From IMG/VR virus record IMGVR_UViG_3300025117_000042, positions 1 through 64,000 of that record: a DNA stretch of 64,000 nucleotides. One strand, written 5' to 3'. The position numbers and the translations under genes were made by a program. Within the stretch, counting starts at the first letter, position 1. Each line of letters opens with the position of its first letter. A model generated the notes under the pieces. The model did no database searches, had not been told where the DNA came from, and was given only the letters and a program-made list of their open reading frames with translations. Positions 1 through 64,000 of the stretch are shown in pieces. The stretch is from a virus.

Positions 1-1
1 A

Positions 2-139
2 GAGAGGACCGATCTGAATTGTGTTCATCAGGGAAACTGGCGTTGCATCCTCTGTGACGGAGATGAAGATGTAATAGAATGTTTTTTCTGTGGTAAACAG
101 CTGTTGGTACGTTGTAACTTCGATGACGAATATGCATAG
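2..139 (+). CDS. C-terminal part of a small zinc-ribbon-like protein
   Basis: The window opens inside this frame, and 45 codons remain before a TAG. The visible part has two cysteine pairs (CILC and CFFC) about ten residues apart, the spacing of a zinc ribbon, followed by a short acidic tail. The N-terminus lies outside the window, so full length and role are unknown. It belongs to the run of tiny metal-binding-type proteins that fills the first 12 kb. Confidence 0.5.
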   Translation, partial: ERTDLNCVHQGNWRCILCDGDEDVIECFFCGKQLLVRCNFDDEYA

Positions 140-151
140 AAAGGGGTATGT

Positions 152-304
152 ATGAGAGAGACACTAGAGTTATATGAAGAGCTTTTGGGTGGGTTTTTCT
201 GTAGTAGGGTGCATTGCAGCGGCCATGATTTCAGAGCCTGTACTGGTTTGGAGGAGATGTTGCTATTAGAAACAATGACCGATAACAAGGTCATGGAGGA
301 TTGA
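152..304 (+). CDS. Small hypothetical protein (50 aa)
   Basis: ATG preceded by AAAGGGG; 50 codons. The N-terminus is a short amphipathic helix. The middle carries C, C, H and C (CSRVHCSGHDFRAC), which could hold one metal ion. The end is acidic and Met-rich. The next ATG follows after 4 bases. No family recognised. Confidence 0.5.
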   Translation: MRETLELYEELLGGFFCSRVHCSGHDFRACTGLEEMLLLETMTDNKVMED

Positions 305-308
305 AGCT

Positions 309-497
309 ATGACTGCAATACAAGGTTCGATCCTGGGCTTGGTTAAAGATCTGGTATCGGATCTTTTATATTATAATAGAAAGGAGGATGAAGATATTCC
401 TGTAGGCCGAATAGAAGAAGCAATCAAAAACGGGGATATAACTGTTAAGGAGATAGTAGACGTTTTTGAACGAGAGCTGAGGGAGGCTGTGAAGTGA
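309..497 (+). CDS. Small helical protein (62 aa), unknown function
   Basis: ATG shortly after a GGAGG-like site. The sequence is predicted helical and charged. The C-terminal half (EAIKNGDITVKEIVDVFE) has the 'AI..G.IT..EIV..F' pattern often seen in short phage proteins of unknown role. Its stop overlaps the GTG of the next gene (GTGA), pointing to translational coupling. Confidence 0.6.
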   Translation: MTAIQGSILGLVKDLVSDLLYYNRKEDEDIPVGRIEEAIKNGDITVKEIVDVFERELREAVK

Positions 498-787
498 ATT
501 ACACCGGGATCTGCATATGGGGTCATAAAGAAGGCGAGATGCTATCATGCATTGGGCCTGTGTATGAATACAATGCATTAGAACCTATAAAGCCTCAACC
601 TATAGCTTGTAAAGCAAGTGAAGTTAGAATAACTCCAGAAGTTTATTACACAAGGTTCTATTATTACTTTTATAAAGGCTTTTGGGTTCATAGTTCGCAT
701 GCTAGAGCACCTGAAGATGAGATTATGAGCCGCATTAACGATCTAATACAAAAAGGAGTGGAATACGAAAAGGAGTATGATTTATGA
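494..787 (+). CDS. Hypothetical protein (97 aa)
   Basis: Starts at GTG inside the GTGA junction with the previous gene and ends ATGA-coupled to the next. Aromatic-rich middle (YYTRFYYYFYKGFW) and a charged helical end. No domain recognised. Tight coupling on both sides supports a real gene. Confidence 0.55.
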   Translation: MNYTGICIWGHKEGEMLSCIGPVYEYNALEPIKPQPIACKASEVRITPEVYYTRFYYYFYKGFWVHSSHARAPEDEIMSRINDLIQKGVEYEKEYDL

Positions 788-1071
788 CAATACATGATCT
801 AAAGATAGATTTAAAAGAACATTATTCTTTAAGGGATGGAACTAAACGGTTCGAAATACGCAAGAATGATCGTAACTTTCAGGCAGGAGATATATTACAC
901 CTGAAAGCTACCTTGTATACTGGTGCTGAGATGGCAGAAGGTAAGCCTCTGCAATATACCGGCGAAGAGATGCTGGTAAAGGTTTCACAGATTATACACG
1001 GCCCGATTTATGGGCTTGCGGAGGGTTGGTGCATAATGTCTGTCATAGTGCTTACAGTCTCATTACCATAA
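784..1071 (+). CDS. DUF3850-like (ASCH/PUA-fold) protein
   Basis: The N-terminus reads IHDLKI, followed by KRFEIRKNDRNFQAGDILHL and later YTGEEMLVKVSQIIHGP.YGLAEGWCIMSV. This is the ordered signature of the DUF3850 family, whose members adopt an ASCH/PUA-like beta-barrel linked to RNA or modified-nucleotide binding. The length (95 aa) is a little over the usual. The C-terminus beyond the MSV motif is hydrophobic and unlike the family. The start overlaps the previous stop by 4 bases. The family call is firm; the substrate is not known. Confidence 0.75.
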   Translation: MTIHDLKIDLKEHYSLRDGTKRFEIRKNDRNFQAGDILHLKATLYTGAEMAEGKPLQYTGEEMLVKVSQIIHGPIYGLAEGWCIMSVIVLTVSLP

Positions 1072-1091
1072 TATAAAAAAGGAGCATAAAT

Positions 1092-1256
1092 ATGGGAGCA
1101 GCTAAAAAGTGGTTTACAACAACTTGTAAGATCCACGGTGATGCACCAAAGGGTCAACCGTTCAAAGAGGTAAAAGTGCCTGAGCCTACCGGGAAGAGCC
1201 TGGGACGGCATCGTACTGAATGTCCTTACTGTAAAGGCGATAAGGAGAAGAAATAG
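1092..1256 (+). CDS. Small Lys-rich protein with CPYC motif (54 aa)
   Basis: ATG 6 bases after AAAAGGAGC. It has a CKIHGD segment near residue 12 and CPYCKGDKEKK at the C-terminus, so four potential ligands (C, H, C, C) could bind one zinc. Strongly basic. Stop overlaps a GTG that opens the next, apparently broken frame. Unknown role. Confidence 0.6.
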   Translation: MGAAKKWFTTTCKIHGDAPKGQPFKEVKVPEPTGKSLGRHRTECPYCKGDKEKK

Positions 1257-1425
1257 TGCAACTTGATATTAGAGAAGCCAGGGACAAGGCGATTTCTACG
1301 TTGAGCAACTTTAACTCCTGTACTGAGTTGCTCTAGCTTATACCTGCATACTTCTGTGCGATATCGTTAGCGAATTGGAGCACAGGTTATCTGTTTTGGA
1401 GGGTAGGCTCGAAAATATCGAATAA
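1256..1425 (+). pseudogene. Possible frameshifted small gene
   Basis: GTG (TAGTG junction) opens a 26-codon frame ending at TAG 1334-1336. A -1 shift just before that stop gives a coherent continuation (ALAYTCILLCDIVSELEHRL..., a hydrophobic then coiled-coil-like end) to TAA 1423-1425. Joined, this would be a normal protein of about 56 aa. Either a base is missing (mutation or sequencing error) or only the short 26-aa peptide is made. Confidence 0.25.
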
Positions 1426-1453
1426 CGGGGATATACCATACCAGGGGGTACAA

Positions 1454-1795
1454 ATGGGAATTATATTAGCAATCAAAGATCGGTTTCACCTGAACAAAGG
1501 CGGCAAGGAAATCAGGAGTGATGAGTTCAAAAACATGGAAGAGTTCTTGGCATGGTGTACACGACATGGCGCATCTTGTGGAGAGCTTAAGGTTGTAGAG
1601 CCTAGAATTGTATTAAAAAAAGTCGAGCCTGACAATTATATGTGCGAAATAAAAAGTTGTTTAGGTGATGCTATGTTTCATTTGTCTGATGTTAAGGATG
1701 GGTTAGGTGAAGGTTTCCTATGTGAATCTTGCTTGGAGGAATGGAAAGCAGAGCATCCTGAAGTAATACTGGAGGAAGTAAATGGCGAGAGCTGA
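1454..1795 (+). CDS. Zinc-binding hypothetical protein (113 aa)
   Basis: ATG after the GGGGG-containing site upstream. The central segment has MCEIKSC and, 20 residues later, LCESCLEEW, four cysteines spaced as a zinc ribbon. The N-terminal half has an extra C..C pair (WCTRHGASCGE). The C-terminus is acidic and overlaps the next gene by 14 bases. No named family recognised. Confidence 0.65.
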   Translation: MGIILAIKDRFHLNKGGKEIRSDEFKNMEEFLAWCTRHGASCGELKVVEPRIVLKKVEPDNYMCEIKSCLGDAMFHLSDVKDGLGEGFLCESCLEEWKAEHPEVILEEVNGES

Positions 1796-1958
1796 GAGAG
1801 ATTTCAAGGTAATACTGACACTGACTGAAGAGGAAGCAAGAGAAGTGTACTTAAATATGAGGTCAAACGTATGGCCGAATCACTGTAAAGAAGTGAGAGA
1901 GGCTATTAGTAAGGTTTTAGGGTACACTCCTCAAGACGATGGTGATGGTTACTTCTAA
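1782..1958 (+). CDS. Small hypothetical protein (58 aa)
   Basis: ATG with GGAGG 6 bases upstream, inside the end of the preceding gene. The protein starts with a strand-like segment (FKVILTLTEEEAREVYLNM) then a helix and a DDGDGYF tail. The 'ILTLTEEEA' opening is common in small phage proteins of unknown role. Confidence 0.6.
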   Translation: MARAERDFKVILTLTEEEAREVYLNMRSNVWPNHCKEVREAISKVLGYTPQDDGDGYF

Positions 1959-1968
1959 GAGGTGATGT

Positions 1969-2094
1969 ATGACAACTATATTAGTAATATTCTGTTTATT
2001 TGTAGGGGCGATCATTGCTTTACAGTTCGTTCCGAGTCTGCTTCTTTTCAGTGCTATGGTGAGAGGCTTTTTTAAAAGGAGTAAACGAGCATGA
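1969..2094 (+). CDS. Small single-pass membrane protein (41 aa)
   Basis: ATG after AAGAGGTG. Residues 3-30 are almost entirely hydrophobic, a transmembrane helix, followed by a basic tail (RGFFKRSKRA) that would stay in the cytoplasm. Stop overlaps the next ATG (ATGA). Size and topology would suit a membrane-acting regulator or lysis-related peptide, but nothing identifies it. Confidence 0.55.
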   Translation: MTTILVIFCLFVGAIIALQFVPSLLLFSAMVRGFFKRSKRA

Positions 2095-2291
2095 AGCATC
2101 TATTAACAATACTTATCATGGCTGTAATGTTTCAACCTGTCACAACAGTAAAGAAACGGATAGCTCCTCCAAAGAACCTTACAGTCACGCCTTCCGCAAC
2201 AGCAGTATATAATAATACAAAACAACCAGAATCATGGAATAAGCAACAGATCAAGAAAGAACAGCAGCTCAAGGCATTACGGGGTAAGTAA
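2091..2291 (+). CDS. Small exported or membrane-anchored protein (66 aa)
   Basis: The N-terminus (MKHLLTILIMAVMFQPV) looks like a signal peptide or short membrane anchor. The rest is polar, Lys/Gln-rich and probably extended or coiled. It follows another membrane peptide directly, so the two could act together at the envelope. No lipobox cysteine is present, which argues against an outer-membrane spanin lipoprotein. Stop overlaps the next ATG (TAATG). Confidence 0.5.
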   Translation: MKHLLTILIMAVMFQPVTTVKKRIAPPKNLTVTPSATAVYNNTKQPESWNKQQIKKEQQLKALRGK

Positions 2292-2548
2292 TGGTCGGCA
2301 AACACAAGCTGTACATAGTGCATGACGATCAGTACATCCTGGTTGGGGAATGTGCTCCTGAAGACCTGCAAATTAAGGTTATAGGGACTGTAGTAGAGAG
2401 TTACCCTGTCATCTCTGGTGATATCGTCATTGCGGGATGTGCTAATTTCGAGCTGAGGCAGGAAGAAAAGCCTAGCAAGCATCAGTACAGAGAGCTTATG
2501 CAGGATATGTATAATAAAAAGAATAAGGGAAAGAAAAGGAGGAAATAG
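2291..2548 (+). CDS. Hypothetical protein (85 aa) with basic tail
   Basis: Starts at the TAATG junction. Mostly beta-strand-like to residue 60, then a very basic C-terminus (YNKKNKGKKRRK) that could contact nucleic acid. The GGAGG for the next gene lies inside its last codons. No family recognised. Confidence 0.55.
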   Translation: MVGKHKLYIVHDDQYILVGECAPEDLQIKVIGTVVESYPVISGDIVIAGCANFELRQEEKPSKHQYRELMQDMYNKKNKGKKRRK

Positions 2549-3237
2549 TGGTGGATAGCTTAGGTGATCGGATGAAGCTGTTTTATGAAGATCGGAGCAG
2601 GTACAAGCTAACCCGTAGAGTGCCAGTAATCATGCGGCTTGATGGGAGAGCTTTCCATACTTTGTTGCGAGTAGCACGTAAGCCTTATGACATGGGTGTA
2701 ATTTACGCTATGCAGGATACAGCCATGCATCTGATTGAGCAGATCCAGGGCGCAAAGTGTGCCTATGTGCAATCTGATGAGATAAGTATTCTAATAACAG
2801 ACTATGACAAACTCAGTACTGAGGCATGGTTCGATTACAACATTCAAAAGATGTGCTCTATAGCAGCATCTATGGCTTCTGTGTATTTCACTCAGCACTA
2901 CAGAGAGGATGCTAATTTTGATTGCAGGGTGTTTAATATACCAAAGGAAGAGGTAATCAACTATTTCAGGTGGCGATATAAGGATTGGCTCAGGAATAGC
3001 CTACAGATGCTTGCTCAGAGTCTGTATAGCCACAGAGAGCTACATGGTCAGAAAGCTGCATCTCTGCATGACATGTGTATGGCAGTAGGTCATAACTGGA
3101 ATGATGAAAAACCAGTGTGTAAGAACGGTTCTTTTATTACAAAACAACTTGATGTACTGACTGACTTTAACCTGATGGATCTTTTAGATCCTACCAATTC
3201 GATCTTAACTAGCGCACTGTATACCGTCGAGGACTGA
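2548..3237 (+). CDS. Thg1-like 3'-5' nucleotidyltransferase (TLP)
   Basis: Thg1-family enzymes add nucleotides in the 3'-5' direction, either the extra G-1 of tRNA-His or 5'-end repair of truncated RNAs. Residues 25-40 read PVIMRLDGRAFHT, the metal-binding RLDGR-F-H signature, and residues 90-97 YVQSDEIS supply the second acidic site. Length (229 aa) matches bacterial and phage Thg1-like proteins. It starts at tandem GTG codons with AAAGGAGG upstream. Presence in a phage alongside other RNA-end enzymes suggests RNA repair rather than tRNA-His maturation (inference). Confidence 0.85.
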   Translation: MVDSLGDRMKLFYEDRSRYKLTRRVPVIMRLDGRAFHTLLRVARKPYDMGVIYAMQDTAMHLIEQIQGAKCAYVQSDEISILITDYDKLSTEAWFDYNIQKMCSIAASMASVYFTQHYREDANFDCRVFNIPKEEVINYFRWRYKDWLRNSLQMLAQSLYSHRELHGQKAASLHDMCMAVGHNWNDEKPVCKNGSFITKQLDVLTDFNLMDLLDPTNSILTSALYTVED

Positions 3238-3239
3238 TA

Positions 3240-3530
3240 ATGGATAGAGAGCAATTGCTATTAGGTAAACTTGCTGAAGAGTGCAATGAAGTAGCTCAAC
3301 GTGCTCTGAAAGCTCAGCAGTTTGGCCGGGACGAAATTCAACCTGGACAGGAGTTCAACAACAGATATAGACTGGAGCGTGAATTCAATGATCTATTAGC
3401 AATAGTGGAAATGTTGAATGATGATTTTGGTTATGACTTAACTCCTGACATATGGGCGATCAAAGCGAAGATAACAAAAGTAAATAAGTATGCCAAACTG
3501 TCTATTAAATTAGGTAAGGTGCGCCCATGA
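3240..3530 (+). CDS. MazG-like all-alpha NTP pyrophosphohydrolase
   Basis: Helical protein of 96 aa. The N-terminus contains KLAEECNEVAQRALK (the E-E-x2-E metal site of all-alpha NTP-PPases), and the second helix carries REFNDLLAIVEML with an acidic E/D pair. Such phage enzymes hydrolyse (d)NTPs or alarmones. Starts 2 bases after the Thg1-like gene; its own end overlaps the next gene by 4 bases. Confidence 0.7.
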   Translation: MDREQLLLGKLAEECNEVAQRALKAQQFGRDEIQPGQEFNNRYRLEREFNDLLAIVEMLNDDFGYDLTPDIWAIKAKITKVNKYAKLSIKLGKVRP

Positions 3531-3910
3531 ACGAGGAACAAGGTGGAATGCTGAAAAGCTCATGTTGGGTAGCTGCATACACTATGCAACCACCTTTGAC
3601 CGATGAGCAGCACGAAGAAGTAGATGGATTGCGAAGGATCATGTTATCAGCACCTGGGGAGCCTCAGCCTTGCGTAAACTGTCCTAACGAGGTATGGGTA
3701 TGGTGTGCTTTCCAGGGTAATGAGTGCGAGGATTTTGTGGATTTTGCGGATTTCCAGGCATATAAGGGAAAGCTTGATAACCCAATTCCTGAAGGTATGC
3801 GGGAGGTTACGTCCTGGGAGCTGATAAAGTTTGGTATACAAGGATGTATTAGACAATTTTTTGATAAGATATTGGGTAAAAAGGGGGATAAAGGTAATAG
3901 AAGGAAGTAA
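3527..3910 (+). CDS. Hypothetical Cys-containing protein (127 aa)
   Basis: ATGA-coupled to the MazG-like gene. The middle has CVNCPNEVWVWC and a further C within 10 residues, a possible zinc site. Aromatic/acidic stretch (EDFVDFADFQAY), then an amphipathic helix and a basic tail (KILGKKGDKGNRRK). Function not recognised. Confidence 0.6.
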   Translation: MNEEQGGMLKSSCWVAAYTMQPPLTDEQHEEVDGLRRIMLSAPGEPQPCVNCPNEVWVWCAFQGNECEDFVDFADFQAYKGKLDNPIPEGMREVTSWELIKFGIQGCIRQFFDKILGKKGDKGNRRK

Positions 3911-3918
3911 ATCGCCAC

Positions 3919-4407
3919 ATGGGGGTAATTGGAATGGATAACGAATATAAAGAGCAGGGTTTGAGTATGCTTAATCCTGAAAGCAAGCCTAAAGCGGATA
4001 TACCACCTCCTTCAGAATGGAAAGTAGGTTGGTATATCGACAGTAATTCAATACTGCGGGATGCTTTTAAACATCCGATCAGGTTTTGCAAAAGCTGTGG
4101 TGAGTTTAAGCCGGTCATTGGCCTGGGCCTGTGCAGCAAGTGCTATGGCAAGCAACACGCACGACCACGTAAAGCAGCCAAGAAAGCAGTAGCAAAGAAA
4201 GAGGTTAAGAAGACAACAAAGCAGAGAATGGAGGTTGAGGTTCCTGATACTATGGCAAAGCCAACTGAGCCAAAGCCTCGTATTGCTTTGGTAGCAGAGA
4301 ACTACCAGCTACGAGGGGTTATGTTGGCTGTTGTAGACTTCTTCCATGATCGACTTGAAGCAGAGGATCTAATAGCACTTATGAAGGGGATAGGCTATGA
4401 AGTATGA
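3919..4407 (+). CDS. C4 zinc-finger protein with basic linker (162 aa)
   Basis: A C4 zinc knuckle spans FCKSCGEFKPVIGLGLCSKC at residues 53-72, followed by a Lys/Arg/Ala-rich linker of about 40 residues and a C-terminal helical domain. The layout suggests nucleic-acid binding. Start is uncertain: ATG 3919 has a distant AAGGAAG, while ATG 3934 gives a protein five residues shorter. The last bases overlap the next gene. Confidence 0.6.
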   Translation: MGVIGMDNEYKEQGLSMLNPESKPKADIPPPSEWKVGWYIDSNSILRDAFKHPIRFCKSCGEFKPVIGLGLCSKCYGKQHARPRKAAKKAVAKKEVKKTTKQRMEVEVPDTMAKPTEPKPRIALVAENYQLRGVMLAVVDFFHDRLEAEDLIALMKGIGYEV

Positions 4408-4612
4408 ATATGAGCGTTGTTTAGTATGTAATAGAGAGTTGCATTCAGATAGTGCCAGAACACTAGGGATGGGGGGAACATGTGCATCAAATACTCTGTT
4501 GCGTGGTTTGCCTCTGTATGCCAGGGAGCATGCTGCTGAGGAGTACCGGATCATAAGACTGAGAGAGCAGAAGGAGAAGTTGCAAAGACGGCTTAAAGCC
4601 AGAAAGGGCTAA
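4397..4612 (+). CDS. DUF6011-like small zinc protein (71 aa)
   Basis: The N-terminal 27 residues follow the pattern C-x2-C-(N/G)-R-x-L-x3-SAR-x2-GMGGTC, the signature of the short DUF6011-type phage zinc motif (CxxCGR.L...S...G.GP.C). The rest is a charged helix rich in Arg, Glu and Lys. It overlaps the previous gene by 11 bases. The role of this family is not established. Confidence 0.65.
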   Translation: MKYEYERCLVCNRELHSDSARTLGMGGTCASNTLLRGLPLYAREHAAEEYRIIRLREQKEKLQRRLKARKG

Positions 4613-4616
4613 AGTC

Positions 4617-4847
4617 ATGTTACGCAAGCTAAGTGAAGAAGAGCTTAAGCGGATAGAGTCTGGTACTGCGGTAGCTATTGTATTAGACGTGGATCAAGCA
4701 CTTCAGATAGCTTATCAGCTGAAACAAGGAGAATGTGGCTGTGCTGAAGGTTTTAGAGAGCTATTGTTGGAAGCTTTCTTTAACAAGAAAGAAGATCCTG
4801 TTGATTATTGTGAGTTACATCTACCTTTCAGAGAGGAGCTGACATGA
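4617..4847 (+). CDS. Hypothetical protein (76 aa)
   Basis: ATG 4 bases after the previous stop. Helical N-terminus (LSEEELKRIESG), a strand, then a CGC motif and a further Cys-x-x-x-His (YCELH) near the end. The end overlaps the next gene (ATGATGG). No family recognised. Confidence 0.55.
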   Translation: MLRKLSEEELKRIESGTAVAIVLDVDQALQIAYQLKQGECGCAEGFRELLLEAFFNKKEDPVDYCELHLPFREELT

Positions 4848-5116
4848 TGGAACGAGCTGCTAAATACGTGATGAACGGAAAAAGACAAACACGTAACGTG
4901 GAAGCAATGATCTTGGGTCTGAAGGTAGCAGCAGAGCACATGAAATTTGGGCTGGCAACCAAAGGCTTTATAATAGAGTCTTTGAAAGGAGATGCAGTGG
5001 TATTGGATCTGTCAGATAGTCAACTAGATCCTAGCTCTATGTCAGGTCGAGCTATGGTAAAGCTGGGTTATACGTTGAATGATGATGGGTTTTGGGAGTG
5101 GAGACTGACTGAATAA
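4844..5116 (+). CDS. Hypothetical protein (90 aa), last gene of the first operon
   Basis: Two consecutive ATGs at the junction with the previous gene, preceded by GAGAGGAG. Compact alpha/beta protein ending in WEWRLTE. It is the last gene before a 250-base non-coding stretch with two hairpins, so transcription probably stops downstream. No family recognised. Confidence 0.55.
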   Translation: MMERAAKYVMNGKRQTRNVEAMILGLKVAAEHMKFGLATKGFIIESLKGDAVVLDLSDSQLDPSSMSGRAMVKLGYTLNDDGFWEWRLTE

Positions 5117-5123
5117 CCGCTTT

Positions 5124-5197
5124 GCCCCTTTGATGTGGCGTATTGATGTAGGTGAAAGTCCTACACAATTCCCGTAACGGGACGGAGGGGCTTTTTT
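5124..5197 (+). ncRNA. Structured element: outer terminator stem enclosing two hairpins
   Basis: GCCCCT (5124-5129) pairs with AGGGGC (5186-5191), followed at once by six T's, as in an intrinsic terminator. Inside are two perfect hairpins: TGTAGG/CCTACA (5147-5152 with 5160-5165, loop TGAAAGT) and TCCCG/CGGGA (5170-5174 with 5178-5182, loop TAA). A plain terminator would not need these. It could be a folded operon-end RNA, a processed small RNA or a regulatory terminator. No known RNA family is claimed. Confidence 0.45.
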
Positions 5198-5292
5198 AAC
5201 ATCTTAACGGGCGGGAGAAATGGGATGGTTTAGAAAATCTTTATAACTCTAAAACCTTATACCTCACCTGCCTGTTAAAAAATAAAAATGCA

Positions 5293-5330
5293 AAAAGCCT
5301 CTATTAAATAACTTTAGAGGCTTTTCTTTT
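5293..5330 (+). terminator. Rho-independent terminator
   Basis: Perfect 11-bp inverted repeat AAAAGCCTCTA (5293-5303) / TAGAGGCTTTT (5315-5325), loop of 11, followed by T-rich sequence. It is nearly symmetric in A and T runs. The stretch between this and the structured element (5198-5292) shows no gene or convincing promoter. Confidence 0.8.
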
Positions 5331-5367
5331 GCAAAAAAGGTGATAAACCTTATATGGGAGGTGAGAT

Positions 5368-5874
5368 ATGAAACGAACATTGGTAACGAGTGATCCACAT
5401 TTAGGCCATGAGAGAGCCGCATTTCATAGGGGTTTCGATACCGTGGAGGAGCACGACGAGCTTATCATCTTTAACTGGAACCGAAAAGCACGTCCTACCG
5501 ATACCGTATACCTGCTGGGGGATGCTGTGTTTAGGCAGTCTACAGCTCTTAGTCTATTAGGTAGATTGAATGGGATCAAAAATCTTATCCTGGGAAACCA
5601 TGAGCATCATGATATTAGCAAATATCTGCCATACTTCCGCAAGATCATGGCAATGGTGATCTATAAAGAGCGATACATCTTCACGCATGTTCCTGTGCAT
5701 CCCTCACAGTTTAATAGATTTGTCGGATTGGTAAATGTACATGGTCATATCCATAAAGGCCAGGATGAATTGTACATCCACGATAAACGATATTTCAACG
5801 TCAATATGGATTTTCACAATCTGACTCCTCTGTATATTGAGGAGTTGGATCAACTTATCAAGGAGAGAGTATGA
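5368..5874 (+). CDS. Calcineurin-like metallophosphoesterase (168 aa)
   Basis: All metal-binding motifs are visible: D-x-H (SDPHLGH, residues 8-14), GD (LLGDAVF), GNHE (LILGNHEHH), a single H (FTHVP) and HGHIH near residue 126. Length is typical of small phage/YfcE-like phosphoesterases. ATG with GGGAGGTGAG upstream. It overlaps the next gene, an RlaP-like nucleotidyltransferase, by 4 bases, suggesting coupled end-processing functions. The substrate (2',3'-cyclic or other phosphoester) cannot be read from sequence. Confidence 0.88.
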   Translation: MKRTLVTSDPHLGHERAAFHRGFDTVEEHDELIIFNWNRKARPTDTVYLLGDAVFRQSTALSLLGRLNGIKNLILGNHEHHDISKYLPYFRKIMAMVIYKERYIFTHVPVHPSQFNRFVGLVNVHGHIHKGQDELYIHDKRYFNVNMDFHNLTPLYIEELDQLIKERV

Positions 5875-6827
5875 AAAATCGCATGTTAGTAAAGATGATC
5901 TTTGGTTCTCATCTGTATGGTACAGAGACACCGACAAGCGATCAGGATTTTAAAGGTGTGGCGCTTCCTACCTGGGAACAGGTAGTTTTAGGCCGAATAG
6001 GAAAGCATATAGAGCACTCATCAACAGGGTCTGCTAATAGTAGAAATACAGCTGAAGATGTGGATGTGGAGATATTCACTCTGCATAACTTTATCAAATT
6101 GGCTCTGGAAGGACAAACAGTGGCTTTTGACATGTTACATGCCCCACTTAACAAGCTAATATGGTCTGATTTCATATGGTTCGATCTAGTGTCTAATAGA
6201 GAAAAGTTCTATAGCAAGAATATAAACTCCTTCATTGGCTATGCAGTAGGACAAGCGGCTAAGTACGGGATCAAGGGAAGTAGGTTGAATGCTGCAAAGT
6301 CTGTACTGGAGTGGTTTGAGGGACGGCTGCTTGATTCTAAGCTGATGGATAATGATCTGAGTACCTTTCCTTTCGGGGAGCATGTCAGGTATCTGGAGCC
6401 TGAAGCACCGTTAGGTCAGAGACAGATAGATATATGTGGTAAGCGTATACAGCTTACTACCAAGATCGGTTATGCTGCTTCTATAATAGATCTGTTTTAT
6501 AGAAATTATGGAGAACGAGCTAAACAGGCGGCTAATGACCAGGGGATAGATTGGAAAGCGATTAGCCATGCATTTAGAGCTGCATACCAAATGAAAGAGT
6601 TGTATGCAGAAGGTACTATCACATTTCCTCGTCCTGAAGCTGAAATTTTACGTCACATAAAGACGGGTCAATGTCACTATGTTGATGTTGCTCCTATGCT
6701 GGAAGATCTATTAGATGAGGTTAGGGAGTTGAAAGATAAATCTTCTTTTCCAGAAAAACCGGATCATAAGTTTTGGGATGGGTTCTTGATGGAAGTGATT
6801 GAAAAGCATCTTACACCTGGGAGGTAA
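5871..6827 (+). CDS. RlaP-like nucleotidyltransferase (polymerase-beta fold)
   Basis: The N-terminus carries FGSHLYGTETPTSDQDFKGV, the GSxxYG..T..SD.D signature of RlaP-type minimal nucleotidyltransferases (Pfam PF10127, described as RNA-repair-associated). A third acidic site is likely in VDVEIFTL (residues 63-70). The helical remainder to 318 aa fits the family. It is coupled to a phosphoesterase and 2.6 kb from a Thg1-like enzyme, consistent with an RNA-end-repair function in the phage (inference). Confidence 0.8.
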   Translation: MKNRMLVKMIFGSHLYGTETPTSDQDFKGVALPTWEQVVLGRIGKHIEHSSTGSANSRNTAEDVDVEIFTLHNFIKLALEGQTVAFDMLHAPLNKLIWSDFIWFDLVSNREKFYSKNINSFIGYAVGQAAKYGIKGSRLNAAKSVLEWFEGRLLDSKLMDNDLSTFPFGEHVRYLEPEAPLGQRQIDICGKRIQLTTKIGYAASIIDLFYRNYGERAKQAANDQGIDWKAISHAFRAAYQMKELYAEGTITFPRPEAEILRHIKTGQCHYVDVAPMLEDLLDEVRELKDKSSFPEKPDHKFWDGFLMEVIEKHLTPGR

Positions 6828-6830
6828 CGC

Positions 6831-7028
6831 ATGTTCAAACGTAGGTTCCTGCGATTCCGTATTGTAAATAACACTACCGATCACGGCTTTAGGATCGGGG
6901 AGATGGTAACAGTCGAGGCCAGGAATGGATGGACTGTAGCCAAGGCTTATTCACAAGAGGGGAAGAGTTGGTGGGTTAACAGAAATGATGTACATCTGGT
7001 GGGAGAGCTACATGAAGATGAATCCTAA
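6831..7028 (+). CDS. Small hypothetical protein (65 aa), SH3-like
   Basis: GGGAGGTAACGCATG gives a good start. Beta-rich with aromatic residues (FRIGEMVTVEARNGWTVAKAY...WWVNRNDVHLV) that read like a small barrel. Overlaps the next peptide gene by 17 bases. Function unknown. Confidence 0.55.
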   Translation: MFKRRFLRFRIVNNTTDHGFRIGEMVTVEARNGWTVAKAYSQEGKSWWVNRNDVHLVGELHEDES

Positions 7029-7110
7029 TGATCGGAAAGCGTTAAAGCTAATCGTGATAATGCTTATATTAGACATTCTATTCATTTTGGAGAGGGTATA
7101 TGGCGGTTAG
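7012..7110 (+). CDS. Very small membrane peptide (32 aa)
   Basis: ATG with GGGAGAG upstream. A basic N-terminus (KMNPNDRKALK) is followed by a continuous hydrophobic helix (LIVIMLILDILFIL), then ERVYGG. Probably a single-pass inner-membrane peptide. It overlaps genes on both sides. Confidence 0.45.
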   Translation: MKMNPNDRKALKLIVIMLILDILFILERVYGG

Positions 7111-7261
7111 TAAGCAGAAATACACCCTGGGACAAGCGGTAAAGAATGCTCAAGCTGCATGCCGGAAAATCCCATGTGCAGCGATCCAAAACGGTAGGCT
7201 CAAATGTCCGTTTTGTCCACATCTGGCTAAACTATTAAGGAAAGAAAAGGAGAAGAAATGA
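7100..7261 (+). CDS. Small basic protein with CPFC motif (53 aa)
   Basis: ATG with GGAGAGGG upstream. Contains C..C (CRKIPC) and CPFCPHL 16 residues later, a likely zinc site, and a Lys-rich end (LLRKEKEKK). Its TGA overlaps the next ATG. Confidence 0.55.
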   Translation: MAVSKQKYTLGQAVKNAQAACRKIPCAAIQNGRLKCPFCPHLAKLLRKEKEKK

Positions 7262-7443
7262 ACGATCTATTACAGGAGTTTGATCGACACATCAGGAGCT
7301 TGTTGGAGTTCAGAAGGCTAATGATCGGAATTATATATAATCAAATAAGTATATGCGGAGATGATACCGAGGCACATAGGTTGAGCATGGAGGGGGAGAT
7401 GGCCGATGCAGTCTGTGATTACTTCTTATGTGATTACGAGTAG
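7258..7443 (+). CDS. Small helical protein (61 aa)
   Basis: ATGA-coupled to the previous gene. Predicted all-helical, acidic C-terminus (DAVCDYFLCDYE). It is the last gene before a promoter region, with 85 bases of non-coding sequence after it. Unknown role. Confidence 0.5.
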   Translation: MNDLLQEFDRHIRSLLEFRRLMIGIIYNQISICGDDTEAHRLSMEGEMADAVCDYFLCDYE

Positions 7444-7473
7444 TTACGGAGCAAAATAAATATATTATACAAC

Positions 7474-7501
7474 TTGACATGGTTTACCAGGGTGATATAC
7501 T
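7474..7501 (+). promoter_or_regulatory. Sigma70-type promoter
   Basis: TTGACA (7474-7479), 16-base spacer, TATACT (7496-7501). The -10 runs straight into TATATTAGA, a variant of the dispersed TCTAWTAGA motif, which would sit at the transcription start. AAAGGGGAGG and the ATG at 7529 follow. Best match to consensus in the window. Confidence 0.75.
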
Positions 7502-7528
7502 TATATTAGATAAAGGGGAGGACAAGAG

Positions 7529-7681
7529 ATGACACGGAAATTTGACGAAGAGCTTAACGAGTGGTACGAGGAGCGGCTGGTTTGCCGTCCTAATGGGCTT
7601 GTCATTGAGCGGTACTATGATGACGGCACTGTATGGCGCAACCATTCCCTGGTTCACACCAGAGCAATCAAAAGGAGCTAA
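7529..7681 (+). CDS. Small hypothetical protein (50 aa)
   Basis: First gene behind the 7474 promoter, with GGGGAGG upstream. Charged N-terminal helix (FDEELNEWYEERL) then a beta-hairpin-like part (IERYYDDGTVWRN). Unknown role; position suggests early expression. Confidence 0.6.
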   Translation: MTRKFDEELNEWYEERLVCRPNGLVIERYYDDGTVWRNHSLVHTRAIKRS

Positions 7682-7684
7682 ACC

Positions 7685-7828
7685 ATGAGAGAACGTAAAC
7701 ATCTGTGCGTATGTAATTTCAAGATGATGGAAGTACCTGATGGCTGGAAATGCCCTAACTGTGGGCGTGTAGAAGAGCTGTACGTCCAGCCTGTCCTGTA
7801 TGTAGAGGCATTTATTGATCCGACATAA
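7685..7828 (+). CDS. Small zinc-ribbon protein (47 aa)
   Basis: AAAGGAG 6 bases before ATG. CVC (residues 8-10) and CPNCG (residues 24-28) form a rubredoxin-like zinc ribbon; a short beta tail follows. Unknown partner. Confidence 0.6.
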   Translation: MRERKHLCVCNFKMMEVPDGWKCPNCGRVEELYVQPVLYVEAFIDPT

Positions 7829-7859
7829 GATTCGAACTTTTTTTGGAGCTAAAATCGGG

Positions 7860-7880
7860 GGCTTAAACCCTTGTTAAGCC
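7860..7880 (+). terminator. Weak hairpin, possible attenuator
   Basis: GGCTTAA (7860-7866) pairs perfectly with TTAAGCC (7874-7880), loop of 7. The following CTGCTTTTA is only moderately T-rich, so partial termination at most. Confidence 0.4.
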
Positions 7881-7926
7881 TCTGCTTTTACCTGCAAAAT
7901 AGCTAAATAAAGGAAAGGAGATTTTT

Positions 7927-8118
7927 ATGACAAAATATAATAGAGACGATATTAAGGTTATGGATATTTCGCTGGCTATGGTAAGCGAAATTGAAGGTAT
8001 GGTGTATTACATGGATCATAAGCCTGAAGGTCTTGAAGACCTCCTTACTCAGGTTAATGACCTGTTGATGAAGGAGTCTATGGAGCCTTTTGAAGATGAG
8101 GAGGGAGAACAGGAGTAA
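7927..8118 (+). CDS. Small acidic protein (63 aa)
   Basis: AAAGGAAAGGAG upstream of ATG. Helical, strongly acidic at the C-terminus (EPFEDEEGEQE), as in DNA-mimic or protein-interaction peptides, though this is only a resemblance. Unknown role. Confidence 0.55.
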   Translation: MTKYNRDDIKVMDISLAMVSEIEGMVYYMDHKPEGLEDLLTQVNDLLMKESMEPFEDEEGEQE

Positions 8119-8123
8119 TTCTC

Positions 8124-8213
8124 ATGTGTAAATGTGGTGCTCAAGCTCAGTGTATCTGTTGTAAAAGCTGTACGAGGTGTTGCCATTGTTTCGATAAAAT
8201 TATTTTCAAGTAG
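8124..8213 (+). CDS. Cysteine-rich micro-protein (29 aa)
   Basis: Five bases downstream of the previous stop, with AGGAG upstream. The peptide MCKCGAQAQCICCKSCTRCC... has 8 cysteines within the first 22 residues plus one His, a metallothionein-like or double-zinc pattern, then a short basic/hydrophobic end. Too short for routine gene callers. The density of C-x-C and CC pairs makes chance unlikely, but expression is unproven. Confidence 0.5.
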   Translation: MCKCGAQAQCICCKSCTRCCHCFDKIIFK

Positions 8214-8215
8214 AC

Positions 8216-8243
8216 TTGCTATTAGACAATTACGCGATATACT
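8216..8243 (+). promoter_or_regulatory. Sigma70-type promoter with TATATTAGA start region
   Basis: TTGCTA (8216-8221), 16-base spacer, TATACT (8238-8243), followed by TATATTAGA and AAGGAG. Same layout as the 7474 promoter. A second motif variant (GCTATTAGA) overlaps the -35. Confidence 0.6.
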
Positions 8244-8264
8244 TATATTAGAAAGGAGCAAGGC

Positions 8265-8450
8265 ATGAGGGCAATTGAAACTATTATGAGGGAAGGACGA
8301 GAGGTAGCTTACAGTGAGGACAAGCGTGAAGCTCAAGAAGCTCTGGAGCTTTTAGCTAAGCTGGAGCACAAAGTTCTCATGATGAATCGTCCTCCACGAG
8401 GATTCACAGATCATCTGTTTGCGATTCGAGACTTGCTGAAATCCATCTAA
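8265..8450 (+). CDS. Small helical protein (61 aa)
   Basis: First gene behind the 8216 promoter; GAAAGGAGC precedes the ATG. All-helical, charged. Its stop codon lies within an exact TCTAATAGA motif (8446-8454), so TAA-TAG gives a double stop. Unknown role. Confidence 0.55.
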   Translation: MRAIETIMREGREVAYSEDKREAQEALELLAKLEHKVLMMNRPPRGFTDHLFAIRDLLKSI

Positions 8451-8467
8451 TAGAAAGGAGCTACGCA

Positions 8468-8674
8468 ATGAGACTCATGATAAACGGGGAACCTGCCGAA
8501 ATCGGTAAAACCTATACGAACTTCAGAGGCGAAAGCATGAAGCTCCTGAGCATCACCAAACCACATAAGCCGAGCAGTACTGGGAGAATTTATGTTGAGG
8601 AAGCAGACGGTTCACGGCATGAGTTCTTCCCTGGTGTGATTGATGGTGTATGGGAAGGAAGAACCGATCAATGA
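8468..8674 (+). CDS. Small beta-rich hypothetical protein (68 aa)
   Basis: AGAAAGGAGC upstream. Strand-rich sequence (MRLMINGEPAEIGKTYTNFRGESMKLLSI...) suggests a small barrel with a conserved-looking 'FRGE' turn. ATGA overlap with the next gene. Unknown. Confidence 0.6.
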   Translation: MRLMINGEPAEIGKTYTNFRGESMKLLSITKPHKPSSTGRIYVEEADGSRHEFFPGVIDGVWEGRTDQ

Positions 8675-8814
8675 AACAGGTGAAATGCCAATGGTGTGGT
8701 AGGGTGGTAAGGCTTTCTAATAAAGGTGGATTGATGCCTCATCGTTCACCAGGAAATACATATTGTGTAGGTGGGGGGCAAAAGCCTATACAACACGGTA
8801 AGGGGGAGCAATGA
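8671..8814 (+). CDS. Small zinc-knuckle protein (47 aa)
   Basis: Starts at the ATGA junction. CQWCGR at the N-terminus and H..C (HRSPGNTYC) downstream make a plausible C-C-H-C metal site; this short form is common in phage early regions. Basic C-terminus. ATGA overlap with the next gene. Confidence 0.6.
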   Translation: MKQVKCQWCGRVVRLSNKGGLMPHRSPGNTYCVGGGQKPIQHGKGEQ

Positions 8815-8951
8815 CCAGAAGCGATCAACAGGTTATCAAGCATGAGCTTACCAAGATCCGAGGCATGGTGTCTGAAATCAGGATCGGACGTTCACCGGAG
8901 AGCATCGAAGAGTATATTAATAAAGTCCTCGCTGGCTATGAAAGGATCTAA
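8811..8951 (+). CDS. Small helical hypothetical protein (46 aa)
   Basis: ATGA-coupled with GGGGGAG upstream. Basic helical peptide (SDQQVIKHELTKIRGMVSE...). It overlaps a longer frame that could begin at 8842, but the ATG at 8953 right after this stop is the more natural start for the next gene. Confidence 0.5.
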   Translation: MTRSDQQVIKHELTKIRGMVSEIRIGRSPESIEEYINKVLAGYERI

Positions 8952-8952
8952 T

Positions 8953-9342
8953 ATGAAACGTTCCCTCGAAAAGACAGAGAAGGTGGTAGAGAAGGCCATT
9001 CAGCGGGTAAAGAAGACCGGTAAACCTGTGGTGGTAGCAAGGCAGAAACCAGAGGCAGCTGAGAAGAAAACCCGCAATCGTATCAGTGGCAAGGATGCTA
9101 TGGCGGCATTGAAGGGCATCGACTCCGATCTTACCTCTCCTCTTCCGGCGATCAGGGCAAAGTGTCTGGATTGTTGCGGGGGAGCTTACACTGAAGTAAC
9201 CCTATGTACAGCTGAACAGTGTCCTCTGTGGGCTTTTCGCCTGGGTAAAAACCCATTCCGTAAACCGAAAGTCATGTCTGATGAGCAGCGTGAAAATGCA
9301 GCTACAAGGTTGGCAGCTGCCAGGAAAGCAAAGGGTAAATAA
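8953..9342 (+). CDS. Zinc-finger protein of the 'RAKCLDCCGG' phage family (129 aa)
   Basis: ATG chosen at 8953, one base after the previous stop, with AAAGGAT upstream. A Lys/Glu-rich N-terminus of about 60 residues precedes AIRAKCLDCCGG, then LCTAEQCPLWAFRLGKNPFR. This cysteine block recurs in phage proteins of unknown role, where it is expected to bind zinc. The basic C-terminal helix may contact nucleic acid. TAATG overlap with the next gene. Confidence 0.65.
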   Translation: MKRSLEKTEKVVEKAIQRVKKTGKPVVVARQKPEAAEKKTRNRISGKDAMAALKGIDSDLTSPLPAIRAKCLDCCGGAYTEVTLCTAEQCPLWAFRLGKNPFRKPKVMSDEQRENAATRLAAARKAKGK

Positions 9343-9512
9343 TGCTGATAATGTTTAGAAATAAGAATACTAAAGAGTATGTATTAGACTCAAGTAGATA
9401 CCTTGTTGACTTCAAAGGGACAGTATATTCTTTTGACTATGACATGGAGATACAGGAGGAGCTTGAAGCTGTGGTTGCTGTTTCAAGAGAGCGCAAGGGG
9501 GTGAAAAAATGA
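9342..9512 (+). CDS. Small hypothetical protein (56 aa)
   Basis: Starts in the TAATG junction. Beta-hairpin-like N-terminus with FRNKNTKEYVLDSS, then a helix rich in Glu and Val, and a basic end. ATGA overlap with the next gene. Unknown. Confidence 0.5.
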   Translation: MLIMFRNKNTKEYVLDSSRYLVDFKGTVYSFDYDMEIQEELEAVVAVSRERKGVKK

Positions 9513-9712
9513 AAAGCCACTTAATATCCTGTGGCAATTGTGGAGTTGTATTAGATACCAAGCGAATACCCAAACCCGATATTTGGAGCACAGGCGGTGT
9601 ATTAATAAGAGGTGAAGCAGCTTGGAATGATAATACTGGTAGATATGAACCTCTAATTGCTTGTCCTGTTTGCCGTACAGCCATTTTCTACGATACAGGT
9701 GATAGACAGTGA
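9509..9712 (+). CDS. Zinc-ribbon protein (67 aa)
   Basis: CGNCG at residues 8-12 and CPVCR at residues 52-56 form a typical treble-clef or ribbon pair separated by a beta-rich insert. GGGGGTG upstream; ATGA-coupled. Unknown partner. Confidence 0.65.
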   Translation: MKSHLISCGNCGVVLDTKRIPKPDIWSTGGVLIRGEAAWNDNTGRYEPLIACPVCRTAIFYDTGDRQ

Positions 9713-9722
9713 AGGAGGTACT

Positions 9723-9956
9723 ATGAAGTTGACTTTGTTTTTTACTCGCGGCTTTCATTGGCATTCTTCTGTATGTAGTCTGGAAGGTGAACCTTTAGAT
9801 ATAGATAACTCGATAATAGAACTTGTACATAGTGAATGGTATTTATTATCAATAAAACCAAATGTAAATCAATGTTGTGCTGTAAAATGTTATACCTTGC
9901 AGGAAATATATGAAGAGCAAATGGCACATATAAGTGCGAAAGGAGAAATGGAATGA
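9723..9956 (+). CDS. Hypothetical protein (77 aa)
   Basis: GAAGGAGGTACT just before ATG 9723 fixes this start over an upstream in-frame alternative at 9657 that would overlap the previous gene. Beta-rich with CC and C residues in the middle (NQCCAVKCY). ATGA overlap with the next gene. Unknown. Confidence 0.55.
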   Translation: MKLTLFFTRGFHWHSSVCSLEGEPLDIDNSIIELVHSEWYLLSIKPNVNQCCAVKCYTLQEIYEEQMAHISAKGEME

Positions 9957-10423
9957 AAGCGTTTTTCGGTCTTGACAGGGTACATAATATACAACATCAA
10001 AAGCCTTGGCAGATGATCTATCAGGTGAAAGGTGAAACTGTATTGCCTACATTCACCTATGGTACATTCAGCGATCCTGACGGTGATTATTTCTGGACAA
10101 AAGAAGCAGCTGATGCCTGTGCAGACAATCACCGGATACAGAGAAAGACAAGGCTCAATGAATGGCTTAAGTTTGCGGAAGATTTTAAGATGGAGTTTTT
10201 GTCGTTTCCTACAGGCAGGGTGTACGGTGATGATTTATTAGATGCCCTTACCTGGAGCATTCTCCCTAAGCGAGAACATACCAGGACTAAAGTGTTCAAA
10301 CACAGGGATGATAATTGCCCTATCTGCCAGGATATGGCAAAGGCTCTGAAGTTTGACTACAGCGACCTGGAGCTAAGAATGTTGGGGTATCTGCAAAAAG
10401 AGCTGGAGAATGAGGAAGATTAA
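9953..10423 (+). CDS. Hypothetical protein (156 aa)
   Basis: ATGA-coupled; AAAGGAG upstream. Alpha/beta protein with a C-terminal CPICQD motif and acidic end (QKELENEED). A single cysteine pair is not enough for a full zinc site. No family recognised. A TATAAT-like string follows at 10438-10443 but without a matching -35. Confidence 0.55.
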   Translation: MKAFFGLDRVHNIQHQKPWQMIYQVKGETVLPTFTYGTFSDPDGDYFWTKEAADACADNHRIQRKTRLNEWLKFAEDFKMEFLSFPTGRVYGDDLLDALTWSILPKREHTRTKVFKHRDDNCPICQDMAKALKFDYSDLELRMLGYLQKELENEED

Positions 10424-10463
10424 GAAACTTTCGGGTATATAATACATTGAAAGGAGTATACTG

Positions 10464-10664
10464 ATGATCTATAACGCGGAATACGTAGCAGCAAGGGTAA
10501 AGCTGATACCTGAAGCAGAAGCTTTTGCAGATGAGTTGGCTGGGCCTATGCCGGAAACAGCAGGGTTGGAGCGACAACGCTGGGCTAATACTTGGAATCG
10601 TTCATTTCATAGTCGGATGGATCAGCTGGCAAGAGAGCATGGGTTGTTAGGACAAAGGCCATGA
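10464..10664 (+). CDS. Small helical protein (66 aa)
   Basis: AAAGGAG upstream of ATG. All-helical, with a Trp/Arg-rich middle (ERQRWANTWNRSFHSRMDQLAREHG). ATGA overlap with the next gene. Unknown. Confidence 0.55.
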   Translation: MIYNAEYVAARVKLIPEAEAFADELAGPMPETAGLERQRWANTWNRSFHSRMDQLAREHGLLGQRP

Positions 10665-10948
10665 ACGTAAATGATCTTGAACCTGTGGTTGCGGAGTGCG
10701 GGGAGTGTGGAGCACGTTGTCAGCTGTTACCCTATGGAGAAAACGAGGAGCTGGTATGCTTTAATTGTGGCATGCAATACCATAAACCTTTGGTTGAGGC
10801 TTTTGTCAGGGAAGGGTTCAGGCAAACCCTCAAGCTGGATTATCCTTGTATGTCGCTTGTTGAAGTAGAACGGCAAGTAGAAATCAGATCCAAGGCAGCA
10901 ATACGAACTTTGGAGACAATTTATAATAGTAAAGGAGCTAACGCATGA
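10661..10948 (+). CDS. Zinc-ribbon protein (95 aa)
   Basis: CGECGARC (residues 13-20) and CFNCG (residues 33-37) form a complete zinc ribbon at the N-terminus. The rest is a helical domain. ATGA overlaps on both ends. Resembles small transcription- or DNA-associated phage ribbons, but no family is certain. Confidence 0.65.
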   Translation: MNVNDLEPVVAECGECGARCQLLPYGENEELVCFNCGMQYHKPLVEAFVREGFRQTLKLDYPCMSLVEVERQVEIRSKAAIRTLETIYNSKGANA

Positions 10949-11148
10949 AGATAAAGATCAACTATGACACACCGGCTACTAAGCTTGGCTACGGCTATAT
11001 TCCTGTCAATAAGCGGGGAAAGATCATTACCAATAAAGAGCAGGAGCCGGTTATAAGACCACTCAAACGAGTGCCTTCGAACGCTGAATACGCCTCACAA
11101 CACAACACAACCTCCAGGCAAGGATCAAAGCTTCGACGTGGGTACTAA
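10945..11148 (+). CDS. Small basic protein (67 aa)
   Basis: ATGA-coupled; AAAGGAGC upstream. Basic, with a Ser/Gln/Thr-rich C-terminus likely to be disordered. Unknown. Confidence 0.5.
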   Translation: MKIKINYDTPATKLGYGYIPVNKRGKIITNKEQEPVIRPLKRVPSNAEYASQHNTTSRQGSKLRRGY

Positions 11149-11163
11149 ATATAGGGAGGTGTC

Positions 11164-11361
11164 ATGCTTAAGATCGTAGGACAATCACTATACGCTGTTA
11201 GGTGTCGTAAGGGTTGTAAGGAAGGAGAACCTATAGCTCTGTCCTACACTGAAGCATTTGAGCAAGTTTTGCATAACTGGACTTGTCCTATGTGCGGTGG
11301 TGCTGCTGATTTCGACATGGAAGGTTACGACAAAAATCTATTAAAGGTGCTGAAAAAATGA
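11164..11361 (+). CDS. Zinc-binding protein (65 aa)
   Basis: GGGAGGTGTC before ATG. C..C (RCRKGC, residues 14-19) and CPMCGG (residues 40-45) give four ligands for one zinc. C-terminal helix basic. ATGA overlap with the next gene. Unknown. Confidence 0.6.
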   Translation: MLKIVGQSLYAVRCRKGCKEGEPIALSYTEAFEQVLHNWTCPMCGGAADFDMEGYDKNLLKVLKK

Positions 11362-11528
11362 TCCGATATTTTGATATGCCAGATGATGAATTAGACAGAC
11401 TGTATCAACAGTTTGTTAATGAGCACCCTGAGCTGGTGAACGATGCCGAAAGGGTGCTTTACCTTATCAAGGAGAATTTCGTCTTGAAGCGGGAGTATAC
11501 AACAGCTATAGCAAGGAGTGTACGATAA
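11358..11528 (+). CDS. Small acidic/helical protein (56 aa)
   Basis: ATGA-coupled. Helical (DMPDDELDRLYQQFVNEHPEL...). It is the companion of the next gene, whose ATG follows one base after this stop. Unknown. Confidence 0.5.
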   Translation: MIRYFDMPDDELDRLYQQFVNEHPELVNDAERVLYLIKENFVLKREYTTAIARSVR

Positions 11529-11529
11529 T

Positions 11530-11727
11530 ATGTCATATAGGGAGATTGAAATACAAAAAGGCGAGAATTGGGAGACTATTGAATTTGACCAATTACAGGT
11601 TGGGGATATTGTAAGGTATAAAGATGATATTACCAACAAGTTTAAGGTGACAACTAAACCTGCTCCTTGCCCTGATATGGACGGTAGATTTCGGGGCAAC
11701 TATCAAGTTGTAGTGGACAAGCTATGA
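11530..11727 (+). CDS. Small beta-rich protein (65 aa), SH3-like
   Basis: ATG 11530 is preferred over an in-frame GTG at 11518, because AAGGAG lies at a workable distance. Sequence (WETIEFDQLQVGDIVRYKDD.....FKVTTKPA) matches the strand pattern of small SH3-like barrels that begin with 'vGDivr'. Unknown role. Confidence 0.55.
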   Translation: MSYREIEIQKGENWETIEFDQLQVGDIVRYKDDITNKFKVTTKPAPCPDMDGRFRGNYQVVVDKL

Positions 11728-11843
11728 TCGAAGTAGATTGTTCTAATCTTCCTTACATGGCATGGTTTAAGTACAGGTGGTATGTAATAGAAGAATTTAT
11801 GATCCTAGACGGTAATTTTTGGGTCTTTCCCTTGCTTCCTTGA
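11724..11843 (+). CDS. Very small hypothetical protein (39 aa)
   Basis: ATG inside the end of the previous gene. Aromatic-rich (YMAWFKYRWYVIEEF...NFWVFPLLP), perhaps membrane-associated. Its end carries the -35 region of the next promoter. Short, so moderate support only. Confidence 0.4.
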   Translation: MIEVDCSNLPYMAWFKYRWYVIEEFMILDGNFWVFPLLP

Positions 11844-11859
11844 AAAGTAGTGGTAGACT
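11832..11859 (+). promoter_or_regulatory. Sigma70-type promoter with TATATTAGA start region
   Basis: TTGCTT (11832-11837), 16-base spacer, TAGACT (11854-11859), followed by TATATTAGA. Weaker boxes than the 7474 and 8216 promoters but the same spacer and the same downstream block. Confidence 0.5.
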
Positions 11860-11898
11860 TATATTAGAAGGATGAAACCTAACTACTGGAGGTTATTC

Positions 11899-12144
11899 AT
11901 GAAAAGGTCATATCCATCTATTCCTACCATGATTAAATCAGCAGCCAGGGCATGGTGGTACTTCTTAACTTCAGGATGCCAGAAGCTGCCTAAGTACAAA
12001 CGAGATGAGCGGCATGCTGTATGCCTGAACTGCCATGAGCTTTGCCGGATGCGCTGCATGGCCTGTGGTTGTTTCGTAGCAGTCAAAACCTACTTCCCAA
12101 AAGAATCATGTCCAGTTAATAAATGGGGATCGGTGGATCTATGA
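11899..12144 (+). CDS. Phage zinc protein of the 'CGC..VK..' type (81 aa)
   Basis: ATG 11899 has CTGGAGGT at good spacing, while an in-frame ATG at 11872 has none. Ordered motif: IKSAARAWWYFLTSG, then CLNCHELCRMRCMACGCFVAVKTYFPKESCPVNKW. This matches a widespread short phage family of unknown role in which six cysteines probably bind two zinc ions. The TGA overlaps the next ATG. Confidence 0.7.
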   Translation: MKRSYPSIPTMIKSAARAWWYFLTSGCQKLPKYKRDERHAVCLNCHELCRMRCMACGCFVAVKTYFPKESCPVNKWGSVDL

Positions 12145-12371
12145 GAGGATATGTAACAGCTTTCCTGGTACTAGCGGCAACAGCTCTGCCGACAATCAAC
12201 CTGCCAGAGGAGACTCCTATCAAACTGATGGAGTTTCCTCCGGTAACGATGATGCAATTTCCACTATTGGAGGTGTATACATCTAATAGAATAGAGGTGA
12301 AAGATGATACTGACAAGCAGCAACCTGACCGAGGAAGATTATCAGGAGATACAGAAGAGGATAACCGATGA
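12141..12371 (+). CDS. Small exported or membrane-anchored protein (76 aa)
   Basis: Start taken at the ATGA junction (12141); an in-frame ATG at 12123 would overlap more. Residues 3-20 are hydrophobic (VTAFLVLAATALPTI), a signal peptide or anchor, followed by a Pro/Met stretch and a polar acidic tail. The last 68 bases overlap the next gene in a different frame. Confidence 0.45.
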   Translation: MRGYVTAFLVLAATALPTINLPEETPIKLMEFPPVTMMQFPLLEVYTSNRIEVKDDTDKQQPDRGRLSGDTEEDNR

Positions 12372-12492
12372 TGAGGAGCTTATCGTTTGCCTGCATCTTA
12401 GGACATATGATCGGCTTACTCAGATCCTGCTTAAGGAGCTGATGCGCCTGAAGGGGATGCGATTACCTGTATCCGATAATGAAATAGCTTAA
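12304..12492 (+). CDS. Small helical protein (62 aa)
   Basis: AGAGGTGAAAG precedes the ATG. Acidic N-terminal helix (LTEEDYQEIQKRITDDEEL) and a Leu-rich second helix. A strong terminator begins 8 bases after its stop. It overlaps the previous gene by 68 bases, so one of the two may be shorter than drawn. Confidence 0.5.
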   Translation: MILTSSNLTEEDYQEIQKRITDDEELIVCLHLRTYDRLTQILLKELMRLKGMRLPVSDNEIA

Positions 12493-12499
12493 CCAAATT

Positions 12500-12532
12500 A
12501 ACCCTTGAGCATGTACTGTCAAGGGTTTTTTT
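12500..12532 (+). terminator. Rho-independent terminator
   Basis: AACCCTTGA (12500-12508) pairs with TCAAGGGTT (12519-12527), loop of 10, then a run of T's to 12532. Ends the early block. Confidence 0.9.
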
Positions 12533-12559
12533 GACTTAAGTTACCAACAAAGCTAAGAT
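12531..12559 (+). promoter_or_regulatory. Sigma70-type promoter right behind the terminator
   Basis: TTGACT (12531-12536) shares its T's with the terminator tail; 17-base spacer; TAAGAT (12554-12559). GAAAAGGAG and the HD-protein ATG at 12589 follow. The terminator-promoter arrangement isolates this unit from the early block. Confidence 0.6.
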
Positions 12560-12588
12560 AAGGATAGTTAATTGAAAAGGAGTATGAA

Positions 12589-14133
12589 ATGAAAGTACGC
12601 ATTGAAAAAGGTATCAGTGGGGGGGAAGTCAGGTTCTTGACACCAGAGAATCCGGCTGAAGCAGCAGAGCTGTACTTTCTGGAGCTTGCTGGGGAGGTGT
12701 CTTCGAATTCTTCCTTTGGGGATTGGAGAGGTGAAACCAAAAAGAGCGAGGTGCAGCAGATAACGATATCAAAAGGGAACCTGCATAAGGAACGGCTTGT
12801 ACTAAGAGATGTAATAGACAAGAGGGGGAGGAAGGCTAAACGATGGGTGTTGATGCACCAAAATCAGGAAAATAGAGATACTAAATTAACCATACAAACT
12901 GATGAGGTAGACTACAGCAAGGATACCAGAGCCTTTGAGTCTATTTCCGAGACTGAGCTACTAAATCAGGCAACACGTAAGGATATATACAGGCAAATGC
13001 AAAGGAACCTGCAAGGGGTTTCTCGTAAGGTGAACGTTCCGAACGAATTGAAAGGCCCAATGGGGGACGAGGCAGTTAGTATAATAGCAGAAGATATGCG
13101 ATCCGAACTGTCGCTGTACACAAGTTGGCTTGCTGGAGATACTACTGACCTGATGCACTTGTATATTAACCAATTCGAAAAAACGCTTAAGGCGGCAGCT
13201 CCTGAGTTTGCTAACAGTAAAGCCTCAGATCTACAAGCTTTGGGTATAGACACGATCCGTAAGCTTATTCACCAGGATATAGAGTCTACACGGCAAACCT
13301 TCTCCGATCATGGAATCAGGCATATCGTCGGAAACATCCTCTACCAGAACAAAATGATTGATGTATTAAACAAAGAAGGTATCCCGGTGACTCCCAAAGA
13401 GAAGCTTATGGGTATGTTTGTCCAGGTGAACCACGATATAGGCTATACGGTGCCTATAGTGCGCTCAGGTGGCAAGAATGGAGCAGTAGCATCTGGTAAG
13501 CATCCGGCATTCTCTGAGAAGGTTTTGAAGGAACAGAAGCATCTGTGGAACGAAGGCAAAATCTTTACCGAAGATGATTATAATAGAATACTTAACATAA
13601 CCAAACTCCATCAGAAGACTACTCTCTCCCTGGAAGATCCTGTCCTGTTCACCACTCAGATTGCCGACAATACCAGCATGTTCAGTAAAGAGAAAATCCC
13701 ACCTCTGTTTCAGTACATAGATGGATCAAGAGAGATACTTACTGATATGGGATTAGCTGCTAAGAGCGGGGATAAAGAGTGGTTTGAACAGTCAAAGACA
13801 GAGCTGTATAAGAGAGTTGATGCTAGTAACTTTAACAAGAATCTGAAAAGAGACTTGAAAGCTGCTGTTGCTTCTATCAATCAAATGACTCCTAAGTTCA
13901 CTATGGGTATTCTTGCCGGTGAGCTTCAAGGTGTGAGCAGTTCTACCGATGCTGTGATAGAAATAAAAGTTAAGCACAATGAGTATGACGCTTTCTTGTC
14001 ACAGTACCTTGATATGGGACAGAAGAAACTGAGAAGCTTACTGTCTGACTATGGAATCACTGAATACAATAAGACTGAATATCGACTTGGTGAACACAAC
14101 AACAAAACGCTAGTCAAAATCGTAGTAGAATAG
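12589..14133 (+). CDS. HD-domain phosphohydrolase-like protein (514 aa)
   Basis: ATG with AAAGGAG upstream. The centre (residues 235-365) carries DHGIRHIVGN, the H-D pair in QVNHDIGYT, further His residues (GKHPAF, KLHQKT) and a distal D (IADNTS), the order of an HD metal-dependent phosphohydrolase. Typical substrates are nucleotides or cyclic nucleotides. The N-terminal 100 residues include RLVLRDVIDKRGRKAKRWVL, loosely like a basic segment in the 854- and 354-aa proteins. The C-terminal 150 residues are unassigned. It may belong with the injected effector set (inference). Confidence 0.7.
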   Translation: MKVRIEKGISGGEVRFLTPENPAEAAELYFLELAGEVSSNSSFGDWRGETKKSEVQQITISKGNLHKERLVLRDVIDKRGRKAKRWVLMHQNQENRDTKLTIQTDEVDYSKDTRAFESISETELLNQATRKDIYRQMQRNLQGVSRKVNVPNELKGPMGDEAVSIIAEDMRSELSLYTSWLAGDTTDLMHLYINQFEKTLKAAAPEFANSKASDLQALGIDTIRKLIHQDIESTRQTFSDHGIRHIVGNILYQNKMIDVLNKEGIPVTPKEKLMGMFVQVNHDIGYTVPIVRSGGKNGAVASGKHPAFSEKVLKEQKHLWNEGKIFTEDDYNRILNITKLHQKTTLSLEDPVLFTTQIADNTSMFSKEKIPPLFQYIDGSREILTDMGLAAKSGDKEWFEQSKTELYKRVDASNFNKNLKRDLKAAVASINQMTPKFTMGILAGELQGVSSSTDAVIEIKVKHNEYDAFLSQYLDMGQKKLRSLLSDYGITEYNKTEYRLGEHNNKTLVKIVVE

Positions 14134-14147
14134 GAGGAACACAAACA

Positions 14148-14927
14148 ATGAGTTTAGGGCTAATTGTTCCTGATGGACACATATATCAGGATCAAGATCT
14201 GTTCCGGTTTTTACCTGTAGGAAATTTAATTGTGAGGCGTAAGCCTGATTGGATTATGACTATGGGGGATTTTCTTGGGATGCAAGCTCTATCTCATTGG
14301 GATAAAAACAAAAGAGTAACTGTAGAGGGGAGGCGATACCGTAAAGATCTGGAAGCTGGAAACTTCGCAATGGATCTAATATTAAAACCTCTCCTTGAAC
14401 TTCAAGACAAGCAACGATCTAATCACAAGCCTGTATACAATCCGCAGAAGATCTACCTGATGGGCAACCATGAAGCCTGGGCAACGAAGTTTGTAGAAGA
14501 GAATCCGTCGATGGAAGGGTTTGTTTGCCCAGCAGAGGATCTGTGTTTAGCTGAACGTGGTTTTGAGGTTATAGAGTACAAGCATTATAAGGAGATTGAA
14601 AACGTATTGTTCACTCATGCTGTCATGAATCAAGCTGGTAAGGCTATAGACGGTAAGCATGCTATCTTCAGAGTGTTTGAAACAACCTCTAAATCTATCA
14701 TCTTTGCTCACACTCATAGAAAAGAAGGTCTATGTGGTAGGAGACAGGGTGAAAAAGATATTATACAAGTGTTTACTTGTGGTTGTTACTTTGAGAAAGA
14801 TGAGCCATTTACAGAGGGTTGCCCCAATCCTTTCTGGCGTGGAGTGTTCATGGTAAACATCTTCGAGCCTGGAAGATTCGACCTGGAGGAGATAAGCATA
14901 CACAGACTATTCACAGAATATTGTTAA
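14148..14927 (+). CDS. Calcineurin-like metallophosphoesterase (259 aa)
   Basis: Motifs in order: PDGH (residues 8-11), MGDFLG (39-44), LMGNHEAW (near 105), FTHA, and FAHTHR. These are the five metal-binding blocks of the superfamily. Length matches phage DNA-repair-type or nucleotide phosphoesterases. GGAGGAAC precedes the ATG. It shares a transcription unit with the HD protein. It is unlike the smaller phosphoesterase at 5368 outside the metal motifs. Confidence 0.85.
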   Translation: MSLGLIVPDGHIYQDQDLFRFLPVGNLIVRRKPDWIMTMGDFLGMQALSHWDKNKRVTVEGRRYRKDLEAGNFAMDLILKPLLELQDKQRSNHKPVYNPQKIYLMGNHEAWATKFVEENPSMEGFVCPAEDLCLAERGFEVIEYKHYKEIENVLFTHAVMNQAGKAIDGKHAIFRVFETTSKSIIFAHTHRKEGLCGRRQGEKDIIQVFTCGCYFEKDEPFTEGCPNPFWRGVFMVNIFEPGRFDLEEISIHRLFTEYC

Positions 14928-14949
14928 AACATAATTGTTACGATATACT
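14921..14949 (+). promoter_or_regulatory. Promoter driving the structured RNA
   Basis: TTGTTA (14921-14926), 17-base spacer, TATACT (14944-14949). The -35 overlaps the phosphoesterase stop codon. Expected start near 14956, seven bases before the long stem of the downstream RNA. Confidence 0.6.
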
Positions 14950-14962
14950 CAGTATGTAAGCT

Positions 14963-15051
14963 AACTGAGGGAACTTATACGTCGAAGAGAGCATGGTGTC
15001 TCACTAAATTCAAAAGGCAATAAGCCTATTATAAGTTTCCTTCAGTTTTTT
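14963..15051 (+). ncRNA. Putative small structured RNA with built-in terminator
   Basis: A 17-bp stem (one bulged T, one G-T pair) joins 14963-14979 (AACTGAGGGAACTTATA) with 15030-15047, followed by T's to 15051. It encloses about 50 bases with two hairpins: GAGA/TCTC (14987-14990 with 14999-15002) and AGGC/GCCT (15015-15018 with 15024-15027, loop AATAA). With its own promoter this is a complete roughly 95-nt transcription unit without an open frame. It could instead be a leader attenuator for the DUF1353 gene. No known RNA family recognised. Confidence 0.45.
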
Positions 15052-15070
15052 GTTTGTAAAGGATCAGGAG

Positions 15071-15436
15071 ATGCCTTTTCAAGAGCTTGACATACTGGTA
15101 AGGACAGGGGATGGCAGACACTGTGTATTGATGGAGCCATTTGTTTATATTACAAACGGTGGTGAACGTATTGAAGTTACTATCGGTAGTGAGACAGATG
15201 GAGCCAGCACACCTCAGATTATTTGGGATCATCTCCCGCCTTTCGGTAGATATTGGAAAGCAGCCTACCTTCACGATTACCTTTATAGATACACTAATAA
15301 AACAAAAGAAGATTGTGATCTTATATTCCTTGAGGCTCTGCTGTCTCTTGGAGTTGATGCTGTTCTAGCTAATGTCATGTATCAGGGAGTTACAAAAGGG
15401 GGCTGGAAGGCTTTTGATGAGTGCAGAAACAAGTAA
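15071..15436 (+). CDS. DUF1353 family protein (121 aa)
   Basis: ATG 15071 is preferred; an upstream in-frame TTG at 15050 lies in the terminator tail. Diagnostic DUF1353 blocks: TIGSETDGASTPQIIW, FGRYWKAAYLHDYLY and a helix with DLIFLEAL. Phage DUF1353 proteins are small and often near lysis or head genes; their biochemical role is not established. The gene lies between the structured RNA and a terminator, so it is probably monocistronic. Confidence 0.8.
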   Translation: MPFQELDILVRTGDGRHCVLMEPFVYITNGGERIEVTIGSETDGASTPQIIWDHLPPFGRYWKAAYLHDYLYRYTNKTKEDCDLIFLEALLSLGVDAVLANVMYQGVTKGGWKAFDECRNK

Positions 15437-15466
15437 TCATAAAGCGTAAAGCCACATACACAGTTA

Positions 15467-15513
15467 CGGCGCATTTGGTTTTTCAGTCCTTTCTCCATTT
15501 GCGCCGGTTTTTT
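15467..15513 (+). terminator. Rho-independent terminator
   Basis: CGGCGCA (15467-15473) pairs with TGCGCCG (15500-15506); TTTGG/CCATT-like pairing extends the stem inward; six T's at 15508-15513. The G+C-rich stem is clearly above local background. Confidence 0.85.
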
Positions 15514-15538
15514 ATTTAATATAAAAAGGTTAGATTAA

Positions 15539-15754
15539 GTGGAAAGCAGAATAGAGGACGCAGGGTTAAGATGCGGAAATTGTAGTGAGTATACACCATT
15601 TCCAGATTATATAATAGAACATCGGGATGTTAAATTTGTAATGCAATGTGCTCACTGTCATAAGAAACATGTATTATACAAGGATACAGTAAGGATGGAA
15701 GCAACACATTCACGCTATGACGATGATGATTACTGGTTGAACCAGAGTATTTGA
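15539..15754 (+). CDS. Zinc-ribbon protein (71 aa)
   Basis: GTG start 25 bases after the terminator tail. CGNCSE (residues 12-17) and CAHCHKKH (residues 37-44) form a zinc ribbon; the C-terminus is acidic (SRYDDDDYWL). First gene of the unit leading into the giant multidomain proteins. No separate promoter recognised. Confidence 0.6.
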   Translation: MESRIEDAGLRCGNCSEYTPFPDYIIEHRDVKFVMQCAHCHKKHVLYKDTVRMEATHSRYDDDDYWLNQSI

Positions 15755-15769
15755 GAGGGAGAAATAATC

Positions 15770-18700
15770 TTGAAGCTATTTATAAAGTCTGACTACGTGC
15801 GTGTTCAGCATGGCAAGCTTCAGCATGTGCATGATAAGCGTATAAAGCATATCATACCGCTCAAAGGCAGATCTTCTGCATCAGTAAGTCTCCGGTTGGG
15901 TAATGATGGTGCTCTGGACTTCAAAACGATCCTACAGGAGAATCCTAAGCTAATAGATAAGCATGCTCTAGCTGTGCAGGGCTATGTAGGCTTTAAAGCT
16001 AAACAGGGAGAGTCTTCTGAGCAAACTATCAAACGTCTAATAAATCATTTGACTGATAACCTAAGCTGGTTGTATGACCAGATACCGGAAGCAGAGCGCA
16101 AGCAAACAAGACAATGGTACGATGGAGCTAACAAGATAGCTAATGATTGGGCGAAGAAGTATAAGCTGCCAGTGCCTCAAGTTGCCGGTGTAATCGCCTG
16201 TATGTCTCCTCAGCTGGAGTGGTATCAAAACTTGCATCTCGCACAACATATAATAGAAACGTACCAAGGTAAAGACAAGCTCAAATGGGCCGATGGGATG
16301 GCTGAGCAGATCGAACCCAAGGTATTGGCTGAACTTAAGGGAAAAGCCCTGTCTGAGGTCGAGGATGAGGGTTTAAGGGCTATTTGGGTATTGGCTTATA
16401 ACAAGTCTCAGGATAAATCCTCTGTTGATATCTATTCACCTGAAGGTGAAAAGGTAGGACAGCAGGGTCAGACCTACTGGTTCACATCAGCTGCTATAAT
16501 AGCAAAAGCCTGGAACATCCTTGAAGGTAGGCCGATCACAAATAACCTCAGTAAAGCTCACAAAGTAAGGAACTTCTATAACAATATAATAGATCCTAGT
16601 GATGCTGAGAGTGTAACCATTGATACTCATGCTATTGCAGCAGCTTACCTTGCACCTCTGGCTGGCAATGACATTGAAGTGTTACACAACTTTGGTGCTG
16701 CCGCTGGTAAAGGTGAGGTATCACCTGGAACTGCTGCCGGTGTGCTTGGAACATATTACATTGCAGCAGATGCTTATCGTAAAGCCGCACAGAAGGTGGG
16801 TTTACTGCCAAGAGAACTACAATCTATTATATGGGACTTTATCAAGAACAAGTTTGATAAGGGACTCAAAATCAGTAGTGCATCCAGTAAGGAGCTAAAA
16901 AATGCCTGGAGTGAGTATACAGCTGGAAAAAGGAGCCTTGAATCAGTCAGAGCAGAAGTCTCCAAACGATGGAACCAATCCGATTCTAAAGCTTATGGCA
17001 GATCTAAAGCTTCCGATGACAAGGGAAAGCTACATAAAAGTTTGTTTTGGATTGAACGTGAAGGAGAGCGACCTGGGAGCGGAGTTCTTAGCAGAACTAC
17101 CAGATTTACCTTAGCAAAGTCTGATTATATAAGAGTGCGCCTGGGTAGACTTGAGCATGTACATGACAGACGTATACGCAAAGAAAAGCCACAGTCATTT
17201 TATAATGGTCTTACAAAGATAAGCGGCCCATTGGGTAGTAATCCAGGCGGAATATACCAGGACAACAACGGCACAAAGTACTATGTGAAGATCCCGGCTA
17301 ATCAGGACACTGCTATCAATGAGGTAGTAGCCAATAAGCTTTATGAGCTTGCCGGTGTCAAAGTGCCTGAACTTGATCTAATAGATGCCAACGGTAAGCT
17401 GGGTGTGGCAGGTAAATGGATGCAGATGGATGCTGAACGTGTAACTCCTGATAAGGAAGGAGTCTATTCTGGCTTTGTTACTGATGCTTGGCTTGCCAAT
17501 TGGGATGTAGTAGGTATGAGCTACGATAACCTTATGTTAGCTGATGGACAGGCTGTGCGTGTGGACACCGGAGGAGCCTTACTGTACCGAGCCAGGGGAG
17601 AGCGTAAAGGAGCTGCTTTTGGGCCTGCGGTTACTGAGCTGCAAACCTTGCGCGATCCATCCTTGAACGAAACCTCAGCTTCTGTTTTTGCTGGTATTCC
17701 TTTGAGTGCTATTAGAAGTAGTGCTGAAAACGTACTCAATATCCCCAAGAAAGCCATTGTAGACACTGTTAACACCTATGGCTCTAAATGGGATGATATA
17801 ACGAAGCAGCATGTTATTGACACATTGTTGGCAAGGCAAGCTTATATACACAATCTATTCACTACATTTGTACTCAAGTCTGAATATTATAGAGTTCGTA
17901 ACGGTAAACTTGAGTATGTACATGATGGTAGAACAAAGCATCAGGTGTTTCATTACAGTAAGAATCACAATCTTGTTAGGCTTGATCCTACGTACTATGG
18001 AACAGGTATGGCAGGAGGTGAGACTAAACGTAAGAAAACAGATCCTGAGAATTGGGTTGATCGCACTTACTTTTATGTAGGTGAGCACCACACTAAAGAA
18101 GATGGCCTGGGTCAGCATAAGTATATATCAGAGTTCGATCCTAAAGAGATATATGACTTTGCTTCAGATCCAGATAGTCTTCAGTCAACTTCAATAGATT
18201 TCGGGAAGTTCTCTGTTACGAAATACGAAAAGAAGATAAAAGAGGCTGGATACAAAGGTTTTATAGTACATCACCCTCAGCTTGGTAGTGTAATAGCTGC
18301 TTTTTATCCTCAGTCAGTAGATAAGTTGTCGAAAGCTGGGTATATAGCAGTTGACCTGAACAATAGTAAGTTTACTGTCAGTAAATCAGATTATGTCAGG
18401 ATTAGAAACGGTAAACTTGAACATGTACATGATAAGCGTGTTAAGAAGGATAAAAGGTTAGACAGAGCTGTAGCTTCACTGCATAAGTCTATGGATGAGA
18501 TAAAGCATTTGGTAGATCATGAAGAGTGTAGGGTTATAGCACCTGATGGCAAGGTAATTTTCAAGAAAGGTGGAAGCAAGTCTCAAATATCTTTTGTAGA
18601 AGAAGAAATGGCCTTATTCAAAGGTTGCTCTTTTATACATAATCATCCCTCTGGAAGTTCATTCTCACTAGAAGATATAAACTTTGCTATTAAAACAGGA

Positions 18701-18982
18701 ATGAAAGAAATATATGCTGTACATGATGGATTAGTATATAAAATGCATATACCTCAAGGTATATCGGATTTGTATGCTTGGTGGGATACTAAAGGAATTC
18801 TTCTTTATTGGCAATTAGACACAGAGTTAAAGAAAGACTTTACAGCACAGATACAAAGTGGAAAGTTAGCTATAGAAGATGCTAACAAGTTGCACCATCA
18901 TGTCTTGTGGAATAGGTTTACCCATGAGGTTAAGTATGCGTTTAAGGTTGATAGTTTTGTATATAGTAAGGAGACAAGGTAA
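15770..18982 (+). CDS. Polyvalent multidomain protein (1070 aa): glycosylase-like, kinase-like, ART-like and JAB modules
   Basis: TTG start with GAGAGGGAG upstream. Four modules, each introduced by a copy of the tag KSDYVRVxxGKLEHVHDKR at residues 6-24, 449-469, 703-722 and 872-891. (1) Residues 60-350: alpha-rich, with CMSPQLEWYQNLHLA and DTHAIAAAYLAPL, resembling phage DUF7178-type proteins. (2) 480-690: kinase-like, with a Gly turn (NPGGIYQDNNG), K507, E518, NWD 577-579, DN 586-587 and D599 of VDTGG, as in HipA/PI3K-type folds. (3) 725-860: HYS 728-730, GTG and GGE (744-751), RTYFYVG, resembling ADP-ribosyltransferases of polyvalent proteins. (4) 900-1000: JAB/MPN metalloprotease with HNHPSG 957-962, S966 and D969. 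Such proteins are thought to enter the host with phage DNA. Domain 4 is secure, 2 likely, 1 and 3 tentative. TAATG overlap with the next gene. Confidence 0.75.
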   Translation: MKLFIKSDYVRVQHGKLQHVHDKRIKHIIPLKGRSSASVSLRLGNDGALDFKTILQENPKLIDKHALAVQGYVGFKAKQGESSEQTIKRLINHLTDNLSWLYDQIPEAERKQTRQWYDGANKIANDWAKKYKLPVPQVAGVIACMSPQLEWYQNLHLAQHIIETYQGKDKLKWADGMAEQIEPKVLAELKGKALSEVEDEGLRAIWVLAYNKSQDKSSVDIYSPEGEKVGQQGQTYWFTSAAIIAKAWNILEGRPITNNLSKAHKVRNFYNNIIDPSDAESVTIDTHAIAAAYLAPLAGNDIEVLHNFGAAAGKGEVSPGTAAGVLGTYYIAADAYRKAAQKVGLLPRELQSIIWDFIKNKFDKGLKISSASSKELKNAWSEYTAGKRSLESVRAEVSKRWNQSDSKAYGRSKASDDKGKLHKSLFWIEREGERPGSGVLSRTTRFTLAKSDYIRVRLGRLEHVHDRRIRKEKPQSFYNGLTKISGPLGSNPGGIYQDNNGTKYYVKIPANQDTAINEVVANKLYELAGVKVPELDLIDANGKLGVAGKWMQMDAERVTPDKEGVYSGFVTDAWLANWDVVGMSYDNLMLADGQAVRVDTGGALLYRARGERKGAAFGPAVTELQTLRDPSLNETSASVFAGIPLSAIRSSAENVLNIPKKAIVDTVNTYGSKWDDITKQHVIDTLLARQAYIHNLFTTFVLKSEYYRVRNGKLEYVHDGRTKHQVFHYSKNHNLVRLDPTYYGTGMAGGETKRKKTDPENWVDRTYFYVGEHHTKEDGLGQHKYISEFDPKEIYDFASDPDSLQSTSIDFGKFSVTKYEKKIKEAGYKGFIVHHPQLGSVIAAFYPQSVDKLSKAGYIAVDLNNSKFTVSKSDYVRIRNGKLEHVHDKRVKKDKRLDRAVASLHKSMDEIKHLVDHEECRVIAPDGKVIFKKGGSKSQISFVEEEMALFKGCSFIHNHPSGSSFSLEDINFAIKTGMKEIYAVHDGLVYKMHIPQGISDLYAWWDTKGILLYWQLDTELKKDFTAQIQSGKLAIEDANKLHHHVLWNRFTHEVKYAFKVDSFVYSKETR

Positions 18983-21546
18983 TGTTTATATTAGATGATT
19001 CTGAAATCTTGGAACCTGTGTACAAAAAAGAGGACTTTCCTGAACTATTTGCAGAAGGAAAGAAGGACATAAAGAAGTCAATGGCAGTAACTGTACCTAC
19101 ATCCAAAATCAATCCGATGTTGGTTCCTATACAAAAGGTAGTCCATAAAAAGGGTAAAACTCATACCCAAGTATATTGGGTAAACCCGCATGTTGATACC
19201 AAAGTATTGCTGAACACAAAAAAGGTTGAGATGGCACATGAGCTGGCTAAGCTCGAAACCTTCCCGGTAAAGGATGCATGGAAGAAGTTTATGCATGTTA
19301 CTGAGCCTGTAACGCTCCCTGAAGTTGGGGAGGTCAAGATGAACGTGTCAAGGAGTTTCAGTTTCTCAGAAGAGGGGCTGAACTTTGAGTTCTTCAGTCC
19401 AAATACTAATAGATCAGTCACCTATAGTTTGCCTAAAGGGGATACAGTAAGGCTGGACAGTTTGCACATGAATAATCCAGTTGTAAATAAGCAGATGCTT
19501 ATTGAAAGCTTCTCCTGGCTCAGTAGGCAAGGCATTACAAACGTAAAATATACGCGACCTGTGAACGATACTGCCAATGAGATATCAGCAATGCTTGAGA
19601 ACAGTTTCTCAGCAGTTAAAGATAAAGTTGATAACTATGTTAACTTCTATGTTGATATTACAAAGTATCGTAAAGAAGATAACGTTGAGACATATGCTGA
19701 CTATGCACATGTTAGAAACACAACTGAAAAGGTCATGGAGCTGTACGAGGTAGATGACAGCCGTTCAGCTGTGATTGCCTTTGTAGAGAAACTGTACAAA
19801 GAAGACAAGGATACGTTCATTGCTGTAATAGCTGAGTTGTATGCACTGTCTCCTGCTACAGTTTTAGCTGAAATACACAATATAGTAATAGATAATCCTG
19901 ATTTACGTTACGGCATCTCATCTGTAATAGATTTGTTCAGTACCGGTCATAATATCAGTTTAGCAACAACTTCAGATGTTGTTGAAACAGCAACGTTAGT
20001 ATCAACATTGACTGAAAGTTGGAAAGGTAGCTCAAGATCTTTGGGTGCTCAGCTGTTGCAGTATTATGTAGCAGATCTTACTGGCACTACTAAGCCTTCG
20101 TTTTTCAATCACAATTGTAGTGAGGAGATGTTTAATAGCTTTGTAAAATGGCTACATGGTTCTAACGTAGAAGCTAATATAAAAAGATATGTAAAAGATG
20201 TGTATGAGACTACACAAAAAGAGCTTAAAGCAAAGTATTATGCAGAAAAAAAGCTATCAGAAGAGCCTTCTGATGATTATATGATTACGCTTTACAGGGG
20301 TGTAACTAGCAGCTATAACACATCATCTACCCTGGAGAGCTGGACTGAATCATCAGATGTAGCTTACGACTTTGATGGTTCAGATGTATTTAGAAGAGAC
20401 ATACCTATCAAAGCTGTATACGTGTTCTGGAAGAGTAAGAATTGGCTGCACAAAGAAGTAGGTAGTGTATTTGAGACAGAGAAGGAGCATGTATTGATTA
20501 CTGATATGATACCAGCAGCTTTAATAGAAGATGAAAAGGAAAAGAAATTGACAGCAACAGATCGACTTGCTGAGATAAAAGATCTATTGATTACTATAGC
20601 TGATGCTAATTCTGTCTATTTTCACGCAGGATCTGCTTATGGGGAAGACATAGAGTTACTGAAGTTGGCTATTGTATATGCGGGTGGCGCACATACCAAT
20701 GACCTGAAGAATGCGTTCAATCTGAGTTATGAGGACGCTGAACAGGCATCGGAAGCTATTAATAAGTATTGGAAGAACTATCAGATAGATGAAATGTTGG
20801 ATGAAGCTAAGTACACAGAGCATCCTGAACAGCTTGAAGTTCAGCCTTATGATACTGCTGTAGCTATGCTCAGTCCTAACTTTGTCGTAGATCCACTTAA
20901 CAGACAACATATAATAGACATGATTAATTTTGTAGGTATGGGGAATGTAACAGCACAAGGTATAGCAAACAAGTTGTTACTGCCTGATGACAAAGCCCTG
21001 GAGCTGTATCAGAAGTTAGAAAATAATTGGCACACTATATGGGAAAATACCCAATTCAGTATGGAAGATTCTAAAAAAATGTCTGAAATGGCAATAAGTG
21101 AGGCTATATCAGAGTCAGGTGGGGAAAGCAAATTGCTGTTTGCTGATGAGTTGTCTGAAGTGTGGGCTAAATCATACTTAGATAATCCAGCTAATACCAC
21201 ATATTTTTTTACTACAGAACAGAGAGCAAAGCTTAACTATATATTAGACTACGTACAGGAATACCCAAAGGTAATGCAATCCGGGCTGTGGTCAGATCAA
21301 GCCAAAGATATAATAAACAAGTACAGGGATGCTTTGGCTGAAGAGAACAATATGAAGTCGATTGCAGATTACATAAAGGTAAAGGGTATAGATGACGTTA
21401 AAGAATCTGCGTTAAAAACCCTTTACAATTGGTTAGGCCCAAAAGTAGCTAATCAAACTCATTTGGTACTTGGGATGACAAGTGAGGAAACCGATTCTCT
21501 GTATACAAGGCTTGATGATATGTATGGTGTTTTTGCAGGACTCTAA
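18982..21546 (+). CDS. ADP-ribosyltransferase-containing protein (854 aa)
   Basis: Residues 430-510 carry the three R-S-E signatures: LYRG (R439), LESWTES (S453), and ETEKEHVLI (E500-x-E502), the arrangement of arginine-type mono-ADP-ribosyltransferases. Such phage enzymes modify host proteins such as RNA polymerase. The N-terminal region has IKKSMAVTVPTSK and then VPIQKVVHKKGKTHTQVYWV (48-67), a basic segment also found in the 354-aa protein at 24123. Flanking regions are helical and unassigned. It lies between the polyvalent protein and portal, so packaging and injection are plausible (inference). Confidence 0.75.
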   Translation: MFILDDSEILEPVYKKEDFPELFAEGKKDIKKSMAVTVPTSKINPMLVPIQKVVHKKGKTHTQVYWVNPHVDTKVLLNTKKVEMAHELAKLETFPVKDAWKKFMHVTEPVTLPEVGEVKMNVSRSFSFSEEGLNFEFFSPNTNRSVTYSLPKGDTVRLDSLHMNNPVVNKQMLIESFSWLSRQGITNVKYTRPVNDTANEISAMLENSFSAVKDKVDNYVNFYVDITKYRKEDNVETYADYAHVRNTTEKVMELYEVDDSRSAVIAFVEKLYKEDKDTFIAVIAELYALSPATVLAEIHNIVIDNPDLRYGISSVIDLFSTGHNISLATTSDVVETATLVSTLTESWKGSSRSLGAQLLQYYVADLTGTTKPSFFNHNCSEEMFNSFVKWLHGSNVEANIKRYVKDVYETTQKELKAKYYAEKKLSEEPSDDYMITLYRGVTSSYNTSSTLESWTESSDVAYDFDGSDVFRRDIPIKAVYVFWKSKNWLHKEVGSVFETEKEHVLITDMIPAALIEDEKEKKLTATDRLAEIKDLLITIADANSVYFHAGSAYGEDIELLKLAIVYAGGAHTNDLKNAFNLSYEDAEQASEAINKYWKNYQIDEMLDEAKYTEHPEQLEVQPYDTAVAMLSPNFVVDPLNRQHIIDMINFVGMGNVTAQGIANKLLLPDDKALELYQKLENNWHTIWENTQFSMEDSKKMSEMAISEAISESGGESKLLFADELSEVWAKSYLDNPANTTYFFTTEQRAKLNYILDYVQEYPKVMQSGLWSDQAKDIINKYRDALAEENNMKSIADYIKVKGIDDVKESALKTLYNWLGPKVANQTHLVLGMTSEETDSLYTRLDDMYGVFAGL

Positions 21547-21617
21547 GAGATTTACAAAAGTGACAGCTACCGGTATCCTAAAGTAAGTACATCATCTGTT
21601 ATAAAAGAGGAACACAA

Positions 21618-23147
21618 ATGTCTAAGTTCAATTTCTGGAACTATGCTGTCAGTAAGGTTTTCGGAAAACAGATTGAAGTAATAGCAGAGAGCAAGGCAGA
21701 TGATTATATTCAGAAAGCATTGGGTGACAACGTAAGAGCCGATCAAAGATCTTGGCTATTAGACATACTCAACGCTCAAACTGCTATGGGATTTAAAGAG
21801 AATCCAGCAGCTATTACATACAATACACTCCGCAAGGTTTCCCGCAAAAACCCTATCATAGCAGCGATTATAGGCACCAGGATAAATCAAGTGTGTTCCT
21901 TCTCCAAACAGGTCGATGTTATGGAGTTTTCTGCCAATAAGCCTATAGGGTTCAAAGTAGTGCATAAGCGTAAGCATCGGGAAGATATGAACGAGGCAGA
22001 GAAGAAGTTTGCAAACGAGCTGGAAGATTTTATTACATACTGTGGCTATACCGATAGATTCAGGACAGGCCGGAAGCGGGATAACTTCACTGACTTCTTA
22101 CGTAAGGTAACAAGGGATCGGCTGGTGTTAGATCAGATGTGCTTTGAACGTGTATTAAACAAAGCGAAAGAACCAGCTGAAATATTTGCTGTGGACGCTG
22201 CTACAATCAGGCTTGCTTCAGAAGAGAGCATGAATGATGGTGTAGGTTATTGTCAGGTTGTCCAGGGTCAGGTTGTGAATGAGTATACCTGGGCTGAAAT
22301 GGCTTTCTGTATCAATAACCCTGTTAGTGATATAAATCAGTACGGATATGGATTTTCAGAGCTTGAGCAGCTGATTTCGGTTGTTACAGCTCTTTTTTAT
22401 TCAGACACGTATAATACAAAGTTCTTCTCTCAGGGGTTGGGTGCTCAAGGCATCTTAAATATCGTTACAAAGGATGGTGCTATTCCCACCGATCTTATGG
22501 AAGCGTTCCGGTCACAGTTCCAGGCTACAGCTGCTGGTGCAGCTAACGCATGGAAGACTCCGATCATGAATGCTGACAAGCTGGATTGGATCAATTTGAA
22601 ACAGTCTAATAAAGATATGGAGTTTGTTAAGTGGGTTGAGTATCTAATAAAACTTGCTTGCGCTATCTATCAGATATCTCCTGAAGAAATCAATTTTGAA
22701 ACCAGAGGTTCTGGTAGTTCTTCGATGTTTGAGTCTAATCCTGAAGGACGGCTTAAATACAGCAAGGACAAAGGGCTAAGACCGCTGCTTACCTTTCTGT
22801 CAGATCATATCACTGAACACTTCGTTGAGCCTTATTCTCTGGATTATATGATGATTTTTACTGGTCTGGATGAAAAGGAAGAGAAGGATGCAGCTGAAAT
22901 CCGTAAAATAGAAGTTGAGTCTTATAAAACTCTTGATGAAGTACGTGCAGAAGCACAACTAGACCCTCTTGGTGAGGAGAATGGCGGTAATCTGGTACTC
23001 AATCCTCAGTATATTACACATAAGAACCAACAGGCCATGATTGAGCAGCAGAAAGAGATGCAAGCCAGCTTGGGTAGTGGTTTTAGTAGTAGCTATGAAG
23101 ACAGTAATAGTGTGAAACGTGGAGTCAAGAGTGGAAAAGACGAATAA
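21618..23147 (+). CDS. Portal protein
   Basis: 509 aa, the usual size. Features: N-terminal NPIIAAIIGTRINQV and a central KTPIMNADKLDWINLKQSNKDMEF block with the following IKLACAIYQISPEEINF, typical of HK97-type phage portals; Gln/Ser-rich flexible C-terminus. The portal dodecamer forms the DNA channel at the head vertex. Ahead of it is a 70-base gap with AGAGGAAC near the ATG. No terminase gene precedes it in this window, which is unusual. Confidence 0.85.
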   Translation: MSKFNFWNYAVSKVFGKQIEVIAESKADDYIQKALGDNVRADQRSWLLDILNAQTAMGFKENPAAITYNTLRKVSRKNPIIAAIIGTRINQVCSFSKQVDVMEFSANKPIGFKVVHKRKHREDMNEAEKKFANELEDFITYCGYTDRFRTGRKRDNFTDFLRKVTRDRLVLDQMCFERVLNKAKEPAEIFAVDAATIRLASEESMNDGVGYCQVVQGQVVNEYTWAEMAFCINNPVSDINQYGYGFSELEQLISVVTALFYSDTYNTKFFSQGLGAQGILNIVTKDGAIPTDLMEAFRSQFQATAAGAANAWKTPIMNADKLDWINLKQSNKDMEFVKWVEYLIKLACAIYQISPEEINFETRGSGSSSMFESNPEGRLKYSKDKGLRPLLTFLSDHITEHFVEPYSLDYMMIFTGLDEKEEKDAAEIRKIEVESYKTLDEVRAEAQLDPLGEENGGNLVLNPQYITHKNQQAMIEQQKEMQASLGSGFSSSYEDSNSVKRGVKSGKDE

Positions 23148-24123
23148 CATCACATTTGTAATAGACAAGTCTTACTATACACGCATCCGTCATGGCAAGC
23201 TTGAGCATGTACATGATAATAGAGTGCGTAAGACTCCAGAGAAAAATTCTGATTTGCGTATCACCATTAAAGAACTCAACAGAGCTTTGACTAAAGGCAC
23301 TGTAGGTATAATTTCAGCTGGCAGGAATACTAATAGTGAAAAAGATCTGCAACTGACAGAAGAAGAGATTGAGAAGCGATACGCCGATCTTGAGAATAAG
23401 CTATTAAAAGATGGTAGAGCCTTTATACGGGCAAAAGGTGTATGGGAAGGCGGGGAAGAGCGGTCTTATATTGTAGCTATTCCTAACAAAGACAGAAGTT
23501 ATCTGATAAAGCTTGGTGTCAAGTACAACCAGGATTCAGTTATATTTGTCAACGAAGGCAGGAATGAGTACATCTACTGTACAGGCCCGAACAAAGGTCA
23601 ATGTCATATCGGCAAGAAGTTCGAAGAAGTAGCAGCTGACATACCATCGGGTTACACTGAGATAGATGCAGTCGGTGCTTCACCATATAAGTTTGCTCTT
23701 GACTTCGACTTTGATAATACAAAACCAGTTAGAAAATCTTACGTAGTAGAAATGATTGCGAAGTCAGACTACGTGCGGGTTCGTAACGGTAGGCTTGAGT
23801 ATGTGCATGATACAAGGGTAGCTCATCCGGTTGAACGTCGTTCAGCTGAGTCAGAAATTGAGTTTGATACACAGCTGAAGGTGTGGGATATGGAACTGGA
23901 GAATCTTACGCGGAAAGAGCATGCTGTAGACTTCATGGATGCACAGTCTCTAATAGAGATATCAAAGAAGAAAGCAGATATCTACACTGCCATGATTGCT
24001 GCCCTGGAGCCTAGAGTAAGTAAGATCGAAGATAAGCCTCGCTATGATTTCGACATGCGCGATACTTTGCTGCATGAGATAAAAATTCCACCTAAGCTAC
24101 TGACAGTCAAAGGAGCGGATTAA
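23119..24123 (+). CDS. Two-tag multidomain protein with DUF3293-like domain (334 aa)
   Basis: GTG start overlapping the portal end by 29 bases (a second GTG at 23131 is possible). The tag appears twice: KSYYTRIRHGKLEHVHDNR (residues 17-35) and KSDYVRVRNGRLEYVHDTR (215-233). Between them, IISAGRNTNSEKDLQ, an L..L...G helix, GGEERSYIVAIP and KLGVKYNQDSVIFV resemble the DUF3293-like domain of other phages. The second module is a short coiled helix. Tags and location link it to the 1070-aa protein. Confidence 0.65.
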   Translation: MESRVEKTNNITFVIDKSYYTRIRHGKLEHVHDNRVRKTPEKNSDLRITIKELNRALTKGTVGIISAGRNTNSEKDLQLTEEEIEKRYADLENKLLKDGRAFIRAKGVWEGGEERSYIVAIPNKDRSYLIKLGVKYNQDSVIFVNEGRNEYIYCTGPNKGQCHIGKKFEEVAADIPSGYTEIDAVGASPYKFALDFDFDNTKPVRKSYVVEMIAKSDYVRVRNGRLEYVHDTRVAHPVERRSAESEIEFDTQLKVWDMELENLTRKEHAVDFMDAQSLIEISKKKADIYTAMIAALEPRVSKIEDKPRYDFDMRDTLLHEIKIPPKLLTVKGAD

Positions 24124-25187
24124 TGGATTTTGTAATAGAAAAATCAGTAAGAGCCGGTCTGATTCCTATAAGAAAGACTGTCACTCAAAACGGTAGAACC
24201 TTTCAGAGGACGTACTGGTGTAAACAGAAGGATCTGCAAAGCTTCAATGCTACAGCTCCTGCTGTCGAGTTTCTTGCTGCCAGTATAGAGACTCAGAAAG
24301 AGATGATGGATATTGTTTCACAGCTTGAGGACTATAATCAGGGACTCGCTGCTGAAATATACAACGAAATGCAAAAGAGTGGTGAAACGTCTATTAAAAT
24401 AGCTGATAAGATCGCTAAAGTGTCTGATTGGGTTACTGCCAGGGAAACCAACATGACCACCTTTCTCGCTGGTATGAGACAGCTGCTGAATGAGAAAGGC
24501 AAGATCGACATGGCAGATCTAGCTAAGACCTACCAGGATGTGTCTTATCAGTACCATAAGATGGGCCTGGAGCTTTCCACTGTCAATGCTGAAGGTAAAG
24601 AGAAACCTCTGAAAAAGATGGGAGTCATTCAGGATCTTGTTCCTATGAACTGGACTGATACTGTCAAGGAAGTAGGAGCTGCTTTGCGTGAATCTATTAA
24701 AAACGGTCTGACTACCTTACGTGCTGTATGGGGTAAGCTGGGCCGAGCCAAGATACCTAAACAGCCAGAGGAGCTTGATTACAGGCTGAAGGAGAACAAG
24801 GGTAAGCTGGAAGAGCTGTACGAGGAGTACCAGAAGCAAGCTCCAGATCTACGACCTCCGAAACGTAAGCTCACTGAGGAGCAAAAGCTTGCCCTGGAAG
24901 GTACTCCAGCTCCTGCTCCTAAAGGTGATAATAAGAAGAAATTCACTATCAATCCTGAAGCTCCTATGAAGAAGAAACCTGCAAAGAAAGCTCCAGATAA
25001 CATTGATATTAGCAAAATAAGTTATAAGCGTCCTGAAGATATTACTATGAAAGAGCTTAAAGCTATCAAGAAACAGGCTGAGACACAGTTCAAACAGGTT
25101 GTTGCTGAGTATGGTTCATGGGAGAATGTACCTGAGCATGTTAAACATCTGATTATTTCACTAACGTTAAAGACAGGAGCGAAGTAA
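24123..25187 (+). CDS. Helical head-associated protein (354 aa), possible internal protein
   Basis: Starts in a TAATG junction. N-terminus FVIEKSVRAGLIPIRKTV, then GRTFQRTYWC, repeats the basic segment seen at residues 48-67 of the 854-aa protein. The rest is long amphipathic helices with Pro/Lys-rich linkers (APAPKGDNKKK, PMKKKPAKKAP), as in packaged internal or scaffolding-type proteins. No catalytic motif seen. Confidence 0.5.
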   Translation: MDFVIEKSVRAGLIPIRKTVTQNGRTFQRTYWCKQKDLQSFNATAPAVEFLAASIETQKEMMDIVSQLEDYNQGLAAEIYNEMQKSGETSIKIADKIAKVSDWVTARETNMTTFLAGMRQLLNEKGKIDMADLAKTYQDVSYQYHKMGLELSTVNAEGKEKPLKKMGVIQDLVPMNWTDTVKEVGAALRESIKNGLTTLRAVWGKLGRAKIPKQPEELDYRLKENKGKLEELYEEYQKQAPDLRPPKRKLTEEQKLALEGTPAPAPKGDNKKKFTINPEAPMKKKPAKKAPDNIDISKISYKRPEDITMKELKAIKKQAETQFKQVVAEYGSWENVPEHVKHLIISLTLKTGAK

Positions 25188-25309
25188 TGGACAAGAAACT
25201 GGAAGCTGAACGACTCCTTTCATCCATACTTGAGTATTATAAGAAGCTGAACGCTACTCAATCCAAAGTACTTGAGACAATGAACTCAGTATTAGTCAAA
25301 AAGAGGTGA
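25187..25309 (+). CDS. Small helical protein (40 aa)
   Basis: TAATG overlap with the previous gene and AGGAGC upstream. One charged amphipathic helix (KLEAERLLSSILEYYKKLNATQ...). Could be a small head or assembly factor; nothing specific is recognised. Confidence 0.5.
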   Translation: MDKKLEAERLLSSILEYYKKLNATQSKVLETMNSVLVKKR

Positions 25310-25316
25310 TAGAGAA

Positions 25317-26123
25317 ATGAAACTGCATAAACCAGACTTTAAACTGTTCTTTGAATTCGATTGTATAGAAAAAGCTGAGGATGGAGAGAAATCTCGTAGA
25401 ATCTGTGGTTATGCTTCTACTGAGGCTCTGGACAAGCAAGGTGAAATCCTTGTACAGAAGGGGCTGGACTTTACTGACTTCCTGAAGTCTGGTTGGTTCA
25501 ACGATAACCATGATCGTACTACTACCGGTGTCCTGGGCTATCCTACCAAAGTAGAGTATCACGAAGGCAAGGGATGGTATGTTGAAGGCTACATGGTCAA
25601 GGGATACCGGAGGGCTGATGAGATTTGGGAGCTTGCCAATGCTCTGCAAAAGTCTAATAGACGATTGGGATTCTCAGTAGAGGGTAACAACGTAAAACGT
25701 GACTCAGTGCAGACTAACAAGGTATTGAAGTGTAAAGTTACAAATGTAGCTATTACACATTGTCCTGTTAATGCTGAGTGTACGATGGAAGTACTGGCTA
25801 AAAGCTTCTGTAGTCACTGTGAATCAGAAAAATGCATTGAGTGTAACGCTGATTGTGTTAAGTCTCTTGAGGCTGGATACGAGCAGTCAACCGATATGGA
25901 AGGTGGCGCAGCACTAAGAAAACAGAGCATTGACGGTGAATGTAAATGTCAGAAGGAAGGCAGCACTTGCAAGAAATGTAATAAAAAAACTGACAAGTCC
26001 ATGTTATCGTATAAAGAAGCAATGGACGTAATAGTAAATCGAGGGTATGATAAGAATCATGCCGAGAAGATATTATCACGTCTGGATGAACTAGGTTACT
26101 TTGAGACAAAAGTAGAAGAATAA
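25317..26123 (+). CDS. Prohead protease with Cys-rich C-terminal tail
   Basis: Residues 1-165 follow the HK97-type prohead protease (S78) fold: GYASTEALDKQGEI, the catalytic His in NDNHD, and the Ser in RRLGFSVEGN, then THCPVNAECTM. It cleaves head proteins before DNA packaging. Beyond residue 165 is an unusual extension with about a dozen cysteines (CSHCESEKCIECNADC, CKCQKEGSTCKKC), probably zinc-binding. Between these clusters is AGYEQSTDMEGGAALRKQS, almost a copy of a segment near the N-terminus of the capsid protein at 26810. Confidence 0.85.
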   Translation: MKLHKPDFKLFFEFDCIEKAEDGEKSRRICGYASTEALDKQGEILVQKGLDFTDFLKSGWFNDNHDRTTTGVLGYPTKVEYHEGKGWYVEGYMVKGYRRADEIWELANALQKSNRRLGFSVEGNNVKRDSVQTNKVLKCKVTNVAITHCPVNAECTMEVLAKSFCSHCESEKCIECNADCVKSLEAGYEQSTDMEGGAALRKQSIDGECKCQKEGSTCKKCNKKTDKSMLSYKEAMDVIVNRGYDKNHAEKILSRLDELGYFETKVEE

Positions 26124-26147
26124 AAACCCATAGGGAGGACTTACACA

Positions 26148-26771
26148 ATGGCTGGTGAAGAAAAAGTTATCGCTCAGGATAAACTGGAAAAAGCTCTTGA
26201 AGGTCTGGATGAGCTTTTGAAAAGTGAAAAACCTGTCGATGACAAAGAAGAAAAAAAGGGCGAAGTAGAAGAAACAGAGGAAAAATCCTTTGCCAAAGTT
26301 GCTGAGGAAAATGAAACTCTGAATAAAAGCATGGATGTTGCTCCTTTCCTTGCCGAGCTGGTGAATGTAATTGGTGAGCACATGGACAACTCCGCAGCTT
26401 CCCTCAGTAAGTCAATGGTAGAGCAGAGAGAAAGTCAGGCTAAGTTCAACGAGAATCTGGTAAAGTCTCTGAAAGAACTTGGTGATGCACTTCTTTCTAT
26501 TACAAAACGTCAGGATGAACTTGAAAAAGAGCCTGTCGGTGTTAAGAAATCAATCACAGCCAAACCGGTTGAACGTCAATTCGCAAAATCTGGTGAGGAA
26601 GAAGGACAGGAACAGAGACTCACGAAGTCAATGGTTGCCAGTAAGATCACTGACCTGATTATCAAAGGCGAAATTGTTGGCGGTACTCCTGTTACTCAGG
26701 CCGAGCTTACCAAGTTTGAAGCAACCGGCCAGATGCGCCCTGAACTGAGAGAACTTTTCGTAAAAAAATAA
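26148..26771 (+). CDS. Probable scaffolding protein (207 aa)
   Basis: Between protease and major capsid genes, the standard scaffold position. Very acidic and coiled-coil-rich in the first two thirds (EEKKGEVEETEEK, SLKELGDALLSITKRQDELEKE), with a basic/hydrophobic C-terminus suited to capsid binding. The tripeptide KSM occurs three times (LNKSMDV, LSKSMVE, LTKSMVA); possible protease sites. GGGAGGAC precedes the ATG. Confidence 0.6.
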   Translation: MAGEEKVIAQDKLEKALEGLDELLKSEKPVDDKEEKKGEVEETEEKSFAKVAEENETLNKSMDVAPFLAELVNVIGEHMDNSAASLSKSMVEQRESQAKFNENLVKSLKELGDALLSITKRQDELEKEPVGVKKSITAKPVERQFAKSGEEEGQEQRLTKSMVASKITDLIIKGEIVGGTPVTQAELTKFEATGQMRPELRELFVKK

Positions 26772-26809
26772 TAAACAAACAGCAAATTACAAAGGAGGCA
26801 CAGTAAACC

Positions 26810-28228
26810 ATGTTTGAGAATGACGTTGAAGGATTTGGGATTGGTACTTCGCAGGATGTAGCAGAGCTTAACAAAGCTTTGACTGCTGGTTACGAAGAAA
26901 CCACAAGCATGACCGGTGGTGCGGCTCTGCGTGTTCAATCCCTGGAAAACACCCTTAAGCTTCTTACTTTCCGTGAAGACCACATGGTCATGTGGAAAGA
27001 CATTTCGAAACTCCCGGCTTACAGTACTGTTGAAGAATACAGTCAGCAGACTTCTGTAGGTAGCGACAATCCTGGGTTCACAGGCGAAGGTGTTGCGCCG
27101 GAAGAAGATGATTCTGGATATGCCCGTAAAGCATCCCTGGTTAAATTCCTTGGGACTACCCGCAAAATTACGCATCCGATGCAGTTGGTACGTACAATCA
27201 ATGGTGATGCAGTTGCACGTGAATCGACCAACGGTATCCTCAAAGTAATGCGTGATGCCGAATTCGGTCTGCTTTGGGGTAACAGTGATCTTGTATACAC
27301 TGCTGCTGGTACTACTCCTGAAGGTCTTGAGTGGGATGGCTTGAATGTACTGATCGACGCAACTAACGACCTTGACCTTTCCAATAGGAACTTGGAAGAG
27401 GGCGACTTTACAACTATGGGTGAAACCATTGCTAATAGCTTTGGCTACATCAATCGTTGTTACGTCCCTAATAGTGTAGCATCCACTCTGGATGTTTCCT
27501 TGCTACCTAAAGAGCGTATCGCCCTTCCTGGTGCAAACGGAATGGAAGTCGGCACCAACGTAGGATCTGTAAAAACTTCCTTCGGTAAAATTGCTGTTCG
27601 TCCTTCGTTGTTCATGGGGGCTGCTCTTACTGCTGGTCGTTCCCCGAAGAAAACCCCTCCGGCTGCTGCTACTTCCACCAAAGCTCCTGCTGCTCCAGCT
27701 TCCATAGCTGCTAGCTCTCTGACAGGTACTGATGGTAGATTCCGCGCAGCTCAGGTTGGTGTATGCACTTTTAAAGCCACCGCCTGTAACAGATACGGAG
27801 AGTCTGCTCCTACAGCTGCCACTAGCAACGTAACTGTTGGGGCTGGTGATGTTGCCAAACATATTCCTTTGGCAATTACAAACAGCGCATCGTCTGAGAC
27901 AGTTATTCCTGACTATTTCAACATCTACTGTTCTCCGGTAGGCACCGCAGCTTGGTATCTCGTTGCTTCCGTACCTTGTACTGATAAGACCAATAGTGGT
28001 ACAGGCGCATCTTATAACTATACTGGTTATATCATGCCAAACACTGCTATCTGTTTTGCTGGTCAGTTTGACAGTGAAATTCTGGTATTCAAACAGTTGG
28101 CTCCGATCATGAAAATGGACTTGGCAGTAATTGAGCCTTCCTATCGTTTCATGATTCTGCTGTACGGTGTTCCTCAGCTGTTTGCGCCTAAAAAACTTAT
28201 GCGTGTTATCAACGTCAAAGATTATTAA
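26810..28228 (+). CDS. Major capsid protein with Ig-like insertion
   Basis: 472 aa, AAAGGAGG upstream. The N-terminal ALTAGYEETTSMTGGAALR followed by QSLENTLKLLTFREDHM is typical of capsid proteins of large myoviruses. The E-loop/P-domain region (SVGSDNPGFTGEG) and the C-terminal IMLYGVPQLFAPKK region fit the HK97 fold. Residues about 283-417 are an insertion: a Pro/Ala linker then a beta-sandwich domain (FKATACNRYGESAPTA..), Ig- or FN3-like, likely displayed on the shell. Few rare codons, consistent with high expression. Confidence 0.85.
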   Translation: MFENDVEGFGIGTSQDVAELNKALTAGYEETTSMTGGAALRVQSLENTLKLLTFREDHMVMWKDISKLPAYSTVEEYSQQTSVGSDNPGFTGEGVAPEEDDSGYARKASLVKFLGTTRKITHPMQLVRTINGDAVARESTNGILKVMRDAEFGLLWGNSDLVYTAAGTTPEGLEWDGLNVLIDATNDLDLSNRNLEEGDFTTMGETIANSFGYINRCYVPNSVASTLDVSLLPKERIALPGANGMEVGTNVGSVKTSFGKIAVRPSLFMGAALTAGRSPKKTPPAAATSTKAPAAPASIAASSLTGTDGRFRAAQVGVCTFKATACNRYGESAPTAATSNVTVGAGDVAKHIPLAITNSASSETVIPDYFNIYCSPVGTAAWYLVASVPCTDKTNSGTGASYNYTGYIMPNTAICFAGQFDSEILVFKQLAPIMKMDLAVIEPSYRFMILLYGVPQLFAPKKLMRVINVKDY

Positions 28229-28245
28229 TCGGAGGTTCACTGACA

Positions 28246-28527
28246 ATGACACGTATATTTCATGACAGATCTAAAGGACAAACAGCAATAATTGGCTCTT
28301 ATGTTGTGGAGTTTGATGAAGAAGGTTTCGGTGTACTTGAGGATGACGAGTATGCCGAAACCCTCTGTAAAGACATACCAGAATATAAGCTAGCTCCAGA
28401 GCTTCCTCCTGTAGCTAGTACAAAGGTTTCATCGGAACCGGATAGTAAGCCAATAGATTCTGAACCAGATAAAAAACCAGAGGAGCCTGACAAGGAAAAC
28501 GCTCCTAAGAGAAAATCAAGAGGATAA
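28246..28527 (+). CDS. Small head-region protein with disordered tail (93 aa)
   Basis: CGGAGGTTC before ATG. A 45-residue beta-like start (AIIGSYVVEFDEEGFGVLEDDEYAE) resembles the short 'gp-FI-like' proteins after capsid genes; the rest is a Pro/Glu/Lys repeat (SEPDSKPIDSEPDKKPEEPDK). A strong terminator follows 5 bases after the stop. Confidence 0.6.
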   Translation: MTRIFHDRSKGQTAIIGSYVVEFDEEGFGVLEDDEYAETLCKDIPEYKLAPELPPVASTKVSSEPDSKPIDSEPDKKPEEPDKENAPKRKSRG

Positions 28528-28532
28528 ACCAC

Positions 28533-28573
28533 TTAGGAGCCTTATGAATAACTTTTGTAAGGCTCCTAATTTT
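28533..28573 (+). terminator. Rho-independent terminator after the capsid genes
   Basis: Perfect 12-bp inverted repeat TTAGGAGCCTTA (28533-28544) / TAAGGCTCCTAA (28558-28569), loop of 13, followed by TTTT. Confidence 0.85.
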
Positions 28574-28604
28574 ACAAGCTTAGTACGGAGGTATAATACA
28601 AGAC

Positions 28605-29132
28605 ATGGCAATTAGAGTAAAAAATACCCTTGAGAAGGGGGGAATACTGGATGCACTTCTCAGCGCATTCAATACACTGGTTACAAACTGTAACGCTAGT
28701 ATCGGTTCTGTTACAGGGGTTAATCTGCTGGTAGCAGATCATAATAAAGCAGCTGTTGATCTTGCTACTGTAAAAACAGATCATGATAAAGCTGCTGCTA
28801 ATATTATATCGTTGAGAGCTACGCTAGCGGCAGTGCAAGCAGACGTAGCTGCTTTACGTACAACTTTAGCGGCTACTCAAGCTGACGTTGCAGCGGCTAA
28901 AACAGCGCACGATACTTTAGCAACCAAACTGAATGCAGACGAGGGTGTTACAGACACTAACTATGCAGCTATGGCTGCTCTTACCAGTTCAGCTCCTGCT
29001 GCTCTTACCAGTTCAGCTCCCGCTGCTACTACAGTAGTAGGTACTATTACCATTACTGCTGAAGGCTCAGTCGCTGATGTTGAGGCCGGAGGTATTACAG
29101 CTTCCGAAACACTCACGGTAGTAGATCACTAA
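28605..29132 (+). CDS. Ala/Thr-rich coiled-coil structural protein (175 aa)
   Basis: ACGGAGGT upstream. An N-terminal helix is followed by heptad-like repeats (ADHNKAAVDLATVKTDHDKAAANI; ATLAAVQADVAALRTTLAATQADVAA), a trimeric coiled coil, then a beta C-terminus. A 24-base tandem repeat encodes AALTSSAP twice. Position and composition fit a head fibre or decoration protein. Confidence 0.5.
   Translation: MAIRVKNTLEKGGILDALLSAFNTLVTNCNASIGSVTGVNLLVADHNKAAVDLATVKTDHDKAAANIISLRATLAAVQADVAALRTTLAATQADVAAAKTAHDTLATKLNADEGVTDTNYAAMAALTSSAPAALTSSAPAATTVVGTITITAEGSVADVEAGGITASETLTVVDH
28974..29021 (+). repeat. Tandem 24-bp duplication (2 copies)
   Basis: Two adjacent 24-base copies (28974-28997 and 28998-29021) differ only in the last base. 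In frame, they encode AALTSSAP twice within the coiled-coil protein. Confidence 0.85.
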
Positions 29133-29167
29133 ACACCAACTAAAATAGGATGTTAGGTAGGGACACT

Positions 29168-29204
29168 AAAAGCAAGGGGTGTAAGACATGTCCCTTGCTT
29201 TTTC
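29168..29204 (+). terminator. Rho-independent terminator
   Basis: AAAGCAAGGG (29169-29178) pairs with CCCTTGCTTT (29192-29201), loop of 13, followed by TTTC. Sits alone between two structural genes, so the gene at 28605 is probably its own unit. Confidence 0.85.
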
Positions 29205-29262
29205 TTTGCTTAAACCACACGTAATTTATAGAAGATAACGCTGGAAACAGGAGAATATCACA

Positions 29263-29595
29263 ATGGAACATAAGCTGGTACGGGCAGTCATGGTAAAGGA
29301 TCGGACAGGGTATTTCTCTACACAGCTTTTCAGGGAAAGAAGGTATCAACAGGTGACAATGGCAGCTGCTACCCATATTGAGTTTGCAGCCTGTCAGAAT
29401 GAAGTTGTAGATCTTTACGTTGCAGCAGCAGCTTATTACAGAATAACAACTGCTGGTACAGCAGCTACAGTCGATGGTGCTGTTTGTGGCTATCTTCCTG
29501 CCGGGACTACACGTAGGCTTGTAGTCAACGTGGGCGACATAGTTTCTGTCATCAGTGCTGCTGGTGGACAAGCTAATCTTACTGAAATGGGGTAA
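29263..29595 (+). CDS. Small beta-rich structural protein (110 aa)
   Basis: AACAGGAG before ATG. Beta-rich with FECAACQNEV-like and 'TAGTAATVDGAVCGYLPAG' segments, as in small decoration or adaptor proteins of large phages. No family named with confidence. Confidence 0.5.
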   Translation: MEHKLVRAVMVKDRTGYFSTQLFRERRYQQVTMAAATHIEFAACQNEVVDLYVAAAAYYRITTAGTAATVDGAVCGYLPAGTTRRLVVNVGDIVSVISAAGGQANLTEMG

Positions 29596-29598
29596 AAA

Positions 29599-29712
29599 AT
29601 GGCTGATATAGTAATACAACCTGATGACAGTTACATCGAAAATTTCGTGGAGCTATTAGAACAACGGGCATTCGAACGTAAAATAGAGCAGGAGGAAGAA
29701 AACAATGGCTAA
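29599..29712 (+). CDS. Very small acidic helical protein (37 aa)
   Basis: ATG 3 bases after the previous stop. Helix with VELLEQRAFERKIEQEEENN. Overlaps the next gene by 8 bases, whose AGGAGG site lies in its last codons. May serve mainly as a coupling leader. Confidence 0.4.
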   Translation: MADIVIQPDDSYIENFVELLEQRAFERKIEQEEENNG

Positions 29713-30073
29713 ATGGTGTGCAAGTTCTGTAATAGATGGAGCACTGAACGTGCTGGCTACAGCAACCGGTGAAGTTGTATGCAGTGCTCAACCTGCTAAT
29801 AGAACAGAAGCTGTTACTACCTACGGGCTTACTGCTGTAGCTACTCTGGCTGGTGGTGACTTTACTTTAGCAGCTGGTGATACTTCGGGAAGGAAGGTTA
29901 CTATAGCTCAGAAAACAGGAGTGTCTGTTACAGCAAACGGTACAGCTACACATGTGGCTCTGGTCGATGCTACTAACCTGCTGTACGTTACTACCTGTAC
30001 CTCTCAGGCTCTGACTTCTGGCAATACTGCAACTATCAACAGCTGGAAAGTCGAAATCAATGCCCCAACGTAA
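29705..30073 (+). CDS. Phage structural protein of the 'MAKWC' type (122 aa)
   Basis: The opening MAKWCASSVIDGALN, the middle FTLAAGDTSGRKVTIAQK and the end TSGNTATINSWKVEI match a family of about 120-aa virion proteins found after capsid genes. They are thought to decorate head or tail; the precise role is not settled. GAGGAAG upstream. Confidence 0.65.
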   Translation: MAKWCASSVIDGALNVLATATGEVVCSAQPANRTEAVTTYGLTAVATLAGGDFTLAAGDTSGRKVTIAQKTGVSVTANGTATHVALVDATNLLYVTTCTSQALTSGNTATINSWKVEINAPT

Positions 30074-30114
30074 TCTGTGTATTATAACAATTTATTACCA
30101 AGGGGAGATTGCTG

Positions 30115-31932
30115 ATGAGTAACTTTAAAGATTACGTGTTAACCAGGGGAAGTGCGACACTACCTGTAAATAGGTCAGATGATTTACTGCCGCTTGTACA
30201 AGGTAGTGTCACCAAAAAAGTTCTATTAAAAGATATTGTATTTGACTATGTGCAGGTTACTAACTTAGCTGTGCAAGCCGAGGACGTAACACTGAATGGT
30301 AAGCTTCTGGTGGTATCTGATGTACAGGAACTGGATGCAGCTTACATAGACGATAAAATCATTTGGGTAACTCCTACTGGTAGGATAAATGTAACAACCG
30401 GGAACACTTGTGAGTTTGCCCCAACAACTACTCTAGTAGCAGGAAAGTACCAGATCTTTGCAGGAGCAGGTACTGTTATAGGTCTTCGAGCTGTAGAACC
30501 TATCTGGTGGGGTGCTAAAGGTGATGACAGTACCGACGATAGCGATCCTATCAATGCAGCTATAGCCTGTATAACCACAAATGGTGGTGTCCTTGACTTC
30601 GAAGCTAAGATATACAGATGTAATATAACGGTTACTTCAGCATTCCTGGCAAAGACTATTATCAATCTTAATGGAGCTACATTACGCCCATATGCTGATG
30701 CAGACCTACTCACTGTTGATTCTGCCGGTACACTGAACCATGTAATGTATTTTGAATTTGGTGGTGGTTATATGAAAAACGTAGATGGTTTTACATCTGC
30801 GTCTGCTATTAGAATAAAAGGTACTGATGATAACACCTTCAATGATTGGCACACTTATCATGATCTTAAGATAAGTGAATTTAAACATGGCATTCATGCT
30901 ACTGAAAGGCTTAACTGGTTGACCTTCGAAGAGATAGACGTAATGTACTCATCTGACACCGGTATTTATGTTGAGAGTGCATATACTATGTCTATTAATT
31001 ACTTCAAAAAAGTAAGAGTAGGTCAGTCTCAAAAACATGGTATACATGTAAAAAACACATCAGCTGCTGACAGCAATTTAGTATGGACATTTGATACATG
31101 CAATTTCGAAGGAAACGGACTGACTGTAGCCACTCCTGAGATATCTGGTATGCTGTTTGAAGATTGCGGCATTGCTAATATAGTAAGTTGTTACATAGAG
31201 AATAACGGTGTAGGAGCTACTGATGGTAAAGGGTGTGGTATCAGGATAAAAGGATCTTATGGTTATGAGTTTAATATAAAATCCAATGTAATTTGGGGTA
31301 ACACTTATAATATCGAAAATACAACAGTATTTGCTTCTGGTTGTATAAAAGGTAATAGATTAAATGGTGAATGCCATATTGCTGTAGGTGGCTCCAGTGA
31401 CGGTATTGAGATAGGTGAAAACTTCGGTGGCACCTGGAATATTGAACCGGATGCAAATGGTTATTACCATGTAATATATACCTCTCCAGCTGGTTGGGTT
31501 CCCGCTTGCCCTGCAAGTGGTAGTACACTTTGGCCTAAACACCAGAATGTTATTTCGCATGCATCTAATACGGATGATACTTTATCGACAGCAGCTGATG
31601 GTGTGCTGGGTCAGTTATTGTTAATAGAGAAAACCGGAGGTACTGGTACTCTTACAATCAGTCATGGCACAGGCACTAACAACTTCTGTCTTAAGAACGG
31701 GATCAATACACTCATTCCTAAAGGGGATGGAATTTTATTTCGTAAAGGCTCAACTTACTGGATAGAAGTAATGCGAAGTAAAACTCCTGTAGTTCTTACA
31801 GCAAATCTTCCAGCAGCTAGTGCTGATATGGATGGTGCTGTTGTAATAGAAGATGCAGGAGCTGGTGACAGGAATATTATTCTGTACGCGGGAGGTCAAC
31901 GTTTCCGTATAGATGGTGGAACTAACTTCTAA
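30115..31932 (+). CDS. Tailspike-like protein with pectate-lyase beta-helix
   Basis: ATG 30115 has GGGGAG at good spacing; an upstream TTG at 30109 is less likely. Residues 135-160 carry WWGAKGDDSTDDSDPINAAI and then GGVLDFEAKIYRC, the start of a right-handed beta-helix (Pectate_lyase_3 type) common in phage depolymerase spikes. Beta-helix repeats run to about residue 440, followed by a C-terminal DGAVVIEDAGAGDRNIILY module shared by many tail fibres. Probably binds or degrades surface polysaccharide. Confidence 0.75.
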   Translation: MSNFKDYVLTRGSATLPVNRSDDLLPLVQGSVTKKVLLKDIVFDYVQVTNLAVQAEDVTLNGKLLVVSDVQELDAAYIDDKIIWVTPTGRINVTTGNTCEFAPTTTLVAGKYQIFAGAGTVIGLRAVEPIWWGAKGDDSTDDSDPINAAIACITTNGGVLDFEAKIYRCNITVTSAFLAKTIINLNGATLRPYADADLLTVDSAGTLNHVMYFEFGGGYMKNVDGFTSASAIRIKGTDDNTFNDWHTYHDLKISEFKHGIHATERLNWLTFEEIDVMYSSDTGIYVESAYTMSINYFKKVRVGQSQKHGIHVKNTSAADSNLVWTFDTCNFEGNGLTVATPEISGMLFEDCGIANIVSCYIENNGVGATDGKGCGIRIKGSYGYEFNIKSNVIWGNTYNIENTTVFASGCIKGNRLNGECHIAVGGSSDGIEIGENFGGTWNIEPDANGYYHVIYTSPAGWVPACPASGSTLWPKHQNVISHASNTDDTLSTAADGVLGQLLLIEKTGGTGTLTISHGTGTNNFCLKNGINTLIPKGDGILFRKGSTYWIEVMRSKTPVVLTANLPAASADMDGAVVIEDAGAGDRNIILYAGGQRFRIDGGTNF

Positions 31933-31952
31933 CATATAATCGGGGTAAGATA

Positions 31953-34900
31953 ATGGCTCTTCCCGCTTCCGATAGTTTTAATAGATCAAACGAAAACCCT
32001 ATAAGTGGTAACTGGTCAACAGCTGCTGGTTTCAATGCTATGCAGCTGTTGAACAATGTAATAACGGGCACAATAGGGGGAGATGATAACGGGGCTTACT
32101 GGAACGCTGATAGTTTTTCGAGTGATCATTATAGTCAAGCTACTTTAGCATCACTTGGATCTTATAATATGTTACTTTGTAGGGTACAAAGTGGCACATT
32201 AAAGAATTGTTATGCTTTATGGGTTAATTCCACTCAGTTTCGTTTTTGTAGATGGGTTGCCGGATCGTTTCAGCAATTAGGGACAGCTGCTACACCTAGA
32301 ACCACCACCGCAGGTACTGTTGTAAAGTTTGAAGTAGTTGGATCTACACTGAAGGCTTACTTTAACGGAGTACTCCATGAGACAACTATCACTGACTCTA
32401 CTTTTACTGGTGGCGCTCCTGGTGTTTATGCAGGTAACACTGTTAATACCTGGGATGATTGGTCTGGTAATAACGTAACTGCTGTGCATACCGTTGTTAC
32501 GCAAGGTGCAGCTCAAGCTCAGACGGCTGGTAATACTACACTCAATCAGAATCATGTTCTTATAATACACAACACTGCGCATGCACATTCAGCAACGTCA
32601 AGCGTTCCACTGTTTCAGAAACCAAGTAACTTGGTACTTGTTCCAAGTATCTCCTCGCCTAGTTCTGTAGGAACTACTATTAGAATAAATGCCACTGCTT
32701 CTGGTGGAACATCACCTTATGAGTATCGGTTTTCACTTCAGAAAGATGGTGGAGCTTATTCTGTTGTCAGAACCTATAGCACTACAGATTATTGGGATTG
32801 GACTCCTACAGAGGACGGAACATATAATATCAAGGTGGACACAAGATCGGTAGGCTCACCTGAAGATAGTGATATTTATAATACAATAGAAGGTTACATT
32901 GTCTATTTGACGATTGTAGCTGCCGGGGCATCTCATGCACAGATAACAGGCACTTTGGCTTTAAATCAAAATCACATCATGGCTCCTAACGTATGTAGAC
33001 ATGCATCCTTAAGCTTGTCTCCTACGTTGAGGCAAAATCATGTAATAGTAACAGCAGCATCGACTCAGGCTCAGACAGCTCTCAATACTACACTGTCAAT
33101 AACCCTGGTAAGGATCGTTGCAGATGTACTCCAGGCGATAGAAGCAAATGCTGGCTGGAAGTTTATATTAAAAATAGTCAGAGATATTCAGGCTATTTTT
33201 CATCGGTTGGCACCTCAGAATCAGCTTACTGATGATGCTGGAGCTGCTATCACGAATGAGGATGACGATACGCCGATCACGTATGAGGAGTCTGTAGACA
33301 ACACCAATTACATTATAGGCAGGATCAAAGCCATATTGAATGCTGTGTTCGTAAGGGATTTTACAATTCAGAATGTAAAATATATTAGGACTGTTGCTGA
33401 TGTGCTGAACTTTATAGAGACTAATATAACTCAGAAAGGCATAGTACGTCTAATAGCGGAAGTTACTCAGTTAGTAGAGGTATCAAGACGTATATTAGGT
33501 TACATAAAGACTATCTCAGATACAGAGCAGTTAGTTGAAACCAATATATTCTTGAGACTGTTAAGAAAGATAGTAAACAACGCTGTTAGTCTAATAGAAA
33601 CTAGTTACAAGCTGATATGTCGGATCAGGTACAAAACAGAGCAGGTTTCTGTGGTCGAGTCCAGGCGTAGACCTATGACGATGGTACGGCTAAAAGCTGA
33701 AGTGGAATCTTTCGTTGAGAACTTCAAGAAGAAACTGGAACTACGTAGATCAGCTCCTCTGGATACAGTAAATTCAGAAGAGACTTCAGCTAGGCCGATG
33801 ACCTTGAGAAGATATAAGGCTGATGTGCTTCGGTTCGTGGAAACAAAACTCAATCCTCGTAAGCTCAATAGGCATAAGCTGGAACTTACAACTCTGTGGG
33901 AGACTTACCCACATAGATTGTCTATTAAAAGAACTATAGATAACGCAGTAAGTCTGGTTGAGTCAATTCGTAACGGGATGAGAATGACCAGAAGTAAAGC
34001 AGACCAGGAAAGTATCTCTGAAGCAAGGCAGAGAAACATTAGAATTTCACGATTAATAGAGGATAGCTTGTCCTTTGTTGAGACTACGTTACGGTTCAGA
34101 ACATTTCTACGTAGTATCAGTGATGTAGTGAATGCTATCGAAACCAAAGCAAAGCGCACCTCGCTAAAACGTGTAATAGACAACACTGTAACAACTTTCG
34201 AAAACCTGCTAAGTAAGATCACTATCCTACAGATCATAGATGACGTTTTGCAATCTGTAGAAGCCAGATCCATACGGAAGGTTCTTATAAAGGTACGATC
34301 TAATATAGTAAGTCTTGTTGAAACCAGCTACTACAATCACACTATCTTGCGGATAATCCATTCGTGGATGAATCATATTGAATCGGTGCAAAGTAAGCGG
34401 TTCCTAAACAGAATAACTTCTGAAGTTGTCAGAAGTGTTGAGCTTTCTTATTACAAGCATACAATACTTCAGATAATAAACAACATTACACAGTCGGTAG
34501 AGGTTATAGCGATCAGGAATAGCTTGAATAGGATAGTGGATCAGGCTATGCAGCTGGCCGAAACAAGGCTAACCTTCAGGAGTTTACGGAGGATCATAAA
34601 CAATACTATACGATCCATAGATCTAACATACAAACAGCAGGAATTCAAACGAGTGGTATCCGATATTGTGACTCACCTGGATATCATAGGTCATCTGAAA
34701 ACTATTAGACTCTCAGTAAGTGACACGTTTAGTATTATAGAAGTTATCAGGATAAGGTTGTTGCTGAAGCGTATAGTAGACGATAACCTGAGTCTTGCTG
34801 AGTCTATCATCAAGAACTGGCTATTCACTATCAACAGCAACATAAGTCTAATAGAAAACAGGATCAAGAAGGTAGAACTTAAACGGGCTATAGCTGAGAC

Positions 34901-35216
34901 ACTGGATATATCAGAGCTTAAGTCAACAGCATGGCACTACATAAGGCTGATTGCTGAATCTTATCGTCTAATAGATAGAAGCATACAGTCAGCAGTATAC
35001 AGGCGCATAGTCAACGATACTCAAGCTGTGAATGAAATAATACGGTATCGTAAAGCCATGTTTAGGGTTATACTAAATACAGTGAATATTAGTATCACAA
35101 GCACTACGAAATTTGTTATAACAAGAGTAGTAAGCCTCGTTAAAGCTATTCTGTGTATGAGACTTGTGAAACCTAAGTTCAGGATCAGGACGAACGATCA
35201 GCCACCTGAAAATTGA
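31953..35216 (+). CDS. Lectin-like protein with about 30 degenerate 22-aa repeats (1087 aa)
   Basis: Residues 1-170 form a concanavalin/LamG-like jelly roll (SDSFNRSNENPISGNWST...). Then come short modules with 'TLNQNHV' motifs (HVLIIHNTAHAHSAT; ALNQNHIMAP; LRQNHVIV) and a PKD/Ig-like domain (residues 225-320). From about residue 385 to 1075, a repeat of 20-24 residues continues without break, consensus x-L-R-I-I-x(D/N)-x4-(V/I)-E-T-x6-8. The repeat array is basic and hydrophobic and is unlike common beta-helix repeats. Likely a virion fibre; no enzyme motif. Confidence 0.6.
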   Translation: MALPASDSFNRSNENPISGNWSTAAGFNAMQLLNNVITGTIGGDDNGAYWNADSFSSDHYSQATLASLGSYNMLLCRVQSGTLKNCYALWVNSTQFRFCRWVAGSFQQLGTAATPRTTTAGTVVKFEVVGSTLKAYFNGVLHETTITDSTFTGGAPGVYAGNTVNTWDDWSGNNVTAVHTVVTQGAAQAQTAGNTTLNQNHVLIIHNTAHAHSATSSVPLFQKPSNLVLVPSISSPSSVGTTIRINATASGGTSPYEYRFSLQKDGGAYSVVRTYSTTDYWDWTPTEDGTYNIKVDTRSVGSPEDSDIYNTIEGYIVYLTIVAAGASHAQITGTLALNQNHIMAPNVCRHASLSLSPTLRQNHVIVTAASTQAQTALNTTLSITLVRIVADVLQAIEANAGWKFILKIVRDIQAIFHRLAPQNQLTDDAGAAITNEDDDTPITYEESVDNTNYIIGRIKAILNAVFVRDFTIQNVKYIRTVADVLNFIETNITQKGIVRLIAEVTQLVEVSRRILGYIKTISDTEQLVETNIFLRLLRKIVNNAVSLIETSYKLICRIRYKTEQVSVVESRRRPMTMVRLKAEVESFVENFKKKLELRRSAPLDTVNSEETSARPMTLRRYKADVLRFVETKLNPRKLNRHKLELTTLWETYPHRLSIKRTIDNAVSLVESIRNGMRMTRSKADQESISEARQRNIRISRLIEDSLSFVETTLRFRTFLRSISDVVNAIETKAKRTSLKRVIDNTVTTFENLLSKITILQIIDDVLQSVEARSIRKVLIKVRSNIVSLVETSYYNHTILRIIHSWMNHIESVQSKRFLNRITSEVVRSVELSYYKHTILQIINNITQSVEVIAIRNSLNRIVDQAMQLAETRLTFRSLRRIINNTIRSIDLTYKQQEFKRVVSDIVTHLDIIGHLKTIRLSVSDTFSIIEVIRIRLLLKRIVDDNLSLAESIIKNWLFTINSNISLIENRIKKVELKRAIAETLDISELKSTAWHYIRLIAESYRLIDRSIQSAVYRRIVNDTQAVNEIIRYRKAMFRVILNTVNISITSTTKFVITRVVSLVKAILCMRLVKPKFRIRTNDQPPEN

Positions 35217-35234
35217 TATTAAAAGAAGGCTTAC

Positions 35235-35384
35235 ATGGACAAACTCAAAGCTAAAGAACGAGTGGTGGCAGTTATAACGAAAAGCAACAATCACAAGGAG
35301 GTTATTGACAATGAAGATGGAATTTGTAAACGGTTGTTTCGGAAAACGTATCGTCTGTTCCGATGGTGTCGAGAGAATCTGTAA
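35235..35384 (+). CDS. Doubtful small basic ORF (49 aa)
   Basis: ATG 18 bases after the repeat protein, in a different frame from the next gene, which it overlaps by 74 bases. Basic sequence (KRLFRKTYRLFRWCREN). The first 25 codons are needed for the gap anyway. May be real or only a leader. Confidence 0.25.
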   Translation: MDKLKAKERVVAVITKSNNHKEVIDNEDGICKRLFRKTYRLFRWCRENL

Positions 35385-35856
35385 CGTAGTTGCAGTAGTG
35401 ACTCATGCTGATGGTACAGAAGATGCTCATCTTGGTGCTAACATCGTAACCGATGCTGGTGACAGGTATTATGCAGAAAAAGCTTGTGGTCAGACCCCTA
35501 ATTCTGACTTTGCCGCTGGTGGAATGCGCCTGGGTACAGGTTCGACCTCTCCCGCTAAATCCGATACCGATGTAACCACGTTCGTTACTGGATCTGGCAA
35601 AGCTGTCGATGCCACTTACCCGAAAACTGCTGATGCTGACACAGATAATTCCGGTGCCGGTACTGATATCGTTACCTGGAGGGTATCTTACGCTACTTCG
35701 GAAGCAAACTCAGCTGGTATCAATGAAGGTGCTGTAGTTGATAATATTACAACTCCAACAGCAGCTCACTGTCACTGGCTGTTTGCAGCCCCTTTCACCA
35801 AAACCAGCACAGACACATTGAAAGTATTTGTCAATCATCAGTTCAATGGAGTCTAA
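35311..35856 (+). CDS. Virion structural protein (181 aa)
   Basis: ATG 35311 with AAGGAGG at good distance; an in-frame TTG lies at 35305. Beta-rich and Thr/Ala/Asp-rich (GGMRLGTGSTSPAKSDTD...; HCHWLFAAPFTKTSTDTLKVFVNH). The pattern matches tail or head structural proteins seen in large phages; no named domain. Low use of rare codons suggests good expression. Confidence 0.55.
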   Translation: MKMEFVNGCFGKRIVCSDGVERICNVVAVVTHADGTEDAHLGANIVTDAGDRYYAEKACGQTPNSDFAAGGMRLGTGSTSPAKSDTDVTTFVTGSGKAVDATYPKTADADTDNSGAGTDIVTWRVSYATSEANSAGINEGAVVDNITTPTAAHCHWLFAAPFTKTSTDTLKVFVNHQFNGV

Positions 35857-35859
35857 TAA

Positions 35860-36186
35860 ATGACTCGTACTGTACCACAAGATTCAGGGTGTACAGTAGA
35901 GATTGAATTTCTGGACAACAACGGGGGAGCTGTGATTCCGGTCACAGCTTCTTACCGTATTACAGATATCAACTCTGGTGTACGATTACAGACAGACACG
36001 GAAATATCCCCTCTAGCTGCTGTTGTAGCTATAGAGATAGCTCCTTCAGTGAATGCGTTACGTAACAGTCTAATAGAGTTTGAACCCAAAGCTCTGACTG
36101 TTACTTTTACGTTTGACGATGGACATATTAGATCAAGGACAGTTGAATATCAATATAACGTTGAACGACTTTATGGAAGAGTGTAA
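35860..36186 (+). CDS. Small beta-sandwich structural protein (108 aa)
   Basis: Three bases after the previous stop. Reads as a single Ig-like sandwich (CTVEIEFLDNNGGAVIPVTASYRITDI...), as often encoded beside fibre genes. TAATG overlap with the next gene. Confidence 0.55.
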   Translation: MTRTVPQDSGCTVEIEFLDNNGGAVIPVTASYRITDINSGVRLQTDTEISPLAAVVAIEIAPSVNALRNSLIEFEPKALTVTFTFDDGHIRSRTVEYQYNVERLYGRV

Positions 36187-39122
36187 TGGCTATCAGGCTA
36201 ATACATACAAGCTGTAATATAGCTTCTTCTGGAGTAAATTCCTACGTTGTAGAGGGAAACAATTTCAGCCTAGACTTGCAGACATATATTTCACAGCCCC
36301 GCACAACACTTCGGAATACTACCGTTTCTGTGCCTATTACTTTTACATCTGCCAATACTTTCATGGGGATGTATATGTGCATAGCTAGAAGCGGTATTTT
36401 AACTGGTACGCTTAACATCACTCTAAACGTTAAAAAGAATGGAACAAGCCAAGGCACAAAGACTTTTGCCTTTACAGAAGTATGCGTTGATGCAATGAAC
36501 TTTTATTATTTCGACCTTGCAAGTCTTAACATCACTACCAGCTCAGCAGATACATGGACAGTGGAATTTTCTTATCCAGACAGCACCAACTATCCGCTTA
36601 TTTGTAGAGGTTCTGGTGGAGCGAGTGATTTCTTTTATGCAGTCTGTACAAACGCAGACACAAACAACCTTGCGAACGATGATTCTTTCTTTGTAAATCA
36701 AGGCGTGACCTTTACCCAAGAGGCTTCTTTTATCATGGCTACCAACGCTACTAAGCGAGGTATCTTTTTAGGTAGAGACGCTGAATTTATTGTAATTGAT
36801 ACAGGCACTCCAATTACGTTAACCGCCAACTCTCGAATTGTGATGCTCAACGCCAAAGTAAAGATTGGAACATCAGAAAGTCCTATTTCTGTAGCTGGAA
36901 AGTTCACCTGGGATGCTTCAAGCATGACCGCAGGCTATCAGCTTATCGAAGGTACTTCGTATTCCAACGGAGTACTTACTAGGTGTGAAATCGAATTCTA
37001 TGGGGCTAAATATCTTAAATCACGTATCAGACTGACCGCAGACACCTTAGTCGGAGCAAACGTCTTTAATGTGGATACTGACGTAACAAATGATTGGAAT
37101 GCTGGCGATACGATTTTCGTTTATGGCAAAGACCAAAACGATGTAGAAACGCAGACTTTCATTATAGATTCACTGACTGCAACGCAAATCACAACTACAA
37201 CCAATGTAGTTACTAACAAATATCTTTCAGGTGGAGCAGTTGTCAATGCTTCTAAATACGAGTCATTTGGAGTTGTTCTAAAGGGCACAGGAGGTGGATT
37301 GCTTTCTGGTAAAGCTGACGGTGTCTATGCAAATGCCAATGAAGCAGCGATACACAAGCTTATATTATCGGGCGTGGGAATGCTAAATGTTGCAATGCAT
37401 CATCGTTCAGATTCTACTACTGGTGCAGTGTTTTCCACAGACAGCGTGATAGTGCGCAATATGCTTGCTAGTTACTATTCTTTTCCACAAATAGTTGTTA
37501 CGGGAACTCAACGGGGTTCTCATATGGTAGATACACATTTTGCATACAATATTAACGTTAATACCGAGTCTACCATTACCCTGCCAGCAATTACGATAAA
37601 TAAGCTGACTATGAAAAATACTTACACAGCTCTTTATATTAATTCCAACAATGCTGTTATTAATGACATTGTAGCCAGCCATGCTTATACTAGTGGCACA
37701 ACATTAAGCTATGGTGTTCTCAAGCTGTCTGGAGCTAAAGTTACGCTTTCTAACACATGGCTTAATGGTTCTAATGGGTCACTTGTTTTAGTTGGAGCAG
37801 TTAATTTTGTTGCTTCTAATGTCGTGAGTAACGGAGGAAACGGCTACAGCGTGGGAGGTGCTTCCACTACTTGTATTGCAACTTTTAATAACTGCGATTT
37901 TGGGAAACAAAAAGCTCCATTGCAAGGTTGTGTGGTTTTTAACACTGACTCTTTTCATCAATTTACTTTTAACAACTGTTATTTTAACCATGCCAATGTA
38001 GCTAATAATATAGAAAACACTTATGATGGCTCATTTGTTCGTTCTACTACACATAACAATACTGCTAATGATTATAGGTCATGGTATAAGTACGGTAATT
38101 TTATATCTACGATAGACACTATCGAAGCTAAAAATAATAATACCACAGATACTTTGACAAATACTTACAACTTATCTAGTGGTAATATAGCCACTATTCC
38201 TGTATTAATAACAGTAAATTGTCAACTTCCAGATTCAAGTTACACTGCTGTATTAGATGTTGAATATGACGGTGGAACTGTTATATCAGATAGCGGTTCT
38301 GCGACAACTAACCTACAAGAACTTTCTGTAGCATTCACACCCACGTTAAGTTATAGACAGCTGGTAGTTAATTTGAAACAGCAGTCTGACTCAGTTTTAG
38401 ACATAGATTGGTCAAATCTAACCATAACCATGCGTCCTTATGGTTATCAAGAGACTTATATATTAAAAGAGCTAGTTAGAACTACAGACGATGTTATAGC
38501 AGATATAATAAAAAATTCAATCGACTTGTTTATATCAGAAGCAGATATGGCAGTAGTCTCTGCTTATACAGGTATAACAATAAACCATAGCACTGAAACA
38601 ATTTTAATAAGTTCAAATCATACCATATATGATATTTATGATTATTGTCAGTATGATTTAGGTCAAAATCTCAGCAAAACAAAATTTTTCAGTACTATTG
38701 ATGCTATTACATATTCATCAACTTATAATATAACAGTAGATAATGCGGTTTTAACAGCTACAGGAAAAACGCTTTCTTTACCTACCAAAACCTTCACTAC
38801 GTTGAACGGGGGATCTACTACAGCTAAAGTGATAGATATAAATGGTGCCTTGGTTCCAGTTACTTTAACCAATGTAGCTGTAGGCTCACAGGTATATATC
38901 GCTAAACAGTCAGATGGAACGGTTATATTATCACAGTCAGCTGCTTCATCTACTATAAGTATCAACTTCTTACATCCAGGCGGTGAGGATATTGCTATTA
39001 CAATTCGTGTAAGAAAAGGAACATCGTCTACCAAGTATCTTCCTTATGAAGCTACTGGATACATATCAGCTACGACAGGTTTCAGTTTAGCTATAAGTCA
39101 AATAATAGATAACATAGCATAA
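36186..39122 (+). CDS. Large tail-fibre/beta-helix protein (978 aa)
   Basis: An N-terminal beta-domain of about 160 residues is followed by a right-handed beta-helix rich in N, T, V and I ladders (LKLSGAKVTLSNTWLNGSNGSLVL; FNNCDF; FNNCYF) to about residue 640, then beta-sandwich modules and an Ala-Ala-Ser C-terminal domain. Bases 36200-37980 lack the dispersed TAWTARA-type motif and differ in codon feel from the neighbours, suggesting imported host-range sequence. No enzyme site recognised. Confidence 0.6.
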   Translation: MAIRLIHTSCNIASSGVNSYVVEGNNFSLDLQTYISQPRTTLRNTTVSVPITFTSANTFMGMYMCIARSGILTGTLNITLNVKKNGTSQGTKTFAFTEVCVDAMNFYYFDLASLNITTSSADTWTVEFSYPDSTNYPLICRGSGGASDFFYAVCTNADTNNLANDDSFFVNQGVTFTQEASFIMATNATKRGIFLGRDAEFIVIDTGTPITLTANSRIVMLNAKVKIGTSESPISVAGKFTWDASSMTAGYQLIEGTSYSNGVLTRCEIEFYGAKYLKSRIRLTADTLVGANVFNVDTDVTNDWNAGDTIFVYGKDQNDVETQTFIIDSLTATQITTTTNVVTNKYLSGGAVVNASKYESFGVVLKGTGGGLLSGKADGVYANANEAAIHKLILSGVGMLNVAMHHRSDSTTGAVFSTDSVIVRNMLASYYSFPQIVVTGTQRGSHMVDTHFAYNINVNTESTITLPAITINKLTMKNTYTALYINSNNAVINDIVASHAYTSGTTLSYGVLKLSGAKVTLSNTWLNGSNGSLVLVGAVNFVASNVVSNGGNGYSVGGASTTCIATFNNCDFGKQKAPLQGCVVFNTDSFHQFTFNNCYFNHANVANNIENTYDGSFVRSTTHNNTANDYRSWYKYGNFISTIDTIEAKNNNTTDTLTNTYNLSSGNIATIPVLITVNCQLPDSSYTAVLDVEYDGGTVISDSGSATTNLQELSVAFTPTLSYRQLVVNLKQQSDSVLDIDWSNLTITMRPYGYQETYILKELVRTTDDVIADIIKNSIDLFISEADMAVVSAYTGITINHSTETILISSNHTIYDIYDYCQYDLGQNLSKTKFFSTIDAITYSSTYNITVDNAVLTATGKTLSLPTKTFTTLNGGSTTAKVIDINGALVPVTLTNVAVGSQVYIAKQSDGTVILSQSAASSTISINFLHPGGEDIAITIRVRKGTSSTKYLPYEATGYISATTGFSLAISQIIDNIA

Positions 39123-39134
39123 AGGAGAGGTATC

Positions 39135-40520
39135 ATGGCAATTCAAGACGATTTCTCACTGAATTACACTACCAAGAAAATAAGTCATTCGGCTGGCACT
39201 ACACGATATACAGTCAATGCTTTCTACTCCTGGCTTATGGATCTATTTGATGACGCAACACAGATGGATGACACTGTTCCTATAAAAGCAAACACTCCTA
39301 CAGAGTATGAGCTTATCAACGGGTGGACATTTAATGCTGATACTGATCTAGGTTATTTGTATCAAGGTTCTATTAAAGTAAATGAGACTGACGATCTTTG
39401 GGCTAACTTCTATACCTTGGGTACTATAGAAGCTGATGCTGTTGTGTACTGGTATCAGAATGGCAGTCTTGTAGCAGCTGCTCCTAACTATACATCTGGT
39501 CATATAGATCAGCTGATAAAGGTAAGAGCAACCGGTACTGATATAGACACTAGAAACTTAACAGCTTTTATTAGGAACAATGCAGCAGGTAATGCTGACT
39601 TGTACGATCATTTTAAACTACAAGCTCCTACTACAGGTGGTCGTAACCCTGTGCCTTTGGCTACTTCTCCAGATACCAACGATGCAGGAGATGGTGGTTC
39701 TGTTGCCGGTGTCACAGTAGCTTTCGGAGCTGCACAGGCTGATATTGACGGTGATGGTAGCAATGAGAATTACGATGTAACTATCGACGGTAACAGTAAT
39801 ACCTGTGCTGATGTGTACAAGTATCTTAAATATATTACAAGAAGAGAAAATACTAGTGCAGTAGGTACAGGAACTACGACCGAAGGTAGATTTTACCTTG
39901 CTGCTGATGGTGCTTACGCTGAAGTTAAAGCTGCTCCTTTCGGGACATTTGCTGGCGGAAAATTCTTTGGTGCCAGGGGTATTTTGGTAACAAATGTTAG
40001 TGATCCAAATAACAGAGTTCTAATAGATGCAAGTAACACCACTCGTACTCCTCCGGTGCAGATGACAGTAACTGTATCTGCTGTACAATCTGGCGACAGG
40101 GTTCTAGTAGCTCGTTCTTCGGCTGGAACTATAAATAAATCACAGTTTACAATAGCTTCGCGTACAACTACTACTGTCACAGTAAATGAGGTAGTGGGAT
40201 CTGATATTTCAACAACTGGAGTGCTACGTGTAGGTGATGATCGTTATACTTATTCTGGTTTGAACAGAGGCACCAAAACATTTTCTGGAATGACAGCTGT
40301 TTCTGAGTATGCCGGAGGTACTGCCTGTTATGTACCTCTAATAGATGACGTAGCTTCAGGAACTTCGATATCTAGTTCAGCTATAACGTATGTTTCTGAC
40401 TTTGATGTAATAGCTAGGGTCAGAAAAAAATCAATACTTCCATTCGAGAACACTGGAACAGTAACTTCCGCAGGTTTGACTGTTGCTGCTATTAGAACAG
40501 CTGATACTATCGTACAGTAA
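39135..40520 (+). CDS. Virion structural protein, fibre-associated (461 aa)
   Basis: AAAGGAGAGG upstream. N-terminal segment YTVNAFYSWLMDLFDDATQMDD and later NGWTFNADTDLGYLYQGSIK resemble a family of phage structural proteins encoded beside fibres. C-terminal 150 residues are beta-rich Thr/Val repeats. Role inferred from context only. Confidence 0.5.
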   Translation: MAIQDDFSLNYTTKKISHSAGTTRYTVNAFYSWLMDLFDDATQMDDTVPIKANTPTEYELINGWTFNADTDLGYLYQGSIKVNETDDLWANFYTLGTIEADAVVYWYQNGSLVAAAPNYTSGHIDQLIKVRATGTDIDTRNLTAFIRNNAAGNADLYDHFKLQAPTTGGRNPVPLATSPDTNDAGDGGSVAGVTVAFGAAQADIDGDGSNENYDVTIDGNSNTCADVYKYLKYITRRENTSAVGTGTTTEGRFYLAADGAYAEVKAAPFGTFAGGKFFGARGILVTNVSDPNNRVLIDASNTTRTPPVQMTVTVSAVQSGDRVLVARSSAGTINKSQFTIASRTTTTVTVNEVVGSDISTTGVLRVGDDRYTYSGLNRGTKTFSGMTAVSEYAGGTACYVPLIDDVASGTSISSSAITYVSDFDVIARVRKKSILPFENTGTVTSAGLTVAAIRTADTIVQ

Positions 40521-40531
40521 GGGGTTATGTA

Positions 40532-41122
40532 ATGGCTTTTGTGTACGATTTCGTACAAAAGTACATATACGTACCTGTTGATTCTGTTGATGTTGATGTT
40601 CAGACACTCTTGAATGATATCAGAACAACAGAGTCCTCAGAGGTAGGTATATTATACCCTCCGATAGCTTCTGCCTCCGGTAAAGAAAATTTAGGTGGGG
40701 GGGTTGCTATCGGAATTACCTTAAACCTATTAGGCTGGCAACTTAAGTTCCCTGATGCTCCTATAGGCGGATATACCGCTAAAATTTACGGGGGCAATCT
40801 AGTAGGTGGGGTAGATGGTGACACTGTAGCTTATTCGGATGGTGTACAGATTATGGTAATACAATCTGCTGCATCTACCATAGTTACACAGAATACAGGA
40901 TCAGGTTTGTCAGAAGAGCAAGATCAGCTGTTACGTAGTGCTGTAACTCAATCTACAGCAGCTTCTATACAAGCTACTCTCAGCAGAAAGATGCAGACTA
41001 ATAAAGCTGTTATCTCAGGTGATGGTTTATCTGTTATCATATATGAAGATGATGGTGTTACTCCTTTATGGCTATTCGATGTGAGTTCTAATAAACTTAC
41101 TAGGATAGGTAGACAACCATAA
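40532..41122 (+). CDS. Structural protein (196 aa)
   Basis: GGGGTT precedes ATG. N-terminus resembles the collagen-binding-like or baseplate-adaptor starts of fibre operons (YDFVQKYIYVPVDSVDVDVQTLLNDIR), then a beta region and a C-terminal 'GDGLSVIIYEDDGVTPLWLFDVS' segment common in the last protein of fibre clusters. Unknown function. Confidence 0.5.
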   Translation: MAFVYDFVQKYIYVPVDSVDVDVQTLLNDIRTTESSEVGILYPPIASASGKENLGGGVAIGITLNLLGWQLKFPDAPIGGYTAKIYGGNLVGGVDGDTVAYSDGVQIMVIQSAASTIVTQNTGSGLSEEQDQLLRSAVTQSTAASIQATLSRKMQTNKAVISGDGLSVIIYEDDGVTPLWLFDVSSNKLTRIGRQP

Positions 41123-41123
41123 C

Positions 41124-41306
41124 ATGCATAAAAAAGAATTGGATAAAAACAGGAAAGTATACAGTTCAGATTCCTCAGCAGAATCATTTGATTATAGGTT
41201 GTATGGAGAGGGTTCTGAAAGGCAGACTGTTACTATTTTGGATATGATAGTTAGAAATCTCACCCTGAAAATTATATCTAATATGCTACTTGGAAAGAAG
41301 AAATGA
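41124..41306 (+). CDS. Small hypothetical protein (60 aa)
   Basis: One base after the previous stop. Basic N-terminus, then SAESFDYRLYGEGSERQTVTILD. Shares the S-F-D-Y string with the next gene. ATGA overlap. Unknown. Confidence 0.5.
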   Translation: MHKKELDKNRKVYSSDSSAESFDYRLYGEGSERQTVTILDMIVRNLTLKIISNMLLGKKK

Positions 41307-41500
41307 GTATTTACCCTGATTGGCTTTATCAAATAACAAACAACGAGTTTTCAAACACACCTACTGTGGTTGATTTTAATCTAGTTCCTATAACTAGATC
41401 TTTTAATATAGATATACAGGAACGTAGTTTTGATTACAGTATATCTCAGTATACTTTTGATTATATTATATTAGACAGAGAGTTTGAGGTGAATGTATGA
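41303..41500 (+). CDS. Small beta-repeat protein (65 aa)
   Basis: ATGA-coupled. The second half is a run of short strands ending in F-x-Y/E (RSFNIDIQERSFDYSISQYTFDYIILDREFEV), period about 10-11 residues, as in small tail-associated beta-repeat proteins. ATGA overlap with the next gene. Confidence 0.5.
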   Translation: MSIYPDWLYQITNNEFSNTPTVVDFNLVPITRSFNIDIQERSFDYSISQYTFDYIILDREFEVNV

Positions 41501-41820
41501 TTAAGCTAAAGCAAGGAAGCAGTTTAGGCATGGACATAACATCTCCTCAAGCTCCAGATCTTACAGGGGATTGGGCCGGTAAATGGGCTATAGTTAAAGT
41601 ACTAGGGGTGCATACTGTAGATAATACAGTAGCTTCCGGTAATTTAACCAAATCAAATGATAATACAAAATTTGAACTTCGCGTACCTCCAACAGCTACA
41701 GAAGATGTGCCAGTTGGAAAGTACTTTCTAATAGTTCAATGTGAAAGTGCTTCCTTGTCATTCAAAGATGAACCTATACAAGAAGTTCTGGATTTACTGC
41801 CGCAAGGGATAAAGGGGTAA
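41497..41820 (+). CDS. Small beta-sandwich structural protein (107 aa)
   Basis: ATGA-coupled. A single Ig-like sandwich (LKQGSSLGMDITSPQAPDLTGDWAGKWAIVKVL...VPVGKYFLIVQCE) similar in plan to the protein at 35860. Last member of the fibre island; connector genes start 5 bases later. Confidence 0.55.
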   Translation: MIKLKQGSSLGMDITSPQAPDLTGDWAGKWAIVKVLGVHTVDNTVASGNLTKSNDNTKFELRVPPTATEDVPVGKYFLIVQCESASLSFKDEPIQEVLDLLPQGIKG

Positions 41821-41824
41821 TAGT

Positions 41825-43033
41825 ATGAATTTAGTACAGCTTGTATCCTTTGATACTCTACCTTATGCAAAGTTCACTCTGACAAGAGATATAGCTGCCG
41901 GGGCTACTGACATTTATTTGACTGCTACTGAGGGTTTATCTAAAGGGAGTTTTCTAATAGTAGGTTCTATCAATAGTCCTACAGCTCAGTTAGTAGAGAT
42001 AGATTCAATAACAAACTCTACAACTGTTAAACTTGTTGCTGCCTTGAGATATGCACATCTAATAGATGATCCAGTTACTTTAACTCTTTTCGATCAGTTT
42101 AACATCTATTTCGGTACTACCGCTGACTTTAATAGCCATACCCTTCTGGACACTATTGATATTATGGTATCCAGAAATATCACGACTTACGTGGATGAGG
42201 ACACTTCCCATACACCTTCTACCTTTTACAGCTATTCGTACTATAATTCAGATACCGGGATTGAGAGCAACCGTATTCCGGTCATCTCCTCTGGCCTGGA
42301 TATTGACATTACTCCTCAATACCTCCGTGAGAACTATCTGTATGGGTTGGATCTTACGGAAGATAACGGAAACCCTCTCCCTGAAGGCGTGTATTGGGAA
42401 GGCATTAAAGCTGGTATAGATTGGCTTGAGCAAGTTTTGAACATTGATATTATATCTCGTACTCATACTGATGAGATGAGTGACTTTAATAGACAAGAGT
42501 ACTTGCAATGGGTATTCCTTAAAGCCAAACACTTCCCGATCAGAGAAGTTCTGTCAGTAAAAGGCTCTTATTACGGTAATGAAATTACTTTCCCGCTAGA
42601 TTGGGTAAGGCTAAAAGAACGAGCTGGTATTATAAATCTTGTTCCTGGGGCTTCTACGTTCTCTAGCTTCCTTATTCCGGCAAGCGGGGGCATTCTTCCC
42701 ATATTAAACAATCAAGTATCGTACATACCAGGATTCTGGAGAATTTCTTACACATCAGGATTTGCCAGAGGGACAATTCCTTACAACCTCAAGGCTTTGA
42801 TCTGTAAAAAAGCTGCATTCATGCCTCTGAACATCCTGGGCGACTTGGTTGGTGGTGTTGCTATTGCCAGTAAGAGCATTGGTATAGACGGCTTGAGTCA
42901 GTCTATTAACACTACAAACAGTGCTGAGAACGCTGGTTATAGTGCAAGGCTTAGAATGTACCTGAAAGAGATAGATCAGGAGCTTCCACAGGTTCAGAAA
43001 TTCTGGCGACCTATTAATTTTGTATGTGTTTGA
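41825..43033 (+). CDS. Head-tail connector / adaptor-type protein (402 aa)
   Basis: First neck gene. An N-terminal beta-rich 'tail-like' part (KFTLTRDIAAGATDIYLTATEGL...) is fused to a region with QYLRENYLYGLDLTEDNG..., SYTSGF and LKALICKKAAFMPLNILGDL, the last resembling phage adaptor proteins that sit under the portal. The fusion is unusual, since adaptors are normally about 100-200 aa. Confidence 0.55.
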   Translation: MNLVQLVSFDTLPYAKFTLTRDIAAGATDIYLTATEGLSKGSFLIVGSINSPTAQLVEIDSITNSTTVKLVAALRYAHLIDDPVTLTLFDQFNIYFGTTADFNSHTLLDTIDIMVSRNITTYVDEDTSHTPSTFYSYSYYNSDTGIESNRIPVISSGLDIDITPQYLRENYLYGLDLTEDNGNPLPEGVYWEGIKAGIDWLEQVLNIDIISRTHTDEMSDFNRQEYLQWVFLKAKHFPIREVLSVKGSYYGNEITFPLDWVRLKERAGIINLVPGASTFSSFLIPASGGILPILNNQVSYIPGFWRISYTSGFARGTIPYNLKALICKKAAFMPLNILGDLVGGVAIASKSIGIDGLSQSINTTNSAENAGYSARLRMYLKEIDQELPQVQKFWRPINFVCV

Positions 43034-43041
43034 GGTGACAA

Positions 43042-43704
43042 ATGGGTAAGGCAAGCCAACGAGTTGATTTCGTTGTTGAAGAGTTTGATAAAACAATAAA
43101 AGAAAAAGGCTATCATCTATTACATGAAAAAGCTTATCGGTGTCCTTGTGTCAATGACTCCGGTGAGCTTCAGATAACCTGTCCTCACTGTCATGGCAAA
43201 GGTATACGCTACGTGGGAGATGCCGCACGTATAGAGGGTATCCTTACCAGCATGAGCAAGGATTGGATGTTCGATGAGTACGGAGTATCATCTACAGGGA
43301 CTGTCTATGTAACGACACATGCAAAGTATAAGCTTGGTTTTGCTGACAGACTTACTCTATTAGACGGTAAAATAGTGTTTTCTGAAGTAATCGAAAATCT
43401 CAATACAATTCCGGTACTTAAGTATCCTATAATTGACGTTGACTCTATTGTGAGTTTTAATAAAGTTTATGTGGAAAATACTGATTACTCTTTGGCTAAT
43501 GGAGTTATCACTTGGCTTAAGCCTGTACATGAGGCTTACAGCATTCGTTATATTACATATCCTACTTTTATTATTCTTAATTTCCCGAACGTTGTCAGAG
43601 GTACACAGGCTAAAGTAAAACAGCCGGTCATTCGGTATGTAGATCTGCCAGTACGAGCCTTAGCTAAGCTGGAGTTCAAAGTAAAGGTAGCTGAGTTACA
43701 ATAA
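43042..43704 (+). CDS. Neck protein with zinc motif (220 aa)
   Basis: CPCVNDSGELQITCPHCHGKG at residues 34-54 supplies four Cys and a His, a zinc knuckle seen in some phage neck/head-completion proteins. The remainder is beta-rich. It lies between the connector and a gp10-like protein, so it is probably a stopper or completion protein. Confidence 0.6.
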   Translation: MGKASQRVDFVVEEFDKTIKEKGYHLLHEKAYRCPCVNDSGELQITCPHCHGKGIRYVGDAARIEGILTSMSKDWMFDEYGVSSTGTVYVTTHAKYKLGFADRLTLLDGKIVFSEVIENLNTIPVLKYPIIDVDSIVSFNKVYVENTDYSLANGVITWLKPVHEAYSIRYITYPTFIILNFPNVVRGTQAKVKQPVIRYVDLPVRALAKLEFKVKVAELQ

Positions 43705-44147
43705 TGGAATTTTCAATAGAAGTAACAGATGCTAAGGCAGTATCACTGAAGAAGCTCCAACAAGCTGCCGAGGAAGTGCGTAAGAAAATGATGCAGCTTG
43801 CATACCAGAACCTGTCGCCTGAGACTGCTGCGATCTACACGATGGCATTGACTCCGGTTAGGCTTATAGGCACTGAAGCTGTCTTTGAGCTAGAAGGCTG
43901 GCTGGCAAAGTCATTGGAAGAAGGAGTTGATCCGTTCGACATGAAACCAGGAATGCTTAGAAGCCATAAAGCTCAAGTATCCAAAACAGGATCTACATTT
44001 CTGCGTGTTCCGATCAGAGACAAAGAGGAAGGAAAACTTTCTATTAGAACAGTCAGTTCCAGGTCTAAGCCGGGAAGCTGGATACATCCAGGGTTGACCG
44101 GTAGACACTTTTGGGAACAAGCTAAAATTGAATGGAGTAAAAAGTAA
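43704..44147 (+). CDS. HK97 gp10-like neck / tail completion protein (147 aa)
   Basis: Position and size match gp10-like proteins. N-terminal helix DAKAVSLKKLQQAAEEVRKK, and a C-terminal basic RTVSSRSKPGSWIHPGLTGRHFWEQAK with the family's G-x-x-H-P-G pattern. TAATG overlap with the preceding gene. Confidence 0.65.
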   Translation: MEFSIEVTDAKAVSLKKLQQAAEEVRKKMMQLAYQNLSPETAAIYTMALTPVRLIGTEAVFELEGWLAKSLEEGVDPFDMKPGMLRSHKAQVSKTGSTFLRVPIRDKEEGKLSIRTVSSRSKPGSWIHPGLTGRHFWEQAKIEWSKK

Positions 44148-44765
44148 ATGGGCATTATATTAGTAAACCGATTCGTTCAGTCATTACTGAGCACGTGCAT
44201 GGAAAACTTGATAAACGATACAGCTTCCATAATTCCTGAGATATATTCTCCTGACATGTACAAACCAACAGAAGTAAGTCAGCTTGTAGAGTATTACGGA
44301 GGTAACAGGGTAAAAGTGAAAGGAGGCTATCCTTCTGAGGAAGTATCATCACCTTCTGTCTATGTTGCAACCGGCAATGCAAATCTAATAGAAGAGATGA
44401 TAGGGTTTGCTGAACGATATGATATAGTTGCTAGTGAGACTGTCGGCACTATGGAAGGCAAAGTCTATAATAAATCATGTCGTGTAGTAGTGGCATCTGA
44501 GAACCATACTGTCAGTGATACTCTGTCCGGTATATGTGAATATTTCCTTCACCAAAACGAGGAAACATTCACTAGGTATGGAATGACCAATCTACACTGT
44601 TCCTTTCAGGAAGTTGATCTATTATCAAGGCTATTTCCTCAAGGGTTCTTCTATAGAACATTTATCGTTACTTTTGACGTTGTAGATACTATGATAGTAA
44701 GTAAAGATCGTTTGATAAAAACAATAGATATAGGTACTATCACGTTCAATTTAGAAGGAGAATAG
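44148..44765 (+). CDS. Tail terminator-type protein (205 aa)
   Basis: Immediately follows the gp10-like gene and precedes the sheath, the standard place for the tail terminator/completion protein. The C-terminal beta-strands (FYRTFIVTFDVVDTMIV) and the mid-region (YDIVASETVGTMEGKVYNKSCRVVVASENHTV) fit the mixed alpha/beta terminator fold, though no direct match is recognised. Confidence 0.5.
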   Translation: MGIILVNRFVQSLLSTCMENLINDTASIIPEIYSPDMYKPTEVSQLVEYYGGNRVKVKGGYPSEEVSSPSVYVATGNANLIEEMIGFAERYDIVASETVGTMEGKVYNKSCRVVVASENHTVSDTLSGICEYFLHQNEETFTRYGMTNLHCSFQEVDLLSRLFPQGFFYRTFIVTFDVVDTMIVSKDRLIKTIDIGTITFNLEGE

Positions 44766-44766
44766 A

Positions 44767-45003
44767 ATGAAGGAAAAAGAAGAAAGGAAAGAACTGCCTG
44801 TGTACGCCGAACCTGTTGTGGAAGAGCCTGTGAAGGTTGTCGGTGAGGTTATTCACGTATCTCACTCTGACTTCGTATCCACACTCAAAGACACTGATTA
44901 TCTTATAGGTATGGCTATGAGACAGGAGTTCCAACGTAAACGGTTATCAATGGAAGAGTGGCACATAGAACTACGCAAATTTGGGAAAAGGGAGGTAAAA
45001 TAA
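44767..45003 (+). CDS. Small acidic protein before the sheath (78 aa)
   Basis: GAAGGAG upstream. Glu/Val/Pro-rich first half, helical second half. Placement just ahead of the tail sheath suggests an assembly helper. Unknown. Confidence 0.5.
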   Translation: MKEKEERKELPVYAEPVVEEPVKVVGEVIHVSHSDFVSTLKDTDYLIGMAMRQEFQRKRLSMEEWHIELRKFGKREVK

Positions 45004-45006
45004 CAA

Positions 45007-46773
45007 ATGAGTGTTTACAAGGGGATTTACTTTCGAGGTCGGGGCATCATCATTCCCGGTGCCTATGCTGATGTAGACGCAACAAGCATGGTGCCGAACA
45101 GATTGTCTCCTGCCAATGTCCTTGCAATGCTGGGGCAAGCTAAAGGTGGGGTTCCGAATCAAGCTGTGCGGGTTCTTAACCTGCGGGATGCTGTAAACAT
45201 GCTGCGGAGTGGCGATCTTAAGACTGCGGCAGAACTTGCCTACGATCCAAGTGCTGACATGCCTGGAGCTGGGGAAGTTATCTTTATCAGGGTAGCTGGT
45301 ACAGGTTGTGCTAGATCAACTTCTGACCTTTCGAGTCAGGTTACTCTTACAGCCGTTGACTATGGGGAACATACAAACTTTCTCCGTAGGAAAATTGAAG
45401 CTGGTTCTGTAGCTGGCCGGAAAATCACTATCAACCATCAGGCAGATGATATTACAGAAGTATATGATAACATCGGGCCTGTCTTTCAAATCCAGTACGT
45501 AGGGTCTGCTTCGGCTGCTCGTATGAGTTTCGATGCTAGTACAAAGATTCTGCTTATCGAAATAAATACTGGTTCGTGGGTTCCGCTGGTTACTTATACT
45601 GTAACCAACATTGCTGTTGATACAATCTCTGAACTTGTGACTATCCTTGACTCTCATCAGGATCTTACTTGTAATATACACAAGTATGGTTCTGGCAACA
45701 TGAGTTCTTCTTTGCTGGATGCAATGACTCAGGTTGATATTAAAACCGCTCTTACCACTGTATCTTCTGAAGTTGGTTCTCTTATCACTTGGGTTAACAA
45801 TCGTTCTGCGCTGTGTACTGCGGCTGCTGGTGTGTCTGCCACTGGTAACTTTACTAATAGCAACTGGACAAATTTCGTAAACGGTTCTGAAGGTTCCGCT
45901 CCTGATGTAGCTGCATGGTCGGCAGCTCTGGCTCTTCTTGAGTCTGAGACTGATGTTAAATACATCTATTGTGCTACTGACAATGAATCCATCCATACCG
46001 CAGCTATCGCACATTGCACCACTCAGTCAGATCCTAAAGTAGGCCGGGAACGTAGGCTTATCTTCGGTGGTGCTGCTTCTGAAACTGTCGATCAGGCTAC
46101 TACAAGGGCTATCAATCAAGGTTCTCCAAGAGCCATGCTTGTATATCCTGGTATCAAGCGGGTTAACGCTCAGACTAACCTGTTGACCGTTATTCCTCCG
46201 TATCTCACAGCCGCAGCTGTCGCTGGAATGGCTGCTGGTGCTACGCCGGAAACTCCGCTTACCTACAAAACCATCAAAGCTCATGGGATGGAAAAATACC
46301 TGAAGGATGCTGAAGTTGAACAGCTCCTACAACAGGGTGTTACTCCTATTCGGTACGTAAAAGAAGATGCTATCTATCAGATCGTTCAGTCTATTACAAC
46401 TTGGCAGAAAGATGCCAATGTAATCTATCGCAAATGGTCTGGTATGGGCATTCACGATTACCTCCGTCAGGAAGCTCGTAATACGGCTAAACCATTCATC
46501 GGAAGAGTAGGCGATATGTATGCTATGTTGTCTATTAAAAACGCCGTAGCAGCAAAACTTGACCTTCTTACCCGTACTCCTCAGAATCCTAACGGTGTCC
46601 TTACGAAAGTATGGGACTATGCAAAAGAGCAGGTACTACCTGCTTGGGATAACCTGTTGGTTGAATGGGATGGTTATGACCATGTAAACGTTTCCTTCAG
46701 GGCACATCCTGTCGGGGAAATTGCTTACATCACGATCATGTGTACTCTTGAACCTGCAAAGATGACAGTATAA
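45007..46773 (+). CDS. Tail sheath protein
   Basis: 588 aa, normal for large myoviruses. The N-terminus MSVYKGIYFRGRGIIIPGAYADVDAT and the C-terminal IEVTMTLEPA-like ending (AYITIMCTLEPAKMTV) are typical of sheath subunits. It forms the contractile sheath around the tube and proves the virion is a myovirus. GGGAGG precedes the ATG. Few rare codons, as expected for an abundant protein. Confidence 0.9.
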   Translation: MSVYKGIYFRGRGIIIPGAYADVDATSMVPNRLSPANVLAMLGQAKGGVPNQAVRVLNLRDAVNMLRSGDLKTAAELAYDPSADMPGAGEVIFIRVAGTGCARSTSDLSSQVTLTAVDYGEHTNFLRRKIEAGSVAGRKITINHQADDITEVYDNIGPVFQIQYVGSASAARMSFDASTKILLIEINTGSWVPLVTYTVTNIAVDTISELVTILDSHQDLTCNIHKYGSGNMSSSLLDAMTQVDIKTALTTVSSEVGSLITWVNNRSALCTAAAGVSATGNFTNSNWTNFVNGSEGSAPDVAAWSAALALLESETDVKYIYCATDNESIHTAAIAHCTTQSDPKVGRERRLIFGGAASETVDQATTRAINQGSPRAMLVYPGIKRVNAQTNLLTVIPPYLTAAAVAGMAAGATPETPLTYKTIKAHGMEKYLKDAEVEQLLQQGVTPIRYVKEDAIYQIVQSITTWQKDANVIYRKWSGMGIHDYLRQEARNTAKPFIGRVGDMYAMLSIKNAVAAKLDLLTRTPQNPNGVLTKVWDYAKEQVLPAWDNLLVEWDGYDHVNVSFRAHPVGEIAYITIMCTLEPAKMTV

Positions 46774-46807
46774 CCAAATACAGTAGTTAAAGGGGAGGTG
46801 TTACAAA

Positions 46808-47251
46808 GTGCCTAACACGTTTATTACAACTGGTCATAACATCCTTTTGAAGGTCAAAGGAGAAGAGGTAGGTGCCGCAAGGAGCATCGTCGGGAATCAG
46901 GACTTCGGTGTTGAAGGTGCCTATGTAATCGGTTCCATCCTTCCTGTAGAGAACACTCCGCAGAAATGGACAGGCAACCTGGAAATCGACAAGTTCTTTA
47001 TCAAACGGGATATCCATCTTCTGGCTAACGTTGATACAAGCTCTGAAGGGGTACTGGAAATCAGTCCTGTTGATATCGAAATTATCGAAAAAGAAACAGG
47101 CAGCACTGTTATGATCTATCAGGGATGTACTCTTACATCCACGACCATCACAATCACTGCCAATGCCTATGTAGGAGAAAGAGCAGTATTTGTACCGTTG
47201 CGGGTCATTCGTGCCGCTTTGGGCAAATCCATCCTTCCTCCAGGGGTTTAA
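46808..47251 (+). CDS. Tail tube protein
   Basis: GTG start with AAAGGGGAGGTG. Directly after the sheath; 147 aa. Sequence FITTGHNILLKVKGEEVGAARSIVGNQDFGVEGAYVIG followed by EIDKFFIK matches the gp19/XkdM-type tube fold. Makes the inner tube through which DNA passes. Confidence 0.8.
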   Translation: MPNTFITTGHNILLKVKGEEVGAARSIVGNQDFGVEGAYVIGSILPVENTPQKWTGNLEIDKFFIKRDIHLLANVDTSSEGVLEISPVDIEIIEKETGSTVMIYQGCTLTSTTITITANAYVGERAVFVPLRVIRAALGKSILPPGV

Positions 47252-47282
47252 CAATAAAACCGCATATTTAGGTATCTTTCTA

Positions 47283-47310
47283 GGGGAGGAGTCAATCAGG
47301 CTCCTCCTCT
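47283..47310 (+). terminator. Hairpin after the tube gene, weak terminator
   Basis: GGAGGAG (47285-47291) pairs with CTCCTCC (47301-47307), and flanking bases extend the stem. Only a short TCTTT follows, so it probably tapers expression between tube and chaperone genes rather than ending it. Confidence 0.5.
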
Positions 47311-47341
47311 TTATCTATTAACTAAAAAGGAGCAATACACA

Positions 47342-47788
47342 ATGGAAGACGCGAAAAAAGCACTCAATCAGATCAACGCTGGTGACTCTCTCACTATCGA
47401 CGTTCCTTACGAACTTACAATTAAAAACAAATCATACAAAGGAACAGTAGGATTCAGGTTCCCAAGTGTAAGGGATCAGATCGCTATCGGCCTGGAAGAA
47501 GCAAAGCTGCGTGGTAATGTAATAGAACTTAACGGTAAGCCTGAACTATTGGCAATACCAGCAGAAGCTCTTGATTCATATACCGCTCATCTGGTAGAGG
47601 CTATAGCTACTATTAGAGTACTTGCTGTTGACAAGAAGGAGAACTATGAAGTAATGCCGCCTGAAGTGATATCTGAGATTTATCGGGGGTATCTTCGGGC
47701 AGAAGGTGACGATGGAACACTACCTGATGACGGCGATACCGAAAACACTGGAGCTGACACAGGCGAAACTTCAGAGCAGAGTGTCTGA
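47342..47788 (+). CDS. Tail assembly chaperone, short form
   Basis: Position between tube and tape measure, 148 aa, Asp/Glu-rich C-terminus. It overlaps a second frame for about 80-115 bases, the hallmark of gpG/gpGT chaperones that escort the tape measure. GAGCAATACACA precedes ATG; the AAAAAGGAG lies at good distance. Confidence 0.75.
   Translation: MEDAKKALNQINAGDSLTIDVPYELTIKNKSYKGTVGFRFPSVRDQIAIGLEEAKLRGNVIELNGKPELLAIPAEALDSYTAHLVEAIATIRVLAVDKKENYEVMPPEVISEIYRGYLRAEGDDGTLPDDGDTENTGADTGETSEQSV
47684..47692 (+). promoter_or_regulatory. Candidate -2 ribosomal frameshift site (CGG GGG TAT)
   Basis: Codons CGG (47684-47686), GGG (47687-47689), TAT. Slipping back two bases on the five-G run re-pairs GGG at 47685-47687, and the next codon is GGT at 47688, in the frame of the 47706-47954 ORF. 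The only earlier stop in that frame is TGA at 47667-47669, so the frame is open here. A -2 shift at a G-run is the mechanism reported for phage Mu. Confidence 0.55.
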
Positions 47789-47954
47789 TATATACAGAGT
47801 AAGTCCATTCTCTGAAGACATACTACGCATGACTACAGTGCAGATGCTATGGATCATAAAGAGTGATCTAATAAATAAAGGCATTGACGATAACAATGAG
47901 AGCTTTATAGATGAGGATTACGAAGAGAAGAAAAAACAAGCTCTAGGGGAATAG
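47706..47954 (+). CDS. Tail assembly chaperone, frameshift extension (T part)
   Basis: An in-frame GTG at 47706 allows an independent start, but the overlap and order imply fusion to the short form by frameshift at 47684-47692, giving about 204 aa. The extension (VSDIYRVSPFSEDILRMTTVQMLWIIKSDLIN) is helical and ends acidic/basic (DYEEKKKQALGE), like other T parts. Confidence 0.65.
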   Translation: MTMEHYLMTAIPKTLELTQAKLQSRVSDIYRVSPFSEDILRMTTVQMLWIIKSDLINKGIDDNNESFIDEDYEEKKKQALGE

Positions 47955-47957
47955 TAA

Positions 47958-50900
47958 ATGGATCAGAACAATCTGGTTTTTAAATTTAAGTCACACGATG
48001 TTAATAATAGTGCTTTAGAGAGTATCCGTAAGCACATTGAACAGATTGCGAATGAACATAAGGGTATCCCTAAATCAGCTGAAGAGTGGAACAAACTTCT
48101 AATATCACAAAAAGAACACTCAAAAGAGCTGGCATCTCAAATTGATAATATTAAGACTAAGCTGCATGAGATACAAGTTCAGTCTAATATATCATCGAAT
48201 GAAACAACCAACTCCCTACAAAAAGAAATAAATCTATTAGAGAGAAGGCTTAAGCTTCGCCAGAAGGATTATGTAGAGTCCAGGCAAGCTGCTAATGCCA
48301 TAGATAGCTTGATGCAACAACAGCATGCTATACCTGCAAAAATGCTTCCAGCTATACTTGGTGGTGGTAGAACTCAATCTGGAGGAGGAACAGCACAACC
48401 TAGCACTCCCCACCTTCCTGCCGAGAAAAAGCCTATATTGCCTGAACAAGCTGCAAAGCATATGGGTGACTTTGCTAAAGGTGGGGCTGAAGCTCTGGCT
48501 CATGGTGTTACAGGAGCACTTATGGGAACTATTACAAGAGTAATAGCCTCAGCTACTAACCCTGTAACCCTTGCTGCTGCTGTTGTAGGTGCTGTTGCCT
48601 TTGGTGCTAAAAAAACGATGGATTGGGGCTGGGAAAAAGCAGCTCCTGCCAGAGAATATGTAACTCAGTCACAGAAAATGTCATACAGATACAGGCTAGG
48701 TGAGGATCTTTCTGACTACACCACAAAGAACAATCCAGGTGCTGCTGGCTTGTATTCTGATAAAGAGCTTATGGAGGAGATGTATCCAGCTATAGGTGGA
48801 GCAACAGGCTCTACCTACCTGGAAGGTGCCAATAAAAATAAATACTTACCTTATCTTGCAAAGTACACCAGGGAACAGGGGATGAGCTTCGGGGAAACAG
48901 CTCAGAATCTGCAAATAGGTATGCGTGGCGGCATGATCCTGCCTTCAGGTGAAGGGACTACTGAATCTCTGGCTGTTCTTACTAACGCTATGACTTCAGG
49001 GGCTAAACTTGGATTCGATAGGTCTGAACGAGTAGGACAGCTACAGAAGGTTATCCAGCTTGGTAACAGGGATCTAGGGGCGATCTACAAAGACACCGGT
49101 AAAAATATGGTGGCTGAATTGAGAGCCTTCGAACGTGCCGGTATGCGTGGTGTTACAGGCGATCGCGCTTTAGATATGTTAGCTAATACAAAAGGCATGG
49201 TTTCTAATATGCCTATTCAGCGATATGCTAGCATGCAGATGATGGGCCTACTTCCTGATATGGAGGAAGAAGCTATTAAAAATCTTGCTGACACTCATGG
49301 TGGTGATATGAAAACAGCAAGAGAAACTTATAAAGGCATGACTCCAGCACAACAGATGCAGTTACAGCGACAGACTCTGCTTACAAGCTCTGAATCTTTG
49401 CCAGCAATGAGTAAGCTGATAAAGCAATTTGAAGGTAGAGAAGGTATGCTTGGCATGATGTTGAAAGGTGGAGAGCTTACTGATAAAGAGCAGACTCAGT
49501 GGACTGATTTTGTTATGGGAGTAAAACAAGGAAAGTTCAATAAGGAAGCTCTATCTGCTGTCTTAGGTGAGCAAGACAAGATGCCAAAGGATCACATAGC
49601 TCATAACGAAAAAGCCAGACAGTCAGAACAAGCTAAGATGATGGAAGATCAGGTAAAACTGCGTGGTGCTCTGATAGCTCTGGATAAAACGATTGATATG
49701 CAGATTGGTAAATTGAACCTGGAAATGAAAGCTCTAAATGCTTTCTTTGGTAATTCAGGTTTGACTAATACAGAACAACCTAAAGGACAACGCAAACCTT
49801 TTGAGGAGAAGACACCTATAGGAAGGTTCTTTAACAGGGTGGAGAATGCTGCTGAAAAGCCTTTCTTCAACTTCCTGGGGGATACTGCGAAAGGTGCTGC
49901 TACAAGTGTCAAAGAAGCAGCACAAGCTACGTATCCAAAAGAATTCAAAGCCTTGTCGAGTATGGGGAAATGGATATCCAAACGATGGGCGGCAGCTCAA
50001 GGCACAGTATCAGAGGCACATGCAGCTAATCCCTCTGTTCCTAAAGCTCTTATCAATGCTGTTATAAGGGCTGAAAGTGAATACAATCCTAAAGCAGTGT
50101 CCAGTGCAGGAGCACAAGGCATGATGCAGCTGATGCCAGCTACTGCCAGGGGTTTGAACGTAAAGAATCCTTTCGATCCTGAGCAAAACATACATGGCGG
50201 TACAAAGCACTTAGCTTATCTATTAGAGAAGTATAACGGTGATATGGAGAAAGCTGTAGCTGCTTATAATGCCGGTGAAGGTACAGTCAATAAGGCTATT
50301 AAGAAAGGAAAGCCTTTACCACAAGAAACACAGGACTATGTACCTAAAGTAATGAAGTACTATGAGGAAGAGAAACAGCGTGAAGCTAACTCTGAGATAC
50401 AGACAACTTTAAATAAAGGCATGTCTACTCATGGCTCTAAGAAAGACAAAGAGTTTGCTGATGAGTTTAATACTAAGCAAATTAAACGTAATAAGGTAGT
50501 AGAAGAGTCTAAAGAGAGCACAACAAACAAATCGTTGGATGTAACAAATAAAAGTAACAGTGTATCTCTTATGTCTTCTCATGTATCATCTGTTAATATG
50601 CGTACTGATAATAAAAGTCAGTCAAGTACTCATAGCACATCAGATGTTCCTGTAAGAGACAGTAAGAAAGAAGTCATCAAAGAGAAGAGCATAGAGAAAC
50701 ACTTAGCACCAAAGCAAAATGTATTAGAAAAACAAATGTCTTCTCATAAGGCAACTCAGGATAAGATAGAGAAGATATATAATAAAGAGACAGTGTTGAA
50801 AGAGAAACAGATCGAAAAAGAGCAAAAAAATACTGTACGTCTTGCTGAGGAGCGTGACAATACCAGATCCAACTCAACCGGTACTTCTGCTTCTGGAGTC

Positions 50901-51023
50901 AATGTGAACTCAGTACATGTTGACGTTCCAGGCTTTACTATTACACAACAGGGTAGGGATGAGATGAAGAAGACTTTCGAACATCATCTTGTACCTCTGC
51001 CTAAATCCAACGGGAAGAGATAA
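47958..51023 (+). CDS. Tape measure protein with lytic transglycosylase domain
   Basis: 1021 aa, long helical N-terminus (heptads), a Gly/Ala hydrophobic stretch (GALMGTITRVIASATNPVTLAAAVVGAVAFGAKK, residues about 185-220), and an SLT domain at residues 690-800 with AVIRAESEYNPKAVSSAGAQGMMQLMP and AVAAYNAGEGTV. At about 1.5 Angstrom per residue it would set a tail near 150 nm. The C-terminal third is Lys/Ser/Thr-rich and charged. The SLT domain is thought to open the peptidoglycan during DNA delivery. Confidence 0.85.
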   Translation: MDQNNLVFKFKSHDVNNSALESIRKHIEQIANEHKGIPKSAEEWNKLLISQKEHSKELASQIDNIKTKLHEIQVQSNISSNETTNSLQKEINLLERRLKLRQKDYVESRQAANAIDSLMQQQHAIPAKMLPAILGGGRTQSGGGTAQPSTPHLPAEKKPILPEQAAKHMGDFAKGGAEALAHGVTGALMGTITRVIASATNPVTLAAAVVGAVAFGAKKTMDWGWEKAAPAREYVTQSQKMSYRYRLGEDLSDYTTKNNPGAAGLYSDKELMEEMYPAIGGATGSTYLEGANKNKYLPYLAKYTREQGMSFGETAQNLQIGMRGGMILPSGEGTTESLAVLTNAMTSGAKLGFDRSERVGQLQKVIQLGNRDLGAIYKDTGKNMVAELRAFERAGMRGVTGDRALDMLANTKGMVSNMPIQRYASMQMMGLLPDMEEEAIKNLADTHGGDMKTARETYKGMTPAQQMQLQRQTLLTSSESLPAMSKLIKQFEGREGMLGMMLKGGELTDKEQTQWTDFVMGVKQGKFNKEALSAVLGEQDKMPKDHIAHNEKARQSEQAKMMEDQVKLRGALIALDKTIDMQIGKLNLEMKALNAFFGNSGLTNTEQPKGQRKPFEEKTPIGRFFNRVENAAEKPFFNFLGDTAKGAATSVKEAAQATYPKEFKALSSMGKWISKRWAAAQGTVSEAHAANPSVPKALINAVIRAESEYNPKAVSSAGAQGMMQLMPATARGLNVKNPFDPEQNIHGGTKHLAYLLEKYNGDMEKAVAAYNAGEGTVNKAIKKGKPLPQETQDYVPKVMKYYEEEKQREANSEIQTTLNKGMSTHGSKKDKEFADEFNTKQIKRNKVVEESKESTTNKSLDVTNKSNSVSLMSSHVSSVNMRTDNKSQSSTHSTSDVPVRDSKKEVIKEKSIEKHLAPKQNVLEKQMSSHKATQDKIEKIYNKETVLKEKQIEKEQKNTVRLAEERDNTRSNSTGTSASGVNVNSVHVDVPGFTITQQGRDEMKKTFEHHLVPLPKSNGKR

Positions 51024-51025
51024 CC

Positions 51026-52597
51026 ATGCAATTAGGGGTAATGGTAGACATATACAGGCTTAACGGCAGCTGTCCTTATAATATGCATGATTGGTTTGAG
51101 TTTGGGGCAACTAACCCTACTTCAGCCTTTGTGTCTATTAAAATAGATAGAGCTATCAATACACCTCTGTTCAGTGCTTCCCTGGTTCTCAAGCCTATGA
51201 AGGATGCTCAAGGTAAAACATGGGCTGATCTAATACAACTTATGGATGTGGTGGTAGTAACTGTACGGCAAAGTATAGATAGAGAGGTAGTCGAAAGGAT
51301 CAAATTCTTCGGGTTCGTTATGGATATCATAGAGGATGAATCGTGGGATATACACATGGGCAAGGGTAACATCGTCTTACAGTGTCAAGCCTATCCATTC
51401 CTGACAAATCCGCTACTTGCTTTTGATAATATGTCCGATCCGATGGCTGCTGGTATAGGGGTGAAAACTCGCATTTGGGAAAGCCTCGCTCCCTTGGAGG
51501 ACAAGCCTTCTCTGTCGATGGGTAAGATCATTGATAACGGTCTGTACGAGCTTCTGAAGCCGATCAAGCTGGATGGCAATCCCATTGGTGACTATCTTCA
51601 CTATGTCTTTGAGACTTGTTCTAATATATTACCTTTCACATACACAATGGCGCACTCTTATATTACAGATGCCATGATGTATGATTTCTGGTCGGCACTA
51701 TCAAAGCTTGCAGAGATACAGGGTGAGGCTGGCTGGCTGCATGAGATGTTTCTGGATATAGTTGATGACGAGCAGATGAACAACATGTCCGGTGATGCGG
51801 TAGGCCCAATGGTAGCTATCCCTGGTACGGCTAGGGAAAACTTTTATCTTACATTGGTGTGCCGAGAAAATCCTTTTCCTACATTCACAACAGGAAATGC
51901 TGGATTGAAGGACATAGACTTCATTTCTCTACCTGGGGGAGGAGTTTCTTACGATAGCTCCAGGTGGGATGACCTTCTGGTGAATACCTTAAGAGGAAAT
52001 CCCATTGCTTTTCAGTCATGTAAGAGTGCAAATCTATTAAAGACTATATTCACCATTGACATGGAAGTCGATCCTACAAGGTGGTGGAGCTGGAACCTCC
52101 CTACGATTGTAGATGTGCTGGGGTACACTCGCATAGGGTATAACTCCTTGAACATACTCACATCTTATGCAAGGTGTAGATCTGGTTTAACTTCAGGTTC
52201 TATCATTGAGAAGGACGAAACTCTATTAAACATCATCCAGCTCAACTTGAGGAATGCCAGCTACAATGCCTGTATGGATCTTTACAAGCAAGCTACTCTG
52301 GTGATACCTCTGGATATCTCTGTAGGATTGGGTGAGCTGTACTTTCTGCCACAAGATATAACTGGTAAAAAAGATCAGACTTATTACATTAACAGAATAT
52401 CTGATATTATTACTACAGAAGGCATAAGTAGTACGACGATGACATTGACCAGGGGAATGTATGACTCCGAACACGACAGTTTAGAAACAGCTATTTCTAA
52501 TAGATTAGCTTTCGCTAGAACTGTTGATATTCAGAAGAGGCTGGACAATCTGCCAGCTCCAATAAAAGATGGATACTTAAAGGGGTTAGCACAATAA
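51026..52597 (+). CDS. Probable baseplate hub protein (523 aa)
   Basis: Follows the tape measure directly. N-terminal beta domains (TSAFVSIKIDRAINTPLFSASLVLKP; IKFFGFVMDIIED) resemble hub proteins of the gp27/gpD type. The remainder is mixed. Just upstream of the spike gene, as expected for hub-spike pairs. Ends TAATG-coupled. Confidence 0.5.
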   Translation: MQLGVMVDIYRLNGSCPYNMHDWFEFGATNPTSAFVSIKIDRAINTPLFSASLVLKPMKDAQGKTWADLIQLMDVVVVTVRQSIDREVVERIKFFGFVMDIIEDESWDIHMGKGNIVLQCQAYPFLTNPLLAFDNMSDPMAAGIGVKTRIWESLAPLEDKPSLSMGKIIDNGLYELLKPIKLDGNPIGDYLHYVFETCSNILPFTYTMAHSYITDAMMYDFWSALSKLAEIQGEAGWLHEMFLDIVDDEQMNNMSGDAVGPMVAIPGTARENFYLTLVCRENPFPTFTTGNAGLKDIDFISLPGGGVSYDSSRWDDLLVNTLRGNPIAFQSCKSANLLKTIFTIDMEVDPTRWWSWNLPTIVDVLGYTRIGYNSLNILTSYARCRSGLTSGSIIEKDETLLNIIQLNLRNASYNACMDLYKQATLVIPLDISVGLGELYFLPQDITGKKDQTYYINRISDIITTEGISSTTMTLTRGMYDSEHDSLETAISNRLAFARTVDIQKRLDNLPAPIKDGYLKGLAQ

Positions 52598-53502
52598 TGC
52601 AAGCATTCATAGCAAGAGTAGTCAGTAACGATGAATATCCTGATGAAGACTGTATCGACGTAGTATTTATCAGGGAATCAATGATGAAAGCTAAGGTTCA
52701 TGTATTACATGATCGAGCTAATCCTTTGTATGGCAGGAGTGGGTACTTACCAGACGTAGGAGAGACAGGCATTGTTATCAGAGTGTCTGACTTTGGTGAT
52801 ACCTACTACTGGCTAGGTAGTTTCCATGATCCTTGTGATAATATATGTACCAAGAATACTTTTGAAGTAGGTAGAGACTTGTACCATCATCAATCAGATG
52901 TTTGGCATCAGATACTGAAGGATGGCACAGTTGAATTCTCACATCCCTCTGGTACATTCATAAAACTTGGTTCAGGCACTACGCTGAATAGCAGGACTAG
53001 GTTTCAGAAATTGCCTAAATTGTACAATCAGAAAGCAGAAAACCCATATCCGAACAGGGGCGAAACTCCTGTAGCTCTGACTATCAACCATACTTGGCTG
53101 AACGGTGGAGCTAGTCAGCAAACATATGCAATAGACAAACGTAAACAGCACCATACTGGTGATATTAAAACTACAAAACTTATATTAGATGCTTTCGGTG
53201 GCATCACGCTTGACCATGAGACAGCAACCGGAACTCACATGACGCTGACCATAGATAATGCTGGCAACGTTGCTGCCTGTGCTCCTACATTCAATTTCTC
53301 CGGTATAGGTGGACAAACAGCTGTAACTATCAACGGTACGCTGCATACAACTAATAATATACTCTGTGATACTAACATAAAGGCTGTAGCTGAAGTGTAT
53401 GATATGAACGGATCACAACCTACTTTCTGTATGTCTGGAATGAGAGCCGTTTATAACCTACATCAACATGCTGATTCACCGCCACCTTCGCCTTCAATGT
53501 AG
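52597..53502 (+). CDS. Baseplate spike / puncture protein (gpV-like)
   Basis: N-terminal OB-fold (FIARVVSNDEYPDEDCIDVVFI...GRSGYLPDVGETGIVIRVSDFGDTYYWLGSF) of gpV/gp5-type spikes, then HPSGTFIKLGSGTTL and strand repeats (ITLDHETATGTHMTLTIDNAGNVA) of a triple-stranded beta-helix. Ends in a His-rich HADSPPPSPSM tail. Central spike used to penetrate the envelope. Confidence 0.75.
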   Translation: MQAFIARVVSNDEYPDEDCIDVVFIRESMMKAKVHVLHDRANPLYGRSGYLPDVGETGIVIRVSDFGDTYYWLGSFHDPCDNICTKNTFEVGRDLYHHQSDVWHQILKDGTVEFSHPSGTFIKLGSGTTLNSRTRFQKLPKLYNQKAENPYPNRGETPVALTINHTWLNGGASQQTYAIDKRKQHHTGDIKTTKLILDAFGGITLDHETATGTHMTLTIDNAGNVAACAPTFNFSGIGGQTAVTINGTLHTTNNILCDTNIKAVAEVYDMNGSQPTFCMSGMRAVYNLHQHADSPPPSPSM

Positions 53503-53548
53503 ATGATTCACAGGAATTGAGTTAATATCAATAAAGAGGGTTTATATT

Positions 53549-54643
53549 ATGGCTGGTTCTCAGGCTAAACAAACAATCACGTTCATGGTTACTGATTCTG
53601 GTGGATCACCTATGGGAAGCTGGGATTCACGCATTTCCGCATCCAGTAAACCCTCATACACTTTTAATATAAATCCTACCGATCTAATCAGAAATCAGCC
53701 GATGCGTAGCGAGGTCACTCCTAGTATCTGTTTTGACGCAGATACAAGCCCTACAGGTCTTGTTCAAACTTGGGGTGAGGGGTTGCCTACCTGGACTATC
53801 CGAGGGCATACAGGGTACAGCCAAGGCGCACAGGGGGTCGATGGCTTTCAAGCTTATGTTGCGCTGTATCAAATGTTCGAAGCTTACGCAAAGCAGAACG
53901 TTCTTCTATTAAAAGATAACAAGCCACCTTGCCAGATGATCTTTATCAATTGGGCAGACACGTTTCAGGATTGGTGGTTCGTGGAGCCTACTAAGATCCC
54001 CGATAAGATACGTTCCTGCGATAGGCCATTGTATTATTTCTATGATATAAACCTTGTCGGTGTGAAGCCTTACGCTAATGTTATGAAGGTAACAGACGCC
54101 ATTTCGACTACAGTAAATAGGCCGGATATCCGCTTGCCGAAAGTCGCAGCATCTATCAAAGCACAGAAGGAATCTCTTGATGCTTTCGGAGACAAGATGT
54201 ATGCCAGTTCCCTGGAAGCAGGAGGGCTGAACTCATACATAGGGTCTATTATAAATCCAAATTCGATCACTGATTTCCCGACAAAGATCAGAAACGCTTA
54301 CGCTGATATCAAAGACAGAGTTGAACAGATTCTGTATAAAAACACAATCTTTACTAATATACAGAAGGCTGTGTACATAGCTCAGACCACTATCAATGTA
54401 ATAAACAACGCAATCAATGACATAAAGACAACTGTAAAGACTGTACTGTCTCCTCTGTACGGTCTTGTTAACGTCTATAAGCAGCTTAAATGTGCACTTA
54501 TGACTTTAATCACGCTTCCGATTGACTTGGTATCTTCTTCTATTAACAGTATTAAACAGCTTATTGCTAGTCTCAAGGCAAGCGGTTGTGGTACTACCAT
54601 CACCTCTGACAATACTAAAATTGGTTTTAACTCAATCAAGTAA
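53549..54643 (+). CDS. Baseplate-region protein (364 aa)
   Basis: N-terminal beta domain (QTITFMVTDSGGSPMGSWDSRI; LPTWTIRGHTGYSQGAQG) similar in plan to baseplate hub or fibre-connector proteins with a 'TxxIxGxTG' segment. The C-terminal 130 residues are long helices (IRNAYADIKDRVEQILYKNTI...). ATG lies near the end of a roughly 45-base gap. Its place between spike and LysM-gp25 genes puts it in the baseplate. Confidence 0.5.
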   Translation: MAGSQAKQTITFMVTDSGGSPMGSWDSRISASSKPSYTFNINPTDLIRNQPMRSEVTPSICFDADTSPTGLVQTWGEGLPTWTIRGHTGYSQGAQGVDGFQAYVALYQMFEAYAKQNVLLLKDNKPPCQMIFINWADTFQDWWFVEPTKIPDKIRSCDRPLYYFYDINLVGVKPYANVMKVTDAISTTVNRPDIRLPKVAASIKAQKESLDAFGDKMYASSLEAGGLNSYIGSIINPNSITDFPTKIRNAYADIKDRVEQILYKNTIFTNIQKAVYIAQTTINVINNAINDIKTTVKTVLSPLYGLVNVYKQLKCALMTLITLPIDLVSSSINSIKQLIASLKASGCGTTITSDNTKIGFNSIK

Positions 54644-54658
54644 CGAGGAATATATACT

Positions 54659-55318
54659 GTGATAAAGAAGTACATTATACAAGAGAATGACACACTCAGG
54701 GATATAGCAAAGAGATTCTATGCCAATCCCAATATGTGGGTAAAGCTGGCAATAGATAACAATCTTGAGTATCCTTATGTCGGCAGAATCGGGGAAGGAT
54801 ACAATGGCAAGGTGCTGTATCCTGGTGATAGTATCATGCTCTCTTTCACCAACGATGAGAGTGAGAGCATTTACTTCACTGAAAGAAACGTAAGCAATAT
54901 CAATTACCTGGATATGCTGATGGGTACTGATATAGGCTTGGTGAACGGTCAACTTGCATTGGTAGGGGGTAATGAAGGTTTTGACTTCTACACTGTCAAA
55001 GGATCATTCAATATAAAACAAGCAATCCAGCATAAATTCAAAGTTATAAAGGGTGGACTATTCTATTATCCTGATTACGGAACCAAACTGCCAACTTACA
55101 TAGGCAATATCACTGATATGGATGCAATAGAAATGGTAAAAGCTGAGGCAGCTCGTACCATACTGGAGGATCTTAGGGTAGAGTCTTTGTCTTCTATTCA
55201 AGCTGAGTATGATGGACATGATTCTATTACAATATCGGCAGGATTACAGCTGGTGGGTAACTTTGTAACATCAATTGCTATTAAAATAGATGGTCAGAAC
55301 TCAGTAATAATCCAATAG
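54659..55318 (+). CDS. LysM plus gp25/W-like baseplate protein (219 aa)
   Basis: GTG start. Residues 1-60 are a LysM domain (YIIQENDTLRDIAKRFYANPNMWVKLAIDN...YPGDSIML), which binds peptidoglycan. Residues 110-219 follow GPW/gp25: SFNIKQAIQHKFKVIKGGLFYYPDYGTKL, then AEAARTILEDLRVESLSSI. The fusion joins a wall-binding module to the conserved wedge protein. Next gene is gpJ-like, the usual neighbour. Confidence 0.75.
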   Translation: MIKKYIIQENDTLRDIAKRFYANPNMWVKLAIDNNLEYPYVGRIGEGYNGKVLYPGDSIMLSFTNDESESIYFTERNVSNINYLDMLMGTDIGLVNGQLALVGGNEGFDFYTVKGSFNIKQAIQHKFKVIKGGLFYYPDYGTKLPTYIGNITDMDAIEMVKAEAARTILEDLRVESLSSIQAEYDGHDSITISAGLQLVGNFVTSIAIKIDGQNSVIIQ

Positions 55319-55327
55319 GGAGTTAAC

Positions 55328-56434
55328 ATGGCGAACTTTGAAATAAAAGACTTTGAACTGCTGAAAGCAAGTCTATTAAACTATATTTTTTATTCAGACA
55401 ACTCTCTCACTGACTTCAACGTAGGGGCGGTTATGCGCTGCTTGCTTGAGGCAGTAGCTCAGGAGGAGGAAGAAACCTACTTCAGGCTCTGGCAAGGGGT
55501 ACAAAAAGCTATTCAAGAATCTATCCTGTTCGCATTCAATTTTGTACCAACACAGGGTACATATGCATCAGGTATGGTGACATTCGGAAGGGACAACGCA
55601 GCTTCCACAGATATAGTCATTCCAGCTGGAACTGTTGTAGCATCTGCTGCCGGTAACACATATAAGACTCTGGCTGATGCAACAATCGCACTAGGCACCT
55701 ACTCAATAGATGCTACTGTAATTGCCACAACCTATGGATCAGCTTACAACATTTTCTCACCAAACACTGTACTCAATATTACAAAACCTATGTATGGTGT
55801 CAGTTGGGCCAAAACAGCTTCCACCATAGCTGGAGGTACTGATACAGAGAGCCAATCATCGTTGTTCTATCGGTTCACTCAATACATTGATTCATTGTCC
55901 AGGGGAACTATAGCCGCTATACAGTACGGGGCATCTCTGGCTGAGCTGGTAGATGCCGGTGGCAACACCACTGAGCGGGTCATCAGGGTAAAAGCATATG
56001 ACTTCCCTAATAACCTGGGATATGTGGACTGCTACATCGACAACGGATCAGGCACAGCTTCCGGTGGTCTGGTTACTAGAGCACAACAGATAATAGATGG
56101 ATATACAAACAGTGATGGTATACTGGTTGAAGGTTATAAAGCAGCTGGAGTTAAAGTAGTAGTGTCACCGGTTCAGCCTGTTGCAATAGATATGGTGTTG
56201 ACATTAAGTGCAGATGATTTCTATGGTGTTAAGCCCTATGTAGAGTCTGCTGTGAGTTATTACTTTTCAAAATTGGATATAGGACAGCCTGTTAACTATG
56301 AAAAGCTGATAGCTGATACGTTCTATTCAAACTCTGGTGTAAAAGATATTACAATATCCACACCGAATGCTGACATTTCTATTGGAACACATGAAATTGC
56401 GATACTTGGGACTTTAACGATAGTAGCTGCCTAA
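55328..56434 (+). CDS. Baseplate wedge protein J-like (368 aa)
   Basis: The N-terminus has LTDFNVGAVMRCLLEAVAQEEEETYFRLW, the diagnostic 'S.i..LL.a.a...' helix of baseplate J proteins, then GTVVASAAGNTYKTLADATI and AGGTDTESQSSLFYRFTQYI. Typical order after gp25/W. Confidence 0.85.
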   Translation: MANFEIKDFELLKASLLNYIFYSDNSLTDFNVGAVMRCLLEAVAQEEEETYFRLWQGVQKAIQESILFAFNFVPTQGTYASGMVTFGRDNAASTDIVIPAGTVVASAAGNTYKTLADATIALGTYSIDATVIATTYGSAYNIFSPNTVLNITKPMYGVSWAKTASTIAGGTDTESQSSLFYRFTQYIDSLSRGTIAAIQYGASLAELVDAGGNTTERVIRVKAYDFPNNLGYVDCYIDNGSGTASGGLVTRAQQIIDGYTNSDGILVEGYKAAGVKVVVSPVQPVAIDMVLTLSADDFYGVKPYVESAVSYYFSKLDIGQPVNYEKLIADTFYSNSGVKDITISTPNADISIGTHEIAILGTLTIVAA

Positions 56435-56449
56435 AGGAGATAGAAAGCT

Positions 56450-59400
56450 ATGGCTGTATACACACTTCCGATCAACAGGAATAGTACTTGGCAGGGTAAT
56501 GCAGGGGTTAAGAATGACATTCCCTCAAGAACCACTATCTATACCACTGTAAGCCCTTCCAATGACACTTCAGGGGCTACTGACTTTACTAATATAAACA
56601 CAGCTCTAGCTAACTGCCCACAGAATCAAGTGGTTAAACTTGCTGCTGGTACGTTCTACACCAATGCTTTTATCAAAGTACCGAGTAATAAAACTCTACG
56701 TGGCAACGGGATGGGATCTACTGTATTGCGAGGTGTTGGTGGTAGCAATATTACGGCTATTGTAGGTTTTGATGGTGGGATGTATCAGGATGCAAACGGT
56801 ATTAACGTTACTTCAGGTTACACAAAAGGTTCCACTCAAATTGTAACTGCTACAGCTACTGGCTGGGCTGTTGGAGATATATTTCTATTAGATGAAATAA
56901 TGGATGCCGGAGGCGATCCTCCTGTAACTAATACCGGGAGCAACGGAACGGCTACCTGGAACGCAAGAGATGGAAACCGATGCTTAGGGCAAGTAAACTC
57001 AGTAGCTGCTATTAACGGTAATACTATTACTTTGGATGTTCCTTTACACTGGAACTTTAGCACATCCAGGGTGCCACAGGTTATCAGGTACAACGCTCCA
57101 GTAAAATTAGCGGGTATAGAAGCTTTGACGGTAGATAATGCTGCTGATGCTACCAAACATGAAACAGGTGATCCTGCTAATATAAGTTTACTTGGGTGCT
57201 CTAACTGTTGGTGTTTAAACGTAGAATCCAAAAACATCTATCAGTGTCACTTTAGGCTCAGGAGGAACTTTAGAACTACTATCAGAGGATGCGCTTTCTA
57301 TGGGCATCTTGTTAGTGCTTCTAATAGATATGGAGTATGGCTTGGGCCAGCTGGATCTTGTCTGGTAGAAAACTGTATATCTTATCAGCTGTCTCCTGCT
57401 ATCACAATGGCCTATGCTATTATGGGCAATGTAATTGGTTATAACTGGCTGCACTGGATGGATGGGGAATCTTCCGGTTGGGCTGCAAACTGTATCAGTA
57501 TCCACGGCGGTCACTGTGCATTTAATCTAATAGAAGGTAACATTATTGAAGGTAGGATATCTGCTGATAACGTATGGGGAAGCGGAAGTCATACTGTATA
57601 CCTTCGTAATAGAGTGTATCTTGATAGCAGAAGATTTCAAACAGGTAACTGCGGAGCTTTTGACCTTGAGTTCCAGTATAACAGTCTGTATTACTCAACA
57701 ATAGGTAATGTCATAGGGCAAGGTTCTGAGGGTTATGTTCTATTAAATGGGGTAGACATAATTGAAGGCTCAAGAAGTATCTATCGTACTGGTTACGTTT
57801 ATGATAGTGATAACGGTGCTTCTGGAAATAACCCCAATGTATTCACTACACTACTACGACATGGTGATTGGAATATAAAAGACAACGCTGTAATCTGGAA
57901 TGGTGTTGATTCACATGAGCTTCCAGTTTCACTGTATCTTACCGCCAAACCTGCATGGATGGGATCTGCAATATCATTTCCTTCAATTGGGCCTGATGTT
58001 ACTCCAATGTATCCTACTCCTCCTACTGACAACACTATATTTCCATTTACATCTTCAGGAGGTGGTGGTTCTCTACTAAATCTTTATGTTGCTACAACAG
58101 GAAGTGATACAGCCGGGAATGGATCAAGCTCTTCACCTTATGCATCTCTGTCTAAGGCATGCTCAGTGGCTACAGCTGGTTATACAATCAATGTAGCTGC
58201 CGGAAATTATACTGATTACTCTCGTTGTAATATAGTTCCAGGTGTAAACGTTGTTGGAGCTGGTAAACAGAGTACTATTATAAACTGTCGTGTTGGAACT
58301 TCTTCTGACAGTTATTATTTCAATGCCAGAACAAGTGGCTCTTTAGGACATAACATCTCAGGTATTACCTTCATGGGCGGGACAAGTATAAGCAGCAGAT
58401 CTTGTTCGGCTGTAGGTAGTTTCTGGAAGCGCAACAACGTTATATTACATGACTGTGACTTTAAGTACTTTTCAGGCACCAACACAGGCTTCTGTCTTGA
58501 GTTCCTGGGTGCTGCATCCTGGTCTGGTGAGGTCAGTGATACCTCTCCTCCTACTATGTGGCAGAGCGGCTGTCAGGTTTATAACTGTAGTTTCATAGGA
58601 TGTGACTATGCTTCACAGTATACTGCCGCTTTCCGTGGTAGTGCTCTGAAGGACATGGTAGTTCATGACTGTATCTTTGATGAACGTGGTACAGGTGGTT
58701 ACGGCATGAAACTGTCTAATCCTGGCTGGCTTAACAACTGTAAGTTCTATAATAACCAACATTTTGTTGATCCCTTTGGTGGTAGAGATGAGTCATTAAA
58801 CATAGAATTGTGGAACCTTGTAAATAACTCTGAGATGTATGGTTGCCAGTTTACTAACGGTTATATTTCCTTGGTTCGTGGGCAGCTTCTTGGTGGAACA
58901 AGATCTTTCTATGTTCATGACAACATACTTACCGATATGATTGCCAATGAGTTTGCTGTACCTGAGATGACTGTATATAAAAATATTATCAAAGGGTATG
59001 GAACTACATCTAACTACGATAACTGTTCAGGCTTAAGAGTATGGAGTCCTTATCCAGCTGTAACATACTTCAGTAACATGATCTTTTGTTACAACCAGTT
59101 TTATGATGGTCACACCGGTTCTCCTGCTATAGGATTTACTAACAACAATGGATCTGTAACTTGTGTTAATGCGCTTATATTCAATAATACATTTAATAAT
59201 ACAGGCCCAGCCTTCGATAACTCTATCTCAAGCTTACAGAATTTAAAGTTTTGTAATAATATAGTTACAAGTTGCGCTGGTGGTGTCAACAACAGGGGAG
59301 GGCTTGCTGGTGTTGATGTACATAATAACTGCTTTAACTCTAATAGCTATAACTGGAATCTTGCTGGAGCTTCTGGTCAGAGTATTGTAGCCAATTTAGT

Positions 59401-62098
59401 GAGTGTAAGTCCTCTGTACGTGGATGCTACAAACAAAAACTTTGCTTTGCAAGTGACTTCTCCATGTATTGATGCAGGTAAAGACATGGGTAGAGGCTAT
59501 CCATTCGTAGGCTCAGGCTATGATATCGGAGCTAAGGAATATGGTTATGTTGAACCAGATCCTGAAGAGCCGCCTGAAGAGCCTGAAGATCCTGAAGCTC
59601 CTACAGCTGGAGCTATGTACTACGTAGACTTCGTAAGCGGTTCTGATAGTAACAATGGAACCTCTACTGGAACTCCTTTCCAACATTGCCCTGGTGACTC
59701 AGCGGCTACTGGATCAGCTGCTAGTACTGCTCTTGCAGCTGGTGACACTGTAGTTTTCAAGAAAGGTGTAACGTATAGACCTAATCTTATTACTATAGCC
59801 AATGAGGGAAGTACAGTTTGCACTGGAACAACAGGAATGCTCACATCATCTGGAGTATTCACTGATGCTTCTGGAACGTTTGTAACCAGTGGAATTAAAG
59901 TAGGTGATTATCTGTATATCTGGCATAGTCTTGATAGCATGATAAACAACTATGTAGAGGAATGTGGGCTTTACAAAATAACTGCAATAGGTAGTAATAC
60001 TCAGCTCACTATCACAGGATACTCAGGCCCTGGTTATAATGCTGTAGCCACCATCTCCTACACTGTATGCAGACCTATTACATATAAGTCTTTGGCAGCT
60101 TGGGGTACTGGTTATGCTACTATAACAGGTGATATGAATGCCAGCGGTACAGTAGATTCTGGTGATAAGTTGAAGCTTATAGAGTTGAATGGTAAGAACC
60201 ACATCAGGTTTGAGGATCTTCGATTCAACTTGTGTAATACAGATACTAACGTAACTACAGCAGCAATTGCTAATACTGTCGGTGATGCTCTTTACTTACA
60301 GTTGATCGGGTGTACTTTTGACAACATCAAGTCAAGCAGTGTGTATACTGGACGGTCGATGTATACAATTTGTATCGGTAACATTTGTTCTAATATAGGA
60401 TTTAATGCTCTCCCTCCAGGTGGGGAAGGTTGTCTGTATGAGTACAACATGATTTCCGGCCCAGGTTGTCGCAGTGGCTGCTATGGATTGAGATACAGTA
60501 TTACACGTTATAATACAATAAAGGATCTTACAACTGCCTGGAACTCAAACGTACCTTACGCAATCGGGCCTATTGATGCGGGGTCACTGAACAACGGATG
60601 GTGGGGGTGGGTACATGGGAACTTTATTGATAATTGTACTTATGGTGTGGTTCTGCCTAACAATTCCAACAAACCGGCCAAAGAATGGGTAATTCATAGT
60701 AATGTATTCGTAGGCAGGATGGAACAGACCGGATTTGGGACAGCAGCAATTCTTTTATCTGGTTCAGCTGATGTAGGGATCTATAATAACACTATCTATG
60801 GCTCAGCTGGTAAAGGCTGGATAGATGGTATTAAGATGGAAGCTTCAGGATCTTATAACTGTTCTGGAACTGACATTAAAAATAACATCTTCTATCATAT
60901 GATCGGTGTGTCAAGTCCTGCAAGGCAGATGATTAACGTTGCTGCTAATCAATCTACCGGTTTGGTGAGTGACTACAACCACTATTACACTGACAATCCT
61001 ACTCCGTTCATATACGAAGGCGATCCTAAAGCTTTAGTTCAGTGGAAGGCTCTCAGCTTCGATGTACACGGTGTACATTCATTGCTGGATATAAATGCTA
61101 ACCCAAACTTTGTTAATACAAACCTCAGTAACTTGAGCCTTGCTTTACAGTCCTCAAGTCCTGATATATCGAAAGGTATCAGCTGTGCTACAGCCTTTAC
61201 TAAAGATATATTAGGTAACAAACGTGCTATTTGGGATACTGGTGCTTATATGTACGGTGCTAGTACTCCTCCAGGTGCTGTTGGTGCTGGTCAGAACAGG
61301 ATCAGATACAGTGTTGACGATTGTACTACCTACTCCTGGTCAGTATCTACAGGAACCAAAGCGATCATGTCTTCTGCTAATATACAGATACTTGATGGCG
61401 ATCAGTATGCTACCAACATGGTTGACTTTGCCAATAAGGGAATGATGATACATTTCCCCGGTAACTTGTCTATTAACAATATAAAGCTTAAGTTCAACCA
61501 AAGCAGCACATCGTTGAAGATCGAAACCTCAGCTGACTCTACCGATGGTTTTGATGGAACCTGGACTACCTTGATAAACAACGGTAGCTATCTGACTCCG
61601 AACTACACTATGTACGGGATGAATGATACTGTTTGTACTTGGGTAAGGGTATCTAATACAAACGGTGGAACCATCTACTGTGCTCATATCTTTGGTACAT
61701 ACACTGTACCTAAGATAGAGGTGTGGAGAGCTGATAAGACGCAGGAATTCACGGCAGATTACCCTCTGTCATTCCCAAACATACCGGACAGTTCAAACTT
61801 CTCCAGCTATGTTGATTTCAAGATTCTGAATAAAGACTCAGTGCCTCACTCATATCAATTGACTGTAGGAGCGGTTAAATATAACGGTGACGTTATAATA
61901 ACAAACTACTTCAAACTATCACTTGATAATGGTGTAACAAAAGCAACAACAGTTATCGCAAAGAGTGAAGCTAACGTATCTGTAGCAGTTCCTTCAAATG
62001 GTTATTCACAGACAGTAAGAATCTACGCAGATATACTTAAGACTCAGAACCCGGCTGATGGTTATCACTACTTCACAATAGCTATAGAAGAGGTGTAA
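56450..62098 (+). CDS. Giant tail fibre/spike with three beta-helix modules (1882 aa)
   Basis: AAAGGAGATAG upstream. Module 1 (residues about 20-540) starts with TDFTNINTALANCPQNQVVKLAAGTFY and a NosD-like ladder. Module 2 (545-1030) starts at LYVATTGSDTAGNGSSSSPYASL, a DUF1565-type repeat. A Pro/Glu hinge (DPEEPPEEPEDPEAP) lies near residue 1037. Module 3 (1050-1560) begins YYVDFVSGSDSNNGTS. A C-terminal discoidin-like region (about 1600-1800) and a beta-sandwich end follow. Recurrent starts suggest module duplication. Probable receptor-binding or polysaccharide-degrading fibre. Confidence 0.65.
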   Translation: MAVYTLPINRNSTWQGNAGVKNDIPSRTTIYTTVSPSNDTSGATDFTNINTALANCPQNQVVKLAAGTFYTNAFIKVPSNKTLRGNGMGSTVLRGVGGSNITAIVGFDGGMYQDANGINVTSGYTKGSTQIVTATATGWAVGDIFLLDEIMDAGGDPPVTNTGSNGTATWNARDGNRCLGQVNSVAAINGNTITLDVPLHWNFSTSRVPQVIRYNAPVKLAGIEALTVDNAADATKHETGDPANISLLGCSNCWCLNVESKNIYQCHFRLRRNFRTTIRGCAFYGHLVSASNRYGVWLGPAGSCLVENCISYQLSPAITMAYAIMGNVIGYNWLHWMDGESSGWAANCISIHGGHCAFNLIEGNIIEGRISADNVWGSGSHTVYLRNRVYLDSRRFQTGNCGAFDLEFQYNSLYYSTIGNVIGQGSEGYVLLNGVDIIEGSRSIYRTGYVYDSDNGASGNNPNVFTTLLRHGDWNIKDNAVIWNGVDSHELPVSLYLTAKPAWMGSAISFPSIGPDVTPMYPTPPTDNTIFPFTSSGGGGSLLNLYVATTGSDTAGNGSSSSPYASLSKACSVATAGYTINVAAGNYTDYSRCNIVPGVNVVGAGKQSTIINCRVGTSSDSYYFNARTSGSLGHNISGITFMGGTSISSRSCSAVGSFWKRNNVILHDCDFKYFSGTNTGFCLEFLGAASWSGEVSDTSPPTMWQSGCQVYNCSFIGCDYASQYTAAFRGSALKDMVVHDCIFDERGTGGYGMKLSNPGWLNNCKFYNNQHFVDPFGGRDESLNIELWNLVNNSEMYGCQFTNGYISLVRGQLLGGTRSFYVHDNILTDMIANEFAVPEMTVYKNIIKGYGTTSNYDNCSGLRVWSPYPAVTYFSNMIFCYNQFYDGHTGSPAIGFTNNNGSVTCVNALIFNNTFNNTGPAFDNSISSLQNLKFCNNIVTSCAGGVNNRGGLAGVDVHNNCFNSNSYNWNLAGASGQSIVANLVSVSPLYVDATNKNFALQVTSPCIDAGKDMGRGYPFVGSGYDIGAKEYGYVEPDPEEPPEEPEDPEAPTAGAMYYVDFVSGSDSNNGTSTGTPFQHCPGDSAATGSAASTALAAGDTVVFKKGVTYRPNLITIANEGSTVCTGTTGMLTSSGVFTDASGTFVTSGIKVGDYLYIWHSLDSMINNYVEECGLYKITAIGSNTQLTITGYSGPGYNAVATISYTVCRPITYKSLAAWGTGYATITGDMNASGTVDSGDKLKLIELNGKNHIRFEDLRFNLCNTDTNVTTAAIANTVGDALYLQLIGCTFDNIKSSSVYTGRSMYTICIGNICSNIGFNALPPGGEGCLYEYNMISGPGCRSGCYGLRYSITRYNTIKDLTTAWNSNVPYAIGPIDAGSLNNGWWGWVHGNFIDNCTYGVVLPNNSNKPAKEWVIHSNVFVGRMEQTGFGTAAILLSGSADVGIYNNTIYGSAGKGWIDGIKMEASGSYNCSGTDIKNNIFYHMIGVSSPARQMINVAANQSTGLVSDYNHYYTDNPTPFIYEGDPKALVQWKALSFDVHGVHSLLDINANPNFVNTNLSNLSLALQSSSPDISKGISCATAFTKDILGNKRAIWDTGAYMYGASTPPGAVGAGQNRIRYSVDDCTTYSWSVSTGTKAIMSSANIQILDGDQYATNMVDFANKGMMIHFPGNLSINNIKLKFNQSSTSLKIETSADSTDGFDGTWTTLINNGSYLTPNYTMYGMNDTVCTWVRVSNTNGGTIYCAHIFGTYTVPKIEVWRADKTQEFTADYPLSFPNIPDSSNFSSYVDFKILNKDSVPHSYQLTVGAVKYNGDVIITNYFKLSLDNGVTKATTVIAKSEANVSVAVPSNGYSQTVRIYADILKTQNPADGYHYFTIAIEEV

Positions 62099-62101
62099 TC
62101 A

Positions 62102-63388
62102 ATGGCAAAGCTCAATATATCCGGTAAGTCAATACTTACTCCGCAAGATCAAACTAAGTTTTCTATTACAGGTTTTGCGATAGCTCTTAACTCATACACC
62201 ACAACTACAGGAACTCCAGTAGCTCCTCTAGGTGTGAGTGCCATAGGTCAGAACAACCAAGTAAGACTGTCTTGGAGTCCTGTACCTCAAGCGGTATCGT
62301 ATAACGTGTACTGGTCAACCATCTATGGGGTAACTCCAGTAAGCGGTTACAAACTGGCTTCTGTAAATTCTCCATACATACATGTAGGTCTAATAGCAAA
62401 CACAACATACTTCTATTGTGTAACTGCTGTGAACGATATAGGTGAGGGGCCAGCTTCTAGGCAGGTTCATGCTACTACAGCTCAATCGGGAGTGGTTAAA
62501 CCGCCGCTCCCTCCTCCTCCAACTCCGTCTACAGCGGTAACATATCCTGTCAGTCCGATAAATCTAGTAGAAAACTTACCTTCATACTTTGACAAGGACA
62601 GTTACCCTACACCGGTTTTCAGGGTACTGGATGAGAGGGTAAACCATGTCAGGGTTGCTCCTGACTTAAAGAGTATCATTGTACGTCTGCCTGAAGCTGA
62701 GACAGAGATTGATATTGTAGGGAAGACCATAGGACAGATAGCTCAAGCTGTGAGAGATGCAGGGTTTCAGGTCGAGGCGATAAACCTGGAGTATGACAAC
62801 CTGAAGAACCACACTCTCACCAATGGGCCTACGATCAGTAACACAGTGTACTTTGAGACTTCTTTTAATAGAAGAATCTGTGCTTCCATAGAGCAGTTTT
62901 TGATGAGTAACATTAGCGATTTCATAGCTGGAAAGGATGAAATCTATTTCTCAAGATCTGATAACGACTGGTTGACTCTCTGGTGCAGGTACTTTGGATT
63001 TGGGAGACTAACAGCTGAGGATGATGCTGTACTGTTTCGTAGAGCCTTAGCAGGTATATCTGCTATTAAAATAAACGAGAAAGCTCTTATCAAATTGATG
63101 CTTTCTCAGCTAGGTTATTCAGTAACAATAACGGATGAGTACCCTACAATAAGGAATACTTTCGGGATAAAGTTTCAAGGTGTAGATATATCAAAACTTC
63201 CACAGGTAGATATAGATGCTATAATAGACGTTGTGAATAGGTATAGAGCAGCTGGTTGTTTTCCTATATACTATATTCAGAGCGGTTATTTGCACACTAA
63301 CACTGTGGGAGAAACCACGAATAATTCTCAGTGGAGAACAGCCCCAGGCAGTGTTCTGTACATACCGATAGTATTACAGCACTCATAA
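62102..63388 (+). CDS. FN3-containing baseplate / fibre-connector protein (428 aa)
   Basis: Residues 42-130 are a fibronectin-III domain (QNNQVRLSWSPVPQAVSYNVYWSTIYG...TYFYCVTAVNDIG). A Pro-rich linker (PPLPPPPTPS) precedes a C-terminal domain similar to baseplate wedge proteins (gpI-like). It sits directly after the giant fibre and may attach it to the baseplate. Confidence 0.6.
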   Translation: MAKLNISGKSILTPQDQTKFSITGFAIALNSYTTTTGTPVAPLGVSAIGQNNQVRLSWSPVPQAVSYNVYWSTIYGVTPVSGYKLASVNSPYIHVGLIANTTYFYCVTAVNDIGEGPASRQVHATTAQSGVVKPPLPPPPTPSTAVTYPVSPINLVENLPSYFDKDSYPTPVFRVLDERVNHVRVAPDLKSIIVRLPEAETEIDIVGKTIGQIAQAVRDAGFQVEAINLEYDNLKNHTLTNGPTISNTVYFETSFNRRICASIEQFLMSNISDFIAGKDEIYFSRSDNDWLTLWCRYFGFGRLTAEDDAVLFRRALAGISAIKINEKALIKLMLSQLGYSVTITDEYPTIRNTFGIKFQGVDISKLPQVDIDAIIDVVNRYRAAGCFPIYYIQSGYLHTNTVGETTNNSQWRTAPGSVLYIPIVLQHS

Positions 63389-63402
63389 AGAGGACATGAC
63401 AA

Positions 63403-64000
63403 ATGATAAAGGGAATCAACTGGACAGGCAATTACTCGCGCTTTGGCTACGATGAGGCTGATAATTATCTCATGGTGCTAAAAGAAATGGGTGTACCTGT
63501 TCCTGATGACGAATTCAATGCTATGCAGGAGATGCAGCTTACCTATCTGCGTAGAATAGCTTACATGATCGTTGGTGATGGTACGAATGACAATGGCTTT
63601 CTATGTGTAGGCACCGGAGCTGCAAACAACTTTACTATAAAAGCCGGTAAACATCTATTAGACGGTTGGTACATAGCTAACTCAATAGACTGTACTTACA
63701 CGACTCAACCTAATACACAGCCAGCATTGACAACACCTAGCGGTGCTCGTCAAGACAATGTGTACCTTGATATTTGGTATGATGAAATAAACGATCTTGC
63801 CGATCCAGATATCAAAGATCCTACTCTCAACATCAGAACCTCCTGCCGACTCAAACTTAATTGGGCTGTTAAAGTGGCTGAAGCTAATAGCACAATGTCA
63901 AACTACTCTGACAGTAACCAGAGGTATCATTGGGTTACATTGATAGCTATCCTAAATAGATCTGCTTCAACTGCTATTGATGCCAGTATGGTTACTGACA
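63403..64000 (+). CDS. Baseplate/fibre protein, N-terminal part (cut by window end)
   Basis: ATG 14 bases after the previous stop with AGAGGAC upstream; open to the end of the window (199 codons). It begins INWTGNYSRFGYDEADNYLMVL, with ELDAE-like helices and a GDGTNDNGFLCVGTGA segment, resembling the N-terminus of DUF6519-type tail proteins that begin '(M)xGDFSR...'. Contains one exact TCTATTAGA motif (63654). Confidence 0.6.
   Translation, partial: MIKGINWTGNYSRFGYDEADNYLMVLKEMGVPVPDDEFNAMQEMQLTYLRRIAYMIVGDGTNDNGFLCVGTGAANNFTIKAGKHLLDGWYIANSIDCTYTTQPNTQPALTTPSGARQDNVYLDIWYDEINDLADPDIKDPTLNIRTSCRLKLNWAVKVAEANSTMSNYSDSNQRYHWVTLIAILNRSASTAIDASMVTD

What the first reader, a model, noticed from the sequence alone, without database searches (positions are those of the whole stretch)
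15770..18982. 1070-aa polyvalent protein combining kinase-like and JAB modules with other effector-like domains
One chain carries a HipA/PI3K-like kinase candidate, a JAB metalloprotease (HNHPSG...S..D), a possible ADP-ribosyltransferase-like module and a glycosylase-like module. Polyvalent proteins of this style were proposed to be injected with DNA to block host defence. This exact combination, separated by repeated tags and placed beside the portal, is not one I know to be described. The JAB active site has one residue fewer between H and S than RadC-type sites.
Basis: partly seen in the sequence, partly recalled or inferred. Interest (0 to 1): 0.75.

Follow-up and report, generated by a model that had tools for sequence, protein, structure and literature searches.

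The report
Phage effector polyprotein with repeated protease-site tags
A phage gene next to the capsid genes strings together at least four enzyme-like modules, each preceded by the same 22-residue tag that looks like a loading and cutting signal for the phage's own head protease, so the chain is probably packed into the virus head, cut into separate tools and injected into the host; the modules are of known kinds, but the tag-and-cut layout appears undescribed.

Summary
The 1070-aa ORF is real. It holds four modules, each preceded by a conserved ~22-aa tag, [hydrophobic]-x-K|S-[DE]-Y-x-R-x-R-x-G-[KR]-L-E-[HY]-V-H-D-x-R. A HipA/PI3K-like kinase is confirmed by fold and conserved catalytic residues. 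A JAB domain is supported at moderate confidence. The first module is Pfam DUF7178 ('glycosylase' untested); the third module's ART assignment is unsupported. The tag recurs in only one other gene of this genome, an S-adenosylmethionine-lyase protein. A relative with an 87%-identical capsid protein carries the tagged modules in another order, one swapped out, with the neighbouring 854-aa protein fused in. The capsid protein and prohead protease are SPO1/Herelleviridae type. Deposited phi812 capsid sequences imply maturation at K24|S25, and the same [L/V/I]-x-K|[S/A] site lies in the capsid protein and protease C-terminus here and in dozens of relatives. Other phages with this protease carry an unrelated inter-domain tag (GPYIGPRGGKWAD) in polyvalent proteins; 19 of 23 copies directly follow such a site (background 4%). 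Best reading: a head-packaged effector polyprotein, loaded by tags, cut by the prohead protease and injected. Cutting and packaging are inferred, not shown. New variant of a known kind (polyvalent proteins).

The parts
15770..18982 (+). tagged polyprotein ORF, 1070 aa, TTG start
15779..15850 (+). tag 1 (FIK|SDYVRVQHGKLQHVHDKR), predicted cut K6|S7
   Evidence: predicted beta-hairpin, low confidence
15851..17044 (+). module A: DUF7178 (PF23802), function unknown
   Evidence: E 4.3e-30; alignment
17030..17041 (+). extra site LHK|S (K423) at the C-end of module A, kept in G001 (LRK|S)
17111..17185 (+). tag 2 (LAK|SDYIRVRLGRLEHVHDRR), predicted cut K450|S451; hairpin strands 452-457/460-465
17207..17860 (+). 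module B: HipA/PI3K-like kinase; G489-S-N-x-G493 loop, K507, E518, D579, N587, D599
17870..17941 (+). tag 3 (VLK|SEYYRVRNGKLEYVHDGR), predicted cut K703|S704
17942..18349 (+). module C: conserved phage domain (HYS/HWS...RTYFG...KEAGLG...AGYxGY), ART-like by motif only
   Evidence: no family match
18326..18337 (+). extra site LSK|A (K855) at the C-end of module C, kept in G001 (LTK|S)
18377..18448 (+). tag 4 (VSK|SDYVRIRNGKLEHVHDKR), predicted cut K872|S873
18449..18979 (+). module D: JAB/MPN domain, H957, H959, S966, D969, E945/E946
   Evidence: homologue behind Phage_Mu_F
18982..21546 (+). 854-aa ORF, start overlaps the polyprotein stop (TAATG); N-terminal type-II tag (IKK|SMAV...LVPIQKVVHKKGKTHTQVYW); its homologue is fused in the G001 polyprotein
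21618..23147 (+). portal protein
   Evidence: PF04860 E 1.7e-18
23119..24123 (+). S-AdoMet lyase protein with two type-I tags (K17|S at 23167, K215|S at 23761)
   Evidence: PF23780 E 1.5e-8 above cut-off
24123..25187 (+). 354-aa ORF with N-terminal type-II tag (IEK|SVRAGLIPIRKTVTQNGRTFQRTYW)
25317..26123 (+). prohead protease, SPO1 type; C-terminal site CVK|SLEAGYEQSTDMEGGAALR
26148..26771 (+). scaffold protein, 8 [hyd]xK[SA] sites (1.1 expected)
26810..28228 (+). major capsid protein, SPO1 type; maturation site ELNK22|A23LTAGYE

Best explanation
The gene encodes a head-packaged effector polyprotein. Each enzyme module begins with a ~22-residue tag made of a prohead-protease site ([hydrophobic]-x-K|S) followed by a basic beta-hairpin. 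The tags would load the chain, and the separately encoded S-AdoMet lyase protein, into the prohead. The SPO1-type prohead protease, which matures the capsid protein at the equivalent K|S/A site, would cut before each hairpin and release a DUF7178 protein, a HipA/PI3K-like kinase, a third enzyme and a JAB protein, each starting with the hairpin. All would be injected with the DNA to modify host proteins or nucleotides and blunt defence. Shown: the tags, module identities as stated, module shuffling, the capsid-type protease and the shared site. Inferred: loading, cutting, injection and targets.
For: Tags precede every module and occur in only one other gene of the 103.5-kb genome. A relative has the same tagged modules in another order, JAB absent and a ParB-like module present, and the 854-aa neighbour fused through a type-II tag; being one ORF or two would be equivalent if the chain is cut at tags. 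Tags are conserved as peptides, not DNA: 68% aa identity over 13 tags, same-codon fraction 0.51 against 0.43 expected from usage. Capsid protein homologous to phi812: deposited chains of 463 and 439 residues are offset by 24, implying K24|S25, aligned with K22|A23 here. Protease C-terminus and capsid N-terminus share the site in dozens of phages. [hyd]xK[SA] is enriched in scaffold (8 vs 1.1) and protease (5 vs 0.9) but not overall in tail genes. In other phages of this protease family an unrelated tag in polyvalent proteins follows such a site in 19 of 23 copies, background 4%; some of these carry InPase, ddrB-ParB, PAPS_reduct and ART-PolyVal domains. The second tagged gene is an S-AdoMet lyase. 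Precedents: T4 capsid targeting sequence (PMC5694885), P1 DarB 30-residue packaging signal (PMC9024508), DarA cut by the P1 prohead protease (PMC12810830).
Against: No proteolysis or virion data. The motif is short: a matrix from capsid and protease sites ranks tag 2 9th and tag 4 40th of 15,542 positions, the other two tags of this ORF lower than 45th, while two sites inside DUF7178 and one in the portal score as well as or close to the best tag; in that matrix K at P1 and a small P1' were required when sites were collected. The hairpin lies after the cut, so it is not a removed propeptide as in T4. The type-I tag is known only from this virus, G001 and one 6-kb fragment.
Confidence: 0.58

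Rival explanations
1. The tags are capsid-loading (or scaffold/DNA-binding) hairpins only. The chain is packaged and injected whole, like P1 DarB or N4 virion RNA polymerase, and the K-S residues serve recognition, not cutting.
For: P1 DarB has a short N-terminal packaging signal (PMC9024508); N4 vRNAP is packaged unprocessed (PMC5512222); residues other than K-S in the tag are equally invariant.
Against: A single N-terminal signal would suffice; here each module has its own. In the unrelated GPRGGKW tags the K-[SAG] site is kept at variable spacing from the hairpin, as expected of an independent cut site. Same residue context as the capsid and protease sites.
Confidence: 0.27
2. The protein is an ordinary late intracellular multi-enzyme protein, and the tags are spacers or host-factor binding motifs unrelated to the virion.
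For: No virion proteomics exist for this phage; expression time unknown.
Against: Gene position shortly before portal, protease, scaffold and capsid; a homologous module fused to the head protein MuF; site shared with head proteins.
Confidence: 0.1
3. The tags are leftovers of recombination that shuffles modules, with no function as peptides.
For: Modules are shuffled between two related viruses.
Against: Synonymous positions are nearly randomised while the peptide is conserved; DNA identity between tags averages 67%, 48-78%.
Confidence: 0.03

Closest known systems
Polyvalent proteins of phages and conjugative elements (2017 survey, PMC5512222)
   Same: Large multidomain chain of effector-like enzymes encoded with portal/terminase-system genes, predicted to be packaged and injected; kinases, ARTs, ParB-like and JAB (RadC) domains are listed there.
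   Different: The passages read describe autoproteolysis by a built-in peptidase or no processing; they do not describe repeated inter-domain tags at predicted prohead-protease sites. Its kinase family is described as closer to Ser/Thr/Tyr kinases, whereas the one here is HipA/CtkA-like by fold.
T4 internal proteins and Alt with capsid targeting sequence cut by gp21
   Same: Short N-terminal signal plus prohead-protease cut, proteins injected with DNA.
   Different: One signal per protein, removed on cutting; gp21 site differs; here several signals in one chain and the hairpin would stay on the product.
P1 Dar system (DarA, DarB, DdrB)
   Same: Head-packaged antirestriction proteins; DarB has a packaging signal of under 30 residues; DarA is cut by the prohead protease.
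   Different: Separate proteins, no repeated internal tag reported in the passages read.
SPO1/phi812 prohead protease and capsid maturation
   Same: Homologous protease (about 38-47% identity to SPO1-like phages) and capsid protein, same K|S/A site.
   Different: For those phages only the capsid-protein site was looked at here; no tagged polyprotein was sought in them.

Membership tests
Polyvalent protein | several different effector or enzyme domains in one chain | tested here: met
   DUF7178, kinase, module C and JAB
Polyvalent protein | encoded with packaging/head genes, domains shared with other polyvalent proteins | tested here: met
Polyvalent protein | packaged and injected | not testable with these tools
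   needs virion proteomics
HipA/PI3K-like kinase | fold and catalytic residues (G-loop, K, E, D, N, D) | tested here: met
   Pfam HipA_2 only E 0.03, below cut-off
JAB/MPN+ metalloprotease | E + HxHP...SxxD on a JAB fold | tested here: met
   residues; fold at moderate confidence; no Pfam JAB match
RadC | RadC-family sequence match | tested here: not met
   no family match; only fold resemblance
ADP-ribosyltransferase (module C) | ART family match or fold | tested here: inconclusive
   no match in 11 homologues; model too poor
HhH-GPD glycosylase (module A) | family match or fold | tested here: inconclusive
   only DUF7178; fold not modelled; no PDB relative by sequence profile
Prohead-protease substrate with targeting sequence (T4 Alt/IP kind) | site matching the protease's own site | tested here: met
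   specificity weak
Prohead-protease substrate with targeting sequence (T4 Alt/IP kind) | actual cutting and packaging | not testable with these tools
   needs experiment

The most novel reading that the evidence does not exclude
In phages with the SPO1-type head protease, polyvalent proteins are true polyproteins: unrelated tag families, each a protease site plus a hairpin, are placed before each effector domain, so that one gene loads the head with a mixed set of separate injected enzymes that evolution can reorder, fuse or split freely.
Probability: 0.45. Interest if true: 0.82.

Novelty: new variant of a known kind. Interest (0 to 1): 0.62.

Why it matters
How very large multidomain phage effectors pass through the head and tail and act as separate enzymes is open. 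Repeated load-and-cut tags would answer it for one large phage group, would give a sequence signature for finding injected counter-defence proteins in unannotated phages (anything after [L/V/I]-x-K|[S/A/G] plus a hairpin near the portal gene), and would be a simple tool for loading cargo into phage heads.

Tried and rejected
Whole-protein search of viral contigs with back-translated peptides found no relative; the DNA pattern of the tag found G001. tblastn with 26-27-aa tags against named phages gave nothing, which may be a limit of the method for short peptides. JAB search in genome contigs found none. Joint alignments of ART-like and JAB rows misplaced the fragments, so a smaller alignment (A13) was folded; module C and DUF7178 models are not usable. 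Recombination-footprint reading rejected by the codon test. The RadC-spacing oddity was rejected as uninformative because the relative's loop differs by 12 residues. Literature searches for polyprotein / head-maturation-protease / injection terms found nothing beyond the 2017 polyvalent-protein paper; the library is open-access only.

Full report
Gene and tags. ORF 15770-18982 (+, 1070 aa, TTG start, GAGAGGGAG upstream) carries four copies of a tag at aa 4-27, 448-472, 701-724 and 870-893. All six pairwise 22-mer scores (68-96) exceed the best score of any of 200 shuffles (maximum 48). Ten positions are invariant over the six tags in this genome: K, S, Y, R, G, L, V, H, D, R. In the models the tags appear as short beta-hairpins, at low to moderate confidence. 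A search of the whole 103.5-kb virus record finds the tag only in this ORF and twice in ORF 23119-24123, whose first module is an S-adenosylmethionine lyase (PF23780, E 1.5e-8, above cut-off).

Modules. A: DUF7178 (E 4e-30); mostly not modelled, so the glycosylase idea stays untested. B: kinase-like, pLDDT mostly 91-98, Foldseek top hits CtkA (E 8e-6, TM by target 0.36-0.49), with VPS34, RIO kinases, HipA and HipT further down; G-loop, K507, E518, D579, N587 and D599 are conserved in a sample of a family found in 486 viral loci that no Pfam model catches above cut-off. Elsewhere the domain mostly sits in large ORFs, often behind Pro/Ala-rich stretches. C: a conserved phage domain with no family match. 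D: JAB fold at moderate confidence, RadC best hit and JAMM1 at rank 7, with the ligands present; its homologue L026 sits behind a Phage_Mu_F head domain. DUF7178 in phage zth2-2 shares a chain with ART-PolyVal and LPD22.

Relative. Virus G001 (IMGVR_UViG_3300025073_000032; portal 80% and capsid protein 87% identical) has a 1923-aa ORF at the same place: tag + ParB-like module (weak matches), tag + kinase, tag + module C with an added HAD-like segment (phrog_1238 and phrog_415 matches), tag + DUF7178, then a second kind of tag (VVK|SMGT...LIPMVKIVHKKGKTFPQKYW) and the homologue of the window's separate 854-aa ORF. In the window the 854-aa ORF starts on the stop codon of the polyprotein (TAATG). 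Order change, replacement and fusion at tags say that the tag-to-tag segment is the unit. Over 13 tags from both viruses, amino-acid identity is 68%, DNA identity 67%, and identical residues use the same codon 51% of the time against 43% expected: the peptide is selected, not the DNA.

Head protease. The capsid protein is SPO1/Herelleviridae type (SPO1 gp6.1 E 7e-94; phi812) and the protease is 38-47% identical to those of SPO1-like phages. Two deposited phi812-type capsid chains (463 and 439 residues) align with an offset of 24, so the shorter starts at S25 after K24; this is read from the deposited sequences, not from a paper, and the names SPO1 and phi812 for these entries are partly my own knowledge. 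The window protein has ELNK22|A23LTAGYE there. The protease C-terminus carries the same site, and the de novo comparison of K-[SAGV] sites returned the protease/capsid pair as the best or a top match in about 30 loci. The motif [LIVFMC]xK[SA] is enriched in scaffold and protease. A matrix from 43 such sites (K at P1 and a small P1' were required in collecting them) places tag 2 ninth and tag 4 fortieth of 15,542 positions, but other sites score similarly. The motif alone is therefore weak; the context carries the argument.

Generality. Among 80 loci with a related protease, several giant ORFs carry a different repeated tag, GPYIGPRGGKWADxxHTIPW, in chains with domains such as InPase, ddrB-ParB, PAPS_reduct and ART-PolyVal. 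Collected without reference to K, 19 of 23 such tags follow [hyd]xK[SAG] within about 7 residues; random positions in the large ORFs of the same loci do so at 4.2%. The copies are related, so this is not 23 independent events. Two distant relatives (L013, L018) have type-II-like tags at the N-terminus of 1157-1200-aa ORFs before the portal.

Mechanism and rivals. The best reading is tag-directed loading into the prohead, cutting at K|S by the head protease and injection of separate enzymes. Precedents exist for each step in other phages: T4 targeting sequences, the P1 DarB signal, P1 DarA cutting. An uncut, tag-loaded chain is the main rival. Nothing here measures packaging, cutting or activity.

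Novelty. The protein belongs with polyvalent proteins; the repeated load-and-cut tag layout was not found in the papers read or searched, within an open-access library.

Noticed in passing
23119-24123: S-adenosylmethionine lyase domain (PF23780) with two tags in a gene overlapping the portal gene; SAM lyase is a known type of phage anti-restriction activity (own knowledge).
   Followed up: partly
2548-3237: Phage-encoded Thg1-like tRNA(His) guanylyltransferase (PF04446, E 8e-25), with an RlaP-type RNA-repair nucleotidyltransferase at 5871-6827 (E 9e-10).
   Followed up: no
L115-L193 and named phages: The HipA/CtkA-like kinase domain of polyvalent proteins is found in 486 viral loci and has no Pfam model above cut-off; an annotated member is fused to ADPrib_exo_Tox.
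   Followed up: partly
L036, L042, L045, L056, L101: Repeated inter-domain tag GPYIGPRGGKWAD in polyvalent proteins of other phages with the same protease family.
   Followed up: partly
12589-14133: 514-aa ORF with an HD-like motif by eye and a site/hairpin-like stretch ISKGNLHKERLVLRDVIDKRGRKAKRWVL near the N-terminus; no convincing family match.
   Followed up: no
L011:2887-3192 (-): Small 102-aa tagged ORF directly before the protease gene in G001; not seen as such in the window.
   Followed up: no
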